Shown here: one piece after another, positions 1 through 59,414 of the stretch
Layout of the letters: every line of letters begins with the position of its first letter
How positions within the stretch are numbered: position 1 is the first letter of the stretch
Origin: Acidobacteriota bacterium
GTDB taxonomy: Bacteria > Acidobacteriota > Vicinamibacteria > Vicinamibacterales > UBA8438
Reading direction: 5' to 3'
NCBI GenBank assembly: GCA_009861545.1
Contig: VXME01000118.1
Span: 1-59,414 of the forward strand
DNA: 59,414 nucleotides
Notes under the pieces: model-generated
Database searches by the model: none
What the model was told of the DNA's origin: nothing
Seen by the model: the letters and a program-made list of their open reading frames with translations, nothing else
Made by a program: the position numbers and the translations under genes

Positions 1-107
1 TCCCAGAAGCCCCATGGACCTCTCTGGACCCCCGACGAGAAAGAGCCGCACCCTTTCGGTAGGGCTGCCTGTAGAAGACAAGGACCGACCCGCATGGCCA
101 GCGGCAG

Positions 108-1022
108 TCATGCTCGCCAGGGAGAATGAAAGACCTCGCGGAGGTTCCACGCGAGAAACCGCTCCTCGGGACGATACGTGTCGCGAATCGGAATGCGGAT
201 GGGTCGTTTGTGGAAACGGCCGAGCGACTCCTTGAATCCGGTGGTGCCGACGACTGCCTCGGACACCAGGACCACGTTGCCGTCGACAGGTTGCGAGATC
301 GTGAAGGCGCCTGCGTCGAACAGCTTGTGGTGCAGGACACAGAGCGCGATGCCGTTCCGAATCTCGTCCGGTCCACCCGCCTGATGCCACTTGATGTGGG
401 CGGCGTCGAGCGCTACCGAGCGCGCCCCGATGCGGACATCGAAGTCGCAGACCGCGCAGCGGTACTCGTAGGCCCGCAGCACCACCGCACGGAAGCCGGG
501 GTCTCTCATCGTGCGGCGTTTCCCGGCCGCAAACTCGGGATCGATACCGACGGCCTGGAGGATCTCGTCGTGCTGGCTGTCCGGGAAATGTGCGGCCAGA
601 AGGTCGCTCGCGACCGCGGCCGCGAGTCGGTGATTCGCGCGGAGTGTCTCGTAGATGTTCTCGATCAAGCCGCCGTGGACGTTGGCCCGAAGGAGTGCTG
701 TCTTGTGGGCGTCGCCGCTGCTGGTGACGGAAATGCCGTCGGTACGGTCGAGCTCCCACACGCCGTCATGCTGCAGGCGCCAGAACGGGAACTCCGTATG
801 CACGGCCTTTCGCGGCGGTCCGAATTCGCGCAACAACTCGCCGAGCCGCTCGTCGACTAGTCGGTAGGACGCCATGCGGCTTTCGCCGCTCAGGCAGCGT
901 CCGATGGCCCACAATACGAGGAGGCACTTGTGGGGTGCGCGCTGCCCGTTGCGCTGCCAGACCTGCAAGTCCCGGAAGCGAGCTCGCACGTTGTCGGGAG
1001 TCACGGGGGTAACGGGGGTCAC
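108..1022 (-). CDS. HNH endonuclease with phosphorothioate-DNA-binding (SBD-like) domain
   Basis: This 304-aa protein is a likely type IV restriction enzyme that cuts sulfur-modified DNA. The N-terminal part (about residues 12-85) has the sulfur-binding-domain pattern of ScoMcrA-like enzymes, with QRAPHKCLL and FGPPR followed by HTEFPFWRL. The C-terminal part (about 175-240) is an HNH (beta-beta-alpha-metal) nuclease with YRCAVC, ALDAAHIKWH, NGIALC and LHHKLFD. The start is a GTG inside a threefold VTP repeat; later GTG codons are possible. It begins 32 bp after the broken Toprim gene and is the last gene of a minus-strand cassette with the ATPase. Family assignment is from remembered motifs; cleavage of phosphorothioate DNA is inferred. 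Confidence 0.8.
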   Translation of the reverse strand: MTPVTPVTPDNVRARFRDLQVWQRNGQRAPHKCLLVLWAIGRCLSGESRMASYRLVDERLGELLREFGPPRKAVHTEFPFWRLQHDGVWELDRTDGISVTSSGDAHKTALLRANVHGGLIENIYETLRANHRLAAAVASDLLAAHFPDSQHDEILQAVGIDPEFAAGKRRTMRDPGFRAVVLRAYEYRCAVCDFDVRIGARSVALDAAHIKWHQAGGPDEIRNGIALCVLHHKLFDAGAFTISQPVDGNVVLVSEAVVGTTGFKESLGRFHKRPIRIPIRDTYRPEERFLAWNLREVFHSPWRA

Positions 1023-1054
1023 GGCTGCGCCTGTTTCGAATAAACCCTCTCGGA

Positions 1055-1718
1055 CTACATCTTTGCTGCGCGTCGAAGGAACTCGGCCAGTTCGTCGAAT
1101 ACCGGGCTCGTGACCGGAATCGGATTGTGTGTCTTCGACCAGATGTGCGCCGCGCCGGCGCTCGGGTCATCCCTGCACGTGATGGCGACCGCGGTCTGGA
1201 ACTGCATCTTTGCACGCTTCACGGCGTCCCATTCGTCGCAATCGGTCGCGGGGCATTCGTCGAGTCGCCGCAGGCAGTCGGCAAGGTCGTTGCGCTCCCG
1301 GAGGATGGCGTCCATGAGCAACGTCTCCAGAGCCCCCGTGGTGTCCGCACGGGGAATCATGAAGATGCCTGTGGACGGCGTGCCTTCGGCGATGTCGGCA
1401 TGGCGCCCCGGGGCGGCGCCCCGGGGCGGGCAGTCCTTCCAGCGTGAGCGCGTCGTGCGCGTTCTTCCACCGTGCCGCCGGCTTGGTGTCGTTGTCGCCG
1501 ATGATCAGGAGTCGTCTCAGCTTCCGCCAATCAGAGCTCGTTCGGAGCCCCTGGACGTGCCTCGCGAACCTCTCGTAACCCTGCGCGTAGTTCACTGAGA
1601 AACCGTCCAGCTTCTCGCGGCGCAGCAATCGTCTGACCAGACGCACGTCCGCGGGGCCTTCGCAGAGCACGTAGACCGGGTCGTCGAAACGGAACGGATT
1701 CCCTTCCGTGTCGGCCAT
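1055..1718 (-). pseudogene. Toprim (DUF3226-like) nuclease partner of the ATPase, frameshifted
   Basis: The first frame (1718 down to about 1430) starts MADTEGNPFRF and carries the Toprim acidic motifs CEGPAD and GDND. It then falls out of frame. The second frame (about 1400 to 1055) continues with PSTGIFMIPRADTTGALE and ends DELAEFLRRAAKM. Deleting one copy of an exact 13-bp tandem duplication at 1402-1427 rejoins them as GLPAPGRHADIAEGTP and gives a protein of about 216 aa. Toprim proteins of this type pair with OLD-like AAA ATPases, and the ATPase stop is only 9 bp upstream. The gene is either inactive, phase-variable, or affected by an assembly error. Confidence 0.8.
1402..1427. repeat. 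13-bp tandem duplication causing frameshift
   Basis: The unit ggcgccccggggc occurs at 1402-1414 and again, identical, at 1415-1427. Because 13 is not a multiple of three, it shifts the reading frame of the Toprim gene; one unit would restore it. The unit is itself nearly palindromic and pure G+C. Confidence 0.95.
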
Positions 1719-1727
1719 GATGCCCGA

Positions 1728-2780
1728 CTACCTGATCTCGAGGCCTTCTTCCAGAGCGGCCGCGAAGTGCTGGCCGTCGAAGCAGTCGATCGCGCTGGCT
1801 CCGTTGTCCTTCGTGGTCCGCAGCAGGCGAAATTCGTCGGGATGCTCCCGGACGACCGGCAGCAACGCGCGCAAGTACTCGAGACTGTGGGTCGTTGCGA
1901 ACAGTTGGGTGTTCGATTCCCGGGCGGAGTGCAGGATCGCCGCTGACGCACGGCGCATGAGATCGAAGTACAGGCCGTTCTCCATCTCGTCGATGAGGAT
2001 GATCCCGCGCGAGAAGTGATGCACGGCGAGCAGGATGGACAGCATCTTGTTGATGCCGTCGGAGACCAGCGGCAGCGGCACCTTTTCGTGCACGGAGCGA
2101 AGCTTCGCGTGAACCATGGCGGTGCCGCCGTGGTACTCGACGCTCAGTCCTTCGATGAAGGGGAACTGCTTGCGGACGGCCGAGACGACGGCCTCGTGTT
2201 CTCCCTTCTTGCTCAGCGAGGAGAATCGTTGACCGTTGTGTTCCGGGCCCTCGCGGAGCACCGGGGACAGGAGGATCGCCGGGAAAGTCTCGACCACCGT
2301 TCCGAATGACAAACCCTGACCGGTAAGCGCCGACTGGCACCTGACGGCGTCGCCGTTGGCGAGTCCGTATTCGAAGTCGATTGCAGCGTGCCGCACGTGT
2401 TCTTCGACCGATCCCTTCCCAAACGGCAGGGTGGCGCTCGCCGGTGGACCGTAAGACACGTTCAGCGACCGGGTGTTCTCATCGGTCCCCACGGCACGCA
2501 GCGCGATGGTGGATGTCTGATCGAAATCGAAGAACAGGTCCCGCCACAAGGACTCGAAGGACCCGCGTTCCGCAGAAATGGAGACGCTGTCTCCAAGACC
2601 GCGCATGCGTCGAATCTTGAGCGCCAGCTCCGGTCCGACACTGGCGAGCAGGAAGAGCGCTTCCAGGAAGGCCGTCTTGCCGCCGCCGTTGCGGCCGACG
2701 ATGACGTTGAACCGGCCGAGGTCGCGGAGATGCACGTCCTGGAAGCACTTGAAGTTCGAGATCTTGAGATCCTGAATCAT
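1728..2780 (-). CDS. AAA family ATPase (OLD/AAA_15-21 type)
   Basis: This 350-aa protein begins MIQDLKISNFKCFQDV, typical of SMC/RecF-like defence ATPases. The Walker A motif is GRNGGGKT (about residues 29-36). An ABC-like signature region surrounds LVSDGINKMLSILLAV, the Walker B motif is GIILIDEMENGLYF, and a switch histidine follows in ATTHS. It has no fused nuclease; the adjacent Toprim gene 9 bp downstream would supply one, as in split OLD or PARIS-like pairs. There is no obvious ribosome binding site; a strong hairpin lies just before the start. Its role in phage defence is inferred from the ATPase-Toprim-HNH context. Confidence 0.88.
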   Translation of the reverse strand: MIQDLKISNFKCFQDVHLRDLGRFNVIVGRNGGGKTAFLEALFLLASVGPELALKIRRMRGLGDSVSISAERGSFESLWRDLFFDFDQTSTIALRAVGTDENTRSLNVSYGPPASATLPFGKGSVEEHVRHAAIDFEYGLANGDAVRCQSALTGQGLSFGTVVETFPAILLSPVLREGPEHNGQRFSSLSKKGEHEAVVSAVRKQFPFIEGLSVEYHGGTAMVHAKLRSVHEKVPLPLVSDGINKMLSILLAVHHFSRGIILIDEMENGLYFDLMRRASAAILHSARESNTQLFATTHSLEYLRALLPVVREHPDEFRLLRTTKDNGASAIDCFDGQHFAAALEEGLEIR

Positions 2781-2787
2781 GGGACTT

Positions 2788-2806
2788 GCCGCGCGGGATG
2801 CGCGGC
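2788..2806 (-). other. GC stem-loop before the ATPase start
   Basis: A perfect 7-bp inverted repeat (gccgcgc / gcgcggc) with a 5-nt loop lies 7 nt upstream of the ATPase ATG and 25 bp after the permease stop. There is no T-tract. It may terminate the permease transcript weakly or occlude ribosome access to the ATPase gene. Confidence 0.5.
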
Positions 2807-2830
2807 GTAAGCGCTCCGGGATGGCGGCCC

Positions 2831-4126
2831 CTACCCGATCCCGATCCGCAGCACCGTGAACAGCAGCCAGCACGTGAACCCGCCGACGATGGTCATCGAG
2901 AGGCCCCACGCCATCAGCTTGTTGAACAGCTTCCGCGGGTCCTCCGACTTCGGCGCCGCGGCCATGCACAACGCCCCCAGGGTCGACAGCGCGGAGACGT
3001 CCACCAGGTGCGCCCCGACGTTCATCGACGAGGCGATGGCCAGCGGGTCCACCCCGCCGACCTGCTCGGCCAGCCCCGGCACGGTGGGCAGGAACGCCGG
3101 CAGGACGACCCCCGACGTGCTGCTGTAGATGGAGATGAAGCCGGTGGTGAACGCCATGACCGCGGTCACCGTGTTCGCGGTCGACACGCCGGCGAGCACG
3201 CGGGTGAACAGCTCCAGGCCGCCGGTCTCGTCGAGGACCGAGATGAGGACGGTGACGCCGCAGACCATCATGATCACGCGCCAGGGCATGATCTTGACCG
3301 CCTCGGATTCGTCGCCCGCCTTGAGCAGCGCCAGAATGATGGCGCACCCGAACGCGCCGAGCCCCACGTCGACGCCGAACAGGATCACGCCCACGAGCAG
3401 GGCGGCGATGACGCCGATGGTGATCCAGTGCTCGCGCCCGAAGTCGTCGGCCGTGGTCTTGCCCTCGGCGCCGTCGCCGGCGTCCCGCCCGGGGACGACC
3501 AGGGCGCCCTCGTGGTACCGCCCCAGCAGCTTCCAGCCGCCGAGCAGGAAGTAGGCGGCGAAGACGACCACCGCGTGCGCCATCATGTTGTTGAGGTAGG
3601 TGGACAGCGCGTAGCCGCCGAGGCCGATCTCGTCCATGACGCCGTTGACGATGACGCCGGTCGGGGCGATGGGGGAGAGCGAGCCGGCGTTGGCGCCGTT
3701 GCCGATCATGATCGCCATCAGGAACGCGGGGATGCCGACCTGCCCGGCGACGGCCATGCCCATGGGCGCCATCAGGGCGACCGAGGCGATGTTGCCCGGC
3801 CCGATCGAGGCGAGCACGAACGAGAGGGCGAAGAACATCATCGGCATGACGCCGACGTTGCCGCGGCACAGCAGGACCGCCTTGTGGGCGATGAGATCGA
3901 GCGTGCCGTTGGCCTGCGCCTGCGAGAAGAGCAGCGTGACGCCGGCCAGGGTCAGGAACAGCCGGGTCGGGAACCCGCTCATCACCTCGGCGGCGCTCAT
4001 GTCGGCGATGTAGACGCCGACCACCCAGGCGAGGGAGATGGCGAGGAACCCGACGTGGAGCCGGATCGTGCAACTGACCACGATGGCGATCGCCAGGGCG
4101 CCGAGCGACAGGGTGGCGGCATCCAT
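2831..4126 (-). CDS. MatC/SLC13-like dicarboxylate permease
   Basis: This 431-aa inner-membrane protein has about 10-12 hydrophobic segments in two halves joined by a hydrophilic loop (about residues 195-225). It carries SLC13/ion-transporter-like helix-break motifs such as SIGPGNIASVALMAP, GNGANAGSLSPIAPTG and YSSTSGVVLPAFLPT. MatC-type proteins move malonate or other C4 dicarboxylates; the substrate here is not readable. The frame is open to 4207, but I chose ATG 4126 because MDAATLSLGALAI begins the first helix and a TATACT sits 8 nt upstream. Nothing nearby indicates a catabolic pathway. Confidence 0.75.
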   Translation of the reverse strand: MDAATLSLGALAIAIVVSCTIRLHVGFLAISLAWVVGVYIADMSAAEVMSGFPTRLFLTLAGVTLLFSQAQANGTLDLIAHKAVLLCRGNVGVMPMMFFALSFVLASIGPGNIASVALMAPMGMAVAGQVGIPAFLMAIMIGNGANAGSLSPIAPTGVIVNGVMDEIGLGGYALSTYLNNMMAHAVVVFAAYFLLGGWKLLGRYHEGALVVPGRDAGDGAEGKTTADDFGREHWITIGVIAALLVGVILFGVDVGLGAFGCAIILALLKAGDESEAVKIMPWRVIMMVCGVTVLISVLDETGGLELFTRVLAGVSTANTVTAVMAFTTGFISIYSSTSGVVLPAFLPTVPGLAEQVGGVDPLAIASSMNVGAHLVDVSALSTLGALCMAAAPKSEDPRKLFNKLMAWGLSMTIVGGFTCWLLFTVLRIGIG

Positions 4127-4134
4127 GGGGCGGG

Positions 4135-4140
4135 AGTATA
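4135..4140 (-). promoter_or_regulatory. -10 element TATACT for the permease
   Basis: TATACT on the minus strand ends 8 nt before ATG 4126. Transcription would start at or next to the A of the ATG, so the mRNA would be leaderless. No Shine-Dalgarno sequence and no clear -35 element are visible. Confidence 0.5.
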
Positions 4141-4230
4141 TCCGGTCCCGGCCGTCGGGGGCGTTTCGGGGAGTAGGATTGAAGAAACGGCGCGCTGCGG
4201 CCGACACGAGCGTTCAGCGGCGGCGATCGG

Positions 4231-5568
4231 ATGCACATCATCATCATCGGCGGCGGCGCCATCGGGTATCCGCTGGCGAAGGCGCTCGGTCCGGCGCACG
4301 ACGTCTTCGTGGTCGATTCGGATCCGCTGGTCGGCGAGCGCTTCGCCGACGCCGACGTGGAGTTCGTGGCCGGCAGCGGCGCCAACCCGGACGTGCTGCG
4401 GCGGGCGGGGGTCGCGCGTTGCGAGCTGCTCGTCGCGTCGGCGCAGCTCGACGAGATCAACATCGTCGCCTGCGCGCTCGGCAGCAAGCTGGGCGCGCGG
4501 CGGACGATCTGCTTCGCCACCCGCGAGGACCTGCTCGTCGGCGGCGCCGACGGCCTGCACGGGCACTTCGGCATCGACGAGATCATCTGGCCTGAAGCGG
4601 AGTTGGCCGCCGACATCGAGCGCATCATCATGGCGCCGGGGGCGACCGACGCCGAGGTGTTCGCGGGCGGTCGCATCGAGCTGCTGGAGTACCGGCTCGA
4701 CGCCGCCTCGCCGCTGGTCGGACCGCCGGTGGCGTCGCTCGACCTGCCGGCGGGGGTGGTCATCATCGCGGTGAAGCACGAGCACTCCACCTCGATCCCG
4801 CGCGGCGAGACGCGTCTGGAGCCGGGCGACAAGGTGGTCCTGATGGGCAACCGCGACGGCATGGCGCAGCTCCGCACCCTGATGGCCCCCGGCGCGGGGG
4901 ACGCCGCGTCGCAGCTCGTGACCATCATCGGGGGCGGCGACGTCGGCTACCGCCTGGCGCAGCACCTCGACCGCGCCGACGGCATTCGGCTCTGCGTCAT
5001 CGAGCGGGATCCGGCCCGCGGCGAGCTGCTCGCGGCGACGCTGGGCCGCGCCCTCATCCTCCAGGGGGACGGCACCGACCTGGAGCTGCTGGAGTCGGAG
5101 GACATCGGCCGCAGCGACGTCCTGGTCTCGGTCATCGACAACGACGAGCGCAACCTGCTCGCCTCGCTGCTCGGGCGGCAGCTCGGCGTCGGCAAGGTGA
5201 TTACGCGCGTCAGCAAGTCGTCCAACCACCGCCTGTTCGAGCGGGTCGGCATCGACGTCGCGCTGTCCGCGCGCGGCGCGGCGGTGACGTCGGTGGTCCA
5301 CCAGATCGACAGCGGGCGCGCCAGCCTGCTCGCGATCCTGCAGGAGGGGCAGGCCCGCGTCGTGGAGCTGACCACGCCGGCCGGGTTCCTGCCCACCGCG
5401 GTGAAGGACCTGCGCCTGCCGCGGGATTCCATCATCGGCACCGTGCTGCGCGCCGGCGAGGTCCTCGTGCCGCGCGGCGACGACCGGATAGCGGGAGGCG
5501 ACCGGTTGCTCGTCTGCTGCAAGGACGCCGCCGTCCGGGGCGTGCGCGACCTGTTCGTGCGGGGCTGA
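4231..5568 (+). CDS. trkA: Trk system potassium uptake regulator TrkA
   Basis: This 445-aa cytosolic protein has the full double layout of TrkA: RCK_N, RCK_C, RCK_N, RCK_C. The first dinucleotide-binding fold begins IIIIGGGAIGYPLAKAL with the acidic strand end VVDSD. The second is near residue 230 (TIIGGGDVGYRLAQHL, with CVIERD). TrkA binds NAD(H)/ATP and gates the TrkH channel. trkH starts 10 bp downstream, so the two form an operon. The length matches the family (about 450 aa). Confidence 0.95.
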   Translation: MHIIIIGGGAIGYPLAKALGPAHDVFVVDSDPLVGERFADADVEFVAGSGANPDVLRRAGVARCELLVASAQLDEINIVACALGSKLGARRTICFATREDLLVGGADGLHGHFGIDEIIWPEAELAADIERIIMAPGATDAEVFAGGRIELLEYRLDAASPLVGPPVASLDLPAGVVIIAVKHEHSTSIPRGETRLEPGDKVVLMGNRDGMAQLRTLMAPGAGDAASQLVTIIGGGDVGYRLAQHLDRADGIRLCVIERDPARGELLAATLGRALILQGDGTDLELLESEDIGRSDVLVSVIDNDERNLLASLLGRQLGVGKVITRVSKSSNHRLFERVGIDVALSARGAAVTSVVHQIDSGRASLLAILQEGQARVVELTTPAGFLPTAVKDLRLPRDSIIGTVLRAGEVLVPRGDDRIAGGDRLLVCCKDAAVRGVRDLFVRG

Positions 5569-5578
5569 ACGGCGGTTC

Positions 5579-7039
5579 ATGCGCTTCATCAACATCGCCC
5601 AGGTCGCCGGCCGCATCTGCCGGCTGTTCGGCGCCGCCTTCGCCGCGCCGGCTCTGGTCGCCGCCTTCTACGGCGAATGGACCGACATCCCGGGCTTCGT
5701 GCTCGGCGGCGTCGTCAGCGGCGGTATCGGGCAGACGCTGCTCGGCATCTCGCGCGGCGCCGACGACGATCTGCGCCGCATCGAGGCGCTGTCGGTGGTG
5801 GCCGGCGTCTGGCTGCTGTTCGCAGTGCTCTGCTCGATCCCCTACCTGTGGGTCGGCTTCGGGGTCATCGACGCGCTGTTCGAGGCGATGTCGGGCATCA
5901 CGGCGACCGGCGCGACCATCCTGACCGACTTCGAGGCGCCGGGGCGGGGGTTCTTCTTCTGGCGGGCGATGACGCAGTGGATCGGCGGCATGGGGGTCAT
6001 CACCCTCGTCGTCGCCGTCCTGCCGCGACTCGCGGTGGGGGTGCGCCAGTTGTTCTTCGCCGAGGCGCCGGGGCCGACCGAGGAGAAGCTGGCCCCGCAG
6101 ATCCGCAAGACCGCGGCGTCGCTCTGGCGCCTCTACGCGGGCCTTACCGCGGCCGAGGTGGTCGCGCTCGGCCTGGCCGGCATGCCCTGGTTCGACGCGG
6201 TGTGCCACGCCATGACCACGCTCGCGGCGGGCGGCTTCTCGCCCCACGCGCAGTCGGTCATGGGTTACGACAGCGCCCTGATCGAGTGGATCATCTGCCT
6301 CTTCATGTTTCTTGCCGGGGCCAACTTCGCGCTGCAGTACCGGGCGCTGCTCGGCCGGCCCGGCGCGCTGTTCCGCGACGACGAGTTCCGTGCCTATGTG
6401 GGCATCGTCGCACTGGCCGCCGGTTCCCTGGCCCTGTTGCTGTGGATCGTGGAGGGCGACGGCGCGCCGCTGCGCCGGGCGGCGTTCCAGGTGCTGTCGA
6501 TCCTGACCACGACCGGCTACGCGACCACCGACTTCGACCTGTGGAACGACCGGACCAAGCTCGTGCTGCTGGCCATGATGTTCATCGGCGGCTGCGCGGG
6601 CTCGGCGGCCGGCGGACCGAAGGTGCTGCGGCACATGCTGGTGGGGCGCTTCACGCTGCTGGAGTTGCGGCGGACGCTCCATCCGCGCGGCGTCCTGCCG
6701 GTGAAGCTCGGCGGAAAGGTCGTTCCCGACGAGGTGATCCGCTCGGTCCTGGTGTTCTTCCTGTTCTACGTCCTGATGTTCGCGGTCTGCACGGCGGTCG
6801 TCATCGGTTTCGGGGCGGACCTGGAGACGGCGGTGACGGCCACCACCGGCACGCTGGGCAACATCGGACCCGGCTTCGGCGAGGTGGGGCCGATGTCCAG
6901 CTACGCCGGGCTGCACCCGATCAGCAAGCTGACGCTGATCGCCGCCATGTGGATCGGGCGCCTCGAGGTGGTGACGGTGCTTGCGCTGCTGCGGTTCGAG
7001 GTCTGGACCAGCGCCCACTGGCGGGGGATCGAAGGATAG
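5579..7039 (+). CDS. trkH: Trk system potassium uptake channel TrkH
   Basis: This 486-aa membrane protein has four repeated M1-P-M2 units. Four glycine-containing filter loops are visible: GITATGATI, TTLAAGGFS, LTTTGYATT and TTGTLGNIG. The ending GRLEVVTVLALLR is typical of TrkH/KtrB. It takes up K+ across the inner membrane with TrkA encoded just upstream. The stop codon TAG overlaps the GTG start of sixA by one base, so the third gene is translationally coupled. Confidence 0.95.
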   Translation: MRFINIAQVAGRICRLFGAAFAAPALVAAFYGEWTDIPGFVLGGVVSGGIGQTLLGISRGADDDLRRIEALSVVAGVWLLFAVLCSIPYLWVGFGVIDALFEAMSGITATGATILTDFEAPGRGFFFWRAMTQWIGGMGVITLVVAVLPRLAVGVRQLFFAEAPGPTEEKLAPQIRKTAASLWRLYAGLTAAEVVALGLAGMPWFDAVCHAMTTLAAGGFSPHAQSVMGYDSALIEWIICLFMFLAGANFALQYRALLGRPGALFRDDEFRAYVGIVALAAGSLALLLWIVEGDGAPLRRAAFQVLSILTTTGYATTDFDLWNDRTKLVLLAMMFIGGCAGSAAGGPKVLRHMLVGRFTLLELRRTLHPRGVLPVKLGGKVVPDEVIRSVLVFFLFYVLMFAVCTAVVIGFGADLETAVTATTGTLGNIGPGFGEVGPMSSYAGLHPISKLTLIAAMWIGRLEVVTVLALLRFEVWTSAHWRGIEG

Positions 7040-7491
7040 TGATCTACCTGGTCCACCACGGCGAGGCGGCGGACCCGAGCGTCGACGCGCAGCGGGCGCT
7101 GACCGCGGCCGGCCGTGCGGCGGTCGAGCGGCTTGCGCGGGAAGCGGCGGGGCGCGGCGTCGCCCCGGTCGAGATCTGGCACAGCGGCAAGCTGCGGGCG
7201 CGCCAGACCGGCGAGGCGTTTCGGCTGGCCTGCAATCCGTTGGCCGCGTTCACGATGGTGCGCGGCCTGCAGCCCGCCGATCCCTCCGACATCCTCGCGG
7301 ACCGGCTGGCCGGCGAGACGCGCGACCTGCTGCTGGTCGGCCACATGCCCCACATCGCGCGCCTGCTGCGGCGGCTGCTCGGCCGCGTCGGCGAGGACGT
7401 GGCGTTTCCCCCGCACGGCGTGGTGGCGCTGGAGCCGGATCCGGGCGGCGACCCCACGCGCTGGCGGGCGGTGTGGCGCCTGTCTCCGTGA
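7039..7491 (+). CDS. sixA: SixA-type phosphohistidine phosphatase
   Basis: This 150-aa protein is a short histidine phosphatase. It starts at GTG 7039 (MIYLVHHGEAADPS), which shares a base with the trkH stop. The catalytic histidine is the second H of HHG, where most members have RHG, so the usual arginine is replaced by histidine. HSGKLRARQTGE and the second conserved histidine in LLVGHMPH are present. SixA removes phosphate from histidine phosphotransfer proteins. Coupling to trkAH suggests a link to potassium or PTS-like signalling, which is inference. Confidence 0.82.
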   Translation: MIYLVHHGEAADPSVDAQRALTAAGRAAVERLAREAAGRGVAPVEIWHSGKLRARQTGEAFRLACNPLAAFTMVRGLQPADPSDILADRLAGETRDLLLVGHMPHIARLLRRLLGRVGEDVAFPPHGVVALEPDPGGDPTRWRAVWRLSP

Positions 7492-7507
7492 CGGCGTGAA
7501 TCAAGTA

Positions 7508-7747
7508 TCAAGCACGATCCGCCCGGGCCTGCGTGACCGCCTCGTTGGCGAGGGCCTGGATCTCGTCCGCCGAGAGGTGCTGGTTGCGTTCCCAGATCGA
7601 TTCGAGGGTCTCCCAGAAGATTGCCTGCCGGACGGCGCGGTCGACGAATCGCGACAGGTCTCCCTTCCTGCCACCGGTTCTGGCCAGGTAGCTGCGAAGA
7701 CTGCGGTCGGTTTCATCAGGGACGACCAGGCTCCAGCGGATGCTCAT
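7508..7747 (-). CDS. Ribbon-helix-helix DNA-binding protein (antitoxin-like)
   Basis: This 79-aa protein starts MSIRWSLVVPDETDRSLRSY, a typical RHH strand-helix-helix: a short basic strand, then a helix and GDLSRFVDRAVRQAI. The C-terminal tail (about residues 45-79) is helical and acidic and could bind a toxin. No toxin gene is adjacent; the downstream decarboxylase is transcribed towards it. The frame opens at 7768 but ATG 7747 gives the conserved strand start. A repeat-rich AT segment just upstream is a likely autoregulatory operator. Confidence 0.7.
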   Translation of the reverse strand: MSIRWSLVVPDETDRSLRSYLARTGGRKGDLSRFVDRAVRQAIFWETLESIWERNQHLSADEIQALANEAVTQARADRA

Positions 7748-7755
7748 TCTCTGTG

Positions 7756-7789
7756 AGCATATCAGCATATGCGTTTATGTGCACATGCT
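7756..7789. promoter_or_regulatory. Candidate operator for the RHH gene
   Basis: In an otherwise GC-rich region this AT-rich segment holds two AGCATAT direct repeats (7756-7762 and 7764-7770), the palindrome GCATATGC (7765-7772), GTGCAC (7779-7784) and a closing ATGCT. Tandem half-sites of this kind suit a ribbon-helix-helix dimer, and the segment lies 9-42 bp upstream of the RHH start. Confidence 0.5.
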
Positions 7790-7816
7790 GTCGGGGCGAG
7801 CGCTGGCGGATGTCGA

Positions 7817-9370
7817 TCAGCGGAGTGCGCGCAGCTTGTCGTCGAGCAGCTCCCACGCCCGCCGCACGTGCCGCTCCTCGGTGCGCACGTGCCCGACCGC
7901 CAGGCGGATGGTGAAGCGCCCGTCGAGGCGCGTGTGGGACAGGAATACCTCGCCGGTGGCGTTGACCGCCTCGATCAGCCGCTCGTTCAGCTTGTCCGCT
8001 GCGGCATCGCCGGCGGCGTCGCCGGCGCCGCCTGCGGCTGAGGTCCCGCCGTCGGTACCGGCGCCATCCGGTGTGACCGTCGCACCTGCCGGCCTCGCCC
8101 GGAAGCAGACGACGCTGAACGGGACCGGCGCGAGCCGCTCGAAGTCGGGACTCTCGTCCACCCAGCCTGCGAACAGCCGGGCGAGGCGCATGTGCTCGGC
8201 CAGCCGCTCGCGGATGCCGTCCGACCCGAAGTGGCGCAGGATCGCCCACAGCTTGAGCGATCGGAACCGGCGGCCGAGCTGCACGCCGGTGTCCATCAGG
8301 TTGCGGACCTCCACGGCTTCCAGCGTCTGCAGGTAGTCGGGGGTCAGGGAGAACGCATCGCGCAGCGTGTCCATGTGCCGGCAGTAGAACGCGCTGAGAT
8401 CGAACGGCGTGAACAGCCACTTGTGCGGGTTGACGACGAACGAGTCCGCCCGGTCGCAGCCGGCCAGCACGTCCCGCGTCTCCGGCACCAGGGCCGCGAC
8501 GCCGGCGTAGGCCGCGTCGACGTGCAGCCAGATGCCCTCGTCCGCGCAGATGTCCGCGATGGGGCCGACCGGGTCGACGCTGGTCGTCGAGGTGGTGCCC
8601 ACGGTGGCGATCACCGCCAGCGGGGTCACGCCGCGCGCGCGGTCGGCGGCGATGGCCTCGCGCAGCGCCTCGGGCCGCATCCGGAACTCGTCGTCCGCGG
8701 GGACATGGGCCAGCGCGTCGTGGCCCAGGCCGAGCGTCATGATCGCCTTGTCTATCGACGAGTGCGCCTGCTCGGAGGCGTAGACGCGCAACGGGCCGAT
8801 GTCCGAACGGCCCGCCAGCCCCCGCGTGCGGACGTCGGCCACCGCGCCGTGCCGGGCCGCGGCCAGCGCGTGCAGGCTCGAGATGGACGCCGTGTCGTAG
8901 ATGACGCCCTCGAACGTGTCGGGCAGGCCGAGGAGCTGCCGCAGCCAGCCGAGGGTCACCTCTTCGAGCTCGGTCGCGGCCGGCGACGTCCGCCACAGCA
9001 TCGCCTGCACGTTCAGGGCGGCGGAGAGGAACTCGGCGAGCACCCCGGCGGCGGCGCCCGAGATGGCGAAGTAGGCGAAGAAGCCGGGGTGGTTCCAGTG
9101 CGTGACGCCGGGGAGGATCACGCGCTCGAAGTCGCGGAAGATGGCATCGAAGGGGACGCCCTTGTCGGGCGGTGACGGCGGCAGCGCGTCGCGCACCGCG
9201 CCCGGCGTATTCCGGGAGAGGACGGGGTAGCGCTCGGTGTGGTTCAGGTAGTCGGCTATCCAGTCGACGAGGGCGTGGCCGTGGTTGCGGAACGCCTCGG
9301 CGTCCATGTCGCCGAGGCGTTCCGGTTCCTTGCCGGCCACGGTGCCGCTACCCGCCGTGTCGTCGGCCAC
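7817..9370 (-). CDS. PLP-dependent aromatic-L-amino-acid decarboxylase family protein
   Basis: This 517-aa group II decarboxylase has the family N-terminus (AFRNHGHALVDWIADYL) and the substrate-loop region VTHWNHPGFFAYF. The PLP aspartate lies in WLHVDAAYAG and the Schiff-base lysine in FVVNPHKWLF. It decarboxylates an aromatic amino acid such as tryptophan, tyrosine or DOPA; the substrate cannot be read. A Gly/Ala-rich, low-complexity insert (about residues 425-450) precedes the C-terminal domain. The gene stands alone, 26 bp from the phosphatase gene upstream, which has the same orientation. Confidence 0.92.
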   Translation of the reverse strand: MADDTAGSGTVAGKEPERLGDMDAEAFRNHGHALVDWIADYLNHTERYPVLSRNTPGAVRDALPPSPPDKGVPFDAIFRDFERVILPGVTHWNHPGFFAYFAISGAAAGVLAEFLSAALNVQAMLWRTSPAATELEEVTLGWLRQLLGLPDTFEGVIYDTASISSLHALAAARHGAVADVRTRGLAGRSDIGPLRVYASEQAHSSIDKAIMTLGLGHDALAHVPADDEFRMRPEALREAIAADRARGVTPLAVIATVGTTSTTSVDPVGPIADICADEGIWLHVDAAYAGVAALVPETRDVLAGCDRADSFVVNPHKWLFTPFDLSAFYCRHMDTLRDAFSLTPDYLQTLEAVEVRNLMDTGVQLGRRFRSLKLWAILRHFGSDGIRERLAEHMRLARLFAGWVDESPDFERLAPVPFSVVCFRARPAGATVTPDGAGTDGGTSAAGGAGDAAGDAAADKLNERLIEAVNATGEVFLSHTRLDGRFTIRLAVGHVRTEERHVRRAWELLDDKLRALR

Positions 9371-9395
9371 CGTGTCGCGGTCGATCTGGCGCCCG

Positions 9396-9950
9396 TCAGT
9401 TGCCCGCGCCGACGTACTCGAGCGCGAAGTTCTTCAGCGGGACGCTCCGCAGGCCGATCGCTTCTGCCTCGGCGGTTGCGTCCTCCACCGAGTAGCCGTC
9501 CTGCTTGACGCGCTTGATCAGCCACATCGCGCCCACCCGATTGGCGGAGCCGCAGTGGATGTAGACGGGCTGATTGGCCGGCTCGCCCACCGTGTCGAGG
9601 AACGCCTCGGCGATCTCGGCGGTCGGCGTGCGGAACGGCAGGTGGACGTAGTTGAGGCCCGCCGCCTCGGCCGCCGCGCGGCTGTCGTCGATGTTGGCTC
9701 CCTGCTCGCCCGGGGTCCGGAAGTTGACGATGGTGCGGAAGCCCCGTTCCTGCAGCACCGCCAGCGCCTCGACCGGGGTGGCCCCGGCGCAGGCGACGGT
9801 GGCGTCGACGCGCGTGTAGTTGCGGACCCCTTCCGGACCCTCTTCCGCCTGGAAGCTCGGCGCCTGGGCGCCGGCCGGAACCGCGCTCCCGGCGAGCAGC
9901 AGCGCAGCGGCGAAGACGACGAGAACGACGCTGATTCTTGACTCTTGCAT
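9396..9950 (-). CDS. Secreted protein-tyrosine-phosphatase-like protein
   Basis: This 184-aa protein has an N-terminal signal peptide (hydrophobic SVVLVVFAAALLLAGSAV, cleavage near AGAQA). A DSP/BLH-type phosphatase fold follows, with FRTIVNFRTPGEQG and the P-loop HCGSANRVG, which fits the Cx5R motif. It probably acts in the periplasm on a phospho-substrate or sulfur compound. I chose ATG 9950 because of the signal peptide. A TACAAT lies 8 nt upstream, so the mRNA may be leaderless. It precedes the decarboxylase gene in the same direction. Confidence 0.8.
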   Translation of the reverse strand: MQESRISVVLVVFAAALLLAGSAVPAGAQAPSFQAEEGPEGVRNYTRVDATVACAGATPVEALAVLQERGFRTIVNFRTPGEQGANIDDSRAAAEAAGLNYVHLPFRTPTAEIAEAFLDTVGEPANQPVYIHCGSANRVGAMWLIKRVKQDGYSVEDATAEAEAIGLRSVPLKNFALEYVGAGN

Positions 9951-9958
9951 GGTCCCCG

Positions 9959-9964
9959 ATTGTA
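9959..9964 (-). promoter_or_regulatory. -10 element TACAAT for the secreted phosphatase
   Basis: TACAAT on the minus strand ends 8 nt before ATG 9950. This is the same spacing as at the MatC-like permease and again predicts a leaderless mRNA. The -35 region shows no good match. Confidence 0.5.
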
Positions 9965-10026
9965 GCATCGGGGACGCGAAGTGCCCGGCGCCGCGCGATC
10001 GCGGCCGGAGGCGGAAGGAGCCGCTC

Positions 10027-10491
10027 GTGCCAGACGTCGTACATACCAGCCGCATGCGGATAGATCGGGTCAAGGGACCCATCCGCGAGATGTTCCTCGA
10101 CGGGTTCGACACGCCGATCCGGTTCGGCGTGCACGGGGGCATCAAGAAGTTCTACGGGGTGGAGCCGGACGAGGACGTGCCCGCGACGCTCGACTACATG
10201 GTCGGCGCCGTCGGCGGTTGACTGCTCGGCACCCTTGCACGCGCACTGGAGGTGCGCGACATTCCGGCGCCGCCCGACAAGATCACCGCCGCCGTCGAAG
10301 GCGACATCGAAGCTATCGACAAGGTGCTGCGCATCACGCGCATCCGCGTCCGCTACGACCTCACGGTCCCGAAGGGGAAGCGCGAGGCGGCCGAGCGGGC
10401 CGTCGAGCGGCACCCGACCGGGTGTCCGGCCGCCAACAGCGTGGCCGGCTGCATCGAGCTCGACATCCAGGCGGACATCACCGAGGAGTAG
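10027..10491 (+). CDS. OsmC family protein, predicted selenoprotein (Sec at TGA 10219-10221)
   Basis: The reading frame starts at GTG 10027, six bases after the ribosome binding site AAGGAG (10015-10020), and runs 154 codons to TAG 10489-10491 with one in-frame TGA at codon 65. The text before the TGA (IRFGVHGGIKKFYG, TLDYMVGAVGG) and after it (LLGTLARALEVRDI, HPTGCPAANSVAGCIEL) is one continuous OsmC/Ohr-fold protein. The TGA lies exactly where OsmC proteins have the peroxidatic cysteine. OsmC-like selenoproteins are a known class. A SECIS-like hairpin follows the TGA. The protein would reduce organic hydroperoxides with an active-site selenol. The DUF255 gene downstream is translationally close. 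Confidence 0.85.
10240..10258 (+). promoter_or_regulatory. Bacterial SECIS-like hairpin
   Basis: A perfect 7-bp stem (CGCGCAC, 10240-10246, with GTGCGCG, 10252-10258) closes a 5-nt loop UGGAG. The loop begins 25 nt after the TGA and has G at its second position. Both spacing and the early loop guanine fit the bacterial SECIS pattern recognised by SelB. Confidence 0.7.
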
Positions 10492-10497
10492 CCGCCG

Positions 10498-11982
10498 TTG
10501 CCCGCGGCGACCACCTGCCTCGTCGAGTGGCGGCCGTGGGGGCGCGCCGCCTTCGACGAGGCGCGCGCCGGGCAGGTCCCCGTGTTGCTGGCTCTGGGAC
10601 CGGGCTGGTGCCCGGCGGGTGCCGCGATGCTGCGCGGGGCGTATGCCGATACCGGTGTCGCCGATCTGCTGGACGATCGGTTCGTGCCGATCCGGGTGGA
10701 CGCGGACGAGCACCCCGACGTCGCGGACCGCTACGGTCTCGGCGCCTGGCCGACGACCGCGTTCCTGACCCCGGACGGTCAGGTTCTGGGCGGGGAGACC
10801 TACGCGACGGCGGAGAGGATGCGGGACCTGCTCCCGCGCGTCGCCGACGCGTTCGAGCAGCAGCGGGACGCGATCGCCGCGCGCGGCGCAGCGTCTGCCG
10901 CGCAACCGGCCGTTCCGGCGGCCGCCGCCCCGGATCCCGACGTCGACGCCTGGCTCGGAGACCGCCTGCTGGCGCAGTTCGACGACGAGCACGGCGGCTT
11001 CGGCGACGGGGTCAAGCGGGTCCACGGCGCCGCCCTCGAGCTGGCGTGGCGCCGGGCCGGGGACGGTGACGAAGCGTTCGGCGCGGTGTTCGAACGCACG
11101 CTCCGGGCCATGGTCCGGGGCGGGCTCTACGACGAGCTCGACGGCGGCGTGTTCCGCTACTGCGCGCGCCGCGACTGGACCGCGCCGGCGACCGAGAAGC
11201 TGCTCGCGGTCAACGCCGACGCGCTCCGCCTCTTCCTGCTGCCCGACGACGACGGCTGCCTCGATCGGGCCATCGGCGTGGTCGGCTACGTGCGGCGCAC
11301 GCTGGCCGACCCGGCGCCGGACCATCCCGGGTTCTTCGCCAGCCAGCGAGGCGACCCCGACTACTACCGGCCGCGGGCGGCGGCGGATGCACCCGCGGCC
11401 GGGCCGCCCGCCGTCGACCGTGCCGTCTACGCCGACGGCACCGCCCTGATGGCCCGTGCGTTCGCCGCCGCGTCGGAGACGCTGCGCGACTCGTCGCTGC
11501 TGGAGTTCGCCGTCGACGCGATGGAGCACGTCGTGGCGGGGACCTACGAGCGCGGCGGCGGGATCGCCCACCGGTCCGGCTCCCGCACCGGCGTCCGGGG
11601 CCTGCTCTCCGACCAGGTCCGGGCCGCCGCGGCGCTGCTCGATCTCCACGCGCTGACCGACCGCGAGGTCTATCTCGACATGGCCCAGGAGCTGATGCAC
11701 TTCGCCATCCAGCATCTGTGGGACCCGAGCGGAGGCGGCGGTTTCCTCGACCGCGTCCACGGCCCGGAGGACATCGGTCTGCTGCGGGAGCCGCTGCAAC
11801 CGTTCGCCGTCAATTGCGAGGCGGCGCGCGTGCTTCTGCGATTGGCGACCATCACGGCCGACCCCGCGTTTCGGGATCGCGCCGTCGCCACCCTCGCCGC
11901 GCAGACGGCGGCCGCCCGCGCGCACGGGGTCGACGCGGCGCCGTACGCGCTGGCCATGCGCGATCTGCTCGATGTCGACTGA
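10498..11982 (+). CDS. DUF255 / YyaL-like thioredoxin-fold and glycosidase-like protein
   Basis: This 494-aa protein begins at TTG 10498, nine bases after GAGGAG (10483-10488) at the end of the OsmC gene. The N-terminal 110 residues match the DUF255 thioredoxin-like domain (RVDADEHPDVADRYG, WPTTAFLTPDGQ). The usual CHWC motif is reduced to GPGWCPAG, leaving one cysteine. The remainder is the alpha-helical (alpha/alpha barrel) domain, with FDDEHGGFGDGVK, GGLYDELDGGVFRY and TEKLLAVNADAL. At 494 aa it is shorter than the usual 650-700. Function is unknown; pairing with OsmC suggests redox or stress work. Confidence 0.82.
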   Translation: MPAATTCLVEWRPWGRAAFDEARAGQVPVLLALGPGWCPAGAAMLRGAYADTGVADLLDDRFVPIRVDADEHPDVADRYGLGAWPTTAFLTPDGQVLGGETYATAERMRDLLPRVADAFEQQRDAIAARGAASAAQPAVPAAAAPDPDVDAWLGDRLLAQFDDEHGGFGDGVKRVHGAALELAWRRAGDGDEAFGAVFERTLRAMVRGGLYDELDGGVFRYCARRDWTAPATEKLLAVNADALRLFLLPDDDGCLDRAIGVVGYVRRTLADPAPDHPGFFASQRGDPDYYRPRAAADAPAAGPPAVDRAVYADGTALMARAFAAASETLRDSSLLEFAVDAMEHVVAGTYERGGGIAHRSGSRTGVRGLLSDQVRAAAALLDLHALTDREVYLDMAQELMHFAIQHLWDPSGGGGFLDRVHGPEDIGLLREPLQPFAVNCEAARVLLRLATITADPAFRDRAVATLAAQTAAARAHGVDAAPYALAMRDLLDVD

Positions 11983-12005
11983 GCGACCGCTGCCCATGCG
12001 GTCGG

Positions 12006-12011
12006 TATAGA
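12006..12011 (+). promoter_or_regulatory. -10 element TATAGA upstream of the two-TM gene
   Basis: TATAGA lies 20 nt before ATG 12032, and a strong Shine-Dalgarno (GGAGGGGG, from 12021) lies between. A clear -35 is not seen. Confidence 0.4.
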
Positions 12012-12031
12012 GTTGGAACAGGAGGGGGCCG

Positions 12032-12559
12032 ATGGACGACGAGCGCATCGCGCGGCAGGCCGTCACGGAAGGAACCCGACACGCCGTCTGGAGCGAGATG
12101 CTGGACGCTGCTCGTATGGCCCGGTATGCGGAGAAGATGGAGTCGCGCTTCCGTAACCGTCACAGCGCTGTGCGCTTTGGCTTGCTGCTTTCCGCAACGG
12201 GTAGCGTCGCGACGGTCCTGAACATGCTGCCCGAGCAGTGGCAGATGATTCCCAACCTGGGCATCGCCGTTCTGGTCACATGGGACTTCATGTCGGACTA
12301 CGGCACCAAGATCGCTGTGCTCAACTCCGCCAAGAGGGAATGCCAGGACCTGGAGACCGAGTGGCGGCAGCTCTGGCTGGACGTCGACTCTGCAGCGGTC
12401 ACCGACTCCGATATCCGGGAACGGAACAAGGAGCTCTCCAGGAGACTTGGGCGGGCGACCATCCCCATGGACGTTCATGTGAAGGTCAGCGAGAAGATCA
12501 ACGTGGCCACCACCGCCGACGCCTACAGAGTGACAGAGGATCGATATGCCACGAGGTGA
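12032..12559 (+). CDS. Two-TM SLATT-like membrane protein
   Basis: This 175-aa protein has a short N-terminal helix, two adjacent hydrophobic segments (about residues 50-67, FGLLLSATGSVATVL, and 73-88, IPNLGIAVLVTW) and a long charged helical C-terminal half. This matches SLATT-type two-TM proteins, some of which are pore-forming effectors in nucleotide-signalled defence. No nucleotidyltransferase is adjacent. It has its own promoter-like -10 and a strong ribosome binding site. Its last 14 bases overlap a polyproline micro-ORF. Base composition is a little less GC-rich than its neighbours. The SLATT assignment is by layout, not by firm motif. Confidence 0.55.
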   Translation: MDDERIARQAVTEGTRHAVWSEMLDAARMARYAEKMESRFRNRHSAVRFGLLLSATGSVATVLNMLPEQWQMIPNLGIAVLVTWDFMSDYGTKIAVLNSAKRECQDLETEWRQLWLDVDSAAVTDSDIRERNKELSRRLGRATIPMDVHVKVSEKINVATTADAYRVTEDRYATR

Positions 12560-12632
12560 CACGGATCGCACCGGCGGGCCGACACGCCCACCGACTCCCC
12601 CACCTCCACCGCCTCCTCCTCCGCCAAGATAG
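12546..12632 (+). CDS. Polyproline micro-protein overlapping the two-TM gene
   Basis: This 28-aa ORF starts at ATG 12546 inside the end of the two-TM gene, in a different frame. It reads MPRGDTDRTGGPTRPP, one threonine, then ten consecutive prolines and a final arginine. Successive prolines use CCC, CCA, CCT and CCG, so this is not a simple DNA repeat. Overlap implies translational coupling. I have a general recollection that similar small proline-rich ORFs follow related two-TM genes. Function is unknown. Confidence 0.45.
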   Translation: MPRGDTDRTGGPTRPPTPPPPPPPPPPR

Positions 12633-12728
12633 AGCCGCGCACGACCAGGCGGGAGCTTCGCCGACGCGGCGTGAGTCTCCCCGGACCCCCGCAATCGCCG
12701 TGCTAGACTTCCCGCGCCAGAGGAACCC

Positions 12729-14633
12729 TTGCCGTCCAACTCTCCGATTGTCCCCGCGCTGGAGCGGGTCGCGACCCGTCTGCGCATGGCGTCCGTGCGC
12801 GCCACGAGTGCGGCTGGCAGCGGCCATCCGTCGAGCTGCTGCTCCGCGGCCGACATCGTCGCCGCCCTGTTCTTCGGGCACATGCGCTTCGACCCCCGGA
12901 ACCCGCAAGACGACGACAACGACCGCTTCGTCCTGTCGAAAGGGCACGCCGCACCGCTGCTGTATGCCGCCTGGGCGGAGGCGGGCTTCGTGCCGCCCGA
13001 CGACCTGCTGAAGCTGCGGCGCATCGACAGCGATCTCGAAGGGCACCCGACGCCGCGCCTGCCGTTCGTCGACGTGGCGACCGGTTCGCTCGGACAGGGC
13101 ATCTGCGCCGCCGTCGGCATCGCGCTCAACGCCCGCCGCATCGGCTCGGACTATCGCACCTACGTGCTCATCGGCGACGGCGAGTCGGCGGAGGGCTCGG
13201 TGTGGGAGGCCGCGCAGGTCGCGGACCGCTACCGGCTCGACAACCTGTGCGGCATCATCGACGTCAACGGCTTCGGCCAGAGCCGGGCGACGCAGTGGGG
13301 CCACGACATGGCGGCCTACCGGGAGCGATGGAAGGCCTTCGGCTGGCACGCCGTCGTCGTCGACGGCCACGACGTCGGGGCCATCGTGGCGGCGCTGGAA
13401 GAAGCACGCGGGACGACGGGGCGGCCGACGATGATTCTCGCCCGTACCGTCAAGGGCAAGGGCGTGTCGCTGATCGAGGGGAAGGACGGCTGGCACGGCA
13501 AGCCGATCGAGCCCGGTGCGCATCTCGACGCCGCGCTCGACGAATTGAACGGTCGGCTCGGGCCGGAAACTGCGCTCCCAGCGATCCCGCTCCCTCCCGC
13601 GCGCTCGGGGGCTGCACCGGCGCAGTCACCCGCCGGTCCGGCGCGGCTTCCGTCGCCGCCGGCGTACGAACCGGGGAGCCAGGTGGCGACGCGGACCGCC
13701 TATGGCGACGCGCTGGCCGCCCTCGGCGCGGTGGACTCCCGCATCGTGGCGCTGGACGCGGACGTCGGCAACTCCACGTTCAGCCAGACGTTCGAGAATG
13801 TGCACCCCGACCGGTTCGTCGAGACCTACATCGCCGAGCAGGCCATGGTCGGCGCCGCCATGGGGCTGGCCAGCCGCGGCGCCATCCCGTTCCCATCGAC
13901 GTTCGCCGCCTTCCTGACGCGGGCGTCCGACTTCGTGCGGATGGCGGGCATCGGCGGGATGAACATCAAGCTCGCGGGATCGCACGCGGGAATTTCCATC
14001 GGCGAGGACGGGCCCTCCCAGATGGCGCTGGAGGATCTCGCAATGATGCGCGCCGTGCCCGGCTGCGCCGTTCTCTACCCGTGCGACGCCGTGAGCGCCG
14101 CGCGCCTGGTCGAGGCGGCGGCCGGCCGTGACGGCATGGTCTACATCCGGACCTCCCGGCCGAAGACCCCGGTCATCTACGGCCCGGACGACGAGTTCCC
14201 GATCGGCGGGTCGAAGGCGTTGCGCGAGTCGCCGGACGACGCCGCGACGGTGGTGGCGGCCGGGGTTACCCTCTTCGAGGCGTTGCGGGCGCACGACGCG
14301 CTGGCCGCCGAGGGCATCGCGCTGCGCGTCATCGACGCCTACTCGGTGCAGCCTGTCGATCGCCGCGCGCTGGTCGACGCCGCGCGCCGCACGGGCGATC
14401 GGCTGATCACCGTCGAGGACCACTACGCAGCGGGCGGTCTGGGCGACGCCGTGAGCGAGGCGGTGGCCCCCGACGGCATCGTGGTGGAGCGCCTCGCCGT
14501 CCGCGAAGTTCCGCGCAGCGGCCGGCCCGGCGAGCTCCTCGAGCGCTTCGGGATCTCCGCCTCCTGCATCGCCGCCGCCGTGCGCCGTCAAGTCGGCAAC
14601 CGGGCGGGAACCGCGGCGGCCGGTCGAGCGTAG
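12729..14633 (+). CDS. tkt: Transketolase
   Basis: This 634-aa protein has the three transketolase domains. The thiamine-diphosphate site is GDGESAEGSVWEAAQVAD with the Asn of DVNGFGQS. The substrate histidines are in AGSGHPSSC and LSKGHAAPL. The catalytic glutamate is in TYIAEQAMVGAAMGLA (about residue 380). A Pro/Ala-rich linker (about 285-315) joins the first two domains. Cytosolic, it acts in the non-oxidative pentose phosphate pathway. The start is TTG 12729 after AGAGGA. It is monocistronic. Confidence 0.95.
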   Translation: MPSNSPIVPALERVATRLRMASVRATSAAGSGHPSSCCSAADIVAALFFGHMRFDPRNPQDDDNDRFVLSKGHAAPLLYAAWAEAGFVPPDDLLKLRRIDSDLEGHPTPRLPFVDVATGSLGQGICAAVGIALNARRIGSDYRTYVLIGDGESAEGSVWEAAQVADRYRLDNLCGIIDVNGFGQSRATQWGHDMAAYRERWKAFGWHAVVVDGHDVGAIVAALEEARGTTGRPTMILARTVKGKGVSLIEGKDGWHGKPIEPGAHLDAALDELNGRLGPETALPAIPLPPARSGAAPAQSPAGPARLPSPPAYEPGSQVATRTAYGDALAALGAVDSRIVALDADVGNSTFSQTFENVHPDRFVETYIAEQAMVGAAMGLASRGAIPFPSTFAAFLTRASDFVRMAGIGGMNIKLAGSHAGISIGEDGPSQMALEDLAMMRAVPGCAVLYPCDAVSAARLVEAAAGRDGMVYIRTSRPKTPVIYGPDDEFPIGGSKALRESPDDAATVVAAGVTLFEALRAHDALAAEGIALRVIDAYSVQPVDRRALVDAARRTGDRLITVEDHYAAGGLGDAVSEAVAPDGIVVERLAVREVPRSGRPGELLERFGISASCIAAAVRRQVGNRAGTAAAGRA

Positions 14634-14785
14634 GCGGGTACGGCGCCGACAGCCTCGGGCAACCCTGGCGCGGCGGCATTGCGTCAGGCAGTGGATCCCG
14701 GTCATGATCCAGTCTCGTCATCGCTCGTACGAGTTCAGGTACAACGACGCTAGACGTTGAAGCGTCGATGCAGGGAGTCAAGAAA

Positions 14786-16540
<1,755 letters not shown>

Positions 16541-16544
16541 GCCC

Positions 16545-16916
16545 GTGATTCACATCGTCTCTCTGATTGACCGCCGCCGCCGGAAGGGAGAACACCTTCG
16601 GGTGGGGGCGGTCAGATACCCGCCCCGCGGAAAGCGCAAGGAGGAGATCGACGAATACGACGTGCGGCTGCCCGAGCTGGCGCCGAGCAGTGAGTTGCTG
16701 AAGAAGTTCAACGATGACGCTATTTCCTGGGAGCGATTCGTCGGGCGCTATCGCTCGGAGATGAACAAGCCGGAGCGCAAGTACCTGATTCCCCTTTTCG
16801 CGGCGCTCTCGAAGGTGACGAATCTGTCCATCGGCTGTTACTGTCAGGACCAGACGCGATGCCACATGTCGGTTTTGCGCGAGCTTCTGGACGATGCCGG
16901 GGCCGACTTGGCGTAG
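16545..16916 (+). CDS. DUF488 family protein
   Basis: This 123-aa protein starts at GTG 16545 (MIHIVSLIDRRRRKGEHLRV). The DUF488 C-terminus SIGCYCQDQTRCHMSVLRELL is clear; it has the family's conserved Cys and CH signature. The internal RVGAVRYPPRGKR and ISWERFVGRYRSEM are also typical. DUF488 proteins are small cytosolic proteins of unknown biochemistry, often in accessory islands. The next gene (HEPN-like) starts 15 bp downstream in the same direction. Confidence 0.8.
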   Translation: MIHIVSLIDRRRRKGEHLRVGAVRYPPRGKRKEEIDEYDVRLPELAPSSELLKKFNDDAISWERFVGRYRSEMNKPERKYLIPLFAALSKVTNLSIGCYCQDQTRCHMSVLRELLDDAGADLA

Positions 16917-16931
16917 TCCCTACAAGAGTCG

Positions 16932-17681
16932 ATGCACCCGAAGTCCGCGAAGGAACTGGATGCCAAATGGAGGAGTCGCCCGTGGTACCACAGGCCCTCC
17001 GGCGGGCCGGGAGGGCTACCGAATTCCCGCGATGACCTGAACCTCCGGTTGCGCCGCGCCCTGAGCTGGCTTGAGCGCGCCGAGAAGGAGTATGAAACTG
17101 AAGAAGATCTGGACGCTGCGTTCATCTTCCATTGGATAGCCTTCAACGCCCTATATGAGCAGTTCGGTACATCGTCGATCTACAGGGACAAGAAAGAGGA
17201 TGAAAAACGGCGCGAATATGTTGGCAGGATAGTCGCCATCCAGAACTCGAAGAGCACGATCAACTCCATTGTCTGGTCGGTGCTTCGGGACGAGATCCAG
17301 AAGATGCTGGAGAATAGATTCGTGTACGCTCCGTACTGGAGCCATCGCAACAACCCGGCAGAGGCTCGAAACTGGAAGCTACGGTTCGATAGGGATCGTA
17401 AACGAGCGCTGCAGGCGCTCTCGGAGAAACGGACCGGAGACGTCCTCTGCGAGCTATTCTACCGCCTGAACACGCTACGCAATCAACTGCTTCACGGCGG
17501 TGCGACCTGGAAGGGCCGGGTCAACCGAAATCAAGTAGAGCCAGGTGCGAGAATCATGGCACTGCTGGTGCCCAACTTCATCGACGTGATGATCGAGCAG
17601 CCGAATGCCGGCTGGGGCAGTCCGCGCTATCCGGTGGTTCGGGAGGGAGCCCCCTTGTCGGGATGGACAGGCACCGGCTGA
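16932..17681 (+). CDS. HEPN-like protein
   Basis: This 249-aa protein is mostly helical, with a first helical pair (LRRALSWLERAEKEYE, AAFIFHWIAFNALYEQF). The C-terminal LRNQLLHGGATWKG fits the HEPN RNase motif Rx4H (R-N-Q-L-L-H). Such proteins are often RNases in toxin or defence modules. Codon use is noticeably less GC-biased than the core genes, with AGG, ATA and AAA-type codons, which suggests transfer. It follows DUF488 closely, and the frame of the Fic gene opens within its last bases. Confidence 0.65.
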   Translation: MHPKSAKELDAKWRSRPWYHRPSGGPGGLPNSRDDLNLRLRRALSWLERAEKEYETEEDLDAAFIFHWIAFNALYEQFGTSSIYRDKKEDEKRREYVGRIVAIQNSKSTINSIVWSVLRDEIQKMLENRFVYAPYWSHRNNPAEARNWKLRFDRDRKRALQALSEKRTGDVLCELFYRLNTLRNQLLHGGATWKGRVNRNQVEPGARIMALLVPNFIDVMIEQPNAGWGSPRYPVVREGAPLSGWTGTG

Positions 17682-17761
17682 CCCGGTTCAACGAGCTTCA
17701 GAATCCCAACGTTCGCGCCCGGTCTGTGCGCGGCAAATACTCGCTACAATCTCAGCAGATC

Positions 17762-18871
17762 ATGCGGAGAATGTACATCCACGAGCAGCCCGACTGGCCG
17801 CGCCTGTGCTGGGACCGCGAGGCCATAGTCGACGCGTTGGCGAACGTGCGGCACCGGCAGGGTCGTCTCATCGGCCGCATGGAAGCCCTCGGCTTCGATC
17901 TCCGGCGCGAGGCGGTGCTCGGAACGCTGGTCGAGGACGTCGTCAAGAGCAGCGACATCGAGGGAGAGAAGCTCGACGCGGGGCAGGTCCGATCGTCGGT
18001 CGCACGGCGGCTCGGCATGGACGTCGGCGGCACCGGGCAGGCGGACCGCGCCGTCGACGGCGTCGTCGAGATGATGCTCGACGCGACAAGGCGCTTCGAC
18101 CAGCCGCTCACCGCGGAGCGGCTCTGCGACTGGCAGGCGTCGCTGTTTCCCACCGGCCGCAGCGGCATGAGGCGGATCACGGTCGGCGCCTGGCGCAGCA
18201 GTCAGTCCAACCCTATGCAGGTGGTTTCCGGCCCGGCCGGCCGGGAGCGTGTGCACTTCGAGGCCCCGCCCGCGGCCAGACTCGATGCTGAGATGAGAGC
18301 GTTCCTGGACTGGTTCGAGGCACCGCCGGAGACCGACCCGGTGCTCAGAGCCGGTCTGGCCCATCTTCGGTTCGTCACCATCCATCCGTTCGACGATGGC
18401 AACGGGCGCATCGCCCGTGCGGTCGCCGACATGGCGCTGGCCCGCTCGGAGCACAGCTCCCAGCGCTTCTACAGCATGTCGTCGCAAATCCGAGCGGAGC
18501 GCAACGACTACTACGACATCCTCGAGCAGACGCAACGGGGTACGACCGACCTCACCGACTGGATGGACTGGTTCCTGTCTTGCCTCGGCCGCGCCATCGA
18601 CAATGCAAGAACGGCACTGGCCGGCGTGCTGGCCAAAGCTCGTTTCTGGGAACGCGCTGACGGTCTCGCGCTGAGCGAGCGCCAGCGGCTTGTTCTGAAC
18701 CGTTTACTGGAGGGCTTCGAGGGCAAGCTCACGACGACGAAGTGGGCGAGGCTCGCGAAGTGCTCCCAGGACACGGCCCTGCGGGACGTCGCCTTCCTGA
18801 TCGACCACGGTCTCCTCGTCCGCAATCCCGGCGGGGGGCGCAGCACGAGCTACCGACTCGTGGAGGCGTGA
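17762..18871 (+). CDS. Fic family AMPylation protein
   Basis: This 369-aa protein carries the Fic core HPFDDGNGRIARAV (motif HPFx[D/E]GNGRxxR), preceded by the typical RFVTIHPF strand. An N-terminal inhibitory helix with SSDIEG fits the [S/T]xxxE[G/N] motif, so this is a self-inhibited (class II-like) Fic enzyme that would transfer AMP to a target hydroxyl. A winged-helix segment (about 310-365, TTTKWARLAKCSQDTALRDV) closes the protein. The frame opens at 17663, but ATG 17762 starts 11 nt after a TACAAT box. The gene ends in the first copy of a 25-bp tandem repeat. Confidence 0.88.
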   Translation: MRRMYIHEQPDWPRLCWDREAIVDALANVRHRQGRLIGRMEALGFDLRREAVLGTLVEDVVKSSDIEGEKLDAGQVRSSVARRLGMDVGGTGQADRAVDGVVEMMLDATRRFDQPLTAERLCDWQASLFPTGRSGMRRITVGAWRSSQSNPMQVVSGPAGRERVHFEAPPAARLDAEMRAFLDWFEAPPETDPVLRAGLAHLRFVTIHPFDDGNGRIARAVADMALARSEHSSQRFYSMSSQIRAERNDYYDILEQTQRGTTDLTDWMDWFLSCLGRAIDNARTALAGVLAKARFWERADGLALSERQRLVLNRLLEGFEGKLTTTKWARLAKCSQDTALRDVAFLIDHGLLVRNPGGGRSTSYRLVEA

Positions 18872-18896
18872 GAGCTACCGACTCGTGGAGGGGTGA
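18847..18896. repeat. 25-bp tandem duplication at the end of the Fic gene
   Basis: Positions 18847-18871 and 18872-18896 are the same 25-mer with one C/G difference. Each copy contains an in-frame TGA, so the Fic protein is unaffected. Confidence 0.9.
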
Positions 18897-18920
18897 ACGT
18901 CAGCCGGGCTGCGTATGCAA

Positions 18921-19370
18921 TCAGCCGTCGGGGACTGTTGTCCCCGGTGGGCCGAACCAGTCTTCCAATCTCAAATTGTCGTAGTCACCGAAGTCGCGGG
19001 TGTTGCGGGTGACCAGGGTCAAGTCGTTGGTCGCTGCAATCGCGGCGATCTGGCCATCGACGTACGGGGGCGTCCGGCCGCGGGCGGTCAGCCGCGCGCG
19101 TTCTTCGGCGTGCCACCGGGCCGCTTCGAGATCGTACGGGAGGATCGGCAGCGGGTGGCGCAAGACCTGCTCCAGGTAACGAGTCAGTTGCCGCTTGCGC
19201 GCTCCGACCGGCATCCGCGCCAACCCGTACTCCATCTCGTGCAGGATCGGAACCGCGGCGCACACTTCGTGCCGATGAGCGCGCAAGCGTAGACGGACGC
19301 CGGCGTCCGGGTGCGGACGTGAGGGCTCGGAGAGTACGTTCGTATCCAGCAGGTACTTCAGTCCGGCCAT
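18921..19370 (-). CDS. vapC: VapC-type PIN-domain toxin
   Basis: This 149-aa PIN nuclease starts MAGLKYLLDTNVLSEPSR. The acidic active-site residues are in LLDTN, HEMEYGL, YVDGQIAAIA and TRNTRDF. VapC toxins cut RNA, commonly initiator tRNA or the rRNA sarcin loop. The start overlaps the last 13 bp of the upstream antitoxin gene, the standard coupled toxin-antitoxin layout. Confidence 0.92.
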   Translation of the reverse strand: MAGLKYLLDTNVLSEPSRPHPDAGVRLRLRAHRHEVCAAVPILHEMEYGLARMPVGARKRQLTRYLEQVLRHPLPILPYDLEAARWHAEERARLTARGRTPPYVDGQIAAIAATNDLTLVTRNTRDFGDYDNLRLEDWFGPPGTTVPDG

Positions 19371-19645
19371 GAGAATTCCCGCGGCGGACGCCGGTCACGC
19401 CACCCGTCCACTTCATCCGGGGTCAACTCCGGCCAGTCGAAACCCGCCTGCGCGCGCCAGTCTTCGACCGCCTGCCAGAAATCCTTCTTCGGCTCTCCCG
19501 ATGACAGGCGCTCGTACTCGCCCCTGGAAACGAGGACGGCGACGGGCTTTCCGTGCCGGGTAATGTGCACGGGTTCTCCGTCCTCGGCTTTGTGGATCAA
19601 CCGGGTCAACGTGTTTCGCGCCTTGGCGATGGATACGGTGGACAT
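19358..19645 (-). CDS. vapB: Phd/YefM-family antitoxin
   Basis: This 95-aa protein begins MSTVSIAKARNTLTRLIHKA and has the Phd/YefM fold strands PVHITRHGKPVAVLVSRGEY. Its C-terminal tail, rich in W, D and P, should bind and block the PIN toxin. It binds its own promoter; an inverted repeat lies 16-39 bp upstream of the start. Gene order (antitoxin, then overlapping toxin) is standard. The symbol vapB is by partner; the fold is Phd/YefM. Confidence 0.9.
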   Translation of the reverse strand: MSTVSIAKARNTLTRLIHKAEDGEPVHITRHGKPVAVLVSRGEYERLSSGEPKKDFWQAVEDWRAQAGFDWPELTPDEVDGWRDRRPPREFSWPD

Positions 19646-19660
19646 GGTCCGTTCATGCTT

Positions 19661-19684
19661 GAATGGCTACAGATATGGCCATTC
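19661..19684. promoter_or_regulatory. Candidate operator of the toxin-antitoxin pair
   Basis: A perfect 7-bp inverted repeat (GAATGGC / GCCATTC) with a 10-bp spacer lies 16 bp upstream of the antitoxin start in an AT-richer stretch. This is the expected place for autoregulation by the antitoxin. Confidence 0.5.
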
Positions 19685-19744
19685 TACGCGAATGTGCCGG
19701 TACATGCCAAGGCAACTGGTCAGACGCCCGCGACCTCCCACGAC

Positions 19745-19796
19745 GCGCCTGAATCGCTGCCTCCCATCCACAACGCAGCGAATGCGAAGTTGTGGC
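19745..19796. repeat. 52-bp direct repeat, copy 1
   Basis: This copy is identical over 52 bp to 19846-19897. Each copy holds an imperfect hairpin (19768-19795 here): outer arms CCACAA / TTGTGG and an inner stem CGCA / TGCG. It looks like an extragenic palindromic element. Confidence 0.9.
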
Positions 19797-19845
19797 GAAG
19801 GTAAACAGCCAAAGGATTCGCGCCCGGAGCGGCGAGAGCCGCGTA

Positions 19846-19897
19846 GCGCCTGAATCGCTGCCTCCCATCCACAACGCAGCGAATGCGAAGTTGTGGC
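19846..19897. repeat. 52-bp direct repeat, copy 2, abutting tRNA-Gln
   Basis: This is the second copy of the 52-bp element, starting 101 bp after the first. Its last four bases coincide with the CCA end and discriminator base of the tRNA-Gln gene, and its hairpin covers 19869-19896. On the minus strand it lies directly downstream of the tRNA and may act in its 3' processing or termination. Confidence 0.9.
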
Positions 19898-19967
19898 TGG
19901 GAGGCAGGGATTCGAACCCCGATTCCACGGTCCAGAGCCGCGTGTCCTACCGTTGAACGACCTCCCA
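19894..19967 (-). tRNA. tRNA-Gln (anticodon CUG)
   Basis: The gene is 74 nt including an encoded CCA. The acceptor arms TGGGAGG and CCTCCCA pair perfectly. The D arm is GTTC-AACGGTA-GGAC. The anticodon stem CGCGG/CCGTG holds the loop CTCTGGA, whose anticodon CTG reads glutamine CAG. The T arm CGGGG-TTCGAAT-CCCTG is canonical. A TATACT -10 lies 30 nt upstream. It is charged by GlnS, also encoded in this window. Confidence 0.96.
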
Positions 19968-19997
19968 GCAAGAAGGCGCAGGTGGGATCAACTACAT

Positions 19998-20003
19998 AGT
20001 ATA
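19998..20003 (-). promoter_or_regulatory. -10 element TATACT for tRNA-Gln
   Basis: TATACT on the minus strand lies 30 nt upstream of the mature tRNA 5' end. No strong -35 hexamer is visible at 16-18 bp. Confidence 0.5.
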
Positions 20004-20057
20004 GCAGGGCTTCGACGACGACGGGCCGCGAGACGCCGGCAGGGGCAGGGCGGTCGA

Positions 20058-20906
20058 TCAGGACCCGCGCGCCGCGAGCTCGATCTCCGCCGCCAGGCTC
20101 GCGGTCACCCCGTCTCCACGGAACGTGCCGGTCACCGGGGCGGCGTCCCGGGGATTGGCGGCGGCGGCGACGGTCACATGCCGGTCCGCCACGGCCAGCC
20201 CCTGGCTGGGGTCGTAGCCGCGCCAGCCCCCGCCGCGCAGGAAGACCTCGCCCCAGGCGTGCAGCTCGGTCGAGTCCGCCTTCTCGCTGTGGGCGTAGCC
20301 GCTGGCGAAGCGCGCCGCGAGTCCCACGGCCCGGCAGCAGGCCACGAAGAGCACGGCCAGATCGCGGCAGGCGCCCCGTCCGGACGCGATTGTCGCCTCG
20401 GGAGCGAGCGGGGGACCTTCCGCACGCGTTTCCCGGCCGAACGCCGCCCGGATGCGCCGGGCGAGGACCAGGGGGAAGCGCGCCGGGTCACGCTGCGACT
20501 CGCTGGCTGCGGCGAGGGCCATCTCGCGCACGGCGGGATGGGCGGCGTCCGGCGAGCGGCGGTACAGCGCGAGCCGGTCGCGGAACTCGGGCGCGTAGGC
20601 GTAGGGCAGCGGCCGGTCCGGTTCGGTGACGAGGAATCGAAACGGGTTGTCGAGCAGGGTATCGACGACGGCGTGCGTGCGAATCGTCAGTCGCGGCCAC
20701 CGGCCCTCGAACCACGCGCGCGTGACGACGTTGCCCTCCGGATCGAGGTTGTCGGTGCGCACGGCCGGCTCGGGATCGATCTCCAGCGCGAAGTCGACGA
20801 GCCGGACCGCGCCGTCGGCCCGCGGCCGCAGCCGGATGACGTGCGGTTCCAGGTAGACGGGGGCGTCGAAGGCGTACGACGTTCGATGGCGGACGGTGAT
20901 TCTCAC
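20058..20906 (-). CDS. Transglutaminase-like cysteine peptidase family protein
   Basis: This 282-aa protein has a bacterial transglutaminase N-terminal beta domain (ITVRHRTSYAFDAPVYLEPHVIRLRP). A TGc domain with a complete triad follows: Cys in GRGACRDLAVLF, His in LHAWGEVFL, Asp in GYDPSQG. The start is GTG 20906, which overlaps the Anbu stop by 4 bp (GTGA); the longer frame to 21014 lies inside Anbu. Transglutaminase-like proteins are standard partners of Anbu. It probably cleaves or forms amide bonds in peptides; the substrate is unknown. Confidence 0.88.
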   Translation of the reverse strand: MRITVRHRTSYAFDAPVYLEPHVIRLRPRADGAVRLVDFALEIDPEPAVRTDNLDPEGNVVTRAWFEGRWPRLTIRTHAVVDTLLDNPFRFLVTEPDRPLPYAYAPEFRDRLALYRRSPDAAHPAVREMALAAASESQRDPARFPLVLARRIRAAFGRETRAEGPPLAPEATIASGRGACRDLAVLFVACCRAVGLAARFASGYAHSEKADSTELHAWGEVFLRGGGWRGYDPSQGLAVADRHVTVAAAANPRDAAPVTGTFRGDGVTASLAAEIELAARGS

Positions 20907-21670
20907 GAGACGTGGGAGACCGGCGCCGGCGGGGCAGTCTCGATCTCGTCGTAGGCGCGGTCGAGCAACTCCCCCGGCGTCTCTTCTATCGCGCGCCGGA
21001 TGCGCTCGCCCCACCAGCGCGAGAGCTGTTCAAGGTCCTGTTTCTGGAAGCGGCGCTCGATGATCCGGAAGGAGTTTCGCCGGTACAGGACCACGTCGAT
21101 GGGGAAATCGACGTCGGCGGCGCTGATTCGCGTCGAGTCGAAGGAGAGGCAGGCGACCTTGAACGCATGCCGCATCGAGTCCTCCGCCCGGAGCGTGCGG
21201 TCGAGGATCGGCTTGCCGTAGCCGACGGATCCGATGACGTGGTAGGGGGTCAGGCGCCCGGTGTCGACCCAGTTCCCTTCCGGATAGAGCAGGTAGAGCT
21301 TCTGCCGCGCGTCGCGCTCCATCTGCCCGCCGATCAGGGTGTGGATGTTGAAGGGAATGCCGCTCTCGTGCAGCGCCGCCTTGTCCTCGTGGGCCACGGC
21401 CCGCACCTGCTCGGCCAGCAGGTTGACGGCCTGGTAGAGGCGCTCGAACGGCTCGTCGCGGCTGGCGCGCTCGGCGAGCCGATCCTCGAAATAGGTCAGG
21501 GTCTTGTCCCGCAGCGACCGCAGTCCGGAGGTCATGACGAAGAAGGTGCCCCGCGGCGGCGAGTACACGTTCACCTTCCGCAGCGTGGTCACCTCGCGGC
21601 CCGACGTGATGAGGGTGTCGGACAGGCCGACGATGCCGTCCTCGACGTTCATCGCGACGCAGTAGGTCAT
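20903..21670 (-). CDS. Anbu (proteasome-type Ntn hydrolase)
   Basis: This 255-aa protein starts MTYCVAMNVEDGIVGLSDT, the Anbu signature, with Thr2 as N-terminal nucleophile, an aspartate in LSDT and a lysine in LRKVNVYS. Anbu is an ancestral proteasome homologue that assembles into open helical rings. Its ATG overlaps the TGA of an alpha-E remnant upstream, and its TGA overlaps the GTG of the transglutaminase. The family operon normally also includes a full alpha-E protein and an ATP-grasp protein, which are not complete here. Confidence 0.9.
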   Translation of the reverse strand: MTYCVAMNVEDGIVGLSDTLITSGREVTTLRKVNVYSPPRGTFFVMTSGLRSLRDKTLTYFEDRLAERASRDEPFERLYQAVNLLAEQVRAVAHEDKAALHESGIPFNIHTLIGGQMERDARQKLYLLYPEGNWVDTGRLTPYHVIGSVGYGKPILDRTLRAEDSMRHAFKVACLSFDSTRISAADVDFPIDVVLYRRNSFRIIERRFQKQDLEQLSRWWGERIRRAIEETPGELLDRAYDEIETAPPAPVSHVS

Positions 21671-21843
21671 CGCAGCGATTCTCCCCGCCAGCGTTGCGCG
21701 AAGAAAGTGTGCGTGATCTCCTTGCCGACGCCGTTGAGCTTGCCCTGAATCGCGTCGAGGAAATCGTGCAGGCCCGAACGAACAACGTCCACGATGTCAG
21801 TATAGTCGAGCGCCGCGACGAGGCGGCCGAGCGCGATCGACCG
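21667..21843 (-). pseudogene. C-terminal remnant of an alpha-E (DUF403) protein
   Basis: On the minus strand, in frame just after the mtgA stop, the sequence reads RSIALGRLVAALDYTDIV, then DVVRSGLHDFLDAIQGKL, then NGVGKEITHTFF, and stops at a TGA overlapping the Anbu ATG. This resembles the end of alpha-E proteins, which sit at this operon position. Only about 58 codons remain; the rest has been replaced by mtgA. A GTG inside could start a 41-aa peptide, but decay is more likely. Confidence 0.6.
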
Positions 21844-22659
21844 TCAGTCGGCGAGCCGCTCCTCGATCAGCGCGACACCGCCGAGCCGGGTCATCTGCGC
21901 GCGGATCCAGGCCTGCCGCCGCCGCACGCTCGGCGACGGATCGTCGGCCCGCCACCGGGACGGCAAGGGCAGGACCGCCGCCAGCAGCGCGGCCTCGTCC
22001 GCGTTCAGCTCCGCCGGGCGCTTGTCGAAGAACCGTTCGCTGGCCGCCGTGATGCCGAAAACGCCCGTCCCGAACTCGGCGACGTTCAGGTACACCTCCA
22101 CGATCCGGCGCTTGCTCCAGCAGAGCTCGATGAGCACCGTGAGATAGGCTTCCAGTCCCTTCCGGAACAGGCTGCGCCCCGGCCACAGGAACAGGTTCTT
22201 GGCGGTCTGCTGGGAGATCGTGCTCGCGCCGCGCAGCCGCTCGCCCTGCAGCGCGTCCCCCAGCGCCATGCGTATGGCTTCGACGTCGAAGCCGTTGTGA
22301 TCCGGGAACTTCTGATCCTCGGAGGCGATGACGGCCAGGGCGGCGTGCGGCGCGATCCCCTCCCAGCTCGTCCAGCGGTAGGGCATGCGCGCCGGGTCTC
22401 CACGCTCCGCCGCGGCGAGCGCGTCCCGCACCATGAACGCGGTGGTCGGAGGCGGCGCCCAGCGCAGGACGAGGACCACCGCGAGCGACGCGCCGAGAGC
22501 GGCGGTGACGAGTAGCAGGCAGGCGCGCCGGAGGCGCGCGAACCAGGACCGGCGGCGGGTCGGGCGGGTGGCCCTGCCCCGCCGCGCCGGGCGTGCGGCC
22601 CGCCGGCGCGGGGGGCCGCCTTTTCGCCGGGGTTGCGTCTCCGTCGGTGGAATCGTCAT
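21844..22659 (-). CDS. mtgA: Monofunctional biosynthetic peptidoglycan transglycosylase
   Basis: This 271-aa protein has an Arg-rich cytosolic N-terminus (about 45 residues), one membrane anchor (ACLLLVTAALGASLAVVLVL) and a GT51 domain. GT51 motifs are IASEDQKFPDHNGFD (catalytic Glu), GASTISQQTAKNLFLWP, RKGLEAYLTVLIE and KRRIVEVYLNVAEFG. It polymerises lipid II into glycan strands and has no transpeptidase domain. It is transcribed away from the MBOAT gene, with a 122-bp divergent gap. Confidence 0.93.
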   Translation of the reverse strand: MTIPPTETQPRRKGGPPRRRAARPARRGRATRPTRRRSWFARLRRACLLLVTAALGASLAVVLVLRWAPPPTTAFMVRDALAAAERGDPARMPYRWTSWEGIAPHAALAVIASEDQKFPDHNGFDVEAIRMALGDALQGERLRGASTISQQTAKNLFLWPGRSLFRKGLEAYLTVLIELCWSKRRIVEVYLNVAEFGTGVFGITAASERFFDKRPAELNADEAALLAAVLPLPSRWRADDPSPSVRRRQAWIRAQMTRLGGVALIEERLAD

Positions 22660-22781
22660 GGACCGGCCGGGGCTCCTCCCGCCGGGAGCACCGATGGTCT
22701 ATGTTACCCGCGGAAACGGGGGCGTCGCGGTCTCGTGTTGCGACGGTCGCCGGTTCCCGGTCAAGATCGGATCACTTCGGC

Positions 22782-24209
22782 ATGCCCTTCGAGTCCGCCC
22801 GTTTCCTCCTCTTCCTGCTCTCCGCGTTGACCGTCTTCTGGGCGCTCCGCCGGTCGCGGCAGGCGCAGAAGCTGCTGCTGATCGCCGCGAGCGTCTGGTT
22901 CTACGGAAGCTACGGCTGGGAGTTCGTGGCGTTGCTCGGCCTCTCCGTCGCCGGCAATCACTTGGCGGCCGGCCTCGTCGCCGCGAGCGCGGGGCCGGGG
23001 CGCGGGCGCTGGCTCGCCGCCGGAGTGACGGCGAATCTCCTGCTGCTGGCGTGGTTCAAGTACTACGTCTTCTTCGCGGAGACGTTCAACGATGCGCTCT
23101 TCGCGCTGGGCGCCGGCGCGCAACTGCAGGTGCCGCAGATCGTCCTGCCGATCGGCATCTCGTTCTACACCTTCCAGGCCATCGCCTACCTGATCGAGGT
23201 GCACCGGGAGTCGGGCCCGAAGGCGAAGAGCCTGGTCGATTTCGCCGTGTTCATGGCGTTCTTTCCCCAGTTGCTGATCGGCCCCATATGCCGGGGACGC
23301 GATCTGCTGCCGCAGATCGAGAGGCCGGCTCCCGCCCGGATCGAGCAGTTCCCGCTCGCCGTCTCGTTGATCCTGTCGGGTCTCTTCAAGCGGATGGTGA
23401 TCGCTTCGCTCCTGTTCAGCTTCGGGGTCAGCCGGATCTTCGACGCGCCCGAGAACTACACGGCCGCCGCGCTGTGGATGGCGGTGTTCGGATACACGGT
23501 GCAGATCTACTGCGATTTCTCGGGCTACGTTGACCTGGTGCGCGGCTGCGCGCTGCTGTTCGGCTTCCGGATTCCCGACAACTTCAACAATCCCTACTCG
23601 GCGGCCAGCGTCGGCGACTACTGGCGGCGCTGGCACATGACCTTCAGCTCGTGGCTGCGGGACTTCATCTACTTCCCGCTCGGCGGCTCCCGCCGCCGGC
23701 GCGGACGCGTCCTCTTCAACCTGTTCGCGACCATGGTCTTCTGCGGTCTCTGGCACGGGGCGACCTGGGGCTACGTCATCTGGGGCGCGTGCCACGGTCT
23801 CGCGCTGGTGCTCTACAAGTACCGGCTCGACGAGCACCGCGCGCGCGGTGAAGACGTGCAGCGCCGGTTGACGGCGACGGAGTGGCTGCGGGGCTGGGCG
23901 TGGACCATGCTCGTCGTCAGCCTGTCGCGCGTCTTCTTCGTGTGCACCGATCTGGCGGTTGCGGTCACGTTCCTGTCGCGGATGTTCACCCCGGGGCTCG
24001 CGGGTGAGGGCTTCGCCCTCCTGTTGCTGCCCGTGACGCTGGCGGGCCTGGGCCTCAACTTCGCCGGAGATGCGATGCGGGATCGGTTCGTGCGGTGGAG
24101 CGGGGCGCTGCCGCTGGCGCTGCGCTGGGCGTTCTGGCTGGCGATGTTCTATCTTCTGCTTGCCGTGCGGCCCTTCGGCGTGCTTCCCAACACCTACTTC
24201 CGCTTTTGA
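22782..24209 (+). CDS. MBOAT family O-acyltransferase (AlgI/PatA-like)
   Basis: This 475-aa multi-pass membrane protein has the AlgI pattern: KYYVFFAE, PIGISFYTFQAIAYLIEV, FFPQLLIGPICRG, and YCDFSGYVDLVRGCALLFG. NFNNPYSAASVGDYWRRWH, LRDFIYFPLGGSRR and FCGLWHGATWGYVIWG carry the conserved catalytic His region. It moves acyl groups across the membrane to a cell-surface polymer such as peptidoglycan or an exopolysaccharide. I chose ATG 22782, where the first helix begins, although the frame is open from 22593. An SGNH protein follows, the usual second half of such systems. Confidence 0.9.
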   Translation: MPFESARFLLFLLSALTVFWALRRSRQAQKLLLIAASVWFYGSYGWEFVALLGLSVAGNHLAAGLVAASAGPGRGRWLAAGVTANLLLLAWFKYYVFFAETFNDALFALGAGAQLQVPQIVLPIGISFYTFQAIAYLIEVHRESGPKAKSLVDFAVFMAFFPQLLIGPICRGRDLLPQIERPAPARIEQFPLAVSLILSGLFKRMVIASLLFSFGVSRIFDAPENYTAAALWMAVFGYTVQIYCDFSGYVDLVRGCALLFGFRIPDNFNNPYSAASVGDYWRRWHMTFSSWLRDFIYFPLGGSRRRRGRVLFNLFATMVFCGLWHGATWGYVIWGACHGLALVLYKYRLDEHRARGEDVQRRLTATEWLRGWAWTMLVVSLSRVFFVCTDLAVAVTFLSRMFTPGLAGEGFALLLLPVTLAGLGLNFAGDAMRDRFVRWSGALPLALRWAFWLAMFYLLLAVRPFGVLPNTYFRF

Positions 24210-24287
24210 TCTCCCGAGCCGCCGGACGCCCGATATCGGTGCACGGTGACCGGCCGTGAACCGCGGCCGGCTCGGGGACGCGGCTGC

Positions 24288-24316
24288 GTGACATCGCACA
24301 GGCGACTCGGTACAAT
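24288..24316 (+). promoter_or_regulatory. Sigma70-type promoter of the SGNH gene
   Basis: GTGACA (24288-24293) and TACAAT (24311-24316) are separated by exactly 17 bp. Each differs from consensus by one base. It is the best promoter match found in the window and lies 30 bp before ATG 24347. Confidence 0.65.
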
Positions 24317-24346
24317 GCCTTTCGATACGTCTTCTTGCGCCGATTC

Positions 24347-25783
24347 ATGGAGGGAAGCCGCCTGACTCTCCGCGCTCGACTGTCCACCTTCGTCCGCATC
24401 GGGAGAGCCGATCCGACGTCCCACGCCGGCTCCCGGTCGCCGCGCCCCGCCACGTCGCATTCGCCCTGGGTCGTGTTGCTGCTCTGTTGGAGCCTGGCGC
24501 TCGGGCTGGGCGCGCATGTCGGGCGCGAGCTGCGCCTCGAGACCGAGCGCGACGTCGCACTCGGCGACCGGGCGCCCTGGCAGGCCGCGGCCGCGGGCGT
24601 GCTGGCCGGGGTCGGCGAGTTGACGGGGGTGGCGGAGTTGCGCGCCGTGCTGCACGAGCCGATGCGTGCGTTCTACGAAACCGCGTTCACGGTGGGCGGC
24701 CGGTCGCCCCAGCTTCCTGCCGCGGCCGGGGAAGCGGAGCCCGAGATCGTCGATTCGGAGCCGGTGGAGCCCGAGGCCGCCGTTCCGGCGCCGCGGCGCG
24801 TGATGATCGTCGGGGCGTCGTCGATTCAATTCGGTCTGGGACGTTCGCTCGAGCGGTGGATCGAGCGGTTCGAGGGTGTGACCGTGAAGCGGTACGGGCT
24901 CCACTCCACGGGGCTGGCGCGTCCGGACTACTTCGACTGGCACGCGAAGGCGCGGGAGATGAAGGACGAGTTCCAGCCGGATCTCGTGATCGCGCAGTTC
25001 GGCGGCAACGACGGTCAGGGGTTGACGGATCGGGACACCGGCGGAGCGGTCGCGCCCCTGTTCACCGACACGTGGGATGCAGTCTATGGCGCCCGCGTGG
25101 AGACGTTCGTGGAGATCTTCGCCGAGGACGAGGTGCCCGTCGTCATCCTCGGCATGCCGGCGATGAAGAGCGCCTACCACCAGCGGAAGATGGCCCGGAT
25201 CAACGAGGTCACGGAAGCCGCGTGCGCGCGGGCGGGAGCCTGGTTCGTCGATACCTTCGCCATGACGGCGGACGCCGACGGGAACTACGTCGCGCGCGCC
25301 GAGGTGGAGGGCAGGCTGCGGGTGATCCGCGCGAGCGACGGCATGCACCTCAACAGCTACGGCGCGGAGCTGGTGACCGCCGGGATCCTGGACGTGCTCG
25401 GCGACTGGTTCGCCTTCACGCTGCCGGAGGCGCCGGCGCATGCGGTCCGGGACGCGCTGCCCGGGGACGGGCGCGGTCTGCGCGCGGAGCCGAGCGGCGG
25501 CCGGGACGCGGGGGTGATCGCGGACGGTGCGGACTCCGCGGATCTCGGCCGGCCGGGCAGTCCGGCCGTCGAGACGGAGCTTGGCCTGAACCGGCGCACG
25601 CGGCGGCTGATTCAGCGGGGGCTGCTGGCCGAGGGTTTCGATCCCGGCCCGGCGGATGGGCTGTTCGGACCTCGCACGCGCGCGGCGCTGCGGGCGTGGC
25701 AGTCGGCGCGGGGGGCCGCTGCGACGGGCTATCTGAACGGCGAGATCGAGGCGGCGCTGCGGGCGGCGGCTCCGGGACGGTGA
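24347..25783 (+). CDS. SGNH/DUF459 hydrolase with C-terminal peptidoglycan-binding domain
   Basis: This 478-aa protein has one N-terminal membrane segment (WVVLLLCWSLALGLGAHVG). The SGNH fold has the serine region VMIVGASSIQFGLG, block III AQFGGNDGQG and the catalytic pair in DGMHLNSYG. The last 65 residues are a PG_binding_1 repeat (RRLIQRGLLAEGFDPGPADG). It is probably a periplasmic O-acyl transferase or esterase for the polymer served by the upstream MBOAT protein, anchored to the wall. ATG 24347 is preferred over TTG 24335. A consensus-like promoter precedes it. Confidence 0.85.
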   Translation: MEGSRLTLRARLSTFVRIGRADPTSHAGSRSPRPATSHSPWVVLLLCWSLALGLGAHVGRELRLETERDVALGDRAPWQAAAAGVLAGVGELTGVAELRAVLHEPMRAFYETAFTVGGRSPQLPAAAGEAEPEIVDSEPVEPEAAVPAPRRVMIVGASSIQFGLGRSLERWIERFEGVTVKRYGLHSTGLARPDYFDWHAKAREMKDEFQPDLVIAQFGGNDGQGLTDRDTGGAVAPLFTDTWDAVYGARVETFVEIFAEDEVPVVILGMPAMKSAYHQRKMARINEVTEAACARAGAWFVDTFAMTADADGNYVARAEVEGRLRVIRASDGMHLNSYGAELVTAGILDVLGDWFAFTLPEAPAHAVRDALPGDGRGLRAEPSGGRDAGVIADGADSADLGRPGSPAVETELGLNRRTRRLIQRGLLAEGFDPGPADGLFGPRTRAALRAWQSARGAAATGYLNGEIEAALRAAAPGR

Positions 25784-25947
25784 CCCCGCCGGGATTCTGC
25801 GCCGCAGAAGTTTCGCGCCGGCGAGACTTCCAACGCGACCGCAAGGCCGCGCCCGCCCGTGGGCGGTTCGGGTCCGTTCCTGCACCGGCATTCCCGAGGC
25901 CGGCGGTCGGTCTTCTTTTCGAGCGGCGACGTGCAGGCCGGTACGTG

Positions 25948-26931
25948 ATGTCGAGGGTGCTGAGCGTGCTCCTCGCCGTTGCGGTGATGGCGGCGAGCGG
26001 CTGCAGCGCCAGGTCCTCCTCCGGTGTGCCGGCCGCCGTTGCGGACGCCCAGACCGCGGTGCGTGTCAAGACGGCGCTCGTCAACCACGAATCGCTCGGT
26101 ACGCTGCCCATAGATGTCCAGGTGCGCAGCGGCGTGGTGACCCTCGACGGCACCGTGCGTTCCACGGACGACGTGGAGAGTGCGCGGACGCTGGCGCTCG
26201 GAGTGGCCGGGGTGGCCCGGGTCGAGTCGAGGCTGCAGATAGGCGATCCCGATTCCTTGCCGCCTGCGGGGAACCTCCCGTCCGGCTCGCGGCATGCGCC
26301 GCCGTCCGCCGGGGGCGCCTCGACGGTCCAGGGGAACAGGCGGCCGGTCTCGGGGAGCCCGCGGTTGCCGGCGCTGGCCCCGCGTCCCGAGGAGGGTCCG
26401 TTGCGCCTCGTCGGCCTCGGCGCCTCGGTGCGCGTCACGCGCCCGTCGGAGGCGACCCTGGGCGGCGCGCTGGCCGTGGGCCCGCTGCTGCGCCTGCGTC
26501 CGCGGAACGGCATGGGGCCGGCGATCGCGTTCAACTGGACGAACACGGAGATCGAGACCGGCCCCGCGGGGCGGCCGGGCCTGGCCGCGATACAGTTGCG
26601 GCCGGTGATGGCCGGCGTCGAGTACGGCGTTGTACGAGGAAGGCTGGCGGTCGGCGCCTCGGCCGTGGGCGGCTACTCGTTCAACCGGCTGGCCGTCGAC
26701 ACGGCGCGGGCAGGTCAGGGCCGGGCCATCGCCGTCGGCAACAGCTTCGCGTGGCGCCCCGGGGCGGTCCTCTGGGCGGACGTCACGCCGCGGGTCGGCA
26801 TCAACGTGTTCGGCGGGTACCTGTTCGCGAGGCCGAAGGTGACTTTCGCGAGCGATGCGTCGATCGCCACCGAGCGGGTGAACGCGGGCTCGGTCGTCGT
26901 GAGCGTGGGTGTCGCGTACTGGATCTTCTGA
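25948..26931 (+). CDS. BON-domain lipoprotein with C-terminal barrel-like region
   Basis: This 327-aa protein has a lipoprotein signal with lipobox AASGC (Cys19). A BON domain follows (about residues 30-95; VRVKTALVNHESLGTLPIDV, VVTLDGTVRSTDDVESA). After a Pro/Ser linker, the C-terminal 180 residues show alternating beta strands (GVEYGVVRGRLAVGASAVGG) and end SVGVAYWIF, an aromatic-terminated outer-membrane-barrel style. BON domains bind phospholipid. It lies 9 bp before mlaE, so a role in envelope lipid transport is likely. Confidence 0.75.
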   Translation: MSRVLSVLLAVAVMAASGCSARSSSGVPAAVADAQTAVRVKTALVNHESLGTLPIDVQVRSGVVTLDGTVRSTDDVESARTLALGVAGVARVESRLQIGDPDSLPPAGNLPSGSRHAPPSAGGASTVQGNRRPVSGSPRLPALAPRPEEGPLRLVGLGASVRVTRPSEATLGGALAVGPLLRLRPRNGMGPAIAFNWTNTEIETGPAGRPGLAAIQLRPVMAGVEYGVVRGRLAVGASAVGGYSFNRLAVDTARAGQGRAIAVGNSFAWRPGAVLWADVTPRVGINVFGGYLFARPKVTFASDASIATERVNAGSVVVSVGVAYWIF

Positions 26932-26940
26932 GGAGTCTCG

Positions 26941-27726
26941 ATGCCCGGCTTCTTGCGTACGGTCGTCGTGACGCGTCTGGCCAGCGGGGGGCGCGCCATG
27001 ATCTTCGCCGGCCGGGCGCTGCGCGAGATTTTCCGGCCGCCGTTCGAGTTTCAGGAGACCGCGCGGCAGGTGTACGAGCTCGGCTGGCGCTCGCTGCCGC
27101 TGATCGCCGCCGCGGGCTACGCGGTGGGCATCGTGATGTCGATGCACACGCGGGCGTCGCTCGAGCGGTTCGGCGCCGAGGCGCTGGTCCCCGCGGTGCT
27201 CGCCCTCGCCCTGGTGCGCGAGACCGGACCGCTCGTGGTCGGGCTGCTCGTCTCCGGGCGGGTCGGGGCGGGTGTCGGTGCGGAGCTGGGCGCCATGAAG
27301 GTGACCGAGCAGATCGACGCGCTGGAGGCGGTGGCCGTCGATTCGTTCAAGTTCCTGGTCGTCACGCGCGTCGTCGCCTGCATGATCGCCATGCCCATCC
27401 TGACCGCGGTCATGAACATCACGGGCATCATCGGCGGCTGGACGGCGGAATCGGCGGTCTCCGGCATGCCCTTCGAGACCTACTTCCGGGCCGCCTTCTC
27501 GCTCGTCCAGTTCACCGACTACGTGCCCGGCACGCTGAAGACGATGGTGTTCGGCTTCATCATCGCGGTCACCGCGTCCTATCTCGGCGTACACACTTCC
27601 GGCGGCACGCAGGGGGTTGGCTACGCGGCGACGCGCAGCGTGGTCACCGCGTCGATCCTGATGATCGCGGCCAACGTGGTGCTGGTCCGCCTGATCTTCT
27701 TCATCTTTCCGGAGACCGCGGAGTGA
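26941..27726 (+). CDS. mlaE: MlaE-family ABC permease
   Basis: This 261-aa inner-membrane protein carries the MlaE core: VPAVLALALVRETGPLVVGL and the coupling helix GRVGAGVGAELGAMKVTEQIDALEA. It forms the membrane part of an MCE phospholipid transporter. A GAGGAG ribosome site lies just after the BON gene stop. Its TGA overlaps the GTG start of the ATPase gene by 4 bp. Confidence 0.95.
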   Translation: MPGFLRTVVVTRLASGGRAMIFAGRALREIFRPPFEFQETARQVYELGWRSLPLIAAAGYAVGIVMSMHTRASLERFGAEALVPAVLALALVRETGPLVVGLLVSGRVGAGVGAELGAMKVTEQIDALEAVAVDSFKFLVVTRVVACMIAMPILTAVMNITGIIGGWTAESAVSGMPFETYFRAAFSLVQFTDYVPGTLKTMVFGFIIAVTASYLGVHTSGGTQGVGYAATRSVVTASILMIAANVVLVRLIFFIFPETAE

Positions 27727-28472
27727 CGGAGCCGCCCGCCGCCATCCGGCTCGACCGCGTATCGAAGGCGTTCGGCTCGTTTCGCGTGCTCGACGACGTG
27801 TCGCTCCGCATGCCGCGCGGCCGGGCTACCGTCGTGCTCGGCCGGAGCGGGACCGGGAAGAGCGTGACGCTGCGGCACATCGTCGGTCTGCTGCAGCCGG
27901 ACGCGGGCCGTGTCTTCGTGGACGACGCGGAGGTCACCGCGCTGTCCCCGTCGGCGCTGGCCGCGGTGCGCCAGCGAATCGGCTTTCTGTTCCAGAACGC
28001 CGCGCTCTTCGATTCGATTACGGTGGCCGAGAACGTGGCGTTCCCGATGCGGCGGCATACGACGCTCTCCGACGGTGAGATTCGCGCGCGGGCGCTGGAG
28101 AAGCTGGCCGCGGTGGGTCTGGCCCGCGCGGCGGAGTCGATGCCGGGCTCGCTGTCCGGCGGCATGCGGAAACGGGCCGGCCTGGCGCGGGCGATGGCGC
28201 TCGATCCGGCGATCCTGCTGGTCGACGAGCCGAGTGCGGGGCTGGATCCGGTGACCTCGGAGGAGATCGACGACCTGCTCGTCGGGTTGAAGCACGAGCG
28301 CGGCACGACGCTGGTCGTGGTCACCCACAACATCCCGAGCGCCCGGCGCATCGCGGACACCATGCTGTTTCTGCACGAGGGCCGGGTGCTGGCCAGCGGT
28401 ACGGCCGAGGACCTGGAGCGGTGCGAGCACGAGCTGGTGCGGAAGTTCATGCAGTCGGAGGCGGGCGGGTGA
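27723..28472 (+). CDS. mlaF: MlaF-family ABC ATPase
   Basis: This 249-aa ATPase starts at GTG 27723 (MTEPPAAIRLDRVSKAFGSF). It has Walker A GRSGTGKS, the Q-loop in RIGFLFQNAALF, signature LSGGMRKRAGLARAMA, Walker B ILLVDEPSAGLD and switch His in VVTHNIPSA. It powers the MCE transporter. The start codon overlaps the mlaE stop, so the pair is coupled. Confidence 0.95.
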   Translation: MTEPPAAIRLDRVSKAFGSFRVLDDVSLRMPRGRATVVLGRSGTGKSVTLRHIVGLLQPDAGRVFVDDAEVTALSPSALAAVRQRIGFLFQNAALFDSITVAENVAFPMRRHTTLSDGEIRARALEKLAAVGLARAAESMPGSLSGGMRKRAGLARAMALDPAILLVDEPSAGLDPVTSEEIDDLLVGLKHERGTTLVVVTHNIPSARRIADTMLFLHEGRVLASGTAEDLERCEHELVRKFMQSEAGG

Positions 28473-28628
28473 CCGTCCGTCCCGCGCGGCGGAGACCGGC
28501 GGGCGGGTGATTGCCGGCCGCGCGGCGGGATGGCCCGGCAAGCGGACGGCTCGATCGTCCGGCGTGCGTCAGCGGACGACGAAAGAAGCGGGCGCGCGCG
28601 GTAGATTTCGCAGGAGAGGGAGGTTCAG

Positions 28629-29978
28629 ATGGGGTCCCCACGCCTGGCGCTGGTCGGCGCGTTCGTGATCGGCGGGCTGCTGATCTTCGCGGTCGGCCTG
28701 TTCATGATCGGCGACCGCCGCTTGCTGTTCAGCGAGCAGTTCGAGATAGAGGCCGACTTCGGCAACGTCGCGGGGGTCGAGATCGGGACCAGCGTGCGGC
28801 TGTCGGGCCTGCCCGCGGGCGAAGTGATCGGCATCGACATTCCCGACGCGCCGGGCGGCCGGTTCGTGGTGCGGATGCGCGTCCGGGAGGATCTGCACGC
28901 GCTGGTGCGTACCGACTCGGAGGCCGCGATCCTGTCGGACGGTCTGCTCGGCTCGGCGTTCATCCAGCTCCGGGCGGGAAGCGAGGCGGCGCCGCTCATT
29001 TCGGACGGCGGCGAGCTGCGAGGGATCGATGCGGTGGCGATCGCCGACCTGATCGCGGAGGGACGGGAAACGTTCCGCATCGCCGCCAACGAGATGGTGC
29101 AGATGCGGGCCGAGCTGACCGAGAGCTTCGGCGGCTTCGAAGACACCATTCAGAGCACGACCCGCCTCATCGACGGACTCGGGAACGACGCCCGGCGCGT
29201 GACCGGCGCCAGCGCCGACCTGATCGCCGAGGCGCGCGGCATGGTGGGTGAAGTGCGCAGGGTGATGGATACGGTGGCGAGCGGGCAGGACGCCGTCGAA
29301 CGCGTGCTCGGGGAGACCGAGGGGACGATGCGGGCGGTGCGCCAGAGCGCCGAGCGCGTGGAGGACGCGATAGGGCGCTTCAGCGGCCCCGACAGCGCAA
29401 CCCAGCGGCTGCTGGTCGAGGCGGGGGAGGTCATGGGCCGCGCCCGCGCGGCGATGGCCGACGTCGCCGACAACACCGAGGCGCTGAAGCGGAACTGGCT
29501 GTTCCGGGGCTTCTTCGCCGAGCGCGGCTTCTACAACCTGGACGAGCTGACCGTGGACGAGTACCGCACGCTCCTGCGCGACGATCGCTACGCGCCGTTG
29601 CGCATATGGCTCGCCGCCGATCGGTTGTTCGAAACCGATCCCGAGGGCGGCCTGACGCTGCGCGACGGCGCCGGCCGCCGGATCGAGGAAGCGATGGGAG
29701 AGCTGCTCCAGTACCCGCGGAACAGCCCTGTCGTCGTGGAGGGCTACGCCACCGACGGCGGTGTCGGACGGCGCATGCTCGACGCGCTCGCACGCGCGGA
29801 GCTGGTGCAGCGCCACGTCGTGCGGGCGTTTCGTCATGCGGGCGGGACCGGCACGATGGCCCTGGGCGCCGAAGCCGCGGAGAGCCCCCGCGGCGACGGG
29901 CGCTGGGACGGGGTGGCGCTGACGCTGTTCGCGGACCCGGAGCAGCTCGCGCGCGGCTCCGTCCGGGCGGCGCAGTGA
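28629..29978 (+). CDS. mlaD: MlaD-like MCE protein with C-terminal OmpA-like region
   Basis: This 449-aa protein has one N-terminal membrane helix (LALVGAFVIGGLLIFAVGLF) and an MCE domain (about residues 35-115; FGNVAGVEIGTSVRLSGLP, ILSDGLLGSAFIQLRAG). A long helical coiled-coil region follows (about 150-290). The last 120 residues resemble an OmpA-like fold (VVVEGYATDGGVGRRMLDAL), which is unusual for MlaD. A strong Shine-Dalgarno (GGAGAGGGAGG) precedes ATG 28629. No mlaB or mlaC gene is adjacent. Confidence 0.85.
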   Translation: MGSPRLALVGAFVIGGLLIFAVGLFMIGDRRLLFSEQFEIEADFGNVAGVEIGTSVRLSGLPAGEVIGIDIPDAPGGRFVVRMRVREDLHALVRTDSEAAILSDGLLGSAFIQLRAGSEAAPLISDGGELRGIDAVAIADLIAEGRETFRIAANEMVQMRAELTESFGGFEDTIQSTTRLIDGLGNDARRVTGASADLIAEARGMVGEVRRVMDTVASGQDAVERVLGETEGTMRAVRQSAERVEDAIGRFSGPDSATQRLLVEAGEVMGRARAAMADVADNTEALKRNWLFRGFFAERGFYNLDELTVDEYRTLLRDDRYAPLRIWLAADRLFETDPEGGLTLRDGAGRRIEEAMGELLQYPRNSPVVVEGYATDGGVGRRMLDALARAELVQRHVVRAFRHAGGTGTMALGAEAAESPRGDGRWDGVALTLFADPEQLARGSVRAAQ

Positions 29979-29984
29979 CGCTTG

Positions 29985-30590
29985 TCAGTCGACGGTGACG
30001 CCGGCCGCGTCCGCCAGCAGGGGGTAGAACTGCAGGAAGACATTGTCGCGCGCCGCGTGGTCGATGTGACACGCGTAGCAGCGGTTGCCGACCGGTTGCG
30101 GCTGCGCGGTGGTCATCAGGTTGGCGCCGCCCCGGAAGTCGTAGTAGGCCCAGCCGGCCTCGACTCGCTCCTTGTCCTTGACGGCCAGCTCCACCGCCAG
30201 CACGTCGGCCGCGAACCGGCCGTGGCGGGCCGGCATCGCGTCGGCCTCCGTGCTCCGTACCAGCAGCACGAGCATGGTGCCCTCGCGGAACTCGCCGGTA
30301 CGGACGAAGTGGTCGTAGGCGGTCGGCTCCATCAGCGTGTGGTTGAACGATTCGCGCTGCGGAGGCTCGTCGTTGTAGCTCAGCCCGAGCGAGGCGCCGA
30401 CGAAGGTCCAGCGGAGGTAGTCGTCCGGGAGCTGGAGCGCGCCGTCCGCGTCGTAGCGCGGCATGGCCGGCGGCGTGTCGTCACCGCCGGACTGGGCGGC
30501 GAGGTGCGCCGCGCCGGCCACCGCCAGCGTTGCCACCGCGGCGCTCAGCAGGCACGCGAACCAGCAGGTACGGGATAGCTGTCGTCGCAT
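29985..30590 (-). CDS. Cytochrome P460 family protein
   Basis: This 201-aa protein has a signal peptide (CWFACLLSAAVATLAVAGAAHLAAQ). Near its C-terminus it has a single haem-binding CYACH (CxxCH) within VGNRCYACHIDHAARDNVF, the layout of cytochrome P460 proteins. The core has LPDDYLRWTFVGASLGLSYN and GTMLVLLVRSTEAD. P460 enzymes oxidise hydroxylamine or related nitrogen compounds; many relatives are uncharacterised. I chose ATG 30590 with GGAG six bases upstream. It is convergent with mlaD. Confidence 0.82.
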   Translation of the reverse strand: MRRQLSRTCWFACLLSAAVATLAVAGAAHLAAQSGGDDTPPAMPRYDADGALQLPDDYLRWTFVGASLGLSYNDEPPQRESFNHTLMEPTAYDHFVRTGEFREGTMLVLLVRSTEADAMPARHGRFAADVLAVELAVKDKERVEAGWAYYDFRGGANLMTTAQPQPVGNRCYACHIDHAARDNVFLQFYPLLADAAGVTVD

Positions 30591-30768
30591 CGTTCGCTCC
30601 ATCACAGGGTGCCAATCCCGACACCGTCGGTTACGCCGGTCGTGGGCGATCTGCGCGACCGGTTCTTGGCGACATAGGTCCGAAAGAGAATTCAGTCTGT
30701 CCTGTCGGGCAGGCCGGGTCAAGCCCGAGCCGGAGGTGCGGTGGAGCGCGACCGGCCTGCTCGGCACC

Positions 30769-33045
30769 TCACGCCAGCAGCCGCCACACCTGCGCGACCA
30801 GGAAGCAGACGGAGAGGCCCATCGCCACCGGCAGCAGCGAGGCGACGGTCGTCCAGCGGGCGCTGCGGGTCTCCTTGTAGATGGTGTAGATGGTCGTCGA
30901 GCAGGGGTTGTGGAGCAGGCTGAAGAGCATCAGGTTGACCGCGGTCAGCAGCGTCCATCCGCCGCCCCGCAGCAGCTCGCCGGTCGCCGCCACGCTGTCG
31001 AGCTCGAACATCACCCCGGCGCCGGTTCCCGTCCCCGCCGCCCCGCCGGCGGTCAGCACCGTCAACATCAGCACCGTCGGGATGACGATCTCGTTGGCGG
31101 GAATCGCCACCACGTAGGCGAGCAGGATCACCCCGTTGAGGCCGATCAGCAAGCCGAACGGATCGAGCCACCCTACCGCGTGCTCGGCGATGCTCGCGCC
31201 GCCGACGGTCACGTTGGACGAGAGCCAGATGACCGCCCCGGCCGGCACGGCGAACACCACCGCGCGCCACAGCACGATCAGGGTGCGGTCGATGAGCGAG
31301 GTGTAGAGCGTCTGGAGCACCCGCGGCGGCCGGTAGGGCGGCAACTCCAGGCTGAAGCTGGTCGCCTCGCCGCGCAGCACCGTGTTCGACAGGAACCACG
31401 ACGCCAGGAACATGGCGCCGATGCCGAGCACCGCGATGGCGACGACCGCCGCCGCGGACACCAGGCCGGCGAGGTGTGCCGGGGCGAGGGCGCCGATGAA
31501 GATCGAGGCGATCAGGATCTGCGTCGGCCAACGGCCGTTGCAGAGCGAGAAGTTGTTGGTGATGATGGCGATGAGTCGTTCGCGGGGGCTGTCGATGACG
31601 CGGGTGGATACTACCCCGGCCGCGTTGCACCCGAACCCCATGCACATCGTCAGCGCCTGCTTGCCGTGCGCCCCGGCCTTGCGGAACAGCGCGTCGAGGT
31701 TGAAGGCGACGCGCGGCAGATAGCCGAAGTCCTCCAGCAGGGTGAAGATGGGGAAGAAGATCGCCATCGGCGGCAGCATCACCGCGACGACCCAGGCGGT
31801 CGCCAGGTACACGCCGTCGAAGAGGAAGCCGCTCAGCCACCACGGCAGCCCCACCGCGTCGCCCGCTGCCTTCAGCGCCGGATGTGCGGTGTCGATCAGG
31901 AGCGCGGCCAGCATGCCGGACGGGACGTTCGCCCCTTCGATGGTGATCCAGAAGACCGCGGCGAGAATCGCGAGCATCAGCGGGAAGCCCAGCCAGCGGT
32001 TCGTCAGCAGCCGATCCAGCGTGCGGTCGACGTCGAATCCGGCCTTGCGTAACCCGCGCGCCTCTGCGCGCGCCGCGATGTCGTGCGCCGCGCCGTAGGT
32101 GCGCTCCATGAGCGTGTCGTGGAAGTCCGCCGGCAGGTCCCACCGCAGGCGCTGCGCGGCGTCGAGCAGCCGCTTCCGGGCCGCGGCGGGTGGAACCGGC
32201 GGCGCCGCGCCGGCGTGGTCTTCGCCGCGCTGGCTCGGCTCGCGGGAGCGGACCGGCTCGGCGACCGCGTGGTCGTCGCCGAGCTGGCCGAGCTCGCCGG
32301 AGCGCACGGCGGCGGCCACCGCGTCGTCGGCGTTCAGCAGCCGTTGGGCCACCCAGCGGCTGCTCGGCACGCCGGGGAAAGCTCCCTCGACCACCTCCGC
32401 AAGGGATGCGACGGCCTGCTCGACCCCGGGGGCCTGCTGCGCGAGGCGGAACGGCGTGGTGCGCGTCCGGCCGGTCGCTACGCCGTGCGCGGCGTCGAGC
32501 AGCGCCTCGATGCCGACGCCGGAGCGGGCCGAGCCGGCCACCACCGGGACGCCGAGCTCCCGCTCGATCCGCGCCGCGTCGACCGCGATGCCGTGGCGCC
32601 GGGCCTCATCCATCAGATTCACGTAGACCACCACGCGGTCGGTGATGTCGAGGATCTGCAGCACGAGGTTCAGGTTGCGCTCGAGGCGGGTGGCGTCGAC
32701 CACCGCCACCGTCACGTCGGGCCGCCCGAACAGGATGAACTCGCGCGCCACCTCTTCGTCGGCGCTGCCCGCCTGCAGGGAGTAGGTGCCGGGCAGGTCG
32801 ACGATCTTTACCCGAGAGCCCCGGTGCGCGAACGCGCCCTCGGCGCGGACGATGGTCTTGCCGGGCCAGTTCCCCGTGTGTTGCCGCAGTCCGGTCAGGG
32901 CGTTGAAGACGGTGCTCTTGCCGACGTTCGGGTTGCCGGCGAGGGCGACGAGGATGTCCCACTTGTCGGGGCTCAACCCGAGCCGGATCAGGCTCTGCGT
33001 CCGGTGCTCGGCGCGGCTGCCGCACGTCGGGGCCGGCAGCGCCAT
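30769..33045 (-). CDS. feoB: Ferrous iron transporter FeoB
   Basis: This 758-aa inner-membrane protein has an N-terminal GTPase domain with G1 GNPNVGKS, the switch II motif VDLPGTYSL and G4 NLMDEA. A helical spacer domain with a Glu/Ala-rich insert precedes the two Gate halves (FLFDGVYLATAWVVAVMLPP, MCMGFGCNAAGV). It imports Fe(II). ATG 33045 is chosen because its A is shared with the TGA of the upstream regulator gene; the longer frame lies inside that gene. No feoC is seen. Confidence 0.95.
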   Translation of the reverse strand: MALPAPTCGSRAEHRTQSLIRLGLSPDKWDILVALAGNPNVGKSTVFNALTGLRQHTGNWPGKTIVRAEGAFAHRGSRVKIVDLPGTYSLQAGSADEEVAREFILFGRPDVTVAVVDATRLERNLNLVLQILDITDRVVVYVNLMDEARRHGIAVDAARIERELGVPVVAGSARSGVGIEALLDAAHGVATGRTRTTPFRLAQQAPGVEQAVASLAEVVEGAFPGVPSSRWVAQRLLNADDAVAAAVRSGELGQLGDDHAVAEPVRSREPSQRGEDHAGAAPPVPPAAARKRLLDAAQRLRWDLPADFHDTLMERTYGAAHDIAARAEARGLRKAGFDVDRTLDRLLTNRWLGFPLMLAILAAVFWITIEGANVPSGMLAALLIDTAHPALKAAGDAVGLPWWLSGFLFDGVYLATAWVVAVMLPPMAIFFPIFTLLEDFGYLPRVAFNLDALFRKAGAHGKQALTMCMGFGCNAAGVVSTRVIDSPRERLIAIITNNFSLCNGRWPTQILIASIFIGALAPAHLAGLVSAAAVVAIAVLGIGAMFLASWFLSNTVLRGEATSFSLELPPYRPPRVLQTLYTSLIDRTLIVLWRAVVFAVPAGAVIWLSSNVTVGGASIAEHAVGWLDPFGLLIGLNGVILLAYVVAIPANEIVIPTVLMLTVLTAGGAAGTGTGAGVMFELDSVAATGELLRGGGWTLLTAVNLMLFSLLHNPCSTTIYTIYKETRSARWTTVASLLPVAMGLSVCFLVAQVWRLLA

Positions 33046-34109
33046 CAGGCGACCTCCTCGACGCCGTGGGCGGGAATGGCGCTGTCGCCGGCGGCGGCGC
33101 GTTCGACGTGGATCCACGCCGCCTGCGTGCGGCGCAGCGCGATCAGCGCGCCGCGGATGCGGTAGGCGACCGGGTCGCCGGCGGCGCTCGCCAGCTCCGG
33201 CGTGATCGGCGTGCCGCGCACCACGCCGAGATCGAGCAGCCGGCGGCGCTGGGTGCCCTGGCAGGCGCGGGAGATGGCGGTGACGCGAACGGTCTCTCCG
33301 GCCGCCGCGTCGAGCAGCGTCGTGCGGCTGGTCTCGGCGCGTTCGCCGGGCGGCAGGTACTGGACCGTGACGTTGCCGGCGGCCACCGTGTCGATCTCCC
33401 ACTCGCGCCCGCCGCTCCGCAGCTGGACGCTGCCGTCCGTGCGCGCGACGACGTCCAGGCGGCCGCCCAGCACGAGCCCGTCGCGGATCAGGCCGTCGTA
33501 GATCTCGCGCGGCTCGTCCTCCAGGTGCAGTATCTCCACCGTTCGTCCCGGCTGGGCCGACGCCAGGCCGAGTCCCTGGTCGGGCGGCACGTCGCCGGTC
33601 GAGGTCGGGATCGGATCGCCGTGCGGATCCCAGCGGGGGTGTCCCAGCCGGGTGTCGAGCGCGTCGACCTCGTCCACCGACAGGGCGTGCTCCATCCGCT
33701 CCGCCTCATCGTGCCAGTCGCTGGCCGGGACGCCGGTCCGGTCGGCGAGGTAGCGTTCCCACATGCGGTGCGTCCGGACCAGCCGCAGCGCCGATTGCCG
33801 TCCCTCGTCGGTCACGGTCGGTCCGTCCCCGCCGGTGTGGACCAGGCGCATCGCGCCCAGGCGCGAGAGCAGCACCGCCGCGCGGGTCCGGGAGACTTCG
33901 AGGCGCCCGGCCAGGCTCTCCAGCGAGCAGACGCGGCCCGTGCGCTCGCAGGTGTAGATGTGCTTGACGGCGTCCTCCAGGAGGACGCGTTCGCTCAGTC
34001 GCAAGAGACGCCGCAGTCGCGGCGCCAGCCCGATCCGGGGCCAGAACGACACGACCGCGGCGGCTGCCGCGATGCCGAACACGATGAGCGCGAGCGCGGG
34101 GTCGGGCAT
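33045..34109 (-). CDS. Membrane-anchored DtxR-family regulator fused to FeoA domains
   Basis: This 354-aa protein combines four parts. An N-terminal hydrophobic helix (ALALIVFGIAAAAAVVSFW) comes first. A DtxR/MntR winged helix (SLESLAGRLEVSRTRAAVLL) is followed by the metal/dimer domain (LVRTHRMWERYLADRTG, WHDEAERMEHALS, PHGDPIPT). Two SH3/FeoA-like domains end the protein (about 200-270 and 285-350). The FeoA part would act on FeoB, and the DtxR part would sense iron or manganese. Overlap with feoB implies fixed stoichiometry. A membrane-tethered version is unusual. Confidence 0.85.
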   Translation of the reverse strand: MPDPALALIVFGIAAAAAVVSFWPRIGLAPRLRRLLRLSERVLLEDAVKHIYTCERTGRVCSLESLAGRLEVSRTRAAVLLSRLGAMRLVHTGGDGPTVTDEGRQSALRLVRTHRMWERYLADRTGVPASDWHDEAERMEHALSVDEVDALDTRLGHPRWDPHGDPIPTSTGDVPPDQGLGLASAQPGRTVEILHLEDEPREIYDGLIRDGLVLGGRLDVVARTDGSVQLRSGGREWEIDTVAAGNVTVQYLPPGERAETSRTTLLDAAAGETVRVTAISRACQGTQRRRLLDLGVVRGTPITPELASAAGDPVAYRIRGALIALRRTQAAWIHVERAAAGDSAIPAHGVEEVA

Positions 34110-34112
34110 GAG

Positions 34113-34126
34113 TTTGACTATTCAAA
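34113..34126. promoter_or_regulatory. Candidate metal-regulator operator TTTGA-N4-TCAAA
   Basis: A perfect inverted repeat TTTGA-CTAT-TCAAA lies 4-17 bp upstream of the DtxR-FeoA start, within a strikingly AT-rich 35-bp stretch. It could be the autoregulatory site of the fusion regulator. No Shine-Dalgarno is seen. Confidence 0.45.
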
Positions 34127-34320
34127 AAATGGATCTTGATCAGTCTAAACCACCGCGCCGTATCCGTCCAGCGGGCGCAACCGTGGGGCCGGCGGTCGGC
34201 GGCCGTTCGCGCGTTCTGCGCACGGGCGCCGAATCCCGAGCCGCCGCCTGTGGGGAATCCGTCGCCGTGCTGGTATCATCGGTGGCTGGCAGGATTCTTG
34301 TGCCACTGGAGGAGGCTCTC

Positions 34321-34788
34321 ATGCACCGCTGGACCGCCCGCTCGCTCGCGCTCGTCGCCGCTCTGGCCATCGGCCTGCCGCTCGCCGCCGGCGCCCAGGA
34401 CGACCTCGTCAAGCGTGGCGAGGCCATCGGCGATTCACCCGTCGTCGATCTGGCGGTGGCGCTGCAGTCGATCTCTTCCTACGCCGACCGCACGGTGACG
34501 CTCGAGGGGCAGGTCAACCGGGTGTGCCAGATGAAGGGCTGTTGGCTGGAGCTGGTGCCGGCCGGTGCGGACCGCGGCATCCGGGTCACCTTCAAGGGCT
34601 ACGCCTTCTTCGTGCCGACCGATTCCAGCGGGGCCAGTGCCCGCCTGGAGGGGATGTTCGAGCAGCACACCTGGTCGAAGGCGGACGCCGACCACCTGAT
34701 CGCCGAGGGCGTGGGGCTGACGCGCAACCCGGACGGGACCGCCACCGAGGTCAGCTTCGTCGCGCAGGCGGTGGAACTGCGGAAGTAG
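34321..34788 (+). CDS. Secreted DUF4920 protein
   Basis: This 155-aa protein has a signal peptide (ALVAALAIGLPLAAGAQ) and a DUF4920 domain with VTLEGQVNRVCQMKGCWLEL, where the CxxxGCW motif suggests metal or redox binding. VTFKGYAFFVPTDSSG and the conserved C-terminal FVAQAVELRK are also present. It is periplasmic, of unknown function. The start ATG 34321 follows GGAGG by five bases. It is divergent from the feo operon. Confidence 0.82.
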   Translation: MHRWTARSLALVAALAIGLPLAAGAQDDLVKRGEAIGDSPVVDLAVALQSISSYADRTVTLEGQVNRVCQMKGCWLELVPAGADRGIRVTFKGYAFFVPTDSSGASARLEGMFEQHTWSKADADHLIAEGVGLTRNPDGTATEVSFVAQAVELRK

Positions 34789-34800
34789 ACACGCCGCGCG

Positions 34801-35694
34801 TCAGCGCACGGTCACGTCGACGAAGCCCGTCGTCCAGCAGCACTGATCTCCGCCGCCGCCGTTGCCGGAGATGTCGTTGGCGGTGACCATCAAGCGGTAG
34901 TCGCCCGCCTCCGTGAAGGTGGCGAAAGTGGCGGTTTCGCCTCCGGTGAGGTCCGTGAATTCGTGGCGTCCGTTCGTGCCGTCCTCGGTGCCGTCCTCGG
35001 TTCCCGACTCGAAGATCACCTCGGCGGGTCCGCGATAGAGACGCCACGTCAGCGTCAGCGGCGGCCGCGGGCGTCCCCGCCGGCGCGGCGGCGGGGGGTT
35101 GGTCAGCGGTTCGTCGCGTGCCGACGCCCTCAGTTCGAGGGTCTCGCCGACCGACGCGGTGTAGGTGGCGGAGACTCCCATCACCGGCGGCCCCTGCAGC
35201 TCTTCACCGTCGCCCACCGTGAGCCGCGGCGGCGAATTGCCGTTCGCGCGGTTCAGGAACGGGTTGACGAAGTAGGGCGGATTCAACCAGAACGACACCT
35301 CGGAGCGCTGGTTGTTGGCGGTCAGGGTCCAGGTGAGACGCTGCTCGCCGAAGTCGGCCGGGACGTTGATGGCGAACACCCCCCACGCGCGCCGGGGCAG
35401 AAAGTGCGTCGGTTGCCCGAGATCGGGACCGCCGGGCTGAATCCGGTTGTCGGGACCGATGGGGATGTCCAGCGGGTCGTCGTTCCGGCTGAAGTATCCC
35501 AACAGGATCGTGAACGACCCGTCCGCGTTGCGGTACCAGCCCTCCACGGCCGGGAAGATCGCCTCGCCGCGGCTTCCTTCGGGCTCGAGGGGGAGCGGGG
35601 CGCGGGGCGGCTGGGCCCGCGTCGTGGCGGCTGCAAACAGGAGCGCGGCGGAGAGGGCCGTCGCGAGACCGACCCGAAACCTGTGGAGTTGCAT
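34801..35694 (-). CDS. Secreted beta-rich protein of unknown function
   Basis: This 297-aa protein starts with a signal peptide (VGLATALSAALLFAAATTRAQ). The body is beta-rich: AVEGWYRNADGSFTILLGYF, LTWTLTANNQRSEVSFWLNP and a C-terminal Ig-like segment ending GDYRLMVTANDISGNGG. A Pro/Arg-rich loop and an acidic GTEDGTEDGT repeat lie in between. I do not recognise a family. It sits 7 bp after the cytochrome c gene, the same transcript, and may be its periplasmic partner. Confidence 0.6.
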   Translation of the reverse strand: MQLHRFRVGLATALSAALLFAAATTRAQPPRAPLPLEPEGSRGEAIFPAVEGWYRNADGSFTILLGYFSRNDDPLDIPIGPDNRIQPGGPDLGQPTHFLPRRAWGVFAINVPADFGEQRLTWTLTANNQRSEVSFWLNPPYFVNPFLNRANGNSPPRLTVGDGEELQGPPVMGVSATYTASVGETLELRASARDEPLTNPPPPRRRGRPRPPLTLTWRLYRGPAEVIFESGTEDGTEDGTNGRHEFTDLTGGETATFATFTEAGDYRLMVTANDISGNGGGGDQCCWTTGFVDVTVR

Positions 35695-35701
35695 CGAGAT
35701 A

Positions 35702-37030
35702 TCAGTCGTCGTTGTCGGTCATCGCCGCGCGCGCCGCGACCTCGGCTTCGTAGTCCTCGTCGGTGAAGTAGGTGACGTTGACCCACGCGTGGGCCATCTC
35801 GTCGACCGTCCGGTCGCCGTACCCGACCCAGACGTTCGGATCCGGGTTGGCGCGGTTGGCCGCGGTGTTGTCGTGCCACGCGGTGATCTTGACGAGGGTG
35901 CCCTTCGGCAGCAGCGGCGCGGCGCCGTCCGCGTAGACGTAGGTGTTGTGCCAGTTGAAGTTGAAGTCGCCGACATGGCTGAGGACCTCGCGCCGGCCGG
36001 TGGGCAGGATGGCCTCCATCGCCATCGCCTTGCCCCGCAGGTGCATGTGCGGCTGGAAGCTCTCGATGCGCGCGGCGCGCTTCAGGGGGAAGAAGCCCTC
36101 GGTGACCGAGATGGTGTTCGGCGGGATGTCGACGCCGCCGGCTCCCATCAGGTGCAGCACCTGCCGGTGCTCCGGCTCCTCGCCCCGCGGGTAGAAGTAG
36201 ATGCCGAGCTCGACGTGATCGGTGATCTCCTCGCCCACTGCCGAGTAGTGCACGTCCCAGACGATGCGCGAGCCGGGCAGCATCAGCTTGCCGCTGCCGG
36301 GGCGCATCAACTCGCCCTGCTTGCCGACCGCCCACTCCATGAACAGCCCGGAGTTGTTCAGCGGATCGTCGGCGCCGTTCGCCGCCGCGTTCCGCAGCAG
36401 CGGATCGGTCTCCTCCTGCTCGAGGCGGGCGATGGCGTGGTGCGTGATCCTCCGGCCGGCCGTCGTGCCGGGCCGCAGCTCGATCGCCCGCACCCAGCGC
36501 GGCTCGGTCAGGCCGGTGTCGGAGACCGGCTTCCACCAGGCGTCGTTCGCCTCGGCCGGCATCGTGTAGGGCTCGGACGCGACCACCAGGTCCGGCGCTC
36601 CGAAGAGCTCCGCGAAGTACCACTTCGACGCGTCGGGCCACTCGATCGGCGGCGGCATGTCGGCCGGGTTGCCGCGCGGCGCGCCGCCGTCGACCCAGCG
36701 GACGATGGTGTCCAGCTCGGCGTCGGTCAGAGAACGGTCGTTCTTGAACTCGGAGATGCCGACCGTGCGGTCGATGTGCCAGGGCGGCATCTGGCGCGTC
36801 GACACGCGCTCCCGGATCGAGCGCGCCCACGGGCGCGATTCCTGGTAGGTCACGAGGGACATCGGCGCGATGGAGCTCGCCCGGTGGCATGCCTCGCACT
36901 TGGCCTGAAAGATCGGGGCCACGTCCTTCGTGAACGTCGGTACGCCGTCGTCTGCGGCGACAGCGGTTCCGGGAACGAGGGCCGCCGTCCCGGCAAAAAG
37001 CACCAGCATGCCCAGGATTCTGGTCCGCAT
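35702..37030 (-). CDS. Periplasmic cytochrome c with ascorbate-monooxygenase-like domain
   Basis: This 442-aa protein has a signal peptide (ILGMLVLFAGTAALVPG). A cytochrome c segment follows with CEACHRASSIAPMSLVTYQE (CxxCH at about 45). The rest resembles copper type II monooxygenase C-terminal regions: His clusters ITHHAIARLEQ, WDVHYSAVG and FQPHMHLRGKAMAME could bind copper. Many environmental bacteria carry such proteins beside quinoproteins. The start follows AAGGA. The exact oxidation carried out is unknown. Confidence 0.75.
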   Translation of the reverse strand: MRTRILGMLVLFAGTAALVPGTAVAADDGVPTFTKDVAPIFQAKCEACHRASSIAPMSLVTYQESRPWARSIRERVSTRQMPPWHIDRTVGISEFKNDRSLTDAELDTIVRWVDGGAPRGNPADMPPPIEWPDASKWYFAELFGAPDLVVASEPYTMPAEANDAWWKPVSDTGLTEPRWVRAIELRPGTTAGRRITHHAIARLEQEETDPLLRNAAANGADDPLNNSGLFMEWAVGKQGELMRPGSGKLMLPGSRIVWDVHYSAVGEEITDHVELGIYFYPRGEEPEHRQVLHLMGAGGVDIPPNTISVTEGFFPLKRAARIESFQPHMHLRGKAMAMEAILPTGRREVLSHVGDFNFNWHNTYVYADGAAPLLPKGTLVKITAWHDNTAANRANPDPNVWVGYGDRTVDEMAHAWVNVTYFTDEDYEAEVAARAAMTDNDD

Positions 37031-37096
37031 CGCATACGTCCTTTCGTTCTCTCTCCCGTGACCGCGGCGGCAGCCGCCCGACCACTCGCGGGTCAT

Positions 37097-37102
37097 TATA
37101 AT
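37097..37102 (+). promoter_or_regulatory. -10 element TATAAT
   Basis: A perfect TATAAT lies 135 bp before the cytochrome gene at 37238. No -35 match is seen at 17 bp. It would give a long leader of about 130 nt. Confidence 0.35.
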
Positions 37103-37237
37103 CGTGGGTAGCGGGTCCATGACTCGCGTGTGGGGAGCCGAGCGCTCCGGCGGTCGCAGCCGTGAGGTGGAATCCGACCGGGCCGGCGGGCGCCGGCTCC
37201 CCGATCCGTTAAGACGAACAACGAGGTCGAGACGTTC

Positions 37238-38566
37238 ATGCGCAAGACGACTTCGATCGGGGCGGCGGCAGCAATTCTCCTGGGCGTCGTCGCCGTCACG
37301 TCCGTCTGGGGTCAGCGCGGCGGCGCATACCGGGCGTCGCGCGACCACCCGGCGATCCTGTACACCAACGGCGCGGTCGACAACGCCGTCGAGGACCTGA
37401 ACCGGCGGCTCGAGGAGGGCTCGGCCGCGCTCGCCTTCGAAGGCCGGAACGGCTATCTCCGCTCGCTGCTCGACGCGCTCGACATGCCCGTGGAGTCGCA
37501 GGTGCTCGTCTTTTCCCCGACGAGCTTCCAGGAGGACTGGATCGACTTCGACAACCCGCGCGCCGTCTTCTTCCGGGACGATGTCGCGCTGGGCTGGGTC
37601 CGTGGCGCCGACGTCATCGAGATCGCCGCCCAGGATCGGCGCCAGGGAACGATTTTCTACTCGCTCGAGCAGACCCCGTCGGCCGCGCCCCGCTTCCGGC
37701 GCCGCGAGACCTGCCTCGCCTGCCACCTGTCGTGGGACACGCTCGGCGTGCCCGGCCCGCAGGTCCTCAGCATGTTCCCGATGCCGGACGATCCGAACGC
37801 CTACGCGAGCGGCCACCCCACCGACCATCGCAGCCGGCTGGAGGACCGCTGGGGCGGCTGGTACGTCACCGGGTCGCACGGCGGCGTCGCGCATATGGGC
37901 AACGTCGAGGTGGAAGCTGTCGATGACCCGCACGCGACCTTCGGCGTCGTGCCGCCGGTCATCGACTCGCTCGACGGGCGGTTCGACCTGGACGGGTTCC
38001 CGACGCCCTACAGCGACATCGTGGCGCTGATGGTGCTGGAGCACCAGGCCCATCTCACCAACCTGATCACGCGCATCGGCTGGGAGGCGCGGCGGGTGGA
38101 GCACCGCGCGGAGATGGTGGCCCCCGCGGATCGCGGCCGCTCGACCGATGACGGCCGCTTCCTGGAGATCGTCGACGAGGCGGCGGTCGAGCTGGTCGAC
38201 TACCTGCTGTTCGTCGACGAGGCGCCGCTGCCGCCGGGCGTCGCCGGCGGCTCGGGCTTCAGCGAGCTGTTCTCGGCGCGCGGTCCCCGCGATGGCCGGG
38301 GCCGGTCGCTCCGGGAGATCTCGCTCGACGGCCGCCTGTTCCGCTATCCGTGCAGCTACATGATCTACACCGAGGCGTTCGACGCGCTGCCGGAGACCGC
38401 GCTCGATGCCGTGTACCAGCGCATGTGGGCGGTGCTGTCCGGGGAGGTCGCCGAGTCGCCGTACGACCGGCTGGCGCTCGCCGACCGGCAGGCGATCGTG
38501 GAAATCTTGCGGGACACGAAGCCGGGTCTGCCGGACTACTTCGGGACGGTCACCGGTAGTCGTTGA
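37238..38566 (+). CDS. Secreted haem-c protein of unknown function
   Basis: This 442-aa protein has a signal peptide (IGAAAAILLGVVAVTSVWG) and one CxxCH (ETCLACHLSWDT, about residue 160). It also has conserved-looking stretches QVLVFSPTSFQEDWIDFDNP, GGWYVTGSHGGVAHMGN and FRYPCSYMIYTEAFDALP. It looks like the single-haem hypothetical proteins common in Acidobacteriota and Planctomycetota. It is divergent from the cytochrome/monooxygenase gene and probably part of a periplasmic electron-transfer set. Confidence 0.7.
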   Translation: MRKTTSIGAAAAILLGVVAVTSVWGQRGGAYRASRDHPAILYTNGAVDNAVEDLNRRLEEGSAALAFEGRNGYLRSLLDALDMPVESQVLVFSPTSFQEDWIDFDNPRAVFFRDDVALGWVRGADVIEIAAQDRRQGTIFYSLEQTPSAAPRFRRRETCLACHLSWDTLGVPGPQVLSMFPMPDDPNAYASGHPTDHRSRLEDRWGGWYVTGSHGGVAHMGNVEVEAVDDPHATFGVVPPVIDSLDGRFDLDGFPTPYSDIVALMVLEHQAHLTNLITRIGWEARRVEHRAEMVAPADRGRSTDDGRFLEIVDEAAVELVDYLLFVDEAPLPPGVAGGSGFSELFSARGPRDGRGRSLREISLDGRLFRYPCSYMIYTEAFDALPETALDAVYQRMWAVLSGEVAESPYDRLALADRQAIVEILRDTKPGLPDYFGTVTGSR

Positions 38567-38585
38567 TCTGGCACGGAACCTGCTT

Positions 38586-38609
38586 GAGCATGTGTCATGA
38601 CATGTGCTC
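38586..38609. other. 24-bp near-perfect palindrome
   Basis: A 24-bp dyad begins GAGCATGTG and ends ATGTGCTC; ten of twelve positions pair canonically and the other two as G-T. It lies 20 bp after the haem-c gene and 26 bp before the next ATG. It may be a bidirectional terminator stem or an operator. Confidence 0.55.
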
Positions 38610-38634
38610 TGCGATCGTTCGATAATTGAAGCAG

Positions 38635-38904
38635 ATGATCTACTGCGTGATGGGCGACGACGAAACCGAGTGGGAGGGGCTCATCCTTGAGCGTTTCTCC
38701 AACGACGACCGTCTGAAGGTCGGTCCATGCCAGTGGCTTGTCCACTCCGACGCCTCGACCAGCAAGTCCGTATGGCAACGAATCGTGGGCGAAGGCGGCC
38801 AGCCAACCGGCATGGTCTTCCCGGTCCGTGGCTACTATGGTTACCGCGACGCCACGGTCTGGGAGTGGATTGCCGCGAAGCGCACCCTGGACAATGGCGA
38901 CTGA
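38635..38904 (+). CDS. Small protein, possibly SinR/Cas2-like fold
   Basis: This 89-aa protein starts at ATG 38635 (MIYCVMGDDETEWEGLIL). WLVHSDASTSKSVWQRI, MVFPVRGYYGYRDATVW and the ending EWIAAK recall the small ferredoxin-like SinR proteins related to Cas2, but the resemblance is loose. The stop lies 8 bp inside the next gene's start region, so the two genes are coupled. Function is unknown. Confidence 0.5.
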   Translation: MIYCVMGDDETEWEGLILERFSNDDRLKVGPCQWLVHSDASTSKSVWQRIVGEGGQPTGMVFPVRGYYGYRDATVWEWIAAKRTLDNGD

Positions 38905-39266
38905 ACGAATCGTCCGCGACAGGCCAGGCGGGCAAGAACCAGTCAAGAGCACGCCCGAGAACTACCCGATTGCCACGCCACCGGGCTTGCAGGCCGCCGA
39001 CCACAGTTGGGTCTTGCAGACCACCATGGAGTTGCAGAAGTCAGTTGGAGCGCTCACGCAGGCGGTGGCCACCCTGGCCGAGCAGGTCAAGGACCAAGGG
39101 GTCAAGCTCGATGCGATGCGTCACGAAGTGACGGCGGCGCCGCGCATCCATCAAGACGGCTGGATGGCTGCTTGGCGGGGTCGCAGCCATCATCGCGTGG
39201 TTGCTGTACCGTCTTCCGCCGGTCGTCACCGCGGTCTTGGAGACTATTCGAGCCGGTCAGGGGTAA
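38894..39266 (+). pseudogene. Small coiled-coil/one-TM protein, frameshifted
   Basis: The first frame, from ATG 38894, gives STPENYPIATPPGLQAADH and a heptad-rich helix (VGALTQAVATLAEQVKDQG), then turns into low-complexity text. In the next frame, from about 39150, the sequence is GWLLGGVAAIIAWLLYRLPP and ends ETIRAGQG at TAA 39264-39266, an obvious transmembrane helix. A one-base gain or two-base loss between about 39132 and 39152 separates them. The intact protein would be about 123 aa. It may be a natural mutation or a sequence error. Confidence 0.65.
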
Positions 39267-39320
39267 ACGGCGGTTGCCCTGTCGTGGAGGTGAAGCGACA
39301 GGTGTCCACGTAGGACACCT

Positions 39321-39842
39321 TCAGCGGAACCAGCCCCTCTTCTGGGGGGTGCTGAAGTACTCCTCAAGCGGTGGAAGGCAAGAATCCACCGCCCTCGACA
39401 TTTCCAGCAGCGCGTTGCATGCCTCCGAGACGTCGAGATCTTCGAACGGACGAAGGTACCCCAGAAACAGGGCGTTGTCCTCGTCGATCCTGAACCTGCA
39501 CCATGCCATTTCGTTCTGCCATCGGAGCAGTTGAAAGAGCAGGTTCTCGTCCTCTTGGTGGGCCGGCGTGAGGTCAGCGATGTGTCGAGTGATGAGGAAA
39601 TGCTCGCCGACGCCAGCGAGGAATCCGTTTTCGGAAACGGTCAGTACGTTCCACCACCAGCCGTCGGCCGCGACCTCTTCGTTGCGCTGGACCGGCAACT
39701 CAGCCAGCTCTGCCGCGGCTTCGAAGAGTTGCGGTGGACTGAGCGATTGCTCGAGTTCAGCCAGCTGTTCGTCGGTGGGAATCTCAACTTGCCCGGTGCG
39801 ATGCAACTTGGAGAATTCCAGAAAGTACTCGAGGACCTGCAC
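39321..39842 (-). CDS. Hypothetical protein downstream of the trypsin-like protease
   Basis: This 173-aa acidic protein starts at GTG 39842 (MQVLEYFLEFSKLHRTG), 18 bp after the protease stop. It has no signal or membrane segment. Alternating strands and helices (WWWNVLTVSENGFLAGVGEH, NEMAWCRFRIDEDNALFLGY) are faintly like YbjN or secretion-chaperone folds, but I cannot assign a family. Co-transcription with the protease suggests a substrate, regulator or inhibitor. Confidence 0.55.
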   Translation of the reverse strand: MQVLEYFLEFSKLHRTGQVEIPTDEQLAELEQSLSPPQLFEAAAELAELPVQRNEEVAADGWWWNVLTVSENGFLAGVGEHFLITRHIADLTPAHQEDENLLFQLLRWQNEMAWCRFRIDEDNALFLGYLRPFEDLDVSEACNALLEMSRAVDSCLPPLEEYFSTPQKRGWFR

Positions 39843-39860
39843 GCCGGGAATGGCGAACCC

Positions 39861-40370
39861 CTACCCTTGCGAGTCGGTTCGAATCTGCCAGGTGTTGATG
39901 CCAACGAGGTTGCCCTGCGCGTCGAGCAGTGGCCCACCGCTGTTGCCCGGGTTGATGGCAACGTCGGTTTGTACGAAACGACCGTCGGGCGTACGGCGAC
40001 TCGCTTCGCTCACGATGCCTCTCGTAGATGTGAAGTGCAGCCCGCGCGGATGTCCGATGGCCAGGACCTCGTCCCCGGCATCGTAGCCGTGGGCCAGGCG
40101 GTCCTCCAGCGGAAAGTACTGCCGCGTGTGTATGGCGGCTCTCACGATGGCTAGGTCGGCCTGTTCATGGCGGTGGACCATGACACCCTTGGCGCGGGTA
40201 CCGTCATGGAGCGAGATCAGGAGCGTTCCCTTCTCGTCGACCACGTGTGCGTTCGTAACGATCAAGCCGTCGGCAGAAACGAGCAGACCGGATCCCAGAT
40301 GATTGACTCCCTCGATGATGGGTACGTGGTTGCGGCACTCATGGATGACCGGCTTCCAATCGGCAGACAT
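39861..40370 (-). CDS. Cytosolic trypsin-like serine protease without PDZ
   Basis: This 169-aa protein is a bare HtrA-type protease domain. The triad is His in LIVTNAHVVD, Asp in HEQADLAIVRA and Ser in NPGNSGGPLLDAQG. It has no signal peptide, no membrane anchor and no PDZ domain, so it would act inside the cell, unlike DegP. Stand-alone trypsin domains often occur in multi-domain conflict or signalling systems. It forms a two-gene operon with the hypothetical protein downstream. Confidence 0.82.
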   Translation of the reverse strand: MSADWKPVIHECRNHVPIIEGVNHLGSGLLVSADGLIVTNAHVVDEKGTLLISLHDGTRAKGVMVHRHEQADLAIVRAAIHTRQYFPLEDRLAHGYDAGDEVLAIGHPRGLHFTSTRGIVSEASRRTPDGRFVQTDVAINPGNSGGPLLDAQGNLVGINTWQIRTDSQG

Positions 40371-40393
40371 GGCATGACTTCCTGTGTTCGCCG

Positions 40394-41752
40394 CTACACG
40401 ACGCCGTAGGCGAGCAACGCGTCGGCGACCTTCCGGAAGCCGGCGATGTTGGCGCCGCGCACGTAGTTGACGAACCCGTCCGGGTCGGTTCCTTCCGCGC
40501 GGCACTTCTCGTGGATGTCGTGCATGATGGTCTGTAGCTGCCGGTCGACCTCCTCTCTCGACCAGGAGATTCGCAGGGCGTTCTGGCTCTGCTCGAGGCC
40601 CGAGACCGCGACGCCGCCGGCGTTGGCCGCCTTGGCGGGGCCGAACAGGATCTTCCGGCCGAGGAAGGCGCGGACCGCGCCGAGCGTCGAGGGCATGTTG
40701 GCGCCCTCCGACACGGCCACCAGCCCGTTGCCGAGGAGGGCTTCCGCGTCGTCGGCGTCCAGCTCGTTCTGCGTGGCGCAGGGCACGGCGAGCTGACAGG
40801 GGACGCGCCACGGCCGTTCCTTCTCGCGGTAGTCGCAGCCGAAGTGCTCGGCGTACTCGCGTACGCGTCCCCGGCGCACTTCCTTCAGCTCCTTCAGCCA
40901 GGCCAGCCGCTCGGCGTCGATGCCGTGCGGATCGTGAATGAAGCCGTTCGAATCGGAGGCGGCGACGACGGTGGCGCCCAGCTCGTTCAGCTTCTCGATG
41001 GCGTAGAGCGCGACGTTGCCCGAGCCCGAGACGACCGCCGTCTTGCCGGCGATCCCGTCGCCGCGGGTCGCCAGCATGTTCTGCAGGAAATAGACCGCGC
41101 CGTAGCCGGTCGCCTCGGTCCGCACCAGGCTGCCGCCGAAAGCCAGGCCCTTCCCGGTCAGCACCCCGGTGAAGCGGTTGGCGAGGCGCATGTACTGCCC
41201 GAACAGGAACCCGATCTCGCGGGTGCCGACGCCGATGTCGCCTGCCGGCACGTCGGTGTCCTCGCCGATGTGACGGTGCAGCTCGCGCATCATGGCGTGG
41301 CAGAACCGCATCACCTCGTTGGCGCTGCGGCCCCGCGGGCTGAAGTTGGAGCCGCCCTTGGCGCCCCCCATCGGCAGGCCGGTGAGGCTGTTCTTGAGGA
41401 TCTGCTCGAAGCCGAGGAACTTCAGCACGCTCTGCGTCACCGTGGGGTGGAAGCGGAGGCCGCCCTTGTAGGGGCCGATGGCGTTGCTGAATTGCACGCG
41501 CCAGGCGCGGGCCGCGCGGATGCCGCCGTCGTCGTCCTGCCACGTCACCCGGAAGGTGATGATCCGGTCGGGCTCGGTGAGCCGTTCCAGGATGCGGGCC
41601 TCCCCGTACTCGGGGTGCGCCGCCACGAACGGCATGACGCACTCGGCGACCTCGCGAACCGCCTGGTGAAACTCGGGCTCGCCCGGATTGCGCCGGATGA
41701 GACCGGTCATGAACTTCTCCAGCCGTTCGTGGACACCCGGGGTCCGGTGCAT
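40394..41752 (-). CDS. gdhA: NADP-type glutamate dehydrogenase
   Basis: This 452-aa cytosolic enzyme is of the hexameric bacterial class. Substrate site residues lie in FSNAIGPYKGGLRFHPTVT and PMGGAKGGSNFSPRG (catalytic Lys). The dinucleotide fold has AVVSGSGNVALYAIEKL. It makes glutamate from 2-oxoglutarate and ammonia. The class is usually NADP-specific, but the coenzyme is inferred. The length is normal. Confidence 0.94.
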   Translation of the reverse strand: MHRTPGVHERLEKFMTGLIRRNPGEPEFHQAVREVAECVMPFVAAHPEYGEARILERLTEPDRIITFRVTWQDDDGGIRAARAWRVQFSNAIGPYKGGLRFHPTVTQSVLKFLGFEQILKNSLTGLPMGGAKGGSNFSPRGRSANEVMRFCHAMMRELHRHIGEDTDVPAGDIGVGTREIGFLFGQYMRLANRFTGVLTGKGLAFGGSLVRTEATGYGAVYFLQNMLATRGDGIAGKTAVVSGSGNVALYAIEKLNELGATVVAASDSNGFIHDPHGIDAERLAWLKELKEVRRGRVREYAEHFGCDYREKERPWRVPCQLAVPCATQNELDADDAEALLGNGLVAVSEGANMPSTLGAVRAFLGRKILFGPAKAANAGGVAVSGLEQSQNALRISWSREEVDRQLQTIMHDIHEKCRAEGTDPDGFVNYVRGANIAGFRKVADALLAYGVV

Positions 41753-41830
41753 GTCCCTGCCTCCTCGGTTTCCGCTCTTCCGGTTTCGTTCCCGCGACGC
41801 GATACGGTTGCCTGCGGTGACCGCGCGACT

Positions 41831-42880
41831 TCAGTTGCCGCGCGGCTTCTTGAGGAGCGCGGCCAGGTCCCGTGACGTGCCCGGCAGGCGGTCGTCGCCC
41901 AGCGCCAGCATCCAGGCGGGGTACGGCGCCGGCGTCGCGCTTGCGTCGTCGAGCCGTTCGACCTCGTCGTCGGTGAGGGTCAGCTCCACCGCGCCCAGAT
42001 TGTCCACGAGCTGATCCATCCGCTTGGCGCCGATGATGACGCTCGTGACCGCGTCCTGCGCCAGCAGCCAGGCCAGCGCCACCTGCGCTACGGATGCGCC
42101 GTGCGCGTCGGCGATGGGCCGCATGACGTCGAGGATGTCGAACGCTCTCTCCTTGTCCAGGGGCGGGAAGTCGAATGCGACGCGTCGCGCGTCGCCGTCG
42201 CGCGCGCCCTCGCGGGTGAACTTCCCGGACAGAAACCCGCCGGCCAGAGGGCTCCAGACGAGCAGGCCCAGCCCCTGGTCCCGGATGAGCGGAATCGTGT
42301 CCCGCTCGATGTCGCGTCCCGCCAGCGCGTAGTAGGACTGCGTGCACTGGAAGCGCTCGAAGCCCCGCCGCTCCGCCACGCCGAGCGCCTTCATCAGCTC
42401 CCACGCCTCCAGGTTCGAGCAGCCGATGTAGCGCACCTTGCCGGCGCGGACCAGGTCGGTCAGCGCGCCCAGCGTCTCGTCGATGGCGGTCTCGGGGTCG
42501 GCGCGGTGGATCTGGTAGAGGTCGATGTAGTCGGTGCCGAGCCGCTTCAGGCTCGCCTCGCAGGCGTCGATGATGTGCAGCCGGGAGAGGCCGACTTCGT
42601 TCGGCCCCGGACCCATGCGGCCGCGCACCTTGGTCGCGATGACGACGTCGCGGCGGCGCCCGGCCAGGGCGCGGCCGAGGATCTCCTCGGAGTCGCCGGT
42701 GGAGTAGACGTCCGCGGTGTCGAAGAAGTTGACGCCGGCGTCAAGCGAGCGGCCGACGAGCGCGTCGGCCTCCGACTGGCCGAGCGCGCCGATCATCTCC
42801 CACTGGGTGCCGAAGGTCATCGCCCCCAGGCAGAGTTCCGAGACGTACACCCCTGTTGCGCCCAATCGCCGGTATTGCAT
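41831..42880 (-). CDS. Aldo/keto reductase
   Basis: This 349-aa TIM-barrel oxidoreductase starts MQYRRLGATGVYVSELCLGA. The tetrad Asp and Tyr lie in FFDTADVYSTGDSEE, Lys in VIATKVRG and His in YQIHRADP. Its NADPH site includes VIIGAKRMDQL. It is of the YghZ/voltage-channel-beta-like group; the substrate is unknown. ATG 42880 is preceded by TACAAT only six bases upstream, suggesting a leaderless mRNA. Confidence 0.92.
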   Translation of the reverse strand: MQYRRLGATGVYVSELCLGAMTFGTQWEMIGALGQSEADALVGRSLDAGVNFFDTADVYSTGDSEEILGRALAGRRRDVVIATKVRGRMGPGPNEVGLSRLHIIDACEASLKRLGTDYIDLYQIHRADPETAIDETLGALTDLVRAGKVRYIGCSNLEAWELMKALGVAERRGFERFQCTQSYYALAGRDIERDTIPLIRDQGLGLLVWSPLAGGFLSGKFTREGARDGDARRVAFDFPPLDKERAFDILDVMRPIADAHGASVAQVALAWLLAQDAVTSVIIGAKRMDQLVDNLGAVELTLTDDEVERLDDASATPAPYPAWMLALGDDRLPGTSRDLAALLKKPRGN

Positions 42881-42886
42881 CCAATC

Positions 42887-42892
42887 ATTGTA
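42887..42892 (-). promoter_or_regulatory. -10 element TACAAT for the aldo/keto reductase
   Basis: TACAAT on the minus strand ends six bases before ATG 42880. The start of transcription would coincide with the ATG. No ribosome binding site is present. Confidence 0.5.
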
Positions 42893-43043
42893 TCGGGCGG
42901 GGACCCCTTCGCGCGGCAACCGCCGACCGGGCATCGCTTGCCAGCGCGGCGCTCCACGCGGCGGCTTTGTCTGACCGCAGCAGTCGGGCCGCCCCGACGT
43001 CCGTCAGGGCCGCCCCGTGCCTTCGGCTGGGCGTCCCGTCAGC

Positions 43044-43793
43044 TCAGCGGCTGTTCCACTGTTCCATCATCCACTCGCCGGCGTCGCGCAGCGAGCGGAC
43101 GTAGCCGCCCATCGCGTAATGGCCCACGCGGTCGAGCGCTGTGAATGCCACGGCGCCGCCCGCCTCCTCGAGCTGCCGCGCCGCCTCCTCGGCGGGGCCG
43201 AACGGAACCACGTCGTCCGCGCGGCTGTGGATGATGTGCACCGGCATGCCGCCGAGCGCGTCGAGCGGCTCGTCGCCGGGGCGGCCGGCGATGGGAATGG
43301 CGCCGGTGAAGAAGTCCGGGTGCCGGGTTGCGAAGAACCACGTGCCGCGCCCGCCGAGGCTGAACCCGGTGACGAGGATGCGCGCGCGGTCGATGTTGTA
43401 GGTCTCGACGATCTGTTCGAGCAGAGCCATGACCCCGCGGTCGGAGACGTCGCTCGTCCAGCGCCGCGTCGGCACGTCCGGGGCGACGACCACCGCGTTC
43501 AGGGCGCGCAGGGCGGGTTCGAACATCTGCCGCATGTGGAGGCTGCCGTAGTACGACCCCTGCTTGCCGCCCGGGTGCAGGGCCAGGATCAGGGGATGCG
43601 GCGTGGCCGGGTCGTAGCCGGCCGGCACCGAGACCGCGTACGGCATCTCGCCGTGGCCTTCGATGGCGAACGTCAGGTGCTCCACTTCCGGCCGTCCTCC
43701 CGCCTGCGCCAGCAACTCGCTCCCGGCGCCTGCCATCGTCCCGAGTCCGCCCAGAGCCACCATCACGACGACCGCCGTCACCAGAGCGCGCAT
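43044..43793 (-). CDS. Secreted alpha/beta hydrolase
   Basis: This 249-aa protein has a signal peptide (VTAVVVMVALGGLGTMAGA). It shows an alpha/beta-hydrolase fold of the PHB-depolymerase/esterase-like type: PLILALHPGGKQGSYYG for the oxyanion region, nucleophile GFSLGGRGTWFF, Asp in SRADDVVPF and His in DRVGHYAMGG. It probably acts on an ester in the periplasm. The start follows AGAGGA. It is divergent from gltX with a 160-bp gap. Confidence 0.85.
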   Translation of the reverse strand: MRALVTAVVVMVALGGLGTMAGAGSELLAQAGGRPEVEHLTFAIEGHGEMPYAVSVPAGYDPATPHPLILALHPGGKQGSYYGSLHMRQMFEPALRALNAVVVAPDVPTRRWTSDVSDRGVMALLEQIVETYNIDRARILVTGFSLGGRGTWFFATRHPDFFTGAIPIAGRPGDEPLDALGGMPVHIIHSRADDVVPFGPAEEAARQLEEAGGAVAFTALDRVGHYAMGGYVRSLRDAGEWMMEQWNSR

Positions 43794-43953
43794 GTCGGAA
43801 TCCTCTCTGCCGTGCAGCGGCCGCAGTCTTCCGTGCATCGGTCCCTGCATAATATCCGAGCGTCGCGGTGCGCGAGCCGCGGCGCGCCGTGGCCGGGCGG
43901 CTCACGCGAGTCGCCTGCGAGAGTCTGGACAGAGCTCCCTTTCAGGTACACGC

Positions 43954-45534
43954 ATGCCCGTTCGCACCCGTTTCGCTCCGAGCCCGACCGGCTATCTCCA
44001 CATCGGTGGCGTCCGCACGGCGCTGTTCAACTGGCTGTTCGCGCGCCGTCACGGGGGGCGGTTCATCCTGCGCATCGACGACACCGACCGGGAGCGCAAC
44101 GTCGAGGCGGCCCTGCGGCCGATCCTCGACGGCTTCCGCTGGTTGGGCATCGACTGGGACGAGGGGCCGGAGGTGGGCGGCCCGTACGCGCCGTACTACC
44201 AGTCGCAACGGACCGATCGCTACCGGGCCGCGGTGTCGGAACTGCTCGACCGGGGGCTCGCGTACCGCGACTACGCCACGGCGGAAGAGACGACGGCCGA
44301 GCGCGAGGCGGCGCAGCGCGAGAAGCGGCGATTCATCTACAGCCGGCGCTGGATGGTGGAGACCGACGCCGACGCGGCGCGCTTCGAGGGCGAGGGACGC
44401 ACCGCCGTCGTCCGCCTGAAGATGCCGCGCGACGGCGCCTGCCGCTTCGACGATCTGGTGCGGGGGCCGGTCGCCTTCGACTGGGCGCTCGAGCAGGACC
44501 ACGTCATCCAGCGGGCCGACGGCAGCCATCTCTACCACCTGGCCAGCGCGGTCGACGACCACGACTTCGACATCTCGCACGTCATCCGCGCGGAGGAGCA
44601 CCTGTCGAACACGCCGCGGCAGGTCTTCATCGCCGACGGGCTCGGCTACGACCGGCCGCGCTACGCGCACCTGCCCTACGTGGCGGCGCCGGGCGGCAGC
44701 GAGAAGCTGAGCAAGCGGAAGCTCGGCAAGTACCTGTCACAGCCCGAGTTCAAGAAGATGCACGACCACGGCGCCGGCATCCTGGCCGCGCTCGGCGGGA
44801 ATGTCGTGCCGGAGACCTTCAACCCGGTGCTCGTGGAGTTCTACCGCGACGTCGGCTACCGGCCGGACGCGCTCGTCAACTACCTGCTGCTGCTCGGCTG
44901 GTCGCTCGACGACCGCACCGAGGACTTCACGCGCGACGAGATGATCGAGCACTTCTCTCTGGAGCGGGTGAACCGGTCCGCCGCGAGCTTCGACCCGCAG
45001 AAGATGATGGCGTTCGAGGAGCGCCGGATGAACGCGCTTTCGGTGGCTGCGAAGGTCGAGGCCGTCTCTCCGTACCTCGCGCGGCTCGGCCTCCTGGGGG
45101 CGGAGCCGACCGAGGCGGAGCGGGAGCGCATCGGAGCGGTGGTCGGCGCGGCGGACGACCGGATCAAGGTGGCGGGCGACATCGTGCGCTACACCGAGTT
45201 CTTCCAGGGCGACGCGGATTTCGCCTACGACGAGAAGGCGTTCCGCAAGCGCATCGGCGCGCCGGATGCCGCGGACCGGCTGCGGCGGTTCCGCCCGGTG
45301 CTGGAGGCGGTCGATCCCTTCGATGCCGCGACGCTCGACGCCGCGCTGCACCGGTTCGTCGAGGCGGAGGAGATCAAGATCGGACAGATCATCCATGCCT
45401 TACGGGTCGCGGCGACCGGCAAGGGCGTCGGGTTCGGCCTGTTCGAGGCACTGGAGATTCTCGGCCGCGCGGCGTGTCTCGCTAGAATTGACCGGGCCCT
45501 GGCCGCCGCGGAGGCGCAGTCGGGCGCTGACTGA
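43954..45534 (+). CDS. gltX: Glutamyl-tRNA synthetase
   Basis: This 526-aa class I synthetase starts [20 protein letters not shown] with the HIGH-like motif HIGG. The zinc-region positions lack the cysteine set, as in some GltX groups. The KMSKS-like motif is [10 protein letters not shown], and the C-terminal half is the helical anticodon domain (LIDKI-type, here [12 protein letters not shown]). It charges tRNA-Glu. The glnS start lies 5 bp after its stop, an operon of the two related synthetases. Confidence 0.95.
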
Positions 45535-45539
45535 TTCAA

Positions 45540-47252
<1,713 letters not shown>

Positions 47253-47259
47253 CTGGGTC

Positions 47260-50200
47260 CTACTCCCTGGCGCCTTCGGCCATCATCACCAGCGTCGGCA
47301 GGATGAAGAGAATGAACGCGCCCGACAGCACCAGGCCGCCCACCATGCTGACCACGAACGGCACGAGGAAGATCAGATCGTCGCTACGCTCGTAGAGCAG
47401 GGGAGACAGCCCCAGGATGGTGGTCGCGCTCGTCAGGAAGACTGCCCGGAAGCGGTGCCTCGCCGCCGCGGCCGCCGCTGCGATGGCCGGCAGCATGTCG
47501 TTCTCGCGGCGAATCACGTTGTAGCGGTCCAGCAACACCAGCGCGTCGTTGACGACCACTCCGAAGACGGCGATCAGGCCGAGTATCGACATGGCGCTCA
47601 GATCCCACCCGAGCGCCCAGTGCGCCAGGATGGCGCCGGCGAACGAAACGGGGAACCCGGCCACGGCCACGAGGGGCTTCCAGTAGCTCCGCAGAAAGGC
47701 CGCCATGAGCGCGTACATGGCGATCAGCACGACCGGCACCAGGAGCCCGAGCGTTTCCAGCATGCCCCGCTCGTTCCGTACCCCGCCCTCCGGCTCGATG
47801 GTCAGGCCGGGGTACTGCGCGAGCAATGCCGGGACGATCTCCCGCTCTACCGTCCGCCGGGCCTGGATGGGCGTGATCACCGCGGCGTCCGCTCGCGCCT
47901 CCACCGTCGCGGCCCGGTTGCCGTCGATGCGCATCAACGTCGCCTGTTGGCGGTTCTCGGTCAGGTTCGCCACCATCGACAACGGCACCTCGCCGCCGCC
48001 GGCCCGGCGGACGCGCTCGCCGGTCAGCTCGCGCAGATTGCGCCGCCGCTCCCTCGGGTACCGCACCATGACCTTGAGCTCTTCGTGGCCGCGCTGTATG
48101 CGCTGGACCTCCACGCCGTGGAAGTTGGCGCGTAACTGCATCCCTATCGCAGCAGGCGTCAGTCCCGCCGCCTCGCCGGCCGGGGTGAGCTCGATCTCGA
48201 TGTGACGCTTGCCGCGCGAAAGGCTGTCGGCGATGCCGTACACGCCCGGCACCGTCGCCAGAAACGACCGCAACTCGGCGGCCGCTCTTCCCAGCGTTTC
48301 CGCGTCGTCGTGCTTGAGCGCGTAGGCGACTGTCGGCCCGATCCGGATCTGCGTGGTCTGGAACACCATTCTCTCCGGATCGGGAAGTGCGCCGATGTTC
48401 AGACGCCACGCCCGCTCGATTTCCACGGGCGACGCTTGACGCGTGGGCCGCTCGTTGAGATGGAGCCGCACGCCGGCCATGTGGCTGCGGTTGGACTCGT
48501 CCGTGCCCGTTCGCGACGCCAGGGCGTTGCCTGCGAGCACGCTGACGCCGTTGATCGATTCTCCCGGAAGCTGCTCGTTAATCGCGTAGGCGGCGTCGGC
48601 GACCTGCTCGGCGGCGGCGAGGGTGGTCTCGAACGGTGTGCCGGCCGGCAGATGCAGGTCCACCTGCACGCTCCCGGGCGGGCCCATCTCCGCATCGAAG
48701 ATGATCACCCGAACCGCCTCGGATAGCAGCAGCGACACGGAGAAGAGCACCAGCGCGGCGCCGGCGGCGAGCGTCGACGAGATGTGCCGCACGGACCACG
48801 ACACGGCCGGCACGACGGTGCGGTCGCGGATCGCGTCTATCCAGACGCAAACGCGGTCCTGCAGCGTACGCAACGGCTCCATGCTCCAGCGCCCTTCGTG
48901 CGAAAGATGGGCCGGCAGAATGAAGAACGCCTCGATCAGCGACACGGCGAGCACGAAGAGCGCGACGTACGGAAACACGTTCACCAACTGCATGGCGGCG
49001 GTGGTGACGAAGAGGAACGGCACGAACGCCAGGAGCGTGGTGCAGGCGCCGATGGTGATCGGACCCGCGACTGCCCTGACGCCTGCCGCGGCCGCCTCCG
49101 CCCCGCGTTTGCCGTTGTGGCGTTCGGCGGCGATGCTCTCGCCGACCACCAAGGCGTCGTCGACCACGAGGCCCACCATCAGGAAGAAGCCGACCAGCGT
49201 TCCTATGTTCAGGGTCAGGTTGGCTGGACCGAAGAACATCAACGAGCCGATGAAGGCCAACGGGATGCCGGCCGTAATCCACGCCGCGGCGCGCAGGTCG
49301 AACACCAGCAACAGCAGGGCGAAGACCAGTATCGCGCCGGCCAGCCCGTTGCGCGCGACGGACGACAACCGCTCGATGGCCGGCTGCGCCAGATCGTTCC
49401 AGACGCCGACGTGAATGCCCTGCGGAGCATCGTAGTCTGCCAGCCAGCTTCTGATGTCGGCGACCATGTCCGCGATCGACTGCCGCTCGGTGGCGTCGAC
49501 GCGCACGAACACCGCGGGTGTGCCGTCGACCTCGGCGACGACGTCGTCGTCGACGAACTCGTCGCGGATCTCCGCGACGTCGCCCAGCGTCACGATGGTC
49601 CCGTTCAGCCGCGTGATGAGCGGAATGCCTTCGAACTCCTCGCCGATGCTGCGCTTGGCGACGGTGTGCAGGACGACGCCGCCGGACTCGGTGCGCAACT
49701 CTCCGAACGTGAGGTTGAGCGAGGCCCTTTGCACCGCCCTCGATACCTCGGCGAGGGACAGATCGTTGCGGCGCAGATCCTCCTCGCTCAGCTCGATTGC
49801 TATCTCGCGGTCGCGCGTCCCCCTGAGCGTCACCTGCGAGACGGAGGGCAGCTCCAGCAGCTCGCTGCGCACTTCCTCGGCCGCGAGCCGCAACGCGTCC
49901 TCGCCCACCAGCGACGACGAGACCGCCAAGGTCATCGCCTCGATGGCCAACCGCTCCAGCCTTATCTCGGGCGGCTCCGCGTTCATCGGCGGGAAGTTCT
50001 CTATGGCGCCCACCGCGTTGCGCACGTCGCTCAGAACGGCGCCGGCGTCCGCGAAGGTGGCCACCTCGATCCGTACCCGCCCGCGGCCCTCGGCGGCGGT
50101 GGCCACGACCCGCTCGACGCCGGCGAGACCGATGACGGCCTGCTCGATGCGCAGATTGACGTCCTGCTCCACCTCCTGCGGCGACGAGCCGGGCGCGCGC

Positions 50201-50397
50201 ACGGTCACGCTGGCGGTTCGCAGATCGATTGCCGGATAGTTCTGCACGGCGAGACGGAACCCGGACGCGATTCCCCCGACGACGAGGACTACCATGAGAA
50301 GATTGGCGGCGACGGGATTCCCCGCGAAGTAGCCGATCAACCCGGTCTTCCCGGCGGCTCCCAACTGCGCGTTCCGTTCGACGTCGGTGGTGCTCAT
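47260..50397 (-). CDS. RND efflux permease (paralogue A')
   Basis: This 1045-aa protein has the RND layout: TM1 (GNPVAANLLMVVLVVGGIASG), a periplasmic porter domain, TM2-6, a second porter domain and TM7-12. RND motifs VVDDALVVGE and VVVNDALVLLDR are present. It is nearly co-linear with and very similar to the permease at 53767-56904, and of exactly the same length. ATG 50397 is preferred over 50403 because GGAG then lies eight bases upstream. Substrate is unknown; proton-driven export from the periplasm is the family role. Confidence 0.9.
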   Translation of the reverse strand: MSTTDVERNAQLGAAGKTGLIGYFAGNPVAANLLMVVLVVGGIASGFRLAVQNYPAIDLRTASVTVRAPGSSPQEVEQDVNLRIEQAVIGLAGVERVVATAAEGRGRVRIEVATFADAGAVLSDVRNAVGAIENFPPMNAEPPEIRLERLAIEAMTLAVSSSLVGEDALRLAAEEVRSELLELPSVSQVTLRGTRDREIAIELSEEDLRRNDLSLAEVSRAVQRASLNLTFGELRTESGGVVLHTVAKRSIGEEFEGIPLITRLNGTIVTLGDVAEIRDEFVDDDVVAEVDGTPAVFVRVDATERQSIADMVADIRSWLADYDAPQGIHVGVWNDLAQPAIERLSSVARNGLAGAILVFALLLLVFDLRAAAWITAGIPLAFIGSLMFFGPANLTLNIGTLVGFFLMVGLVVDDALVVGESIAAERHNGKRGAEAAAAGVRAVAGPITIGACTTLLAFVPFLFVTTAAMQLVNVFPYVALFVLAVSLIEAFFILPAHLSHEGRWSMEPLRTLQDRVCVWIDAIRDRTVVPAVSWSVRHISSTLAAGAALVLFSVSLLLSEAVRVIIFDAEMGPPGSVQVDLHLPAGTPFETTLAAAEQVADAAYAINEQLPGESINGVSVLAGNALASRTGTDESNRSHMAGVRLHLNERPTRQASPVEIERAWRLNIGALPDPERMVFQTTQIRIGPTVAYALKHDDAETLGRAAAELRSFLATVPGVYGIADSLSRGKRHIEIELTPAGEAAGLTPAAIGMQLRANFHGVEVQRIQRGHEELKVMVRYPRERRRNLRELTGERVRRAGGGEVPLSMVANLTENRQQATLMRIDGNRAATVEARADAAVITPIQARRTVEREIVPALLAQYPGLTIEPEGGVRNERGMLETLGLLVPVVLIAMYALMAAFLRSYWKPLVAVAGFPVSFAGAILAHWALGWDLSAMSILGLIAVFGVVVNDALVLLDRYNVIRRENDMLPAIAAAAAAARHRFRAVFLTSATTILGLSPLLYERSDDLIFLVPFVVSMVGGLVLSGAFILFILPTLVMMAEGARE

Positions 50398-50442
50398 GGG
50401 CATCACTCCCTCGGTTCGTCGGCGAGGAGCCGGTATCATACA

Positions 50443-50456
50443 ACCACCGCGGTAGT
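50443..50456. promoter_or_regulatory. Candidate operator between divergent RND genes
   Basis: A 14-bp palindrome centred on CCGCGG (ACCACCGCGGTAGT, one mismatch) lies in the 185-bp divergent region. On the minus strand TATGAT (50435-50440) is a plausible -10 for A'. A regulator could control both permeases here. Confidence 0.35.
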
Positions 50457-50582
50457 AGTCGATTACGACGGATTCGAGGGGAGACGGCGACGGATAGCTG
50501 AACTGCGCAGCGTGCGCTGCGTCCGGCCGGGTGACGTTTCGGCTTCGGGAGCGAGGGTCGATACGCAGGGGCGAGCGGCAAG

Positions 50583-53500
50583 ATGAACCGTGCGATAGGC
50601 TGGCTGGCTCACAATCCCGTCGCGGCCAACCTCCTGATGGTTCTGATCGTCGCGAGCGGCCTGACGGGCGCCGCGAGCGTCACCGAAGAGGTGTTCCCGG
50701 AACTCGACCTGCGCCGCATCAGCATCCAGGTGCCCTACCTCGGTGCGGCGCCGGAAGAGGTCGAGTCCGGGGTCGTCGTACGTATCGAGGAGGCCGTCCA
50801 GAACATCGACGGCGTTCAGCAGATCGTGTCGACGGCGTCCGAGGGCAGCGCGTCGGTGATCGTGGAGCTCGAGACCGGCGCCGACGCCCAGCGCGTGCTC
50901 GACGAGATCACCAACAACGTCCAGGCGATCACGACGTTTCCCATCGAGACCGAGAAGCCGATCATTCGCGAGCTGGTCACCCGCAACCAGGTGACGGATG
51001 TGGCCATCGCCGGCGCCGCCGACGTCGCCACTCTCAAGTCGATCGCCGAGCTCGTGCGGGACGGACTGGTCGCCCTGCCGGAGGTCGGCCAGGTCGAGAT
51101 CGTGAGCGTCCCGCCGTACGAGATCTCCATCGAGGTGTCGGAGGTGGCGCTGCGGCGTCACCGGCTCACGTTCGACCAGGTCGCGAACGCCGTTCGCCGC
51201 TCCTCGCTGGATCTGCCGGGCGGCTCGGTGCGCACCCGGCGCGGCGAGATCCTGCTGCGCACGATCGGACAGGCCTACAGCGGCGCCGACTACGAGCGCC
51301 TCGTGCTCTGGACCCGGCCGGACGGCAGTCGCCTGCTGCTGGGCGACGTGGCCACGGTCGTCGACGGCTTCGCGGAAACCGATCAGCGCGCCCGTTTCGA
51401 CGAGCTTCCGGCCGTGACGGTGTCGGTCTACCGCTCCGGGGACCAGAGCGCGCTCGACGTGGCGGCGGCCGTGCGCGACTTCGTCAGGCGCGCGGACGCC
51501 TGGTTGCCCGAAGGCGTCACGCTGACGGTCTGGCAGGACCAGTCGCTGGTGCTGACCGACCGGCTGGCGATCATGTTCGAAAACGGCGCCGCCGGGTTCA
51601 TGCTCGTCTTCGTCGTGCTGGCGCTGTTTCTCGACATGCGGCTCGCCTTCTGGGTCAGCCTCGGGATTCCGATCTGCTTCCTCGGCGCCGTCGCGTTGAT
51701 GCCCGGCCTGAGCCTGAGCGTCAACATGGTCTCGTGCTTCGCCTTCATCCTGGTGCTCGGCATCGTCGTCGACGACGCCATCATCGTCGGCGAGAACATC
51801 CACCGCCATCAGGAACAGCACGGAGACGGTCTGCGCGGCGCCGTCGACGGGGCGCGGGAGATCGGCAAGCCGGTGATCTACGCCGTCCTGACGACGGCGG
51901 TGGCATTCATGCCGCTGCTCTTCGTGACCGGCGGGTTCGGGCAGATGTTCCAGGTCGTGCCGCTCGTCGTCGTGCCCTGCCTGCTGTTCTCGCTGATCGA
52001 ATCGCTCGGCATCCTGCCCGCCCACCTCGCGCACGGCCGGCGGCGGGCGCGCGCCGGCTCCTGGCGCCGATTGCAGCAGCGCATCGCAGGCGGACTCCTC
52101 TGGTGCGTCCGCAACGGCTACGAACCGGCCCTGGACGCCGCTCTCCGGTGGCGCTATGTCGCTGCGGCGGTCGGATTGGCCGCCCTGATCCTCACTGGCG
52201 GCCTCGCGCTGGGCGGCTGGACCAACTTCCAGTTCGCACCGGCGATCGAGAACGAGTTCATGACCGCCTCGATCACGATGCCGCTGGGCACGCCGGCCGA
52301 CGCCACTTCGGCGGCGGTCGCGAAGTTCGAGGCGGGCGCCGCACGGTTGCGGGCGACTCTCGAGGAGAACACCGGCTTCGACTACTTCCGGCACCTGGCG
52401 ACGACGATCGGCGACCAGCCGGTGCTGGCGCGCGGAGCGACCGGCGGCCGGGTGGGACGCATCAACGCCGACGTGGTAGCCGCCTCCAACATAGGTGAAG
52501 TCACGATCGAGCTCGCGCCCGCCGAGACACGCTCGTACACCAGCGAGCAGCTCGGCCTCCTGTGGCGGGAGGAGACCGGCCCGGTCCCGGAAGCGGTCGC
52601 TATCGAATTGCGCGCGTCGCTGCTGAGCGCCGGGGAGGACGTCAACGTGGAGTTCTCCGGGCGGAACCTCGAACGTCTGCGGGCCGTCGCCGACGCGCTC
52701 AAGGGCCGGCTGGCCGAGTACGCCGGCGTCTATGGAATCGCCGATTCCATGCAGGCCGGCAAAGCGGAGATGCGGCTGGACATCCGGCCCGCGGCCGAGA
52801 CGCTCGGGCTGACGCTCGAGGACCTCGGCCGCCAGGTCCGGCAGGCGTTCTACGGCGAGGAAGCGCAGCGCATCCAGCGTGGGCGCGACGACGTCCGCGT
52901 CATGGTCCGCTACCCCCGCGAGCAGCGGCGGTCGCTCGGCAACCTGGAAGCCATGCGCGTCCGCACGCCGAACGGCGGGGAGGTGCCCTTCAGCCAGGTG
53001 GCGTTGGTGGAGCCGGGGCGCGGCTTCGCCTCGATCCGGCGCATCGACCGCAGCCGGGCCGTGAACGTGACCGCGTCGGTCGATCCGCAGGTTTCGTCGG
53101 CGGGGGCCCTCGTCGCCGATCTGCGAGAGCGCATCCTGCCCCAGTTGCTCGCGGAGTTTCCGGGCGTGTTCTACGCGTTCAGAGGTTCGCAGCAGACGCA
53201 GCAGGAGGCCGTGAGCGGCCTGCGGGTCGGGTTCGTCCTGGCCGTGATCCTGATCTTCGGACTGCTCGCGATCCCGCTGCGCTCGTACGCGCAGCCGCTC
53301 ATCATCATGGGCGCCATTCCCTTCGGCCTCGTGGGCGCTCTGTGGGGCCACATCCTGATGGGGCTCGACGTCACGTTCATGTCGCTGCTCGGCCTGGTCG
53401 CCCTGACCGGCGTCGTCGTCAACGACAGCCTGATCATGGTCGACTTCATCAACCGGGCGCGGCACGCCGAGGGCGCGGAGAGCCGTGGACCGGACGGCCG

Positions 53501-53813
53501 GCAGCCTGCCCCTGCCGGACTGGAGCACGCCATCCGTCAGGCGGGCGGGCAGCGGTTTCGTCCCATCGTCCTCACGTCGCTGACCACCTTCGCCGGCCTG
53601 GTGCCGATGATGGCCGACCGCAGCATGCAGGCGGCGTTCTTCATTCCGATGGCGGTCTCGCTCGCCTTCGGCGTGCTGTTCGCCACCGTCATCACGCTGT
53701 TCCTGGTGCCGGTCTCCTACGCGATCCTCGACGACGTGCAGCGGTTGCCGCGGCGTCTGACGGGTTCTACTCGCTGGCGCCCTCGGCCATCATCACCAGC
53801 GTCGGCAGGATGA
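50583..53813 (+). CDS. RND efflux permease (B)
   Basis: This 1076-aa RND protein starts MNRAIGWLAHNPVAANLLMV. It has LGIVVDDAIIVGENI (about residues 392-406) and VVVNDSLIMVDFIN for the proton-relay helices. It is clearly distinct from A and A'. The last 19 residues are encoded antisense to the end of the A gene, and the tail TRWRPRPSSPASAG looks like read-through rather than conserved protein. It is divergent from A' and convergent with A. Confidence 0.9.
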   Translation: MNRAIGWLAHNPVAANLLMVLIVASGLTGAASVTEEVFPELDLRRISIQVPYLGAAPEEVESGVVVRIEEAVQNIDGVQQIVSTASEGSASVIVELETGADAQRVLDEITNNVQAITTFPIETEKPIIRELVTRNQVTDVAIAGAADVATLKSIAELVRDGLVALPEVGQVEIVSVPPYEISIEVSEVALRRHRLTFDQVANAVRRSSLDLPGGSVRTRRGEILLRTIGQAYSGADYERLVLWTRPDGSRLLLGDVATVVDGFAETDQRARFDELPAVTVSVYRSGDQSALDVAAAVRDFVRRADAWLPEGVTLTVWQDQSLVLTDRLAIMFENGAAGFMLVFVVLALFLDMRLAFWVSLGIPICFLGAVALMPGLSLSVNMVSCFAFILVLGIVVDDAIIVGENIHRHQEQHGDGLRGAVDGAREIGKPVIYAVLTTAVAFMPLLFVTGGFGQMFQVVPLVVVPCLLFSLIESLGILPAHLAHGRRRARAGSWRRLQQRIAGGLLWCVRNGYEPALDAALRWRYVAAAVGLAALILTGGLALGGWTNFQFAPAIENEFMTASITMPLGTPADATSAAVAKFEAGAARLRATLEENTGFDYFRHLATTIGDQPVLARGATGGRVGRINADVVAASNIGEVTIELAPAETRSYTSEQLGLLWREETGPVPEAVAIELRASLLSAGEDVNVEFSGRNLERLRAVADALKGRLAEYAGVYGIADSMQAGKAEMRLDIRPAAETLGLTLEDLGRQVRQAFYGEEAQRIQRGRDDVRVMVRYPREQRRSLGNLEAMRVRTPNGGEVPFSQVALVEPGRGFASIRRIDRSRAVNVTASVDPQVSSAGALVADLRERILPQLLAEFPGVFYAFRGSQQTQQEAVSGLRVGFVLAVILIFGLLAIPLRSYAQPLIIMGAIPFGLVGALWGHILMGLDVTFMSLLGLVALTGVVVNDSLIMVDFINRARHAEGAESRGPDGRQPAPAGLEHAIRQAGGQRFRPIVLTSLTTFAGLVPMMADRSMQAAFFIPMAVSLAFGVLFATVITLFLVPVSYAILDDVQRLPRRLTGSTRWRPRPSSPASAG

Positions 53814-56800
53814 ACAGAATGAACGCACCCGACAGGACCAGGCCGCCCACCATGCTCACCACGAACGGCACGAGGAATATCAGGTCGTCGCTTCGTTCGT
53901 AGAGCATGGGCGACAGCCCGAGGATGGTGGTCGCGGTCGTCAGGAACACCGCCCGGAAGCGGTGCCGCGCGGCGGCCGACGCCGCGGCGATGGCCGGCAG
54001 CATGTCGTTCTCGCGGCGAATCACGTTGTAGCGGTCCAGCAGCACCAGCGCGTCGTTGACCACCACCCCGAAGACCGCGATCAGGCCCAACAGCGACAGG
54101 GCGCCCAGGTTCCACCCGAGTACCCAATGCGCGAGGACCGCGCCGGCGAACGCGATCGGGAAGCCGGCCACGGCCACGAGCGGCTTCCAGTAGCTCCGCA
54201 GAAAGGCCGCCATCAGCGCGTACATCGCGATCAGCACCACCGGGACCAGCAGGCCCAGCGTCTCCAGCATGGCCCGCTCGTCCCGCGCGCCGCCTTCCCG
54301 CTCGACGCTCAGGCCCGGGTACTTCGCCAGCAGTTCCGGGATGAACTCCCGGTCGGCCCTTCGCCGCGCCTGGATGGGAGTGAGCTCCGCGGTGTCCGCC
54401 CGCGCCTCCACGGTCGTGGCCCGCCTGCCGTCGATGCGCATCAACGTCGCCTGGTCGCGGCTCTCGGTCAGATTCGCCACCACTGACAACGGCACCTCGC
54501 CGCCGCCGACGCGGCGGACGCGCTCGCTGGACAGCGCGCGCAGATTGCTCCGCCGCTCGCGCGGGTAGCGCACCATCACTTTCAGCTCTTCGTGGCCGCG
54601 CTGGATCCGCTGCACCTCGAGGCCGTGGAAGTTGGCGCGCAACTGCGTCCCGATCGCGGCCGGCGTCAGGCCCGCCGCCTCGCCGGCCGGGGTCAGCGAG
54701 ATATCCAGGTGCCGCTTGCCCGGCGACAGGCTGTCGGTGATCTCGTAGAGGCCCGGAATCGTCGCCAGGAAGGCCCGCAACTCGCCGGTCGCCTTCCGCA
54801 ACGTCTCCGCGTCGTCGTGCTTCAGCGCGTAGGCGACGGTGGGCCGGGACCGAATGTCCGTGGTCACAACCTCCATCCGCTCCAGGTACGGGAGCTCGCC
54901 GATGTTCCGGCGCCACGCCCGCTCGATCTCCGCGGGCGACGCCTCCCGGACGGGCCGCTCGTTCAGATGGACCCGGACGCCGGCGATATGGCTGCCCCTG
55001 GACTCTCGCGCAACCGCTCGCGGCGACATGACGTCGCCGGCGAGAATGCTGACCGCGTCGATGGACTCCCCCGGAAGCTGCTCGTTCATCGCGTACGCGG
55101 CGTCCACGACCTGCTCGGCGGCGGCCAGCGTCGTCCCGAACGGCGTGCCGACCGGCAGGCGCAGGTCCACCTCGACGTTCTCGGGCGGGTTCATCTCCGC
55201 ATCGAAGACAATGACGCGCACGACATCGGAGCCGATCAACAGCAGGGAAAACAGCACCAGCGCGGCCCCGGCGGCCAGCGTCGACGAGCCGTGCCGCACG
55301 GACCACGACACGGCCGGCACCACCGTGCGATCGCGGATCCGGTCTATCCAGTCGCACACGCGGGCCTGCACCGTTCGCAACGGTTCCCGGCTCCAGCGCC
55401 CCTCGTTCGAGAGGTGGGCCGGCAGAATGAAGAACGCCTCGATCAGCGACACGGAGAGCACGAAGAGCGCGACATACGGAAACACGTTCACCAGTTGCGT
55501 GACGGTGGCCGTGACGAAAAGGAAGGGCACGAACGCGAGCAGCGTCGTGCAGGCGCCGATGGTTATCGGCCCCACCACCGCCCGGGCGCCCGCGGCCGCC
55601 GCCTCGGCCCCGCGCTTGCCGTTGTCGCGTTCGGCGGCGATGCTCTCGCCCACCACCAGCGCGTCGTCGACGACGAGGCCCACCATCAGGAAGAACCCGA
55701 TCAGCGTCGCCAGGTTCAGCGTCAGGCTCGCGGGGCCGAAGAACAGGAGCGAGCCGACGAACGAGAACGGGATGCCGACGGTTATCCACGTCGCGGCACG
55801 GAGGTCGAACACCAGGAGGAGCAGGACGAAGACCAGGATCACGCCGGCCAGCCCGTTTCTGGCGATCGACGACAACCGGGCGAGGGCCGGCTGCGCCTGG
55901 TCTTTCCAGACGCCGACCGCGACATCCTGCGGGGCGTCGTAGCTCGCCAGCCAGCTACGAATGTCGCCGGTCATGGCGGTGAGCGACTGCTGCTCGGTGG
56001 CGTCGACGCGAATGAACACCGCCGGCGCGCCGTTGACCTCGGAGACGATGTCGTCGTCGACGAACCCGTCGCGGACCTCCGCCACGTCGCCCAGCGTCAC
56101 GATGGTCCCGTTCAGCCGCGTGATGAGCGGAATGCCCTCGAACTCCTCGCCGATGCTGCGCTTGGCGACCGTGTGCAGCACCACCCCGCCGGCGTCGGTG
56201 CGCAGCTCCCCGAACGTGAGATTGAGCGAGGCCCGCTGCACCGTGCTCGACACCTCGGCGATGGACAGGTCGTTGCGGCGCAACTCTTCCTCGCTCAGCT
56301 CGATCGCTATCTCCCGGTCGCGCGTGCCCCGCAGGGACACCTGCGAGACGGAGGGCAGCTCCAGCAGCTCGCTACGCACGTCCTCGGCCGCGAGCCGCAG
56401 CTCGTTCTCGTCCACCACCGACGACGAGACGACCAGGGTCATCGCCTCGATGGACAGGCGCGCCAGCTCGATTTCGGCGCGCTCGGCGTTCAACGGCGGG
56501 AAGTTCTCGATGGCGTCCACCGCGTTCCGCACGTCGTTCAGGACGGTGTTGTTGTCCGCGAAGGTCGCCAGCTCGATGCGTGTGCTGCCCCATCCCTCGT
56601 TGGCGGTGGTCACTACCCGCTCGACGCCGGCAAGCCCGATGACGCTCTCCTCGACGCGGCGGTTGATGTCCTGCTCCACCTCCTGCGACGACGAGCCGGG
56701 CGAGCGCACGGTCACGAGAATCGTGCGCAGATCGATTTCCGGGAAGTTCTGCACGGCGATCCCGAACCCGGACGCGATGCCACCCACGACGAAGACCGCC

Positions 56801-56904
56801 ATGAGCAGATTGGCGGCGACCGGATTCTCCGCGAAGTAGCCGATCAGACCCTTGCGCGCGGTGGTCGCGGGCGGTGCCGTCCCCGAAGTGTCGGTGGTGG
56901 ACAT
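53767..56904 (-). CDS. RND efflux permease (paralogue A)
   Basis: This 1045-aa protein has the same layout as A' with long identical stretches, for example GLLVPVVLIAMYALMAAFLR and RDREIAIELSEE. RND motifs VVDDALVVGE and VVVNDALVLLDR are intact. It follows the adaptor gene by 14 bp in one operon, so A is probably the cognate permease and A' the copy. ATG 56904 is chosen over 56910 for correct spacing from GGAG. Its 3' end overlaps B by 47 bp in convergent orientation. Confidence 0.9.
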   Translation of the reverse strand: MSTTDTSGTAPPATTARKGLIGYFAENPVAANLLMAVFVVGGIASGFGIAVQNFPEIDLRTILVTVRSPGSSSQEVEQDINRRVEESVIGLAGVERVVTTANEGWGSTRIELATFADNNTVLNDVRNAVDAIENFPPLNAERAEIELARLSIEAMTLVVSSSVVDENELRLAAEDVRSELLELPSVSQVSLRGTRDREIAIELSEEELRRNDLSIAEVSSTVQRASLNLTFGELRTDAGGVVLHTVAKRSIGEEFEGIPLITRLNGTIVTLGDVAEVRDGFVDDDIVSEVNGAPAVFIRVDATEQQSLTAMTGDIRSWLASYDAPQDVAVGVWKDQAQPALARLSSIARNGLAGVILVFVLLLLVFDLRAATWITVGIPFSFVGSLLFFGPASLTLNLATLIGFFLMVGLVVDDALVVGESIAAERDNGKRGAEAAAAGARAVVGPITIGACTTLLAFVPFLFVTATVTQLVNVFPYVALFVLSVSLIEAFFILPAHLSNEGRWSREPLRTVQARVCDWIDRIRDRTVVPAVSWSVRHGSSTLAAGAALVLFSLLLIGSDVVRVIVFDAEMNPPENVEVDLRLPVGTPFGTTLAAAEQVVDAAYAMNEQLPGESIDAVSILAGDVMSPRAVARESRGSHIAGVRVHLNERPVREASPAEIERAWRRNIGELPYLERMEVVTTDIRSRPTVAYALKHDDAETLRKATGELRAFLATIPGLYEITDSLSPGKRHLDISLTPAGEAAGLTPAAIGTQLRANFHGLEVQRIQRGHEELKVMVRYPRERRSNLRALSSERVRRVGGGEVPLSVVANLTESRDQATLMRIDGRRATTVEARADTAELTPIQARRRADREFIPELLAKYPGLSVEREGGARDERAMLETLGLLVPVVLIAMYALMAAFLRSYWKPLVAVAGFPIAFAGAVLAHWVLGWNLGALSLLGLIAVFGVVVNDALVLLDRYNVIRRENDMLPAIAAASAAARHRFRAVFLTTATTILGLSPMLYERSDDLIFLVPFVVSMVGGLVLSGAFILFILPTLVMMAEGASE

Positions 56905-56918
56905 GCCCATGACTCCCT

Positions 56919-58103
56919 TCAGTTGGACGGCGGCGCCGCGTCCGTCGCCTCGACCGCCAGTCCTTCACGGGCTCCCGGCAGTGTGCCGACTACGACCCCT
57001 TCGCCCGCCTCGAACGCCTGCACCACCCAGCCGGCATCCGTCCGGCCGAGCGCCTTCGGCGCAAGCGCGCTCAGCAGGCCGTCCCGGACCACCCACACGC
57101 TGTCGCGCTCCTGCAGGACCGATTCCGGCAGCACGTACACGTCCTTGTAGACAGGACCCTCGATGGCCGCCTCCACGAACGTGCCCGGCGCGGGCAGCGA
57201 GTCGGGATGCGCATCCGCCGCGAACTTGAGGAACACGGACGCCAGGCGGGTCCTGGGAGCGACCACCGAGGAGACGCGCACCACCCGGGCCTCCCACGCC
57301 GCCATCTGGCCAACGATGCGCGCCTTCCGCCCGATCACGGGATCCAGGTACTCCAGGTCCCGCGGCTCGATGGGCACGTCCACCTGCAGCGCCCCCGGGC
57401 GGTACACGACGCCCAGGCGCGACGACGGCCCGCCGACCAGGTCCGCCGGGCCCACCAGCTCACCCACCTCGACGTCCGAGCCCATCACCCGCCCGTCGTA
57501 CGGCAGGGAGATGTTCGTGCGCTCCAGTCGCAGCTCGGCCAGCTTCAGGTCGGCTTGCGCCCGCATGAGCCGCGCTTCGGCCTCCGCGATGGACGGCAGG
57601 CGGCGGACCGACTCGGACGGCTCGGCGCCCGGGTTCTCGCGCTCGAATGTCCGGATGTCCTCTTCCGCACCGGCCTGCTCGACCCACACTTGGGCCTCGG
57701 CCTCCCGGACCGCCATTGCCGCCGCCTCGACCTGCAGCTCGAACTCGGCCGGGTCTATCCGGATGAACGGCTCGTCGGCCCTGATCGACCCGCCGTTGCT
57801 GAAGTCGGGAGAGACCCAGGCGATGCGGCCCACGACCTCGGACGCCACCCGCACCCGCTCCTCCAGATTCACCGTGCCGGTCAATTCGACCGTCAGCGCC
57901 TGCTCGGTCGGGGCCGGGTGAATGACCCTGACCGTCGGCCGGGCGCTCTCGGACGCCGGACCGGACGCGGCGCCTCGGTCTACGCGGCCGGGCGCCCGTG
58001 CGAAGAACAAGGCGACCGCGATCAGGAAGACAATCGCGGCCAACTGCGCGTAGCCGCGCCATTCGGTCCCGCCGGAGCGGTTCGGTTCTTCTGCCATTTC
58101 CAT
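56919..58103 (-). CDS. RND periplasmic adaptor (membrane fusion protein)
   Basis: This 394-aa HlyD-type protein has one N-terminal anchor (QLAAIVFLIAVALFFA). The first barrel and lipoyl strands (VELTGTVNLEERVRVASEVV) lead to a helical hairpin (AMAVREAEAQVWVEQAGAEE to EARLMRAQADLKLAELRLER), then the second lipoyl half (NISLPYDGRVMGSDVEVGEL) and beta-barrel. It links the permease to an outer-membrane channel, which is not encoded in the window. ATG 58097 is an alternative start. Confidence 0.9.
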   Translation of the reverse strand: MEMAEEPNRSGGTEWRGYAQLAAIVFLIAVALFFARAPGRVDRGAASGPASESARPTVRVIHPAPTEQALTVELTGTVNLEERVRVASEVVGRIAWVSPDFSNGGSIRADEPFIRIDPAEFELQVEAAAMAVREAEAQVWVEQAGAEEDIRTFERENPGAEPSESVRRLPSIAEAEARLMRAQADLKLAELRLERTNISLPYDGRVMGSDVEVGELVGPADLVGGPSSRLGVVYRPGALQVDVPIEPRDLEYLDPVIGRKARIVGQMAAWEARVVRVSSVVAPRTRLASVFLKFAADAHPDSLPAPGTFVEAAIEGPVYKDVYVLPESVLQERDSVWVVRDGLLSALAPKALGRTDAGWVVQAFEAGEGVVVGTLPGAREGLAVEATDAAPPSN

Positions 58104-58609
58104 GTTCCTCGGCTCAAGCCAGGTTTCGCGAGGGGGAGGCGGCTTCGAGCCCGCGCGTGTTTCCGCGATGGTCCGCGTGTCTCAGTGGGCCGCGGCGGGG
58201 GCGGTGCTTGCTGCGCGACGCCCGTTCGCGAGTGCTCACGGCAACCGGGTTTCGCAACTTCGACCTCTCTCGGACCAGAATGGGATTCTGCATGGGACAA
58301 TGCTGCAAGTCAACGTGACTGCCCGAGTTGTTCAGGCTCGAGAGGGCCTTTCGCGGAGAGCAAGAACCCGAGAGGCGGTTGCGGGAGACCCACGTCGTAT
58401 CGTGTTAGCACGACATTCGCCAGGGAGATCGTGGTCGACGACGCGGACTGCCATGGTTCGTCAGCCGGGTCTACGGACCGGCCCTGGAGGCCGCGCTCCG
58501 CTGGCGTTACGTCACGGCGGCGCTCGGGCTGGCCACCTTGATCCCTGACGGCGTCGTCATCGGGACCTTGCGGCGCCCGCGACCACGCCGGCGGCAACTC
58601 CTCGGACTG
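58104..58609. other. 506-bp intergenic region with no intact gene
   Basis: Apart from the degraded RND fragment at 58425-58570, I see no convincing gene, hairpin terminator or promoter here. Short overlapping ORFs on both strands lack ribosome sites and family resemblance. Confidence 0.6.
58425..58570 (+). pseudogene. Degraded RND permease fragment
   Basis: On the plus strand, 58454 onwards reads WFVSRVYGPALEAALRWRYV then TAALGLATLIPDG. Permease B has NGYEPALDAALRWRYVAAAV at residues 511-530 (the start of TM7). Just before, in another frame, REIVVDDADCHG recalls B's LGIVVDDAIIVG (residue about 394). So this is a remnant of a B-like permease with an internal deletion of roughly 110 codons and frameshifts. 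Confidence 0.6.
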
Positions 58610-59414
58610 CTACGGAACACGGCGCCCCTCCGGCAGCGCGAACGCCAGCAGCTCGCCCGGCGCCTGCGGGCCGCCGACGGCGACCACCACGTACTGCCGG
58701 CCATCGAGCAGGTAGGTCATCGGCGTGCCGGTCTGCGGCGCCGGCATGTAGACCGCGCCGGCGTCGGCGCCGGTCGCCTTGTCGTAGGCGCGCAGCAGGG
58801 CCCCGCGCCGGCCGTCCGGGGTCGTGACGAACCCGCCGTCTGCCTCCTGCCGGCCGCCCTCGCCGGAGATGAGCAGCGTCTTCGTCGTCAGCGTGCCGAT
58901 CGGTCCCTTGCGGCCGGTGCGCGGGAGGTCGACGCCCTGCAGAGCCGGGTGCTCCTTCACCCAGTCGGGCGTGTCGCCGTGGGCCACCTGCCAGACGATC
59001 TCGCCGCGGTTCAGGTCGATGGCGGTGATCCGGCCCCACGGCGGCCGCATCAGCGGGAGGCCCTGGACGGTCATGCCGGGGCCGCCGGCCGGCAGGTTGA
59101 GGAAATCCATGTCCGAGCGGCGCGGGTCGTTCTGCATCGAGAGGATGCGGCTCAGGGTATGGGAGAAGACGTAGAGGATGCCGGTTTCCGGGTCGTAGGA
59201 GCCGCCGGGCCAGTTGGCGCCGTTGGGGACGAACAACGTCCCGAGCTTGTCGCCGTCCCCGCGCGTGATCGGCGGCGTGAAGACCGGGCCGAAGCGGTAC
59301 TGCTGGACGATGCGCAGCGCCTCGGCTTCCAGCTCCGGGGTCAGGTCGATGATCTCCTCCAGCTCGAACCCCTGGCGCTCGAAGGGCGGCGGCCTGGTGG
59401 GGAAGGGCTGGGTG
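58610..59414 (-). CDS. PQQ-dependent dehydrogenase-like quinoprotein, C-terminal part
   Basis: The frame is open to the right edge, so the N-terminal part is outside the window. The visible 268 residues include the quinoprotein blade signatures NGANWPGGSYDPETGILYVF, WGRITAIDLNRGEIVWQVAH and GALLRAYDKATGADAGAVYM. MTYLLDGRQYVVVAVGG lies near the end. The family oxidises alcohols or sugars in the periplasm with PQQ as cofactor. An internal TTG at 59236 is not the true start. Confidence 0.88.
   Translation of the reverse strand, partial: TQPFPTRPPPFERQGFELEEIIDLTPELEAEALRIVQQYRFGPVFTPPITRGDGDKLGTLFVPNGANWPGGSYDPETGILYVFSHTLSRILSMQNDPRRSDMDFLNLPAGGPGMTVQGLPLMRPPWGRITAIDLNRGEIVWQVAHGDTPDWVKEHPALQGVDLPRTGRKGPIGTLTTKTLLISGEGGRQEADGGFVTTPDGRRGALLRAYDKATGADAGAVYMPAPQTGTPMTYLLDGRQYVVVAVGGPQAPGELLAFALPEGRRVP

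What the first reader, a model, noticed from the sequence alone, without database searches (positions are those of the whole stretch)
10027..10491. Predicted selenocysteine OsmC peroxidase
A single in-frame TGA (10219-10221) replaces the catalytic cysteine codon of an otherwise complete OsmC protein. Conserved sequence continues in frame on both sides. A 7-bp hairpin with loop UGGAG begins at the spacing expected of a bacterial SECIS. A standard gene caller would split this into two short ORFs and lose it. The close linkage to a DUF255 thioredoxin-fold protein suggests a redox pair.
Basis: partly seen in the sequence, partly recalled or inferred. Interest (0 to 1): 0.8.

Follow-up and report, generated by a model that had tools for sequence, protein, structure and literature searches.

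The report
Selenocysteine-only OsmC redox protein subfamily
An apparent stop codon in the middle of an OsmC-type antioxidant gene is almost certainly read as the rare amino acid selenocysteine at the active site; it marks a widespread OsmC subfamily found so far only in its selenium form and absent from the latest published selenoprotein list.

Summary
Window 10027-10491 (+) encodes a 154-aa OsmC protein with one in-frame TGA (10219-10221) exactly at the OsmC peroxidatic cysteine. A hairpin downstream meets the published bacterial SECIS criteria. The genome carries SelA, SelB, SelD and tRNA-Sec. The selenocysteine reading is strongly supported: all 48 orthologues covering the site in the order, all 32 strong hits among 396 phylum genomes, 47/47 full-length members in Bacillales and the best 80/80 named relatives keep TGA; none has Cys. 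Both sides of the TGA are under purifying selection, and the hairpin shows compensatory changes. AlphaFold gives an OsmC fold (pLDDT 97).

Two points go beyond the finding. First, this is not the catalogued OsmC selenoprotein (motif UxxT; NCBIfam NF041052 scores it 20 bits, cut-off 95) but a separate subfamily (U[LM]xGT), absent from the 2026 catalogue. Second, it appears to exist only in the Sec form, which would hide it from Cys/TGA homology searches.

The suggested redox pairing with the DUF255 gene is weak: linkage holds in one family only, and the partner usually lacks CxxC. Peroxidase activity is inferred, not shown.

The parts
10013..10020 (+). Shine-Dalgarno-like GGAAGGAG, 6 nt before the GTG start
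   Evidence: read directly
10027..10491 (+). osmC-type selenoprotein gene, 154 aa, GTG start, TAG stop
   Evidence: PF02566 41.9 bits with TGA read through; orthologues across the full length; AlphaFold OsmC fold, pLDDT 97.3
10219..10221 (+). in-frame TGA = Sec65, at the OsmC peroxidatic cysteine position
   Evidence: TGA conserved in all orthologues that cover the site; aligns with Cys of other OsmC proteins
10240..10258 (+). bacterial SECIS-type hairpin CGCGCAC-UGGAG-GUGCGCG
   Evidence: -12.6 kcal/mol, z -2.7; 97.4% of cells paired, 25 cells with both sides changed, 0/500 shuffles as good
10423..10425 (+). codon for Cys133, the predicted resolving cysteine
   Evidence: invariant in alignments A1 and A3; equals the second conserved Cys of OsmC
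10498..11982 (+). DUF255/Thioredox_DsbH protein, neighbour; probably not a dedicated partner
   Evidence: PF03190 84.4 bits; linked only within family f1; single WC motif, lost in some

Best explanation
The gene encodes a selenocysteine-containing OsmC-fold redox enzyme. At UGA 10219-10221 the SECIS hairpin at 10240-10258 recruits SelB with Sec-tRNA, so selenocysteine is inserted at residue 65. Sec65 is the attacking residue: its selenolate would reduce a peroxide, probably an organic hydroperoxide as in OsmC/Ohr, giving a selenenic acid. Cys133 would resolve this as a selenenyl sulfide, which a dithiol such as dihydrolipoamide or thioredoxin would then reduce. Shown here by computation: conserved TGA at the catalytic site, selection on both sides of it, a covarying SECIS, complete Sec machinery, the OsmC fold, and invariant Cys133. 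Inferred: that Sec is actually inserted, the peroxidase reaction, the reductant and the substrate.
For: Machinery in the same genome: SelA 434 bits, tRNA-Sec with anticodon tca, SelB 274 bits in a fragment cut at a contig end, SelD 294 bits. TGA conservation: 48 of 48 orthologues covering the site among 162 genomes of the order; all 32 hits covering it at 120 bits or more among 396 Acidobacteriota; 47 of 47 full-length in Bacillales; 80 of 80 named relatives. Carriers have SelA: 16 of 16 sampled genomes outside the window's order, from several phyla; within the order 44 of 48 carriers against 82 of 114 others, Fisher p = 0.006. dN/dS is 0.03-0.23 upstream and 0.13-0.61 downstream of the TGA. 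SECIS covariation: 0 of 500 shuffles reach it. At hairpin codon 8 GCA is used 35 of 48 times, against 47 of 764 Ala codons elsewhere in these genes, and A:T changes to G:C together with Val to Ala on the 3' arm. OsmC fold: pLDDT 97.3, best PDB hits OsmC/Ohr, E down to 5e-10.
Against: No protein-level data. SelB is incomplete in the assembly. Four carriers in the order lack a good SelA hit; three are incomplete genomes, but G102 is 93% complete. Peroxidase chemistry is not shown; sequence similarity to characterised OsmC/Ohr is low (10-19% in the fold matches). Asp56 rather than a Glu sits near the position of the Ohr active-site acid.
Confidence: 0.86

Rival explanations
1. It is a selenoprotein with a redox role other than peroxide removal, for example a thiol/selenol oxidoreductase, a reductase of another electrophile, or a selenium/sulfur carrier built on the OsmC fold.
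For: Different subfamily from OsmC, Ohr and SACOL1771 models, all far below cut-off; conserved motif U[LM]xGT and a distinct N-terminal region; exclusively Sec in all surveys.
Against: Both catalytic OsmC positions are kept, with Sec65 and Cys133 invariant, and Arg20 is invariant as in Ohr.
Confidence: 0.3
2. The TGA is a true stop and the gene is a pseudogene or two short genes.
For: A standard gene caller splits it.
Against: Same TGA in every orthologue across several phyla, purifying selection on both sides, OsmC fold spanning both halves, SECIS covariation.
Confidence: 0.01
3. TGA is reassigned genome-wide (for example to Trp or Gly) or mutated by sequencing error.
For: None found.
Against: Neighbouring gene 10498-11982 ends in TGA; independent assemblies share the codon; a Sec tRNA with anticodon tca is present.
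Confidence: 0.01
4. OsmC-Sec and the adjacent DUF255 protein form a dedicated redox pair.
For: DUF255 gene lies downstream of it in family f1 wherever the contig reaches far enough; 6 nt apart in the window.
Against: No such neighbour in other families or phyla; the partner has a single WC rather than CxxC in most, and WS in L040 and L088.
Confidence: 0.12

Closest known systems
OsmC-like selenoprotein, motif UxxT (Zhang 2005 Sargasso Sea, PMC1088965; NCBIfam NF041052 OsmC_like_Se)
   Same: OsmC superfamily, Sec at the peroxidatic Cys position, bacterial SECIS
   Different: Ours scores 20.2 bits against a cut-off of 95. Motif U[LM]xGT instead of ULLT, the latter seen in L192. No Cys form found for ours; NF041052 has one (L193). 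The equation of NF041052 with the published UxxT family is inferred from the motif.
OsmC / Ohr organic hydroperoxide reductases (PF02566, TIGR03562, TIGR03561)
   Same: Fold, two conserved redox positions (65 and 133), conserved Arg
   Different: Sec instead of Cys at the first position; sequence far below the OsmC and Ohr subfamily cut-offs
SACOL1771 family peroxiredoxin (TIGR03563)
   Same: OsmC fold, weak similarity
   Different: 18.5 bits against a cut-off of 166

Membership tests
Bacterial selenoprotein gene | In-frame UGA at a position equivalent to a redox Cys | tested here: met
[quoted passage not shown]
   5-nt loop UGGAG (3 nt if the U-G closes), 7-8 bp stem, 25 nt spacing, -12.6 kcal/mol; covariation
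Bacterial selenoprotein gene | SelA, SelB, SelD and tRNA-Sec in the same genome | tested here: met
   (SelB partial at a contig end)
Bacterial selenoprotein gene | Selenium present in the protein | not testable with these tools
   needs mass spectrometry or 75Se
OsmC superfamily (PF02566) | Score above Pfam gathering cut-off and OsmC fold | tested here: met
   41.9 against 27.5 bits; best Foldseek hits are OsmC/Ohr
OsmC superfamily (PF02566) | Two conserved redox residues, the second a Cys in a CP motif | tested here: met
   U65 and C133 invariant
NF041052 OsmC_like_Se (published UxxT OsmC selenoprotein) | Model score at least 95 bits and UxxT motif | tested here: not met
   20.2 bits; U-L-L-G-T; no match to the model at E 0.001 anywhere in the window's genome
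Ohr / OsmC peroxidase (functional) | Thiol-dependent hydroperoxide reduction | not testable with these tools
   biochemical assay needed

The most novel reading that the evidence does not exclude
A previously uncatalogued OsmC subfamily, spread over Acidobacteriota, Methylomirabilota/Rokubacteria, Deltaproteobacteria, Actinomycetota MAGs and Bacillales isolates, that is obligately selenocysteine-dependent: no Cys orthologue has been found, and genes decay rather than convert to Cys.
Probability: 0.65. Interest if true: 0.68.

Novelty: new variant of a known kind. Interest (0 to 1): 0.58.

Why it matters
Most bacterial selenoproteins have many Cys homologues, and homology-based discovery methods rely on such Cys/TGA pairs. 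A widespread subfamily that seems to exist only in the Sec form would be missed by those methods and mis-annotated as truncated ORFs. It would also ask a sharp question: what chemistry here cannot be done with cysteine? Members occur in culturable Bacillales, so the question can be tested. It would also give Sec-using soil and marine Acidobacteriota and bacilli a candidate antioxidant role for selenium.

Tried and rejected
Full-length MFE of the 51 nt after the TGA against synonymous recoding is only weakly informative in this GC-rich DNA (mean z -0.66 over 102 sequences), so I relied on covariation instead. Rfam found no SECIS in the window at gathering thresholds. No neighbour is conserved across phyla. 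Searching plasmids with a Bacillales member gave nothing. Pseudogene, code reassignment and sequencing error were considered and rejected. Literature searches found OsmC selenoproteins only as the UxxT family; subscription papers were not searched. I did not build a deep OsmC tree: about 100 alignable residues would not resolve it.

Full report
What is there. Window 10027-10491 (+) reads GTG...TAG with one in-frame TGA at 10219-10221. With the TGA read through, the 154-aa product matches Pfam OsmC at 41.9 bits (cut-off 27.5), and the family search of the whole genome finds the locus with exactly one internal TGA. A standard ORF list splits it in two. The host belongs to Acidobacteriota: its closest relatives in the named collection are MAGs titled Acidobacteria, Vicinamibacteraceae and Vicinamibacterales.

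The TGA sits on the catalytic cysteine. In alignments with 20 orthologues and with Cys-type OsmC proteins, codon 65 falls on the first conserved (peroxidatic) Cys, and Cys133 in a CP motif on the second. In alignment A3 Arg20, Asp56, residue 65, Gly68, Thr69, Cys133 and Pro134 are invariant. An AlphaFold model has mean pLDDT 97.3, and the 50 best-ranked Foldseek hits in the PDB are OsmC or Ohr proteins, apart from a few unnamed structural-genomics entries.

Conservation. Among 162 genomes of the order, 48 matches span the site and every one has a single TGA there; matches without TGA are either fragments that do not reach it or weak general OsmC hits. Among 396 Acidobacteriota all 32 matches at 120 bits or more carry one TGA; the only other hit above 60 bits (84.9) is a fragment starting after the site, the next (53.7 bits) again carries a TGA, and below it are only general OsmC hits under 40 bits without TGA. 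In 397 genomes of the order of a Rossellomorea strain all 47 full-length matches carry one TGA; two further copies look broken (G615 split with 2 TGA, G877 with a TAA), and general OsmC hits follow at 53 bits or less. Among named genomes the best 80 of 446 confirmed relatives all have TGA. They include Acidobacteriota of several classes, Methylomirabilota, Rokubacteria, Deltaproteobacteria, Actinomycetota MAGs, a Hydrogenedentota MAG, and isolates of Marinithermofilum, Alkalihalobacillus, Alkalicoccus, Mesobacillus, Cytobacillus and Rossellomorea. These sets overlap in part. dN/dS with eight relatives is 0.03-0.23 upstream and 0.13-0.61 downstream of the TGA, so the downstream half is under purifying selection.

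SECIS. [quoted passage not shown] PMC13188914). On 38 distinct sequences of the order 97.4% of cells pair, against 88.7 +/- 1.2 in shuffles; 25 cells change on both sides against 10.0 +/- 2.1; 0 of 500 shuffles reach either; and slid versions pair at 63% or less. The clearest case is GCAC-UGGAG-GUGC becoming GCGC-UGGAG-GCGC, where the 3' change replaces Val by Ala. Ala codon 8 after the TGA is GCA in 35 of 48 genes although GCA makes up 47 of 764 Ala codons elsewhere in them. Many deltaproteobacterial members instead have a complete 7-bp hairpin closer to the UGA with CGGUGC in the loop. Energies alone are weak evidence in such GC-rich DNA (mean z -0.66).

Machinery. The genome holds SelA (C35:19037-20116, 434 bits), tRNA-Sec (C154:32096-32188, anticodon tca), SelB (C24:203-970, 274 bits, at a contig end) and SelD (C27:2688-3599, 294 bits). 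All 16 sampled carriers from outside the window's order have SelA. Within the order 44 of 48 carriers against 82 of 114 others have it (p = 0.006); relatedness is not corrected for.

How it works. The best-supported reading is SECIS-directed Sec insertion at residue 65 of an OsmC-fold enzyme, in which Sec65 attacks a hydroperoxide and Cys133 resolves the selenenic acid as a selenenyl sulfide. The insertion part rests on the evidence above; the chemistry is inferred from the OsmC/Ohr family, whose conserved Arg and Glu lie in the active site (abstract of PMC5962072).

Relation to what is known. OsmC-like selenoproteins were described from the Sargasso Sea with motif UxxT (PMC1088965) and appear once, still as UxxT, in the 2026 catalogue of 119 families. 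NCBIfam NF041052 'OsmC_like_Se' scores our protein 20.2 bits against a cut-off of 95; A3 members match it only weakly, best E 3.6e-6. A true NF041052 member in G499 has U-L-L-T, fitting UxxT, and the same genome also carries our family. Ours reads U[LM]xGT. By the catalogue's own rule that different Sec motifs in one domain count as separate subfamilies, this is a separate one. Homology-based methods demand known Sec or Cys counterparts (PMC12013277); the apparent lack of any Cys form would explain why it was overlooked (inference).

Neighbourhood. The DUF255 gene follows in family f1 wherever the contig reaches far enough, but not elsewhere. Its motif is usually a single WC without a second Cys three residues on, and WS in two loci. 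A dedicated redox pair is therefore unlikely.

Limits. No experiment shows selenium in the protein. The published representative MCS5647933.1 could not be read here, so identity with the UxxT family is excluded by motif and model score rather than by direct comparison. Only open-access papers were searched.

Noticed in passing
L223 (G223:C46) and L224 (G280:C136): A third Sec-OsmC type in other Acidobacteriota: a YhfA-like OsmC with LLLAALG[TA]UTS[IM]T, TGA at the catalytic position, while close relatives have Cys.
   Followed up: partly
G615:C43 and G877:C1 (Bacillales): Broken copies of the Sec-OsmC gene (frame split; extra TAA), suggesting loss by decay rather than change to Cys.
   Followed up: no
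L113, L128, L140, L142, L143, L154, L158 downstream of TGA: Mostly deltaproteobacterial members use a different, earlier SECIS hairpin (UGGCCA-CGGUGC-UGGCCG type) in the same gene, so the SECIS has moved during evolution.
   Followed up: partly
window 9396-9950, minus strand: Divergent sulfurtransferase/phosphatase-like protein (similar to TIGR01244 and Blh, below cut-offs), conserved upstream of Sec-OsmC in part of the order.
   Followed up: partly
G000:C112:1836-2210: Second, partial SelA match in the same genome on a short contig.
   Followed up: no
window 10498-11982: DUF255 protein with a single WC motif instead of CxxC; Cys lost altogether (WS) in L040 and L088.
   Followed up: yes

Follow-up and report, generated by a model that had tools for sequence, protein, structure and literature searches.

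The ancestral beta subunit Anbu is known from an operon of four genes in conserved order, as described in the accessible text of PMC6376114, and the same four operon partners are given in that of PMC5666114. In the stretch of DNA analysed here (the window: 59,414 nt, contig C118 of the 6.35 Mb, 174-contig genome G000 of an Acidobacteriota bacterium), Anbu is preceded by only the tail end of the Alpha-E gene, and the locus therefore raises the question of how the first half of the operon was lost and why this particular piece of it is still there. The features that bear on the answer are listed in Table 1.

Table 1. Features of the Anbu locus, in window coordinates
Feature	Position	Strand	Basis
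mtgA, monofunctional peptidoglycan transglycosylase, intact; ancestrally adjacent to the operon, on its upstream side	21844-22659	(-)	TIGR02070
Alpha-E remnant, 58 codons, open frame that continues the mtgA frame immediately past its stop	21670-21843	(-)	PF04168
GACTATACTGA, invariant 11-nt block inside the remnant	21797-21807	(-)	identical in 11/11 Anbu-bearing family genomes
TATACT, proposed -10 hexamer of an internal Anbu promoter	21799-21804	(-)	conservation, tRNA-upstream comparison
GGGGAG, likely Anbu ribosome-binding site, 10 nt before the ATG	21681-21686	(-)	inspection
Anbu (ancestral beta subunit), 255 aa, intact	20903-21670	(-)	similarity to solved Anbu sequences
Transglutaminase-like protein, 282 aa, GTG start	20058-20906	(-)	PF08379, PF01841

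The initial annotation described Anbu and the transglutaminase-like gene as intact and coupled, and this description stands, since both genes are intact and the Anbu stop codon overlaps the GTG start of the second gene in the sequence GTGA (20903-20906). The Anbu product matches the solved structures 5loy, 5nyj, 5nyf, 5nyw and 5lox (best E 9.4e-39, residues 2-232), and a profile search of Pfam and NCBIfam assigned it to no family at E 0.001. Residues T2, D18 and K32 of this protein (P0001) are invariant in all 13 aligned sequences and were matched, by inspection of the numbering, to the Anbu residues named in the available part of PMC6376114, namely the Thr after the initiator Met, Asp17 and Lys32(33). 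The dN/dS of Anbu against its congeners is 0.042-0.092, and a site of the GGAG/GGGAG type can be recognised by inspection at the same place before Anbu in all four members of the genus. Upstream, mtgA scores 251.2 bits against TIGR02070 (cut-off 182.65) in an NCBIfam profile search. Compared with the known operon, the transglutaminase is thus found beside Anbu, the ATP-grasp gene is absent and Alpha-E is truncated.

Elsewhere in the window, adjacent PIN-domain and Phd/YefM antitoxin genes (18921-19645) are likely to form a toxin-antitoxin pair, with a Fic/DUF4172 gene (17663-18871) and a DUF488 gene (16545-16916) nearby. Positions 19738-19796 and 19839-19897 hold a 59-nt direct repeat, the copies being 95% identical and 101 bp apart, the second of which reaches 4 nt into the 3' end of a tRNA-Gln gene.

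The reading that some 58 C-terminal codons of Alpha-E survive, still ending in an ATGA overlap with Anbu, proved accurate. The frame is bounded by the mtgA stop codon (21844-21846) and its own TGA (21667-21669), which overlaps the Anbu ATG at 21667-21670, and it aligns with the Alpha-E family: its residues 5-48 match positions 252-294 of the 294 positions of the PF04168 profile (E 2.1e-6, 28.1 bits, cut-off 20.8), positions 1-251 being missing. A genome-wide PF04168 search that read through stops extended the match to positions 243-294 (E 1.7e-5), across the mtgA stop codon. Over 55 residues the remnant is 91% and 93% identical to the C-terminus of the intact Alpha-E of the congeners G003 and G002, respectively, so that the match is not due to chance; the codons just downstream of the mtgA stop belong to the junction, and their origin is uncertain. 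By comparison, the nine intact Alpha-E genes of the family encode 321 aa. The remnant has a dN/dS of 0.10-0.16, the intact pair one of 0.076; the former value allows recent loss with little time to decay and selection alike.

Synteny in relatives identifies the piece as a true remnant of a complete operon. Our sample of the family comprised 28 genomes, 11 of which have an Anbu match, and ATP-grasp, Alpha-E, Anbu and transglutaminase follow one another in this order in nine of the 11 (seven others besides the congeners G002 and G003), the exceptions being G000 itself and its congener G001. G002 has intact copies of mtgA, ATP-grasp, Alpha-E, Anbu and transglutaminase, arranged in this sequence, and the mtgA stop codon (5482-5484) and the ATP-grasp ATG (5493) make the first two immediate neighbours; mtgA also lies upstream of the operon in G003, G001 and G005. 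The initial annotation had called mtgA an unrelated gene abutting the remnant. It does adjoin the remnant directly, but the arrangement in G002 led us to reject the idea that it is a newly arrived neighbour. Of the congeners, G002 is the nearest to G000: the C42-type paralogues described below are 94-96% identical between the two, against 80-89% for G001 and G003, and the dS of Anbu from G000 is 0.307 for G002 compared with 0.404 and 0.489 for the other congeners. Since the closest congener retains the full operon, the deletion in G000 took place after their split, and G000 and G001 lost the two genes independently of each other. That the G001 loss is separate also follows from what stands between mtgA and the Alpha-E leftover in that genome, an oppositely oriented gene that encodes an FkbM methyltransferase domain (L017 5370-6410, minus strand; it carries PF05050 and DUF4214).

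The comparison with G002 shows a deletion of ~2.2 kb, which removed ATP-grasp and most (about 80%) of Alpha-E from G000. Flanking the deleted stretch in G002 are the two imperfectly matching copies of a short repeat, GCGGCTCGCCGACTG on the mtgA side and GCGGTTCGCCAATG in Alpha-E, which would fit recombination. The suggestion that the locus reveals which members of the operon are dispensable was borne out to the extent that the Anbu and transglutaminase half persists without the other half, the loss having occurred twice in the genus. Beyond the family, among the best 80 of 342 Anbu loci, L048, L049 and L051 lack Alpha-E and ATP-grasp in a stretch of up to 4 kb upstream, so Anbu without an adjacent Alpha-E occurs there too; in the same set L107 has only the first 257 Alpha-E positions, and contig ends interrupt L088 and L089.

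We considered whether the missing pair is to be found elsewhere in the genome, as the initial annotation had envisaged. A full ATP-grasp/Alpha-E pair does exist on contig C42 of G000, with the same Pfam families as in the Anbu operon (PF14403/PF04174 and PF04168) in adjacent genes, but it is not a relocated copy. A second pair is present in all 11 Anbu-bearing family genomes, those with intact operons as well as both remnant genomes, and is of the C42 type in the four members of the genus. Because it coexists with intact operons, relocation of the lost pair was rejected and the C42 pair is regarded as an old paralogue, different from its counterpart in the Anbu operon in that the Alpha-E proteins are only 28-29% identical over the aligned part. 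In the 12-14 kb around the C42-type pair neither Anbu nor transglutaminase gave a match, and no other Anbu-type ATP-grasp or Alpha-E was found in G000. The C42 paralogues may cover for the deleted pair. An open frame after the C42 pair (L001 2573-3853) presumably encodes an ammonium transporter. This is of interest because Anbu is reported, in the accessible portions of PMC6376114 and PMC5666114, to be up under nitrogen limitation. The converse loss, an Anbu-type ATP-grasp/Alpha-E pair in a genome that has no Anbu match, was seen in two genera of the family (L169 in G019, L170 in G013, L171 in G027 and L172 in G025). In the three-contig genome G006, Alpha-E and ATP-grasp matches are split into several frames (C2:115075-117309 and C1:5331596-5332152) and are apparently decaying copies.

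The part of the remnant that stands out is a short block of DNA. The 11-nt sequence GACTATACTGA occurs once in the 6.35 Mb genome, and GACTATACT, on the Anbu-sense strand of the remnant, is present in all 11 Anbu-bearing genomes of the family, including both in which Alpha-E is destroyed. The block encodes Asp-Tyr-Thr-Asp, and in an alignment of the DNA before Anbu the codons around it vary. Such constancy is unusual for these genes, which have a third-position GC of 0.87-0.95 in the nine intact copies of Alpha-E: among 52 invariant codon columns of Alpha-E, the only ones ending in A or T are TAT277 and ACT278, and among all 173 invariant columns of the four operon genes in nine species (81+52+29+11) these same two, both in the block, are again the only ones, which indicates a constraint on the DNA beyond that on the protein. 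The two codons spell TATACT, the sole coding-strand TANNNT hexamer common to all nine species over the four operon genes; it occurs exactly once per Alpha-E gene, at nt 829 in all nine, and the GA that flanks it is also conserved in the family.

As a control we used the Alpha-E orthologues of the four family genomes that have no Anbu match (G013, G019, G025 and G027), which are 68-69% identical to the nearest Anbu-linked Alpha-E. Neither TATACT nor GACTATACT is present in any of the four, the corresponding codons being TAC ACC, TAT ACC, TAC AGC and TAC AGT, even though Tyr, followed by Thr or Ser, is retained in each of them. In these controls, 139 of 170 same-residue cells retain the invariant codon where it ends in G/C, compared with one of six for the two A/T-ending columns (Fisher p 0.0014, a rough figure given that the species are related and kinship was ignored). 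In genomes without Anbu the hexamer is thus lost while the amino acids are kept, and the constraint follows the downstream Anbu gene (11 of 11 against none of four within the family) rather than the Alpha-E protein.

Outside the family the block is found at the same codons in six of nine further acidobacterial loci (L037-L041 and L043). Their Alpha-E is 55-60% identical to that of G002, only 3-5 of the 16-18 comparable A/T-ending codons of G002 survive in them, and GACTATACT holds their only TANNNT within 300 nt before Anbu. The two distant loci L177 and L178, the only new ones from a phylum-wide search for Anbu (396 genomes, E 1e-70 or better), bring the total to six of 11 acidobacterial loci with Alpha-E before Anbu; the block is therefore not universal. 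The five that lack it differ in what they have instead: a gap of ~265 nt between the genes with other TANNNT in L042, no TANNNT within 300 nt in L044, TATTCT at the homologous place in L066, only a TACTGT at -37 in L177, and TAC ACC at the homologous codons in L178. Two order-level relatives with Anbu and no adjacent Alpha-E (L014 and L015) also lack GACTATACT; upstream of Anbu they share GTATGAT, in which the -10-like TATGAT starts 44-46 nt before the start codon. Outside the Acidobacteriota, none of the loci compared has GACTATACT at these codons, and L086 has one chance match elsewhere. These comparisons used the best 80 of 342 Anbu relatives, in which L029-L036 and L046 are family genomes already counted and were not counted twice.

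Most likely, TATACT is the -10 box of a promoter for Anbu that lies within the Alpha-E gene, and transcripts from it are predicted to start near 21792, some 120 nt upstream of the Anbu ATG. To see what kind of hexamer this genome places in front of genes, we took the 70 nt preceding tRNA genes, 32 stretches in all (30 loci from 44 tRNA matches and the two tRNA genes of the window, some of them in tRNA clusters). TANNNT is present in 20 of the 32, compared with 7.8% of 70-mers drawn at random from the same DNA, and TATACT itself in two of the 32 compared with 0.16%, those two being upstream of the tRNA-Gln gene in the window and of a tRNA-Val gene of G000. Assuming that the hexamers upstream of tRNA genes serve as promoters, TATACT is thus of a type that the genome uses. 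A promoter scan of positions 19800-22900, and inspection by eye, revealed no -35 hexamer at 16-18 nt from TATACT, and no TG extension was seen at it; by inspection, -35 boxes are hard to see upstream of the tRNA genes too. In G001 only about 12 nt of sequence homologous to Alpha-E precede TATACT, so that any -35 region there would be new sequence.

The initial annotation raised, as one possibility, a remnant that now serves as a leader for coupled translation of Anbu. The frame is indeed open and ends in ATGA, and for a variant in which a leaderless peptide of 41 codons is made, the only in-frame ATG, GTG or TTG of the remnant, a GTG at codon 18 (21790-21792), coincides with the expected +1. 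This GTG is not shared, relatives having GTC or another codon there, inspection found no ribosome-binding site before it, and Anbu has a GGGGAG of its own. In G001, moreover, one inserted base puts the remnant out of frame, and over 41 codons its dN/dS has risen to 0.26-0.39, compared with 0.07 for the intact pair, with the block unchanged. We therefore rejected a leader peptide as the main reading, what is invariant being 9-11 nt of DNA and not a peptide, and we consider translation of the remnant, in either form, highly improbable. The same insertion in G001 brings the remnant into frame with Anbu in a 333-aa open frame (L017 6508-7509, plus strand) that extends Anbu before its Thr and is probably not used.

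Passive debris of a recent deletion, its extent accidental and Anbu read from the mtgA promoter, strikes us as rather unlikely. The low dN/dS of the remnant, close to that of the intact pair, would fit the short time since the loss, mtgA lies directly upstream, no terminator-like site was found when one was looked for between mtgA and Anbu, and the GCGGCTCGCCGACTG/GCGGTTCGCCAATG repeat means that the end points may have been set by recombination. Such an account nevertheless leaves unexplained the conservation of TATACT as DNA in intact genes and its absence from the orthologues without Anbu, as well as the unchanged block in the relaxed and separately formed remnant of G001. A somewhat better case, though still an unlikely one, can be made for the block as another kind of cis element, be it an operator for an Anbu regulator, an RNA processing site or an antisense promoter. 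The missing -35 is compatible with it, the GA beside the hexamer is conserved beyond the hexamer itself, and on the opposite strand the block reads TATAGT, which is also -10-like and also common to all nine species. The forward reading is favoured because the third base of ACT is fixed, which TATACT needs and TATAGT does not; G019, which has no Anbu, keeps TATAGT and loses TATACT; and the block resembles the hexamers enriched upstream of the tRNA genes of G000. An assembly artefact, for which the 174 contigs might speak, would concern the deletion in G000 only and be compatible with a promoter in the block; we give it very little credence, given flanks syntenic with G002, a junction repeat that is short and imperfect, a genome that holds no other Anbu-type ATP-grasp or Alpha-E, and the separate loss in G001.

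Overall, we consider it probable that a deletion left the Alpha-E end in place as promoter DNA of Anbu. By comparison with G002, the deletion runs from the mtgA stop codon to about Alpha-E codon 264 and took out ATP-grasp and most of Alpha-E; judging from its conservation, the surviving end would have been kept as DNA and not as protein, holding the -10 box TATACT of a promoter that transcribes Anbu and the transglutaminase gene as well as the ribosome-binding site of Anbu. With a promoter of its own for the Anbu and transglutaminase half, the ATP-grasp and Alpha-E half (the amide-ligase half) could be lost without silencing the rest, as has happened twice in the genus, and the loss may be masked by the paralogous pair on C42. 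Two losses are too small a number to establish that the block-bearing piece was retained by selection. The wider proposition, that in two acidobacterial lineages an old promoter within Alpha-E codons drives Anbu and transglutaminase, that the operon consists of two separable modules and that the last ~50 codons persist as a promoter, is one on which we are evenly divided.

What the two natural deletions do reveal is that Anbu and transglutaminase can be kept without an ATP-grasp and Alpha-E of their own. The conserved block suggests that the halves of the operon are expressed separately, which amounts to a testable proposal on which of the proteins work together; the accessible text of PMC6376114 reports that neither peptidase activity nor a specific interaction among the operon proteins was detected. 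The remnant also offers a clean candidate case of part of a gene outliving the rest as a regulatory element. The available parts of PMC6376114 and PMC5666114 make no mention of an internal Anbu promoter, and a search of the open literature returned none.

Set against the known Anbu operon, the locus has the same intact and overlapping Anbu and transglutaminase genes and a part of Alpha-E at the expected place and in the expected frame, and it differs in the deletion of ATP-grasp and about 80% of Alpha-E. Intragenic promoters inside operon genes are already known, as the accessible parts of PMC9600179 and PMC8547445 describe. Like these, the proposed Anbu promoter comprises a -10-like hexamer within one gene and is conserved at the level of DNA when the downstream gene is present; unlike them, it has no recognised -35 or TG extension, its start is a predicted one, and it came to light through its survival after the loss of the gene that hosted it.
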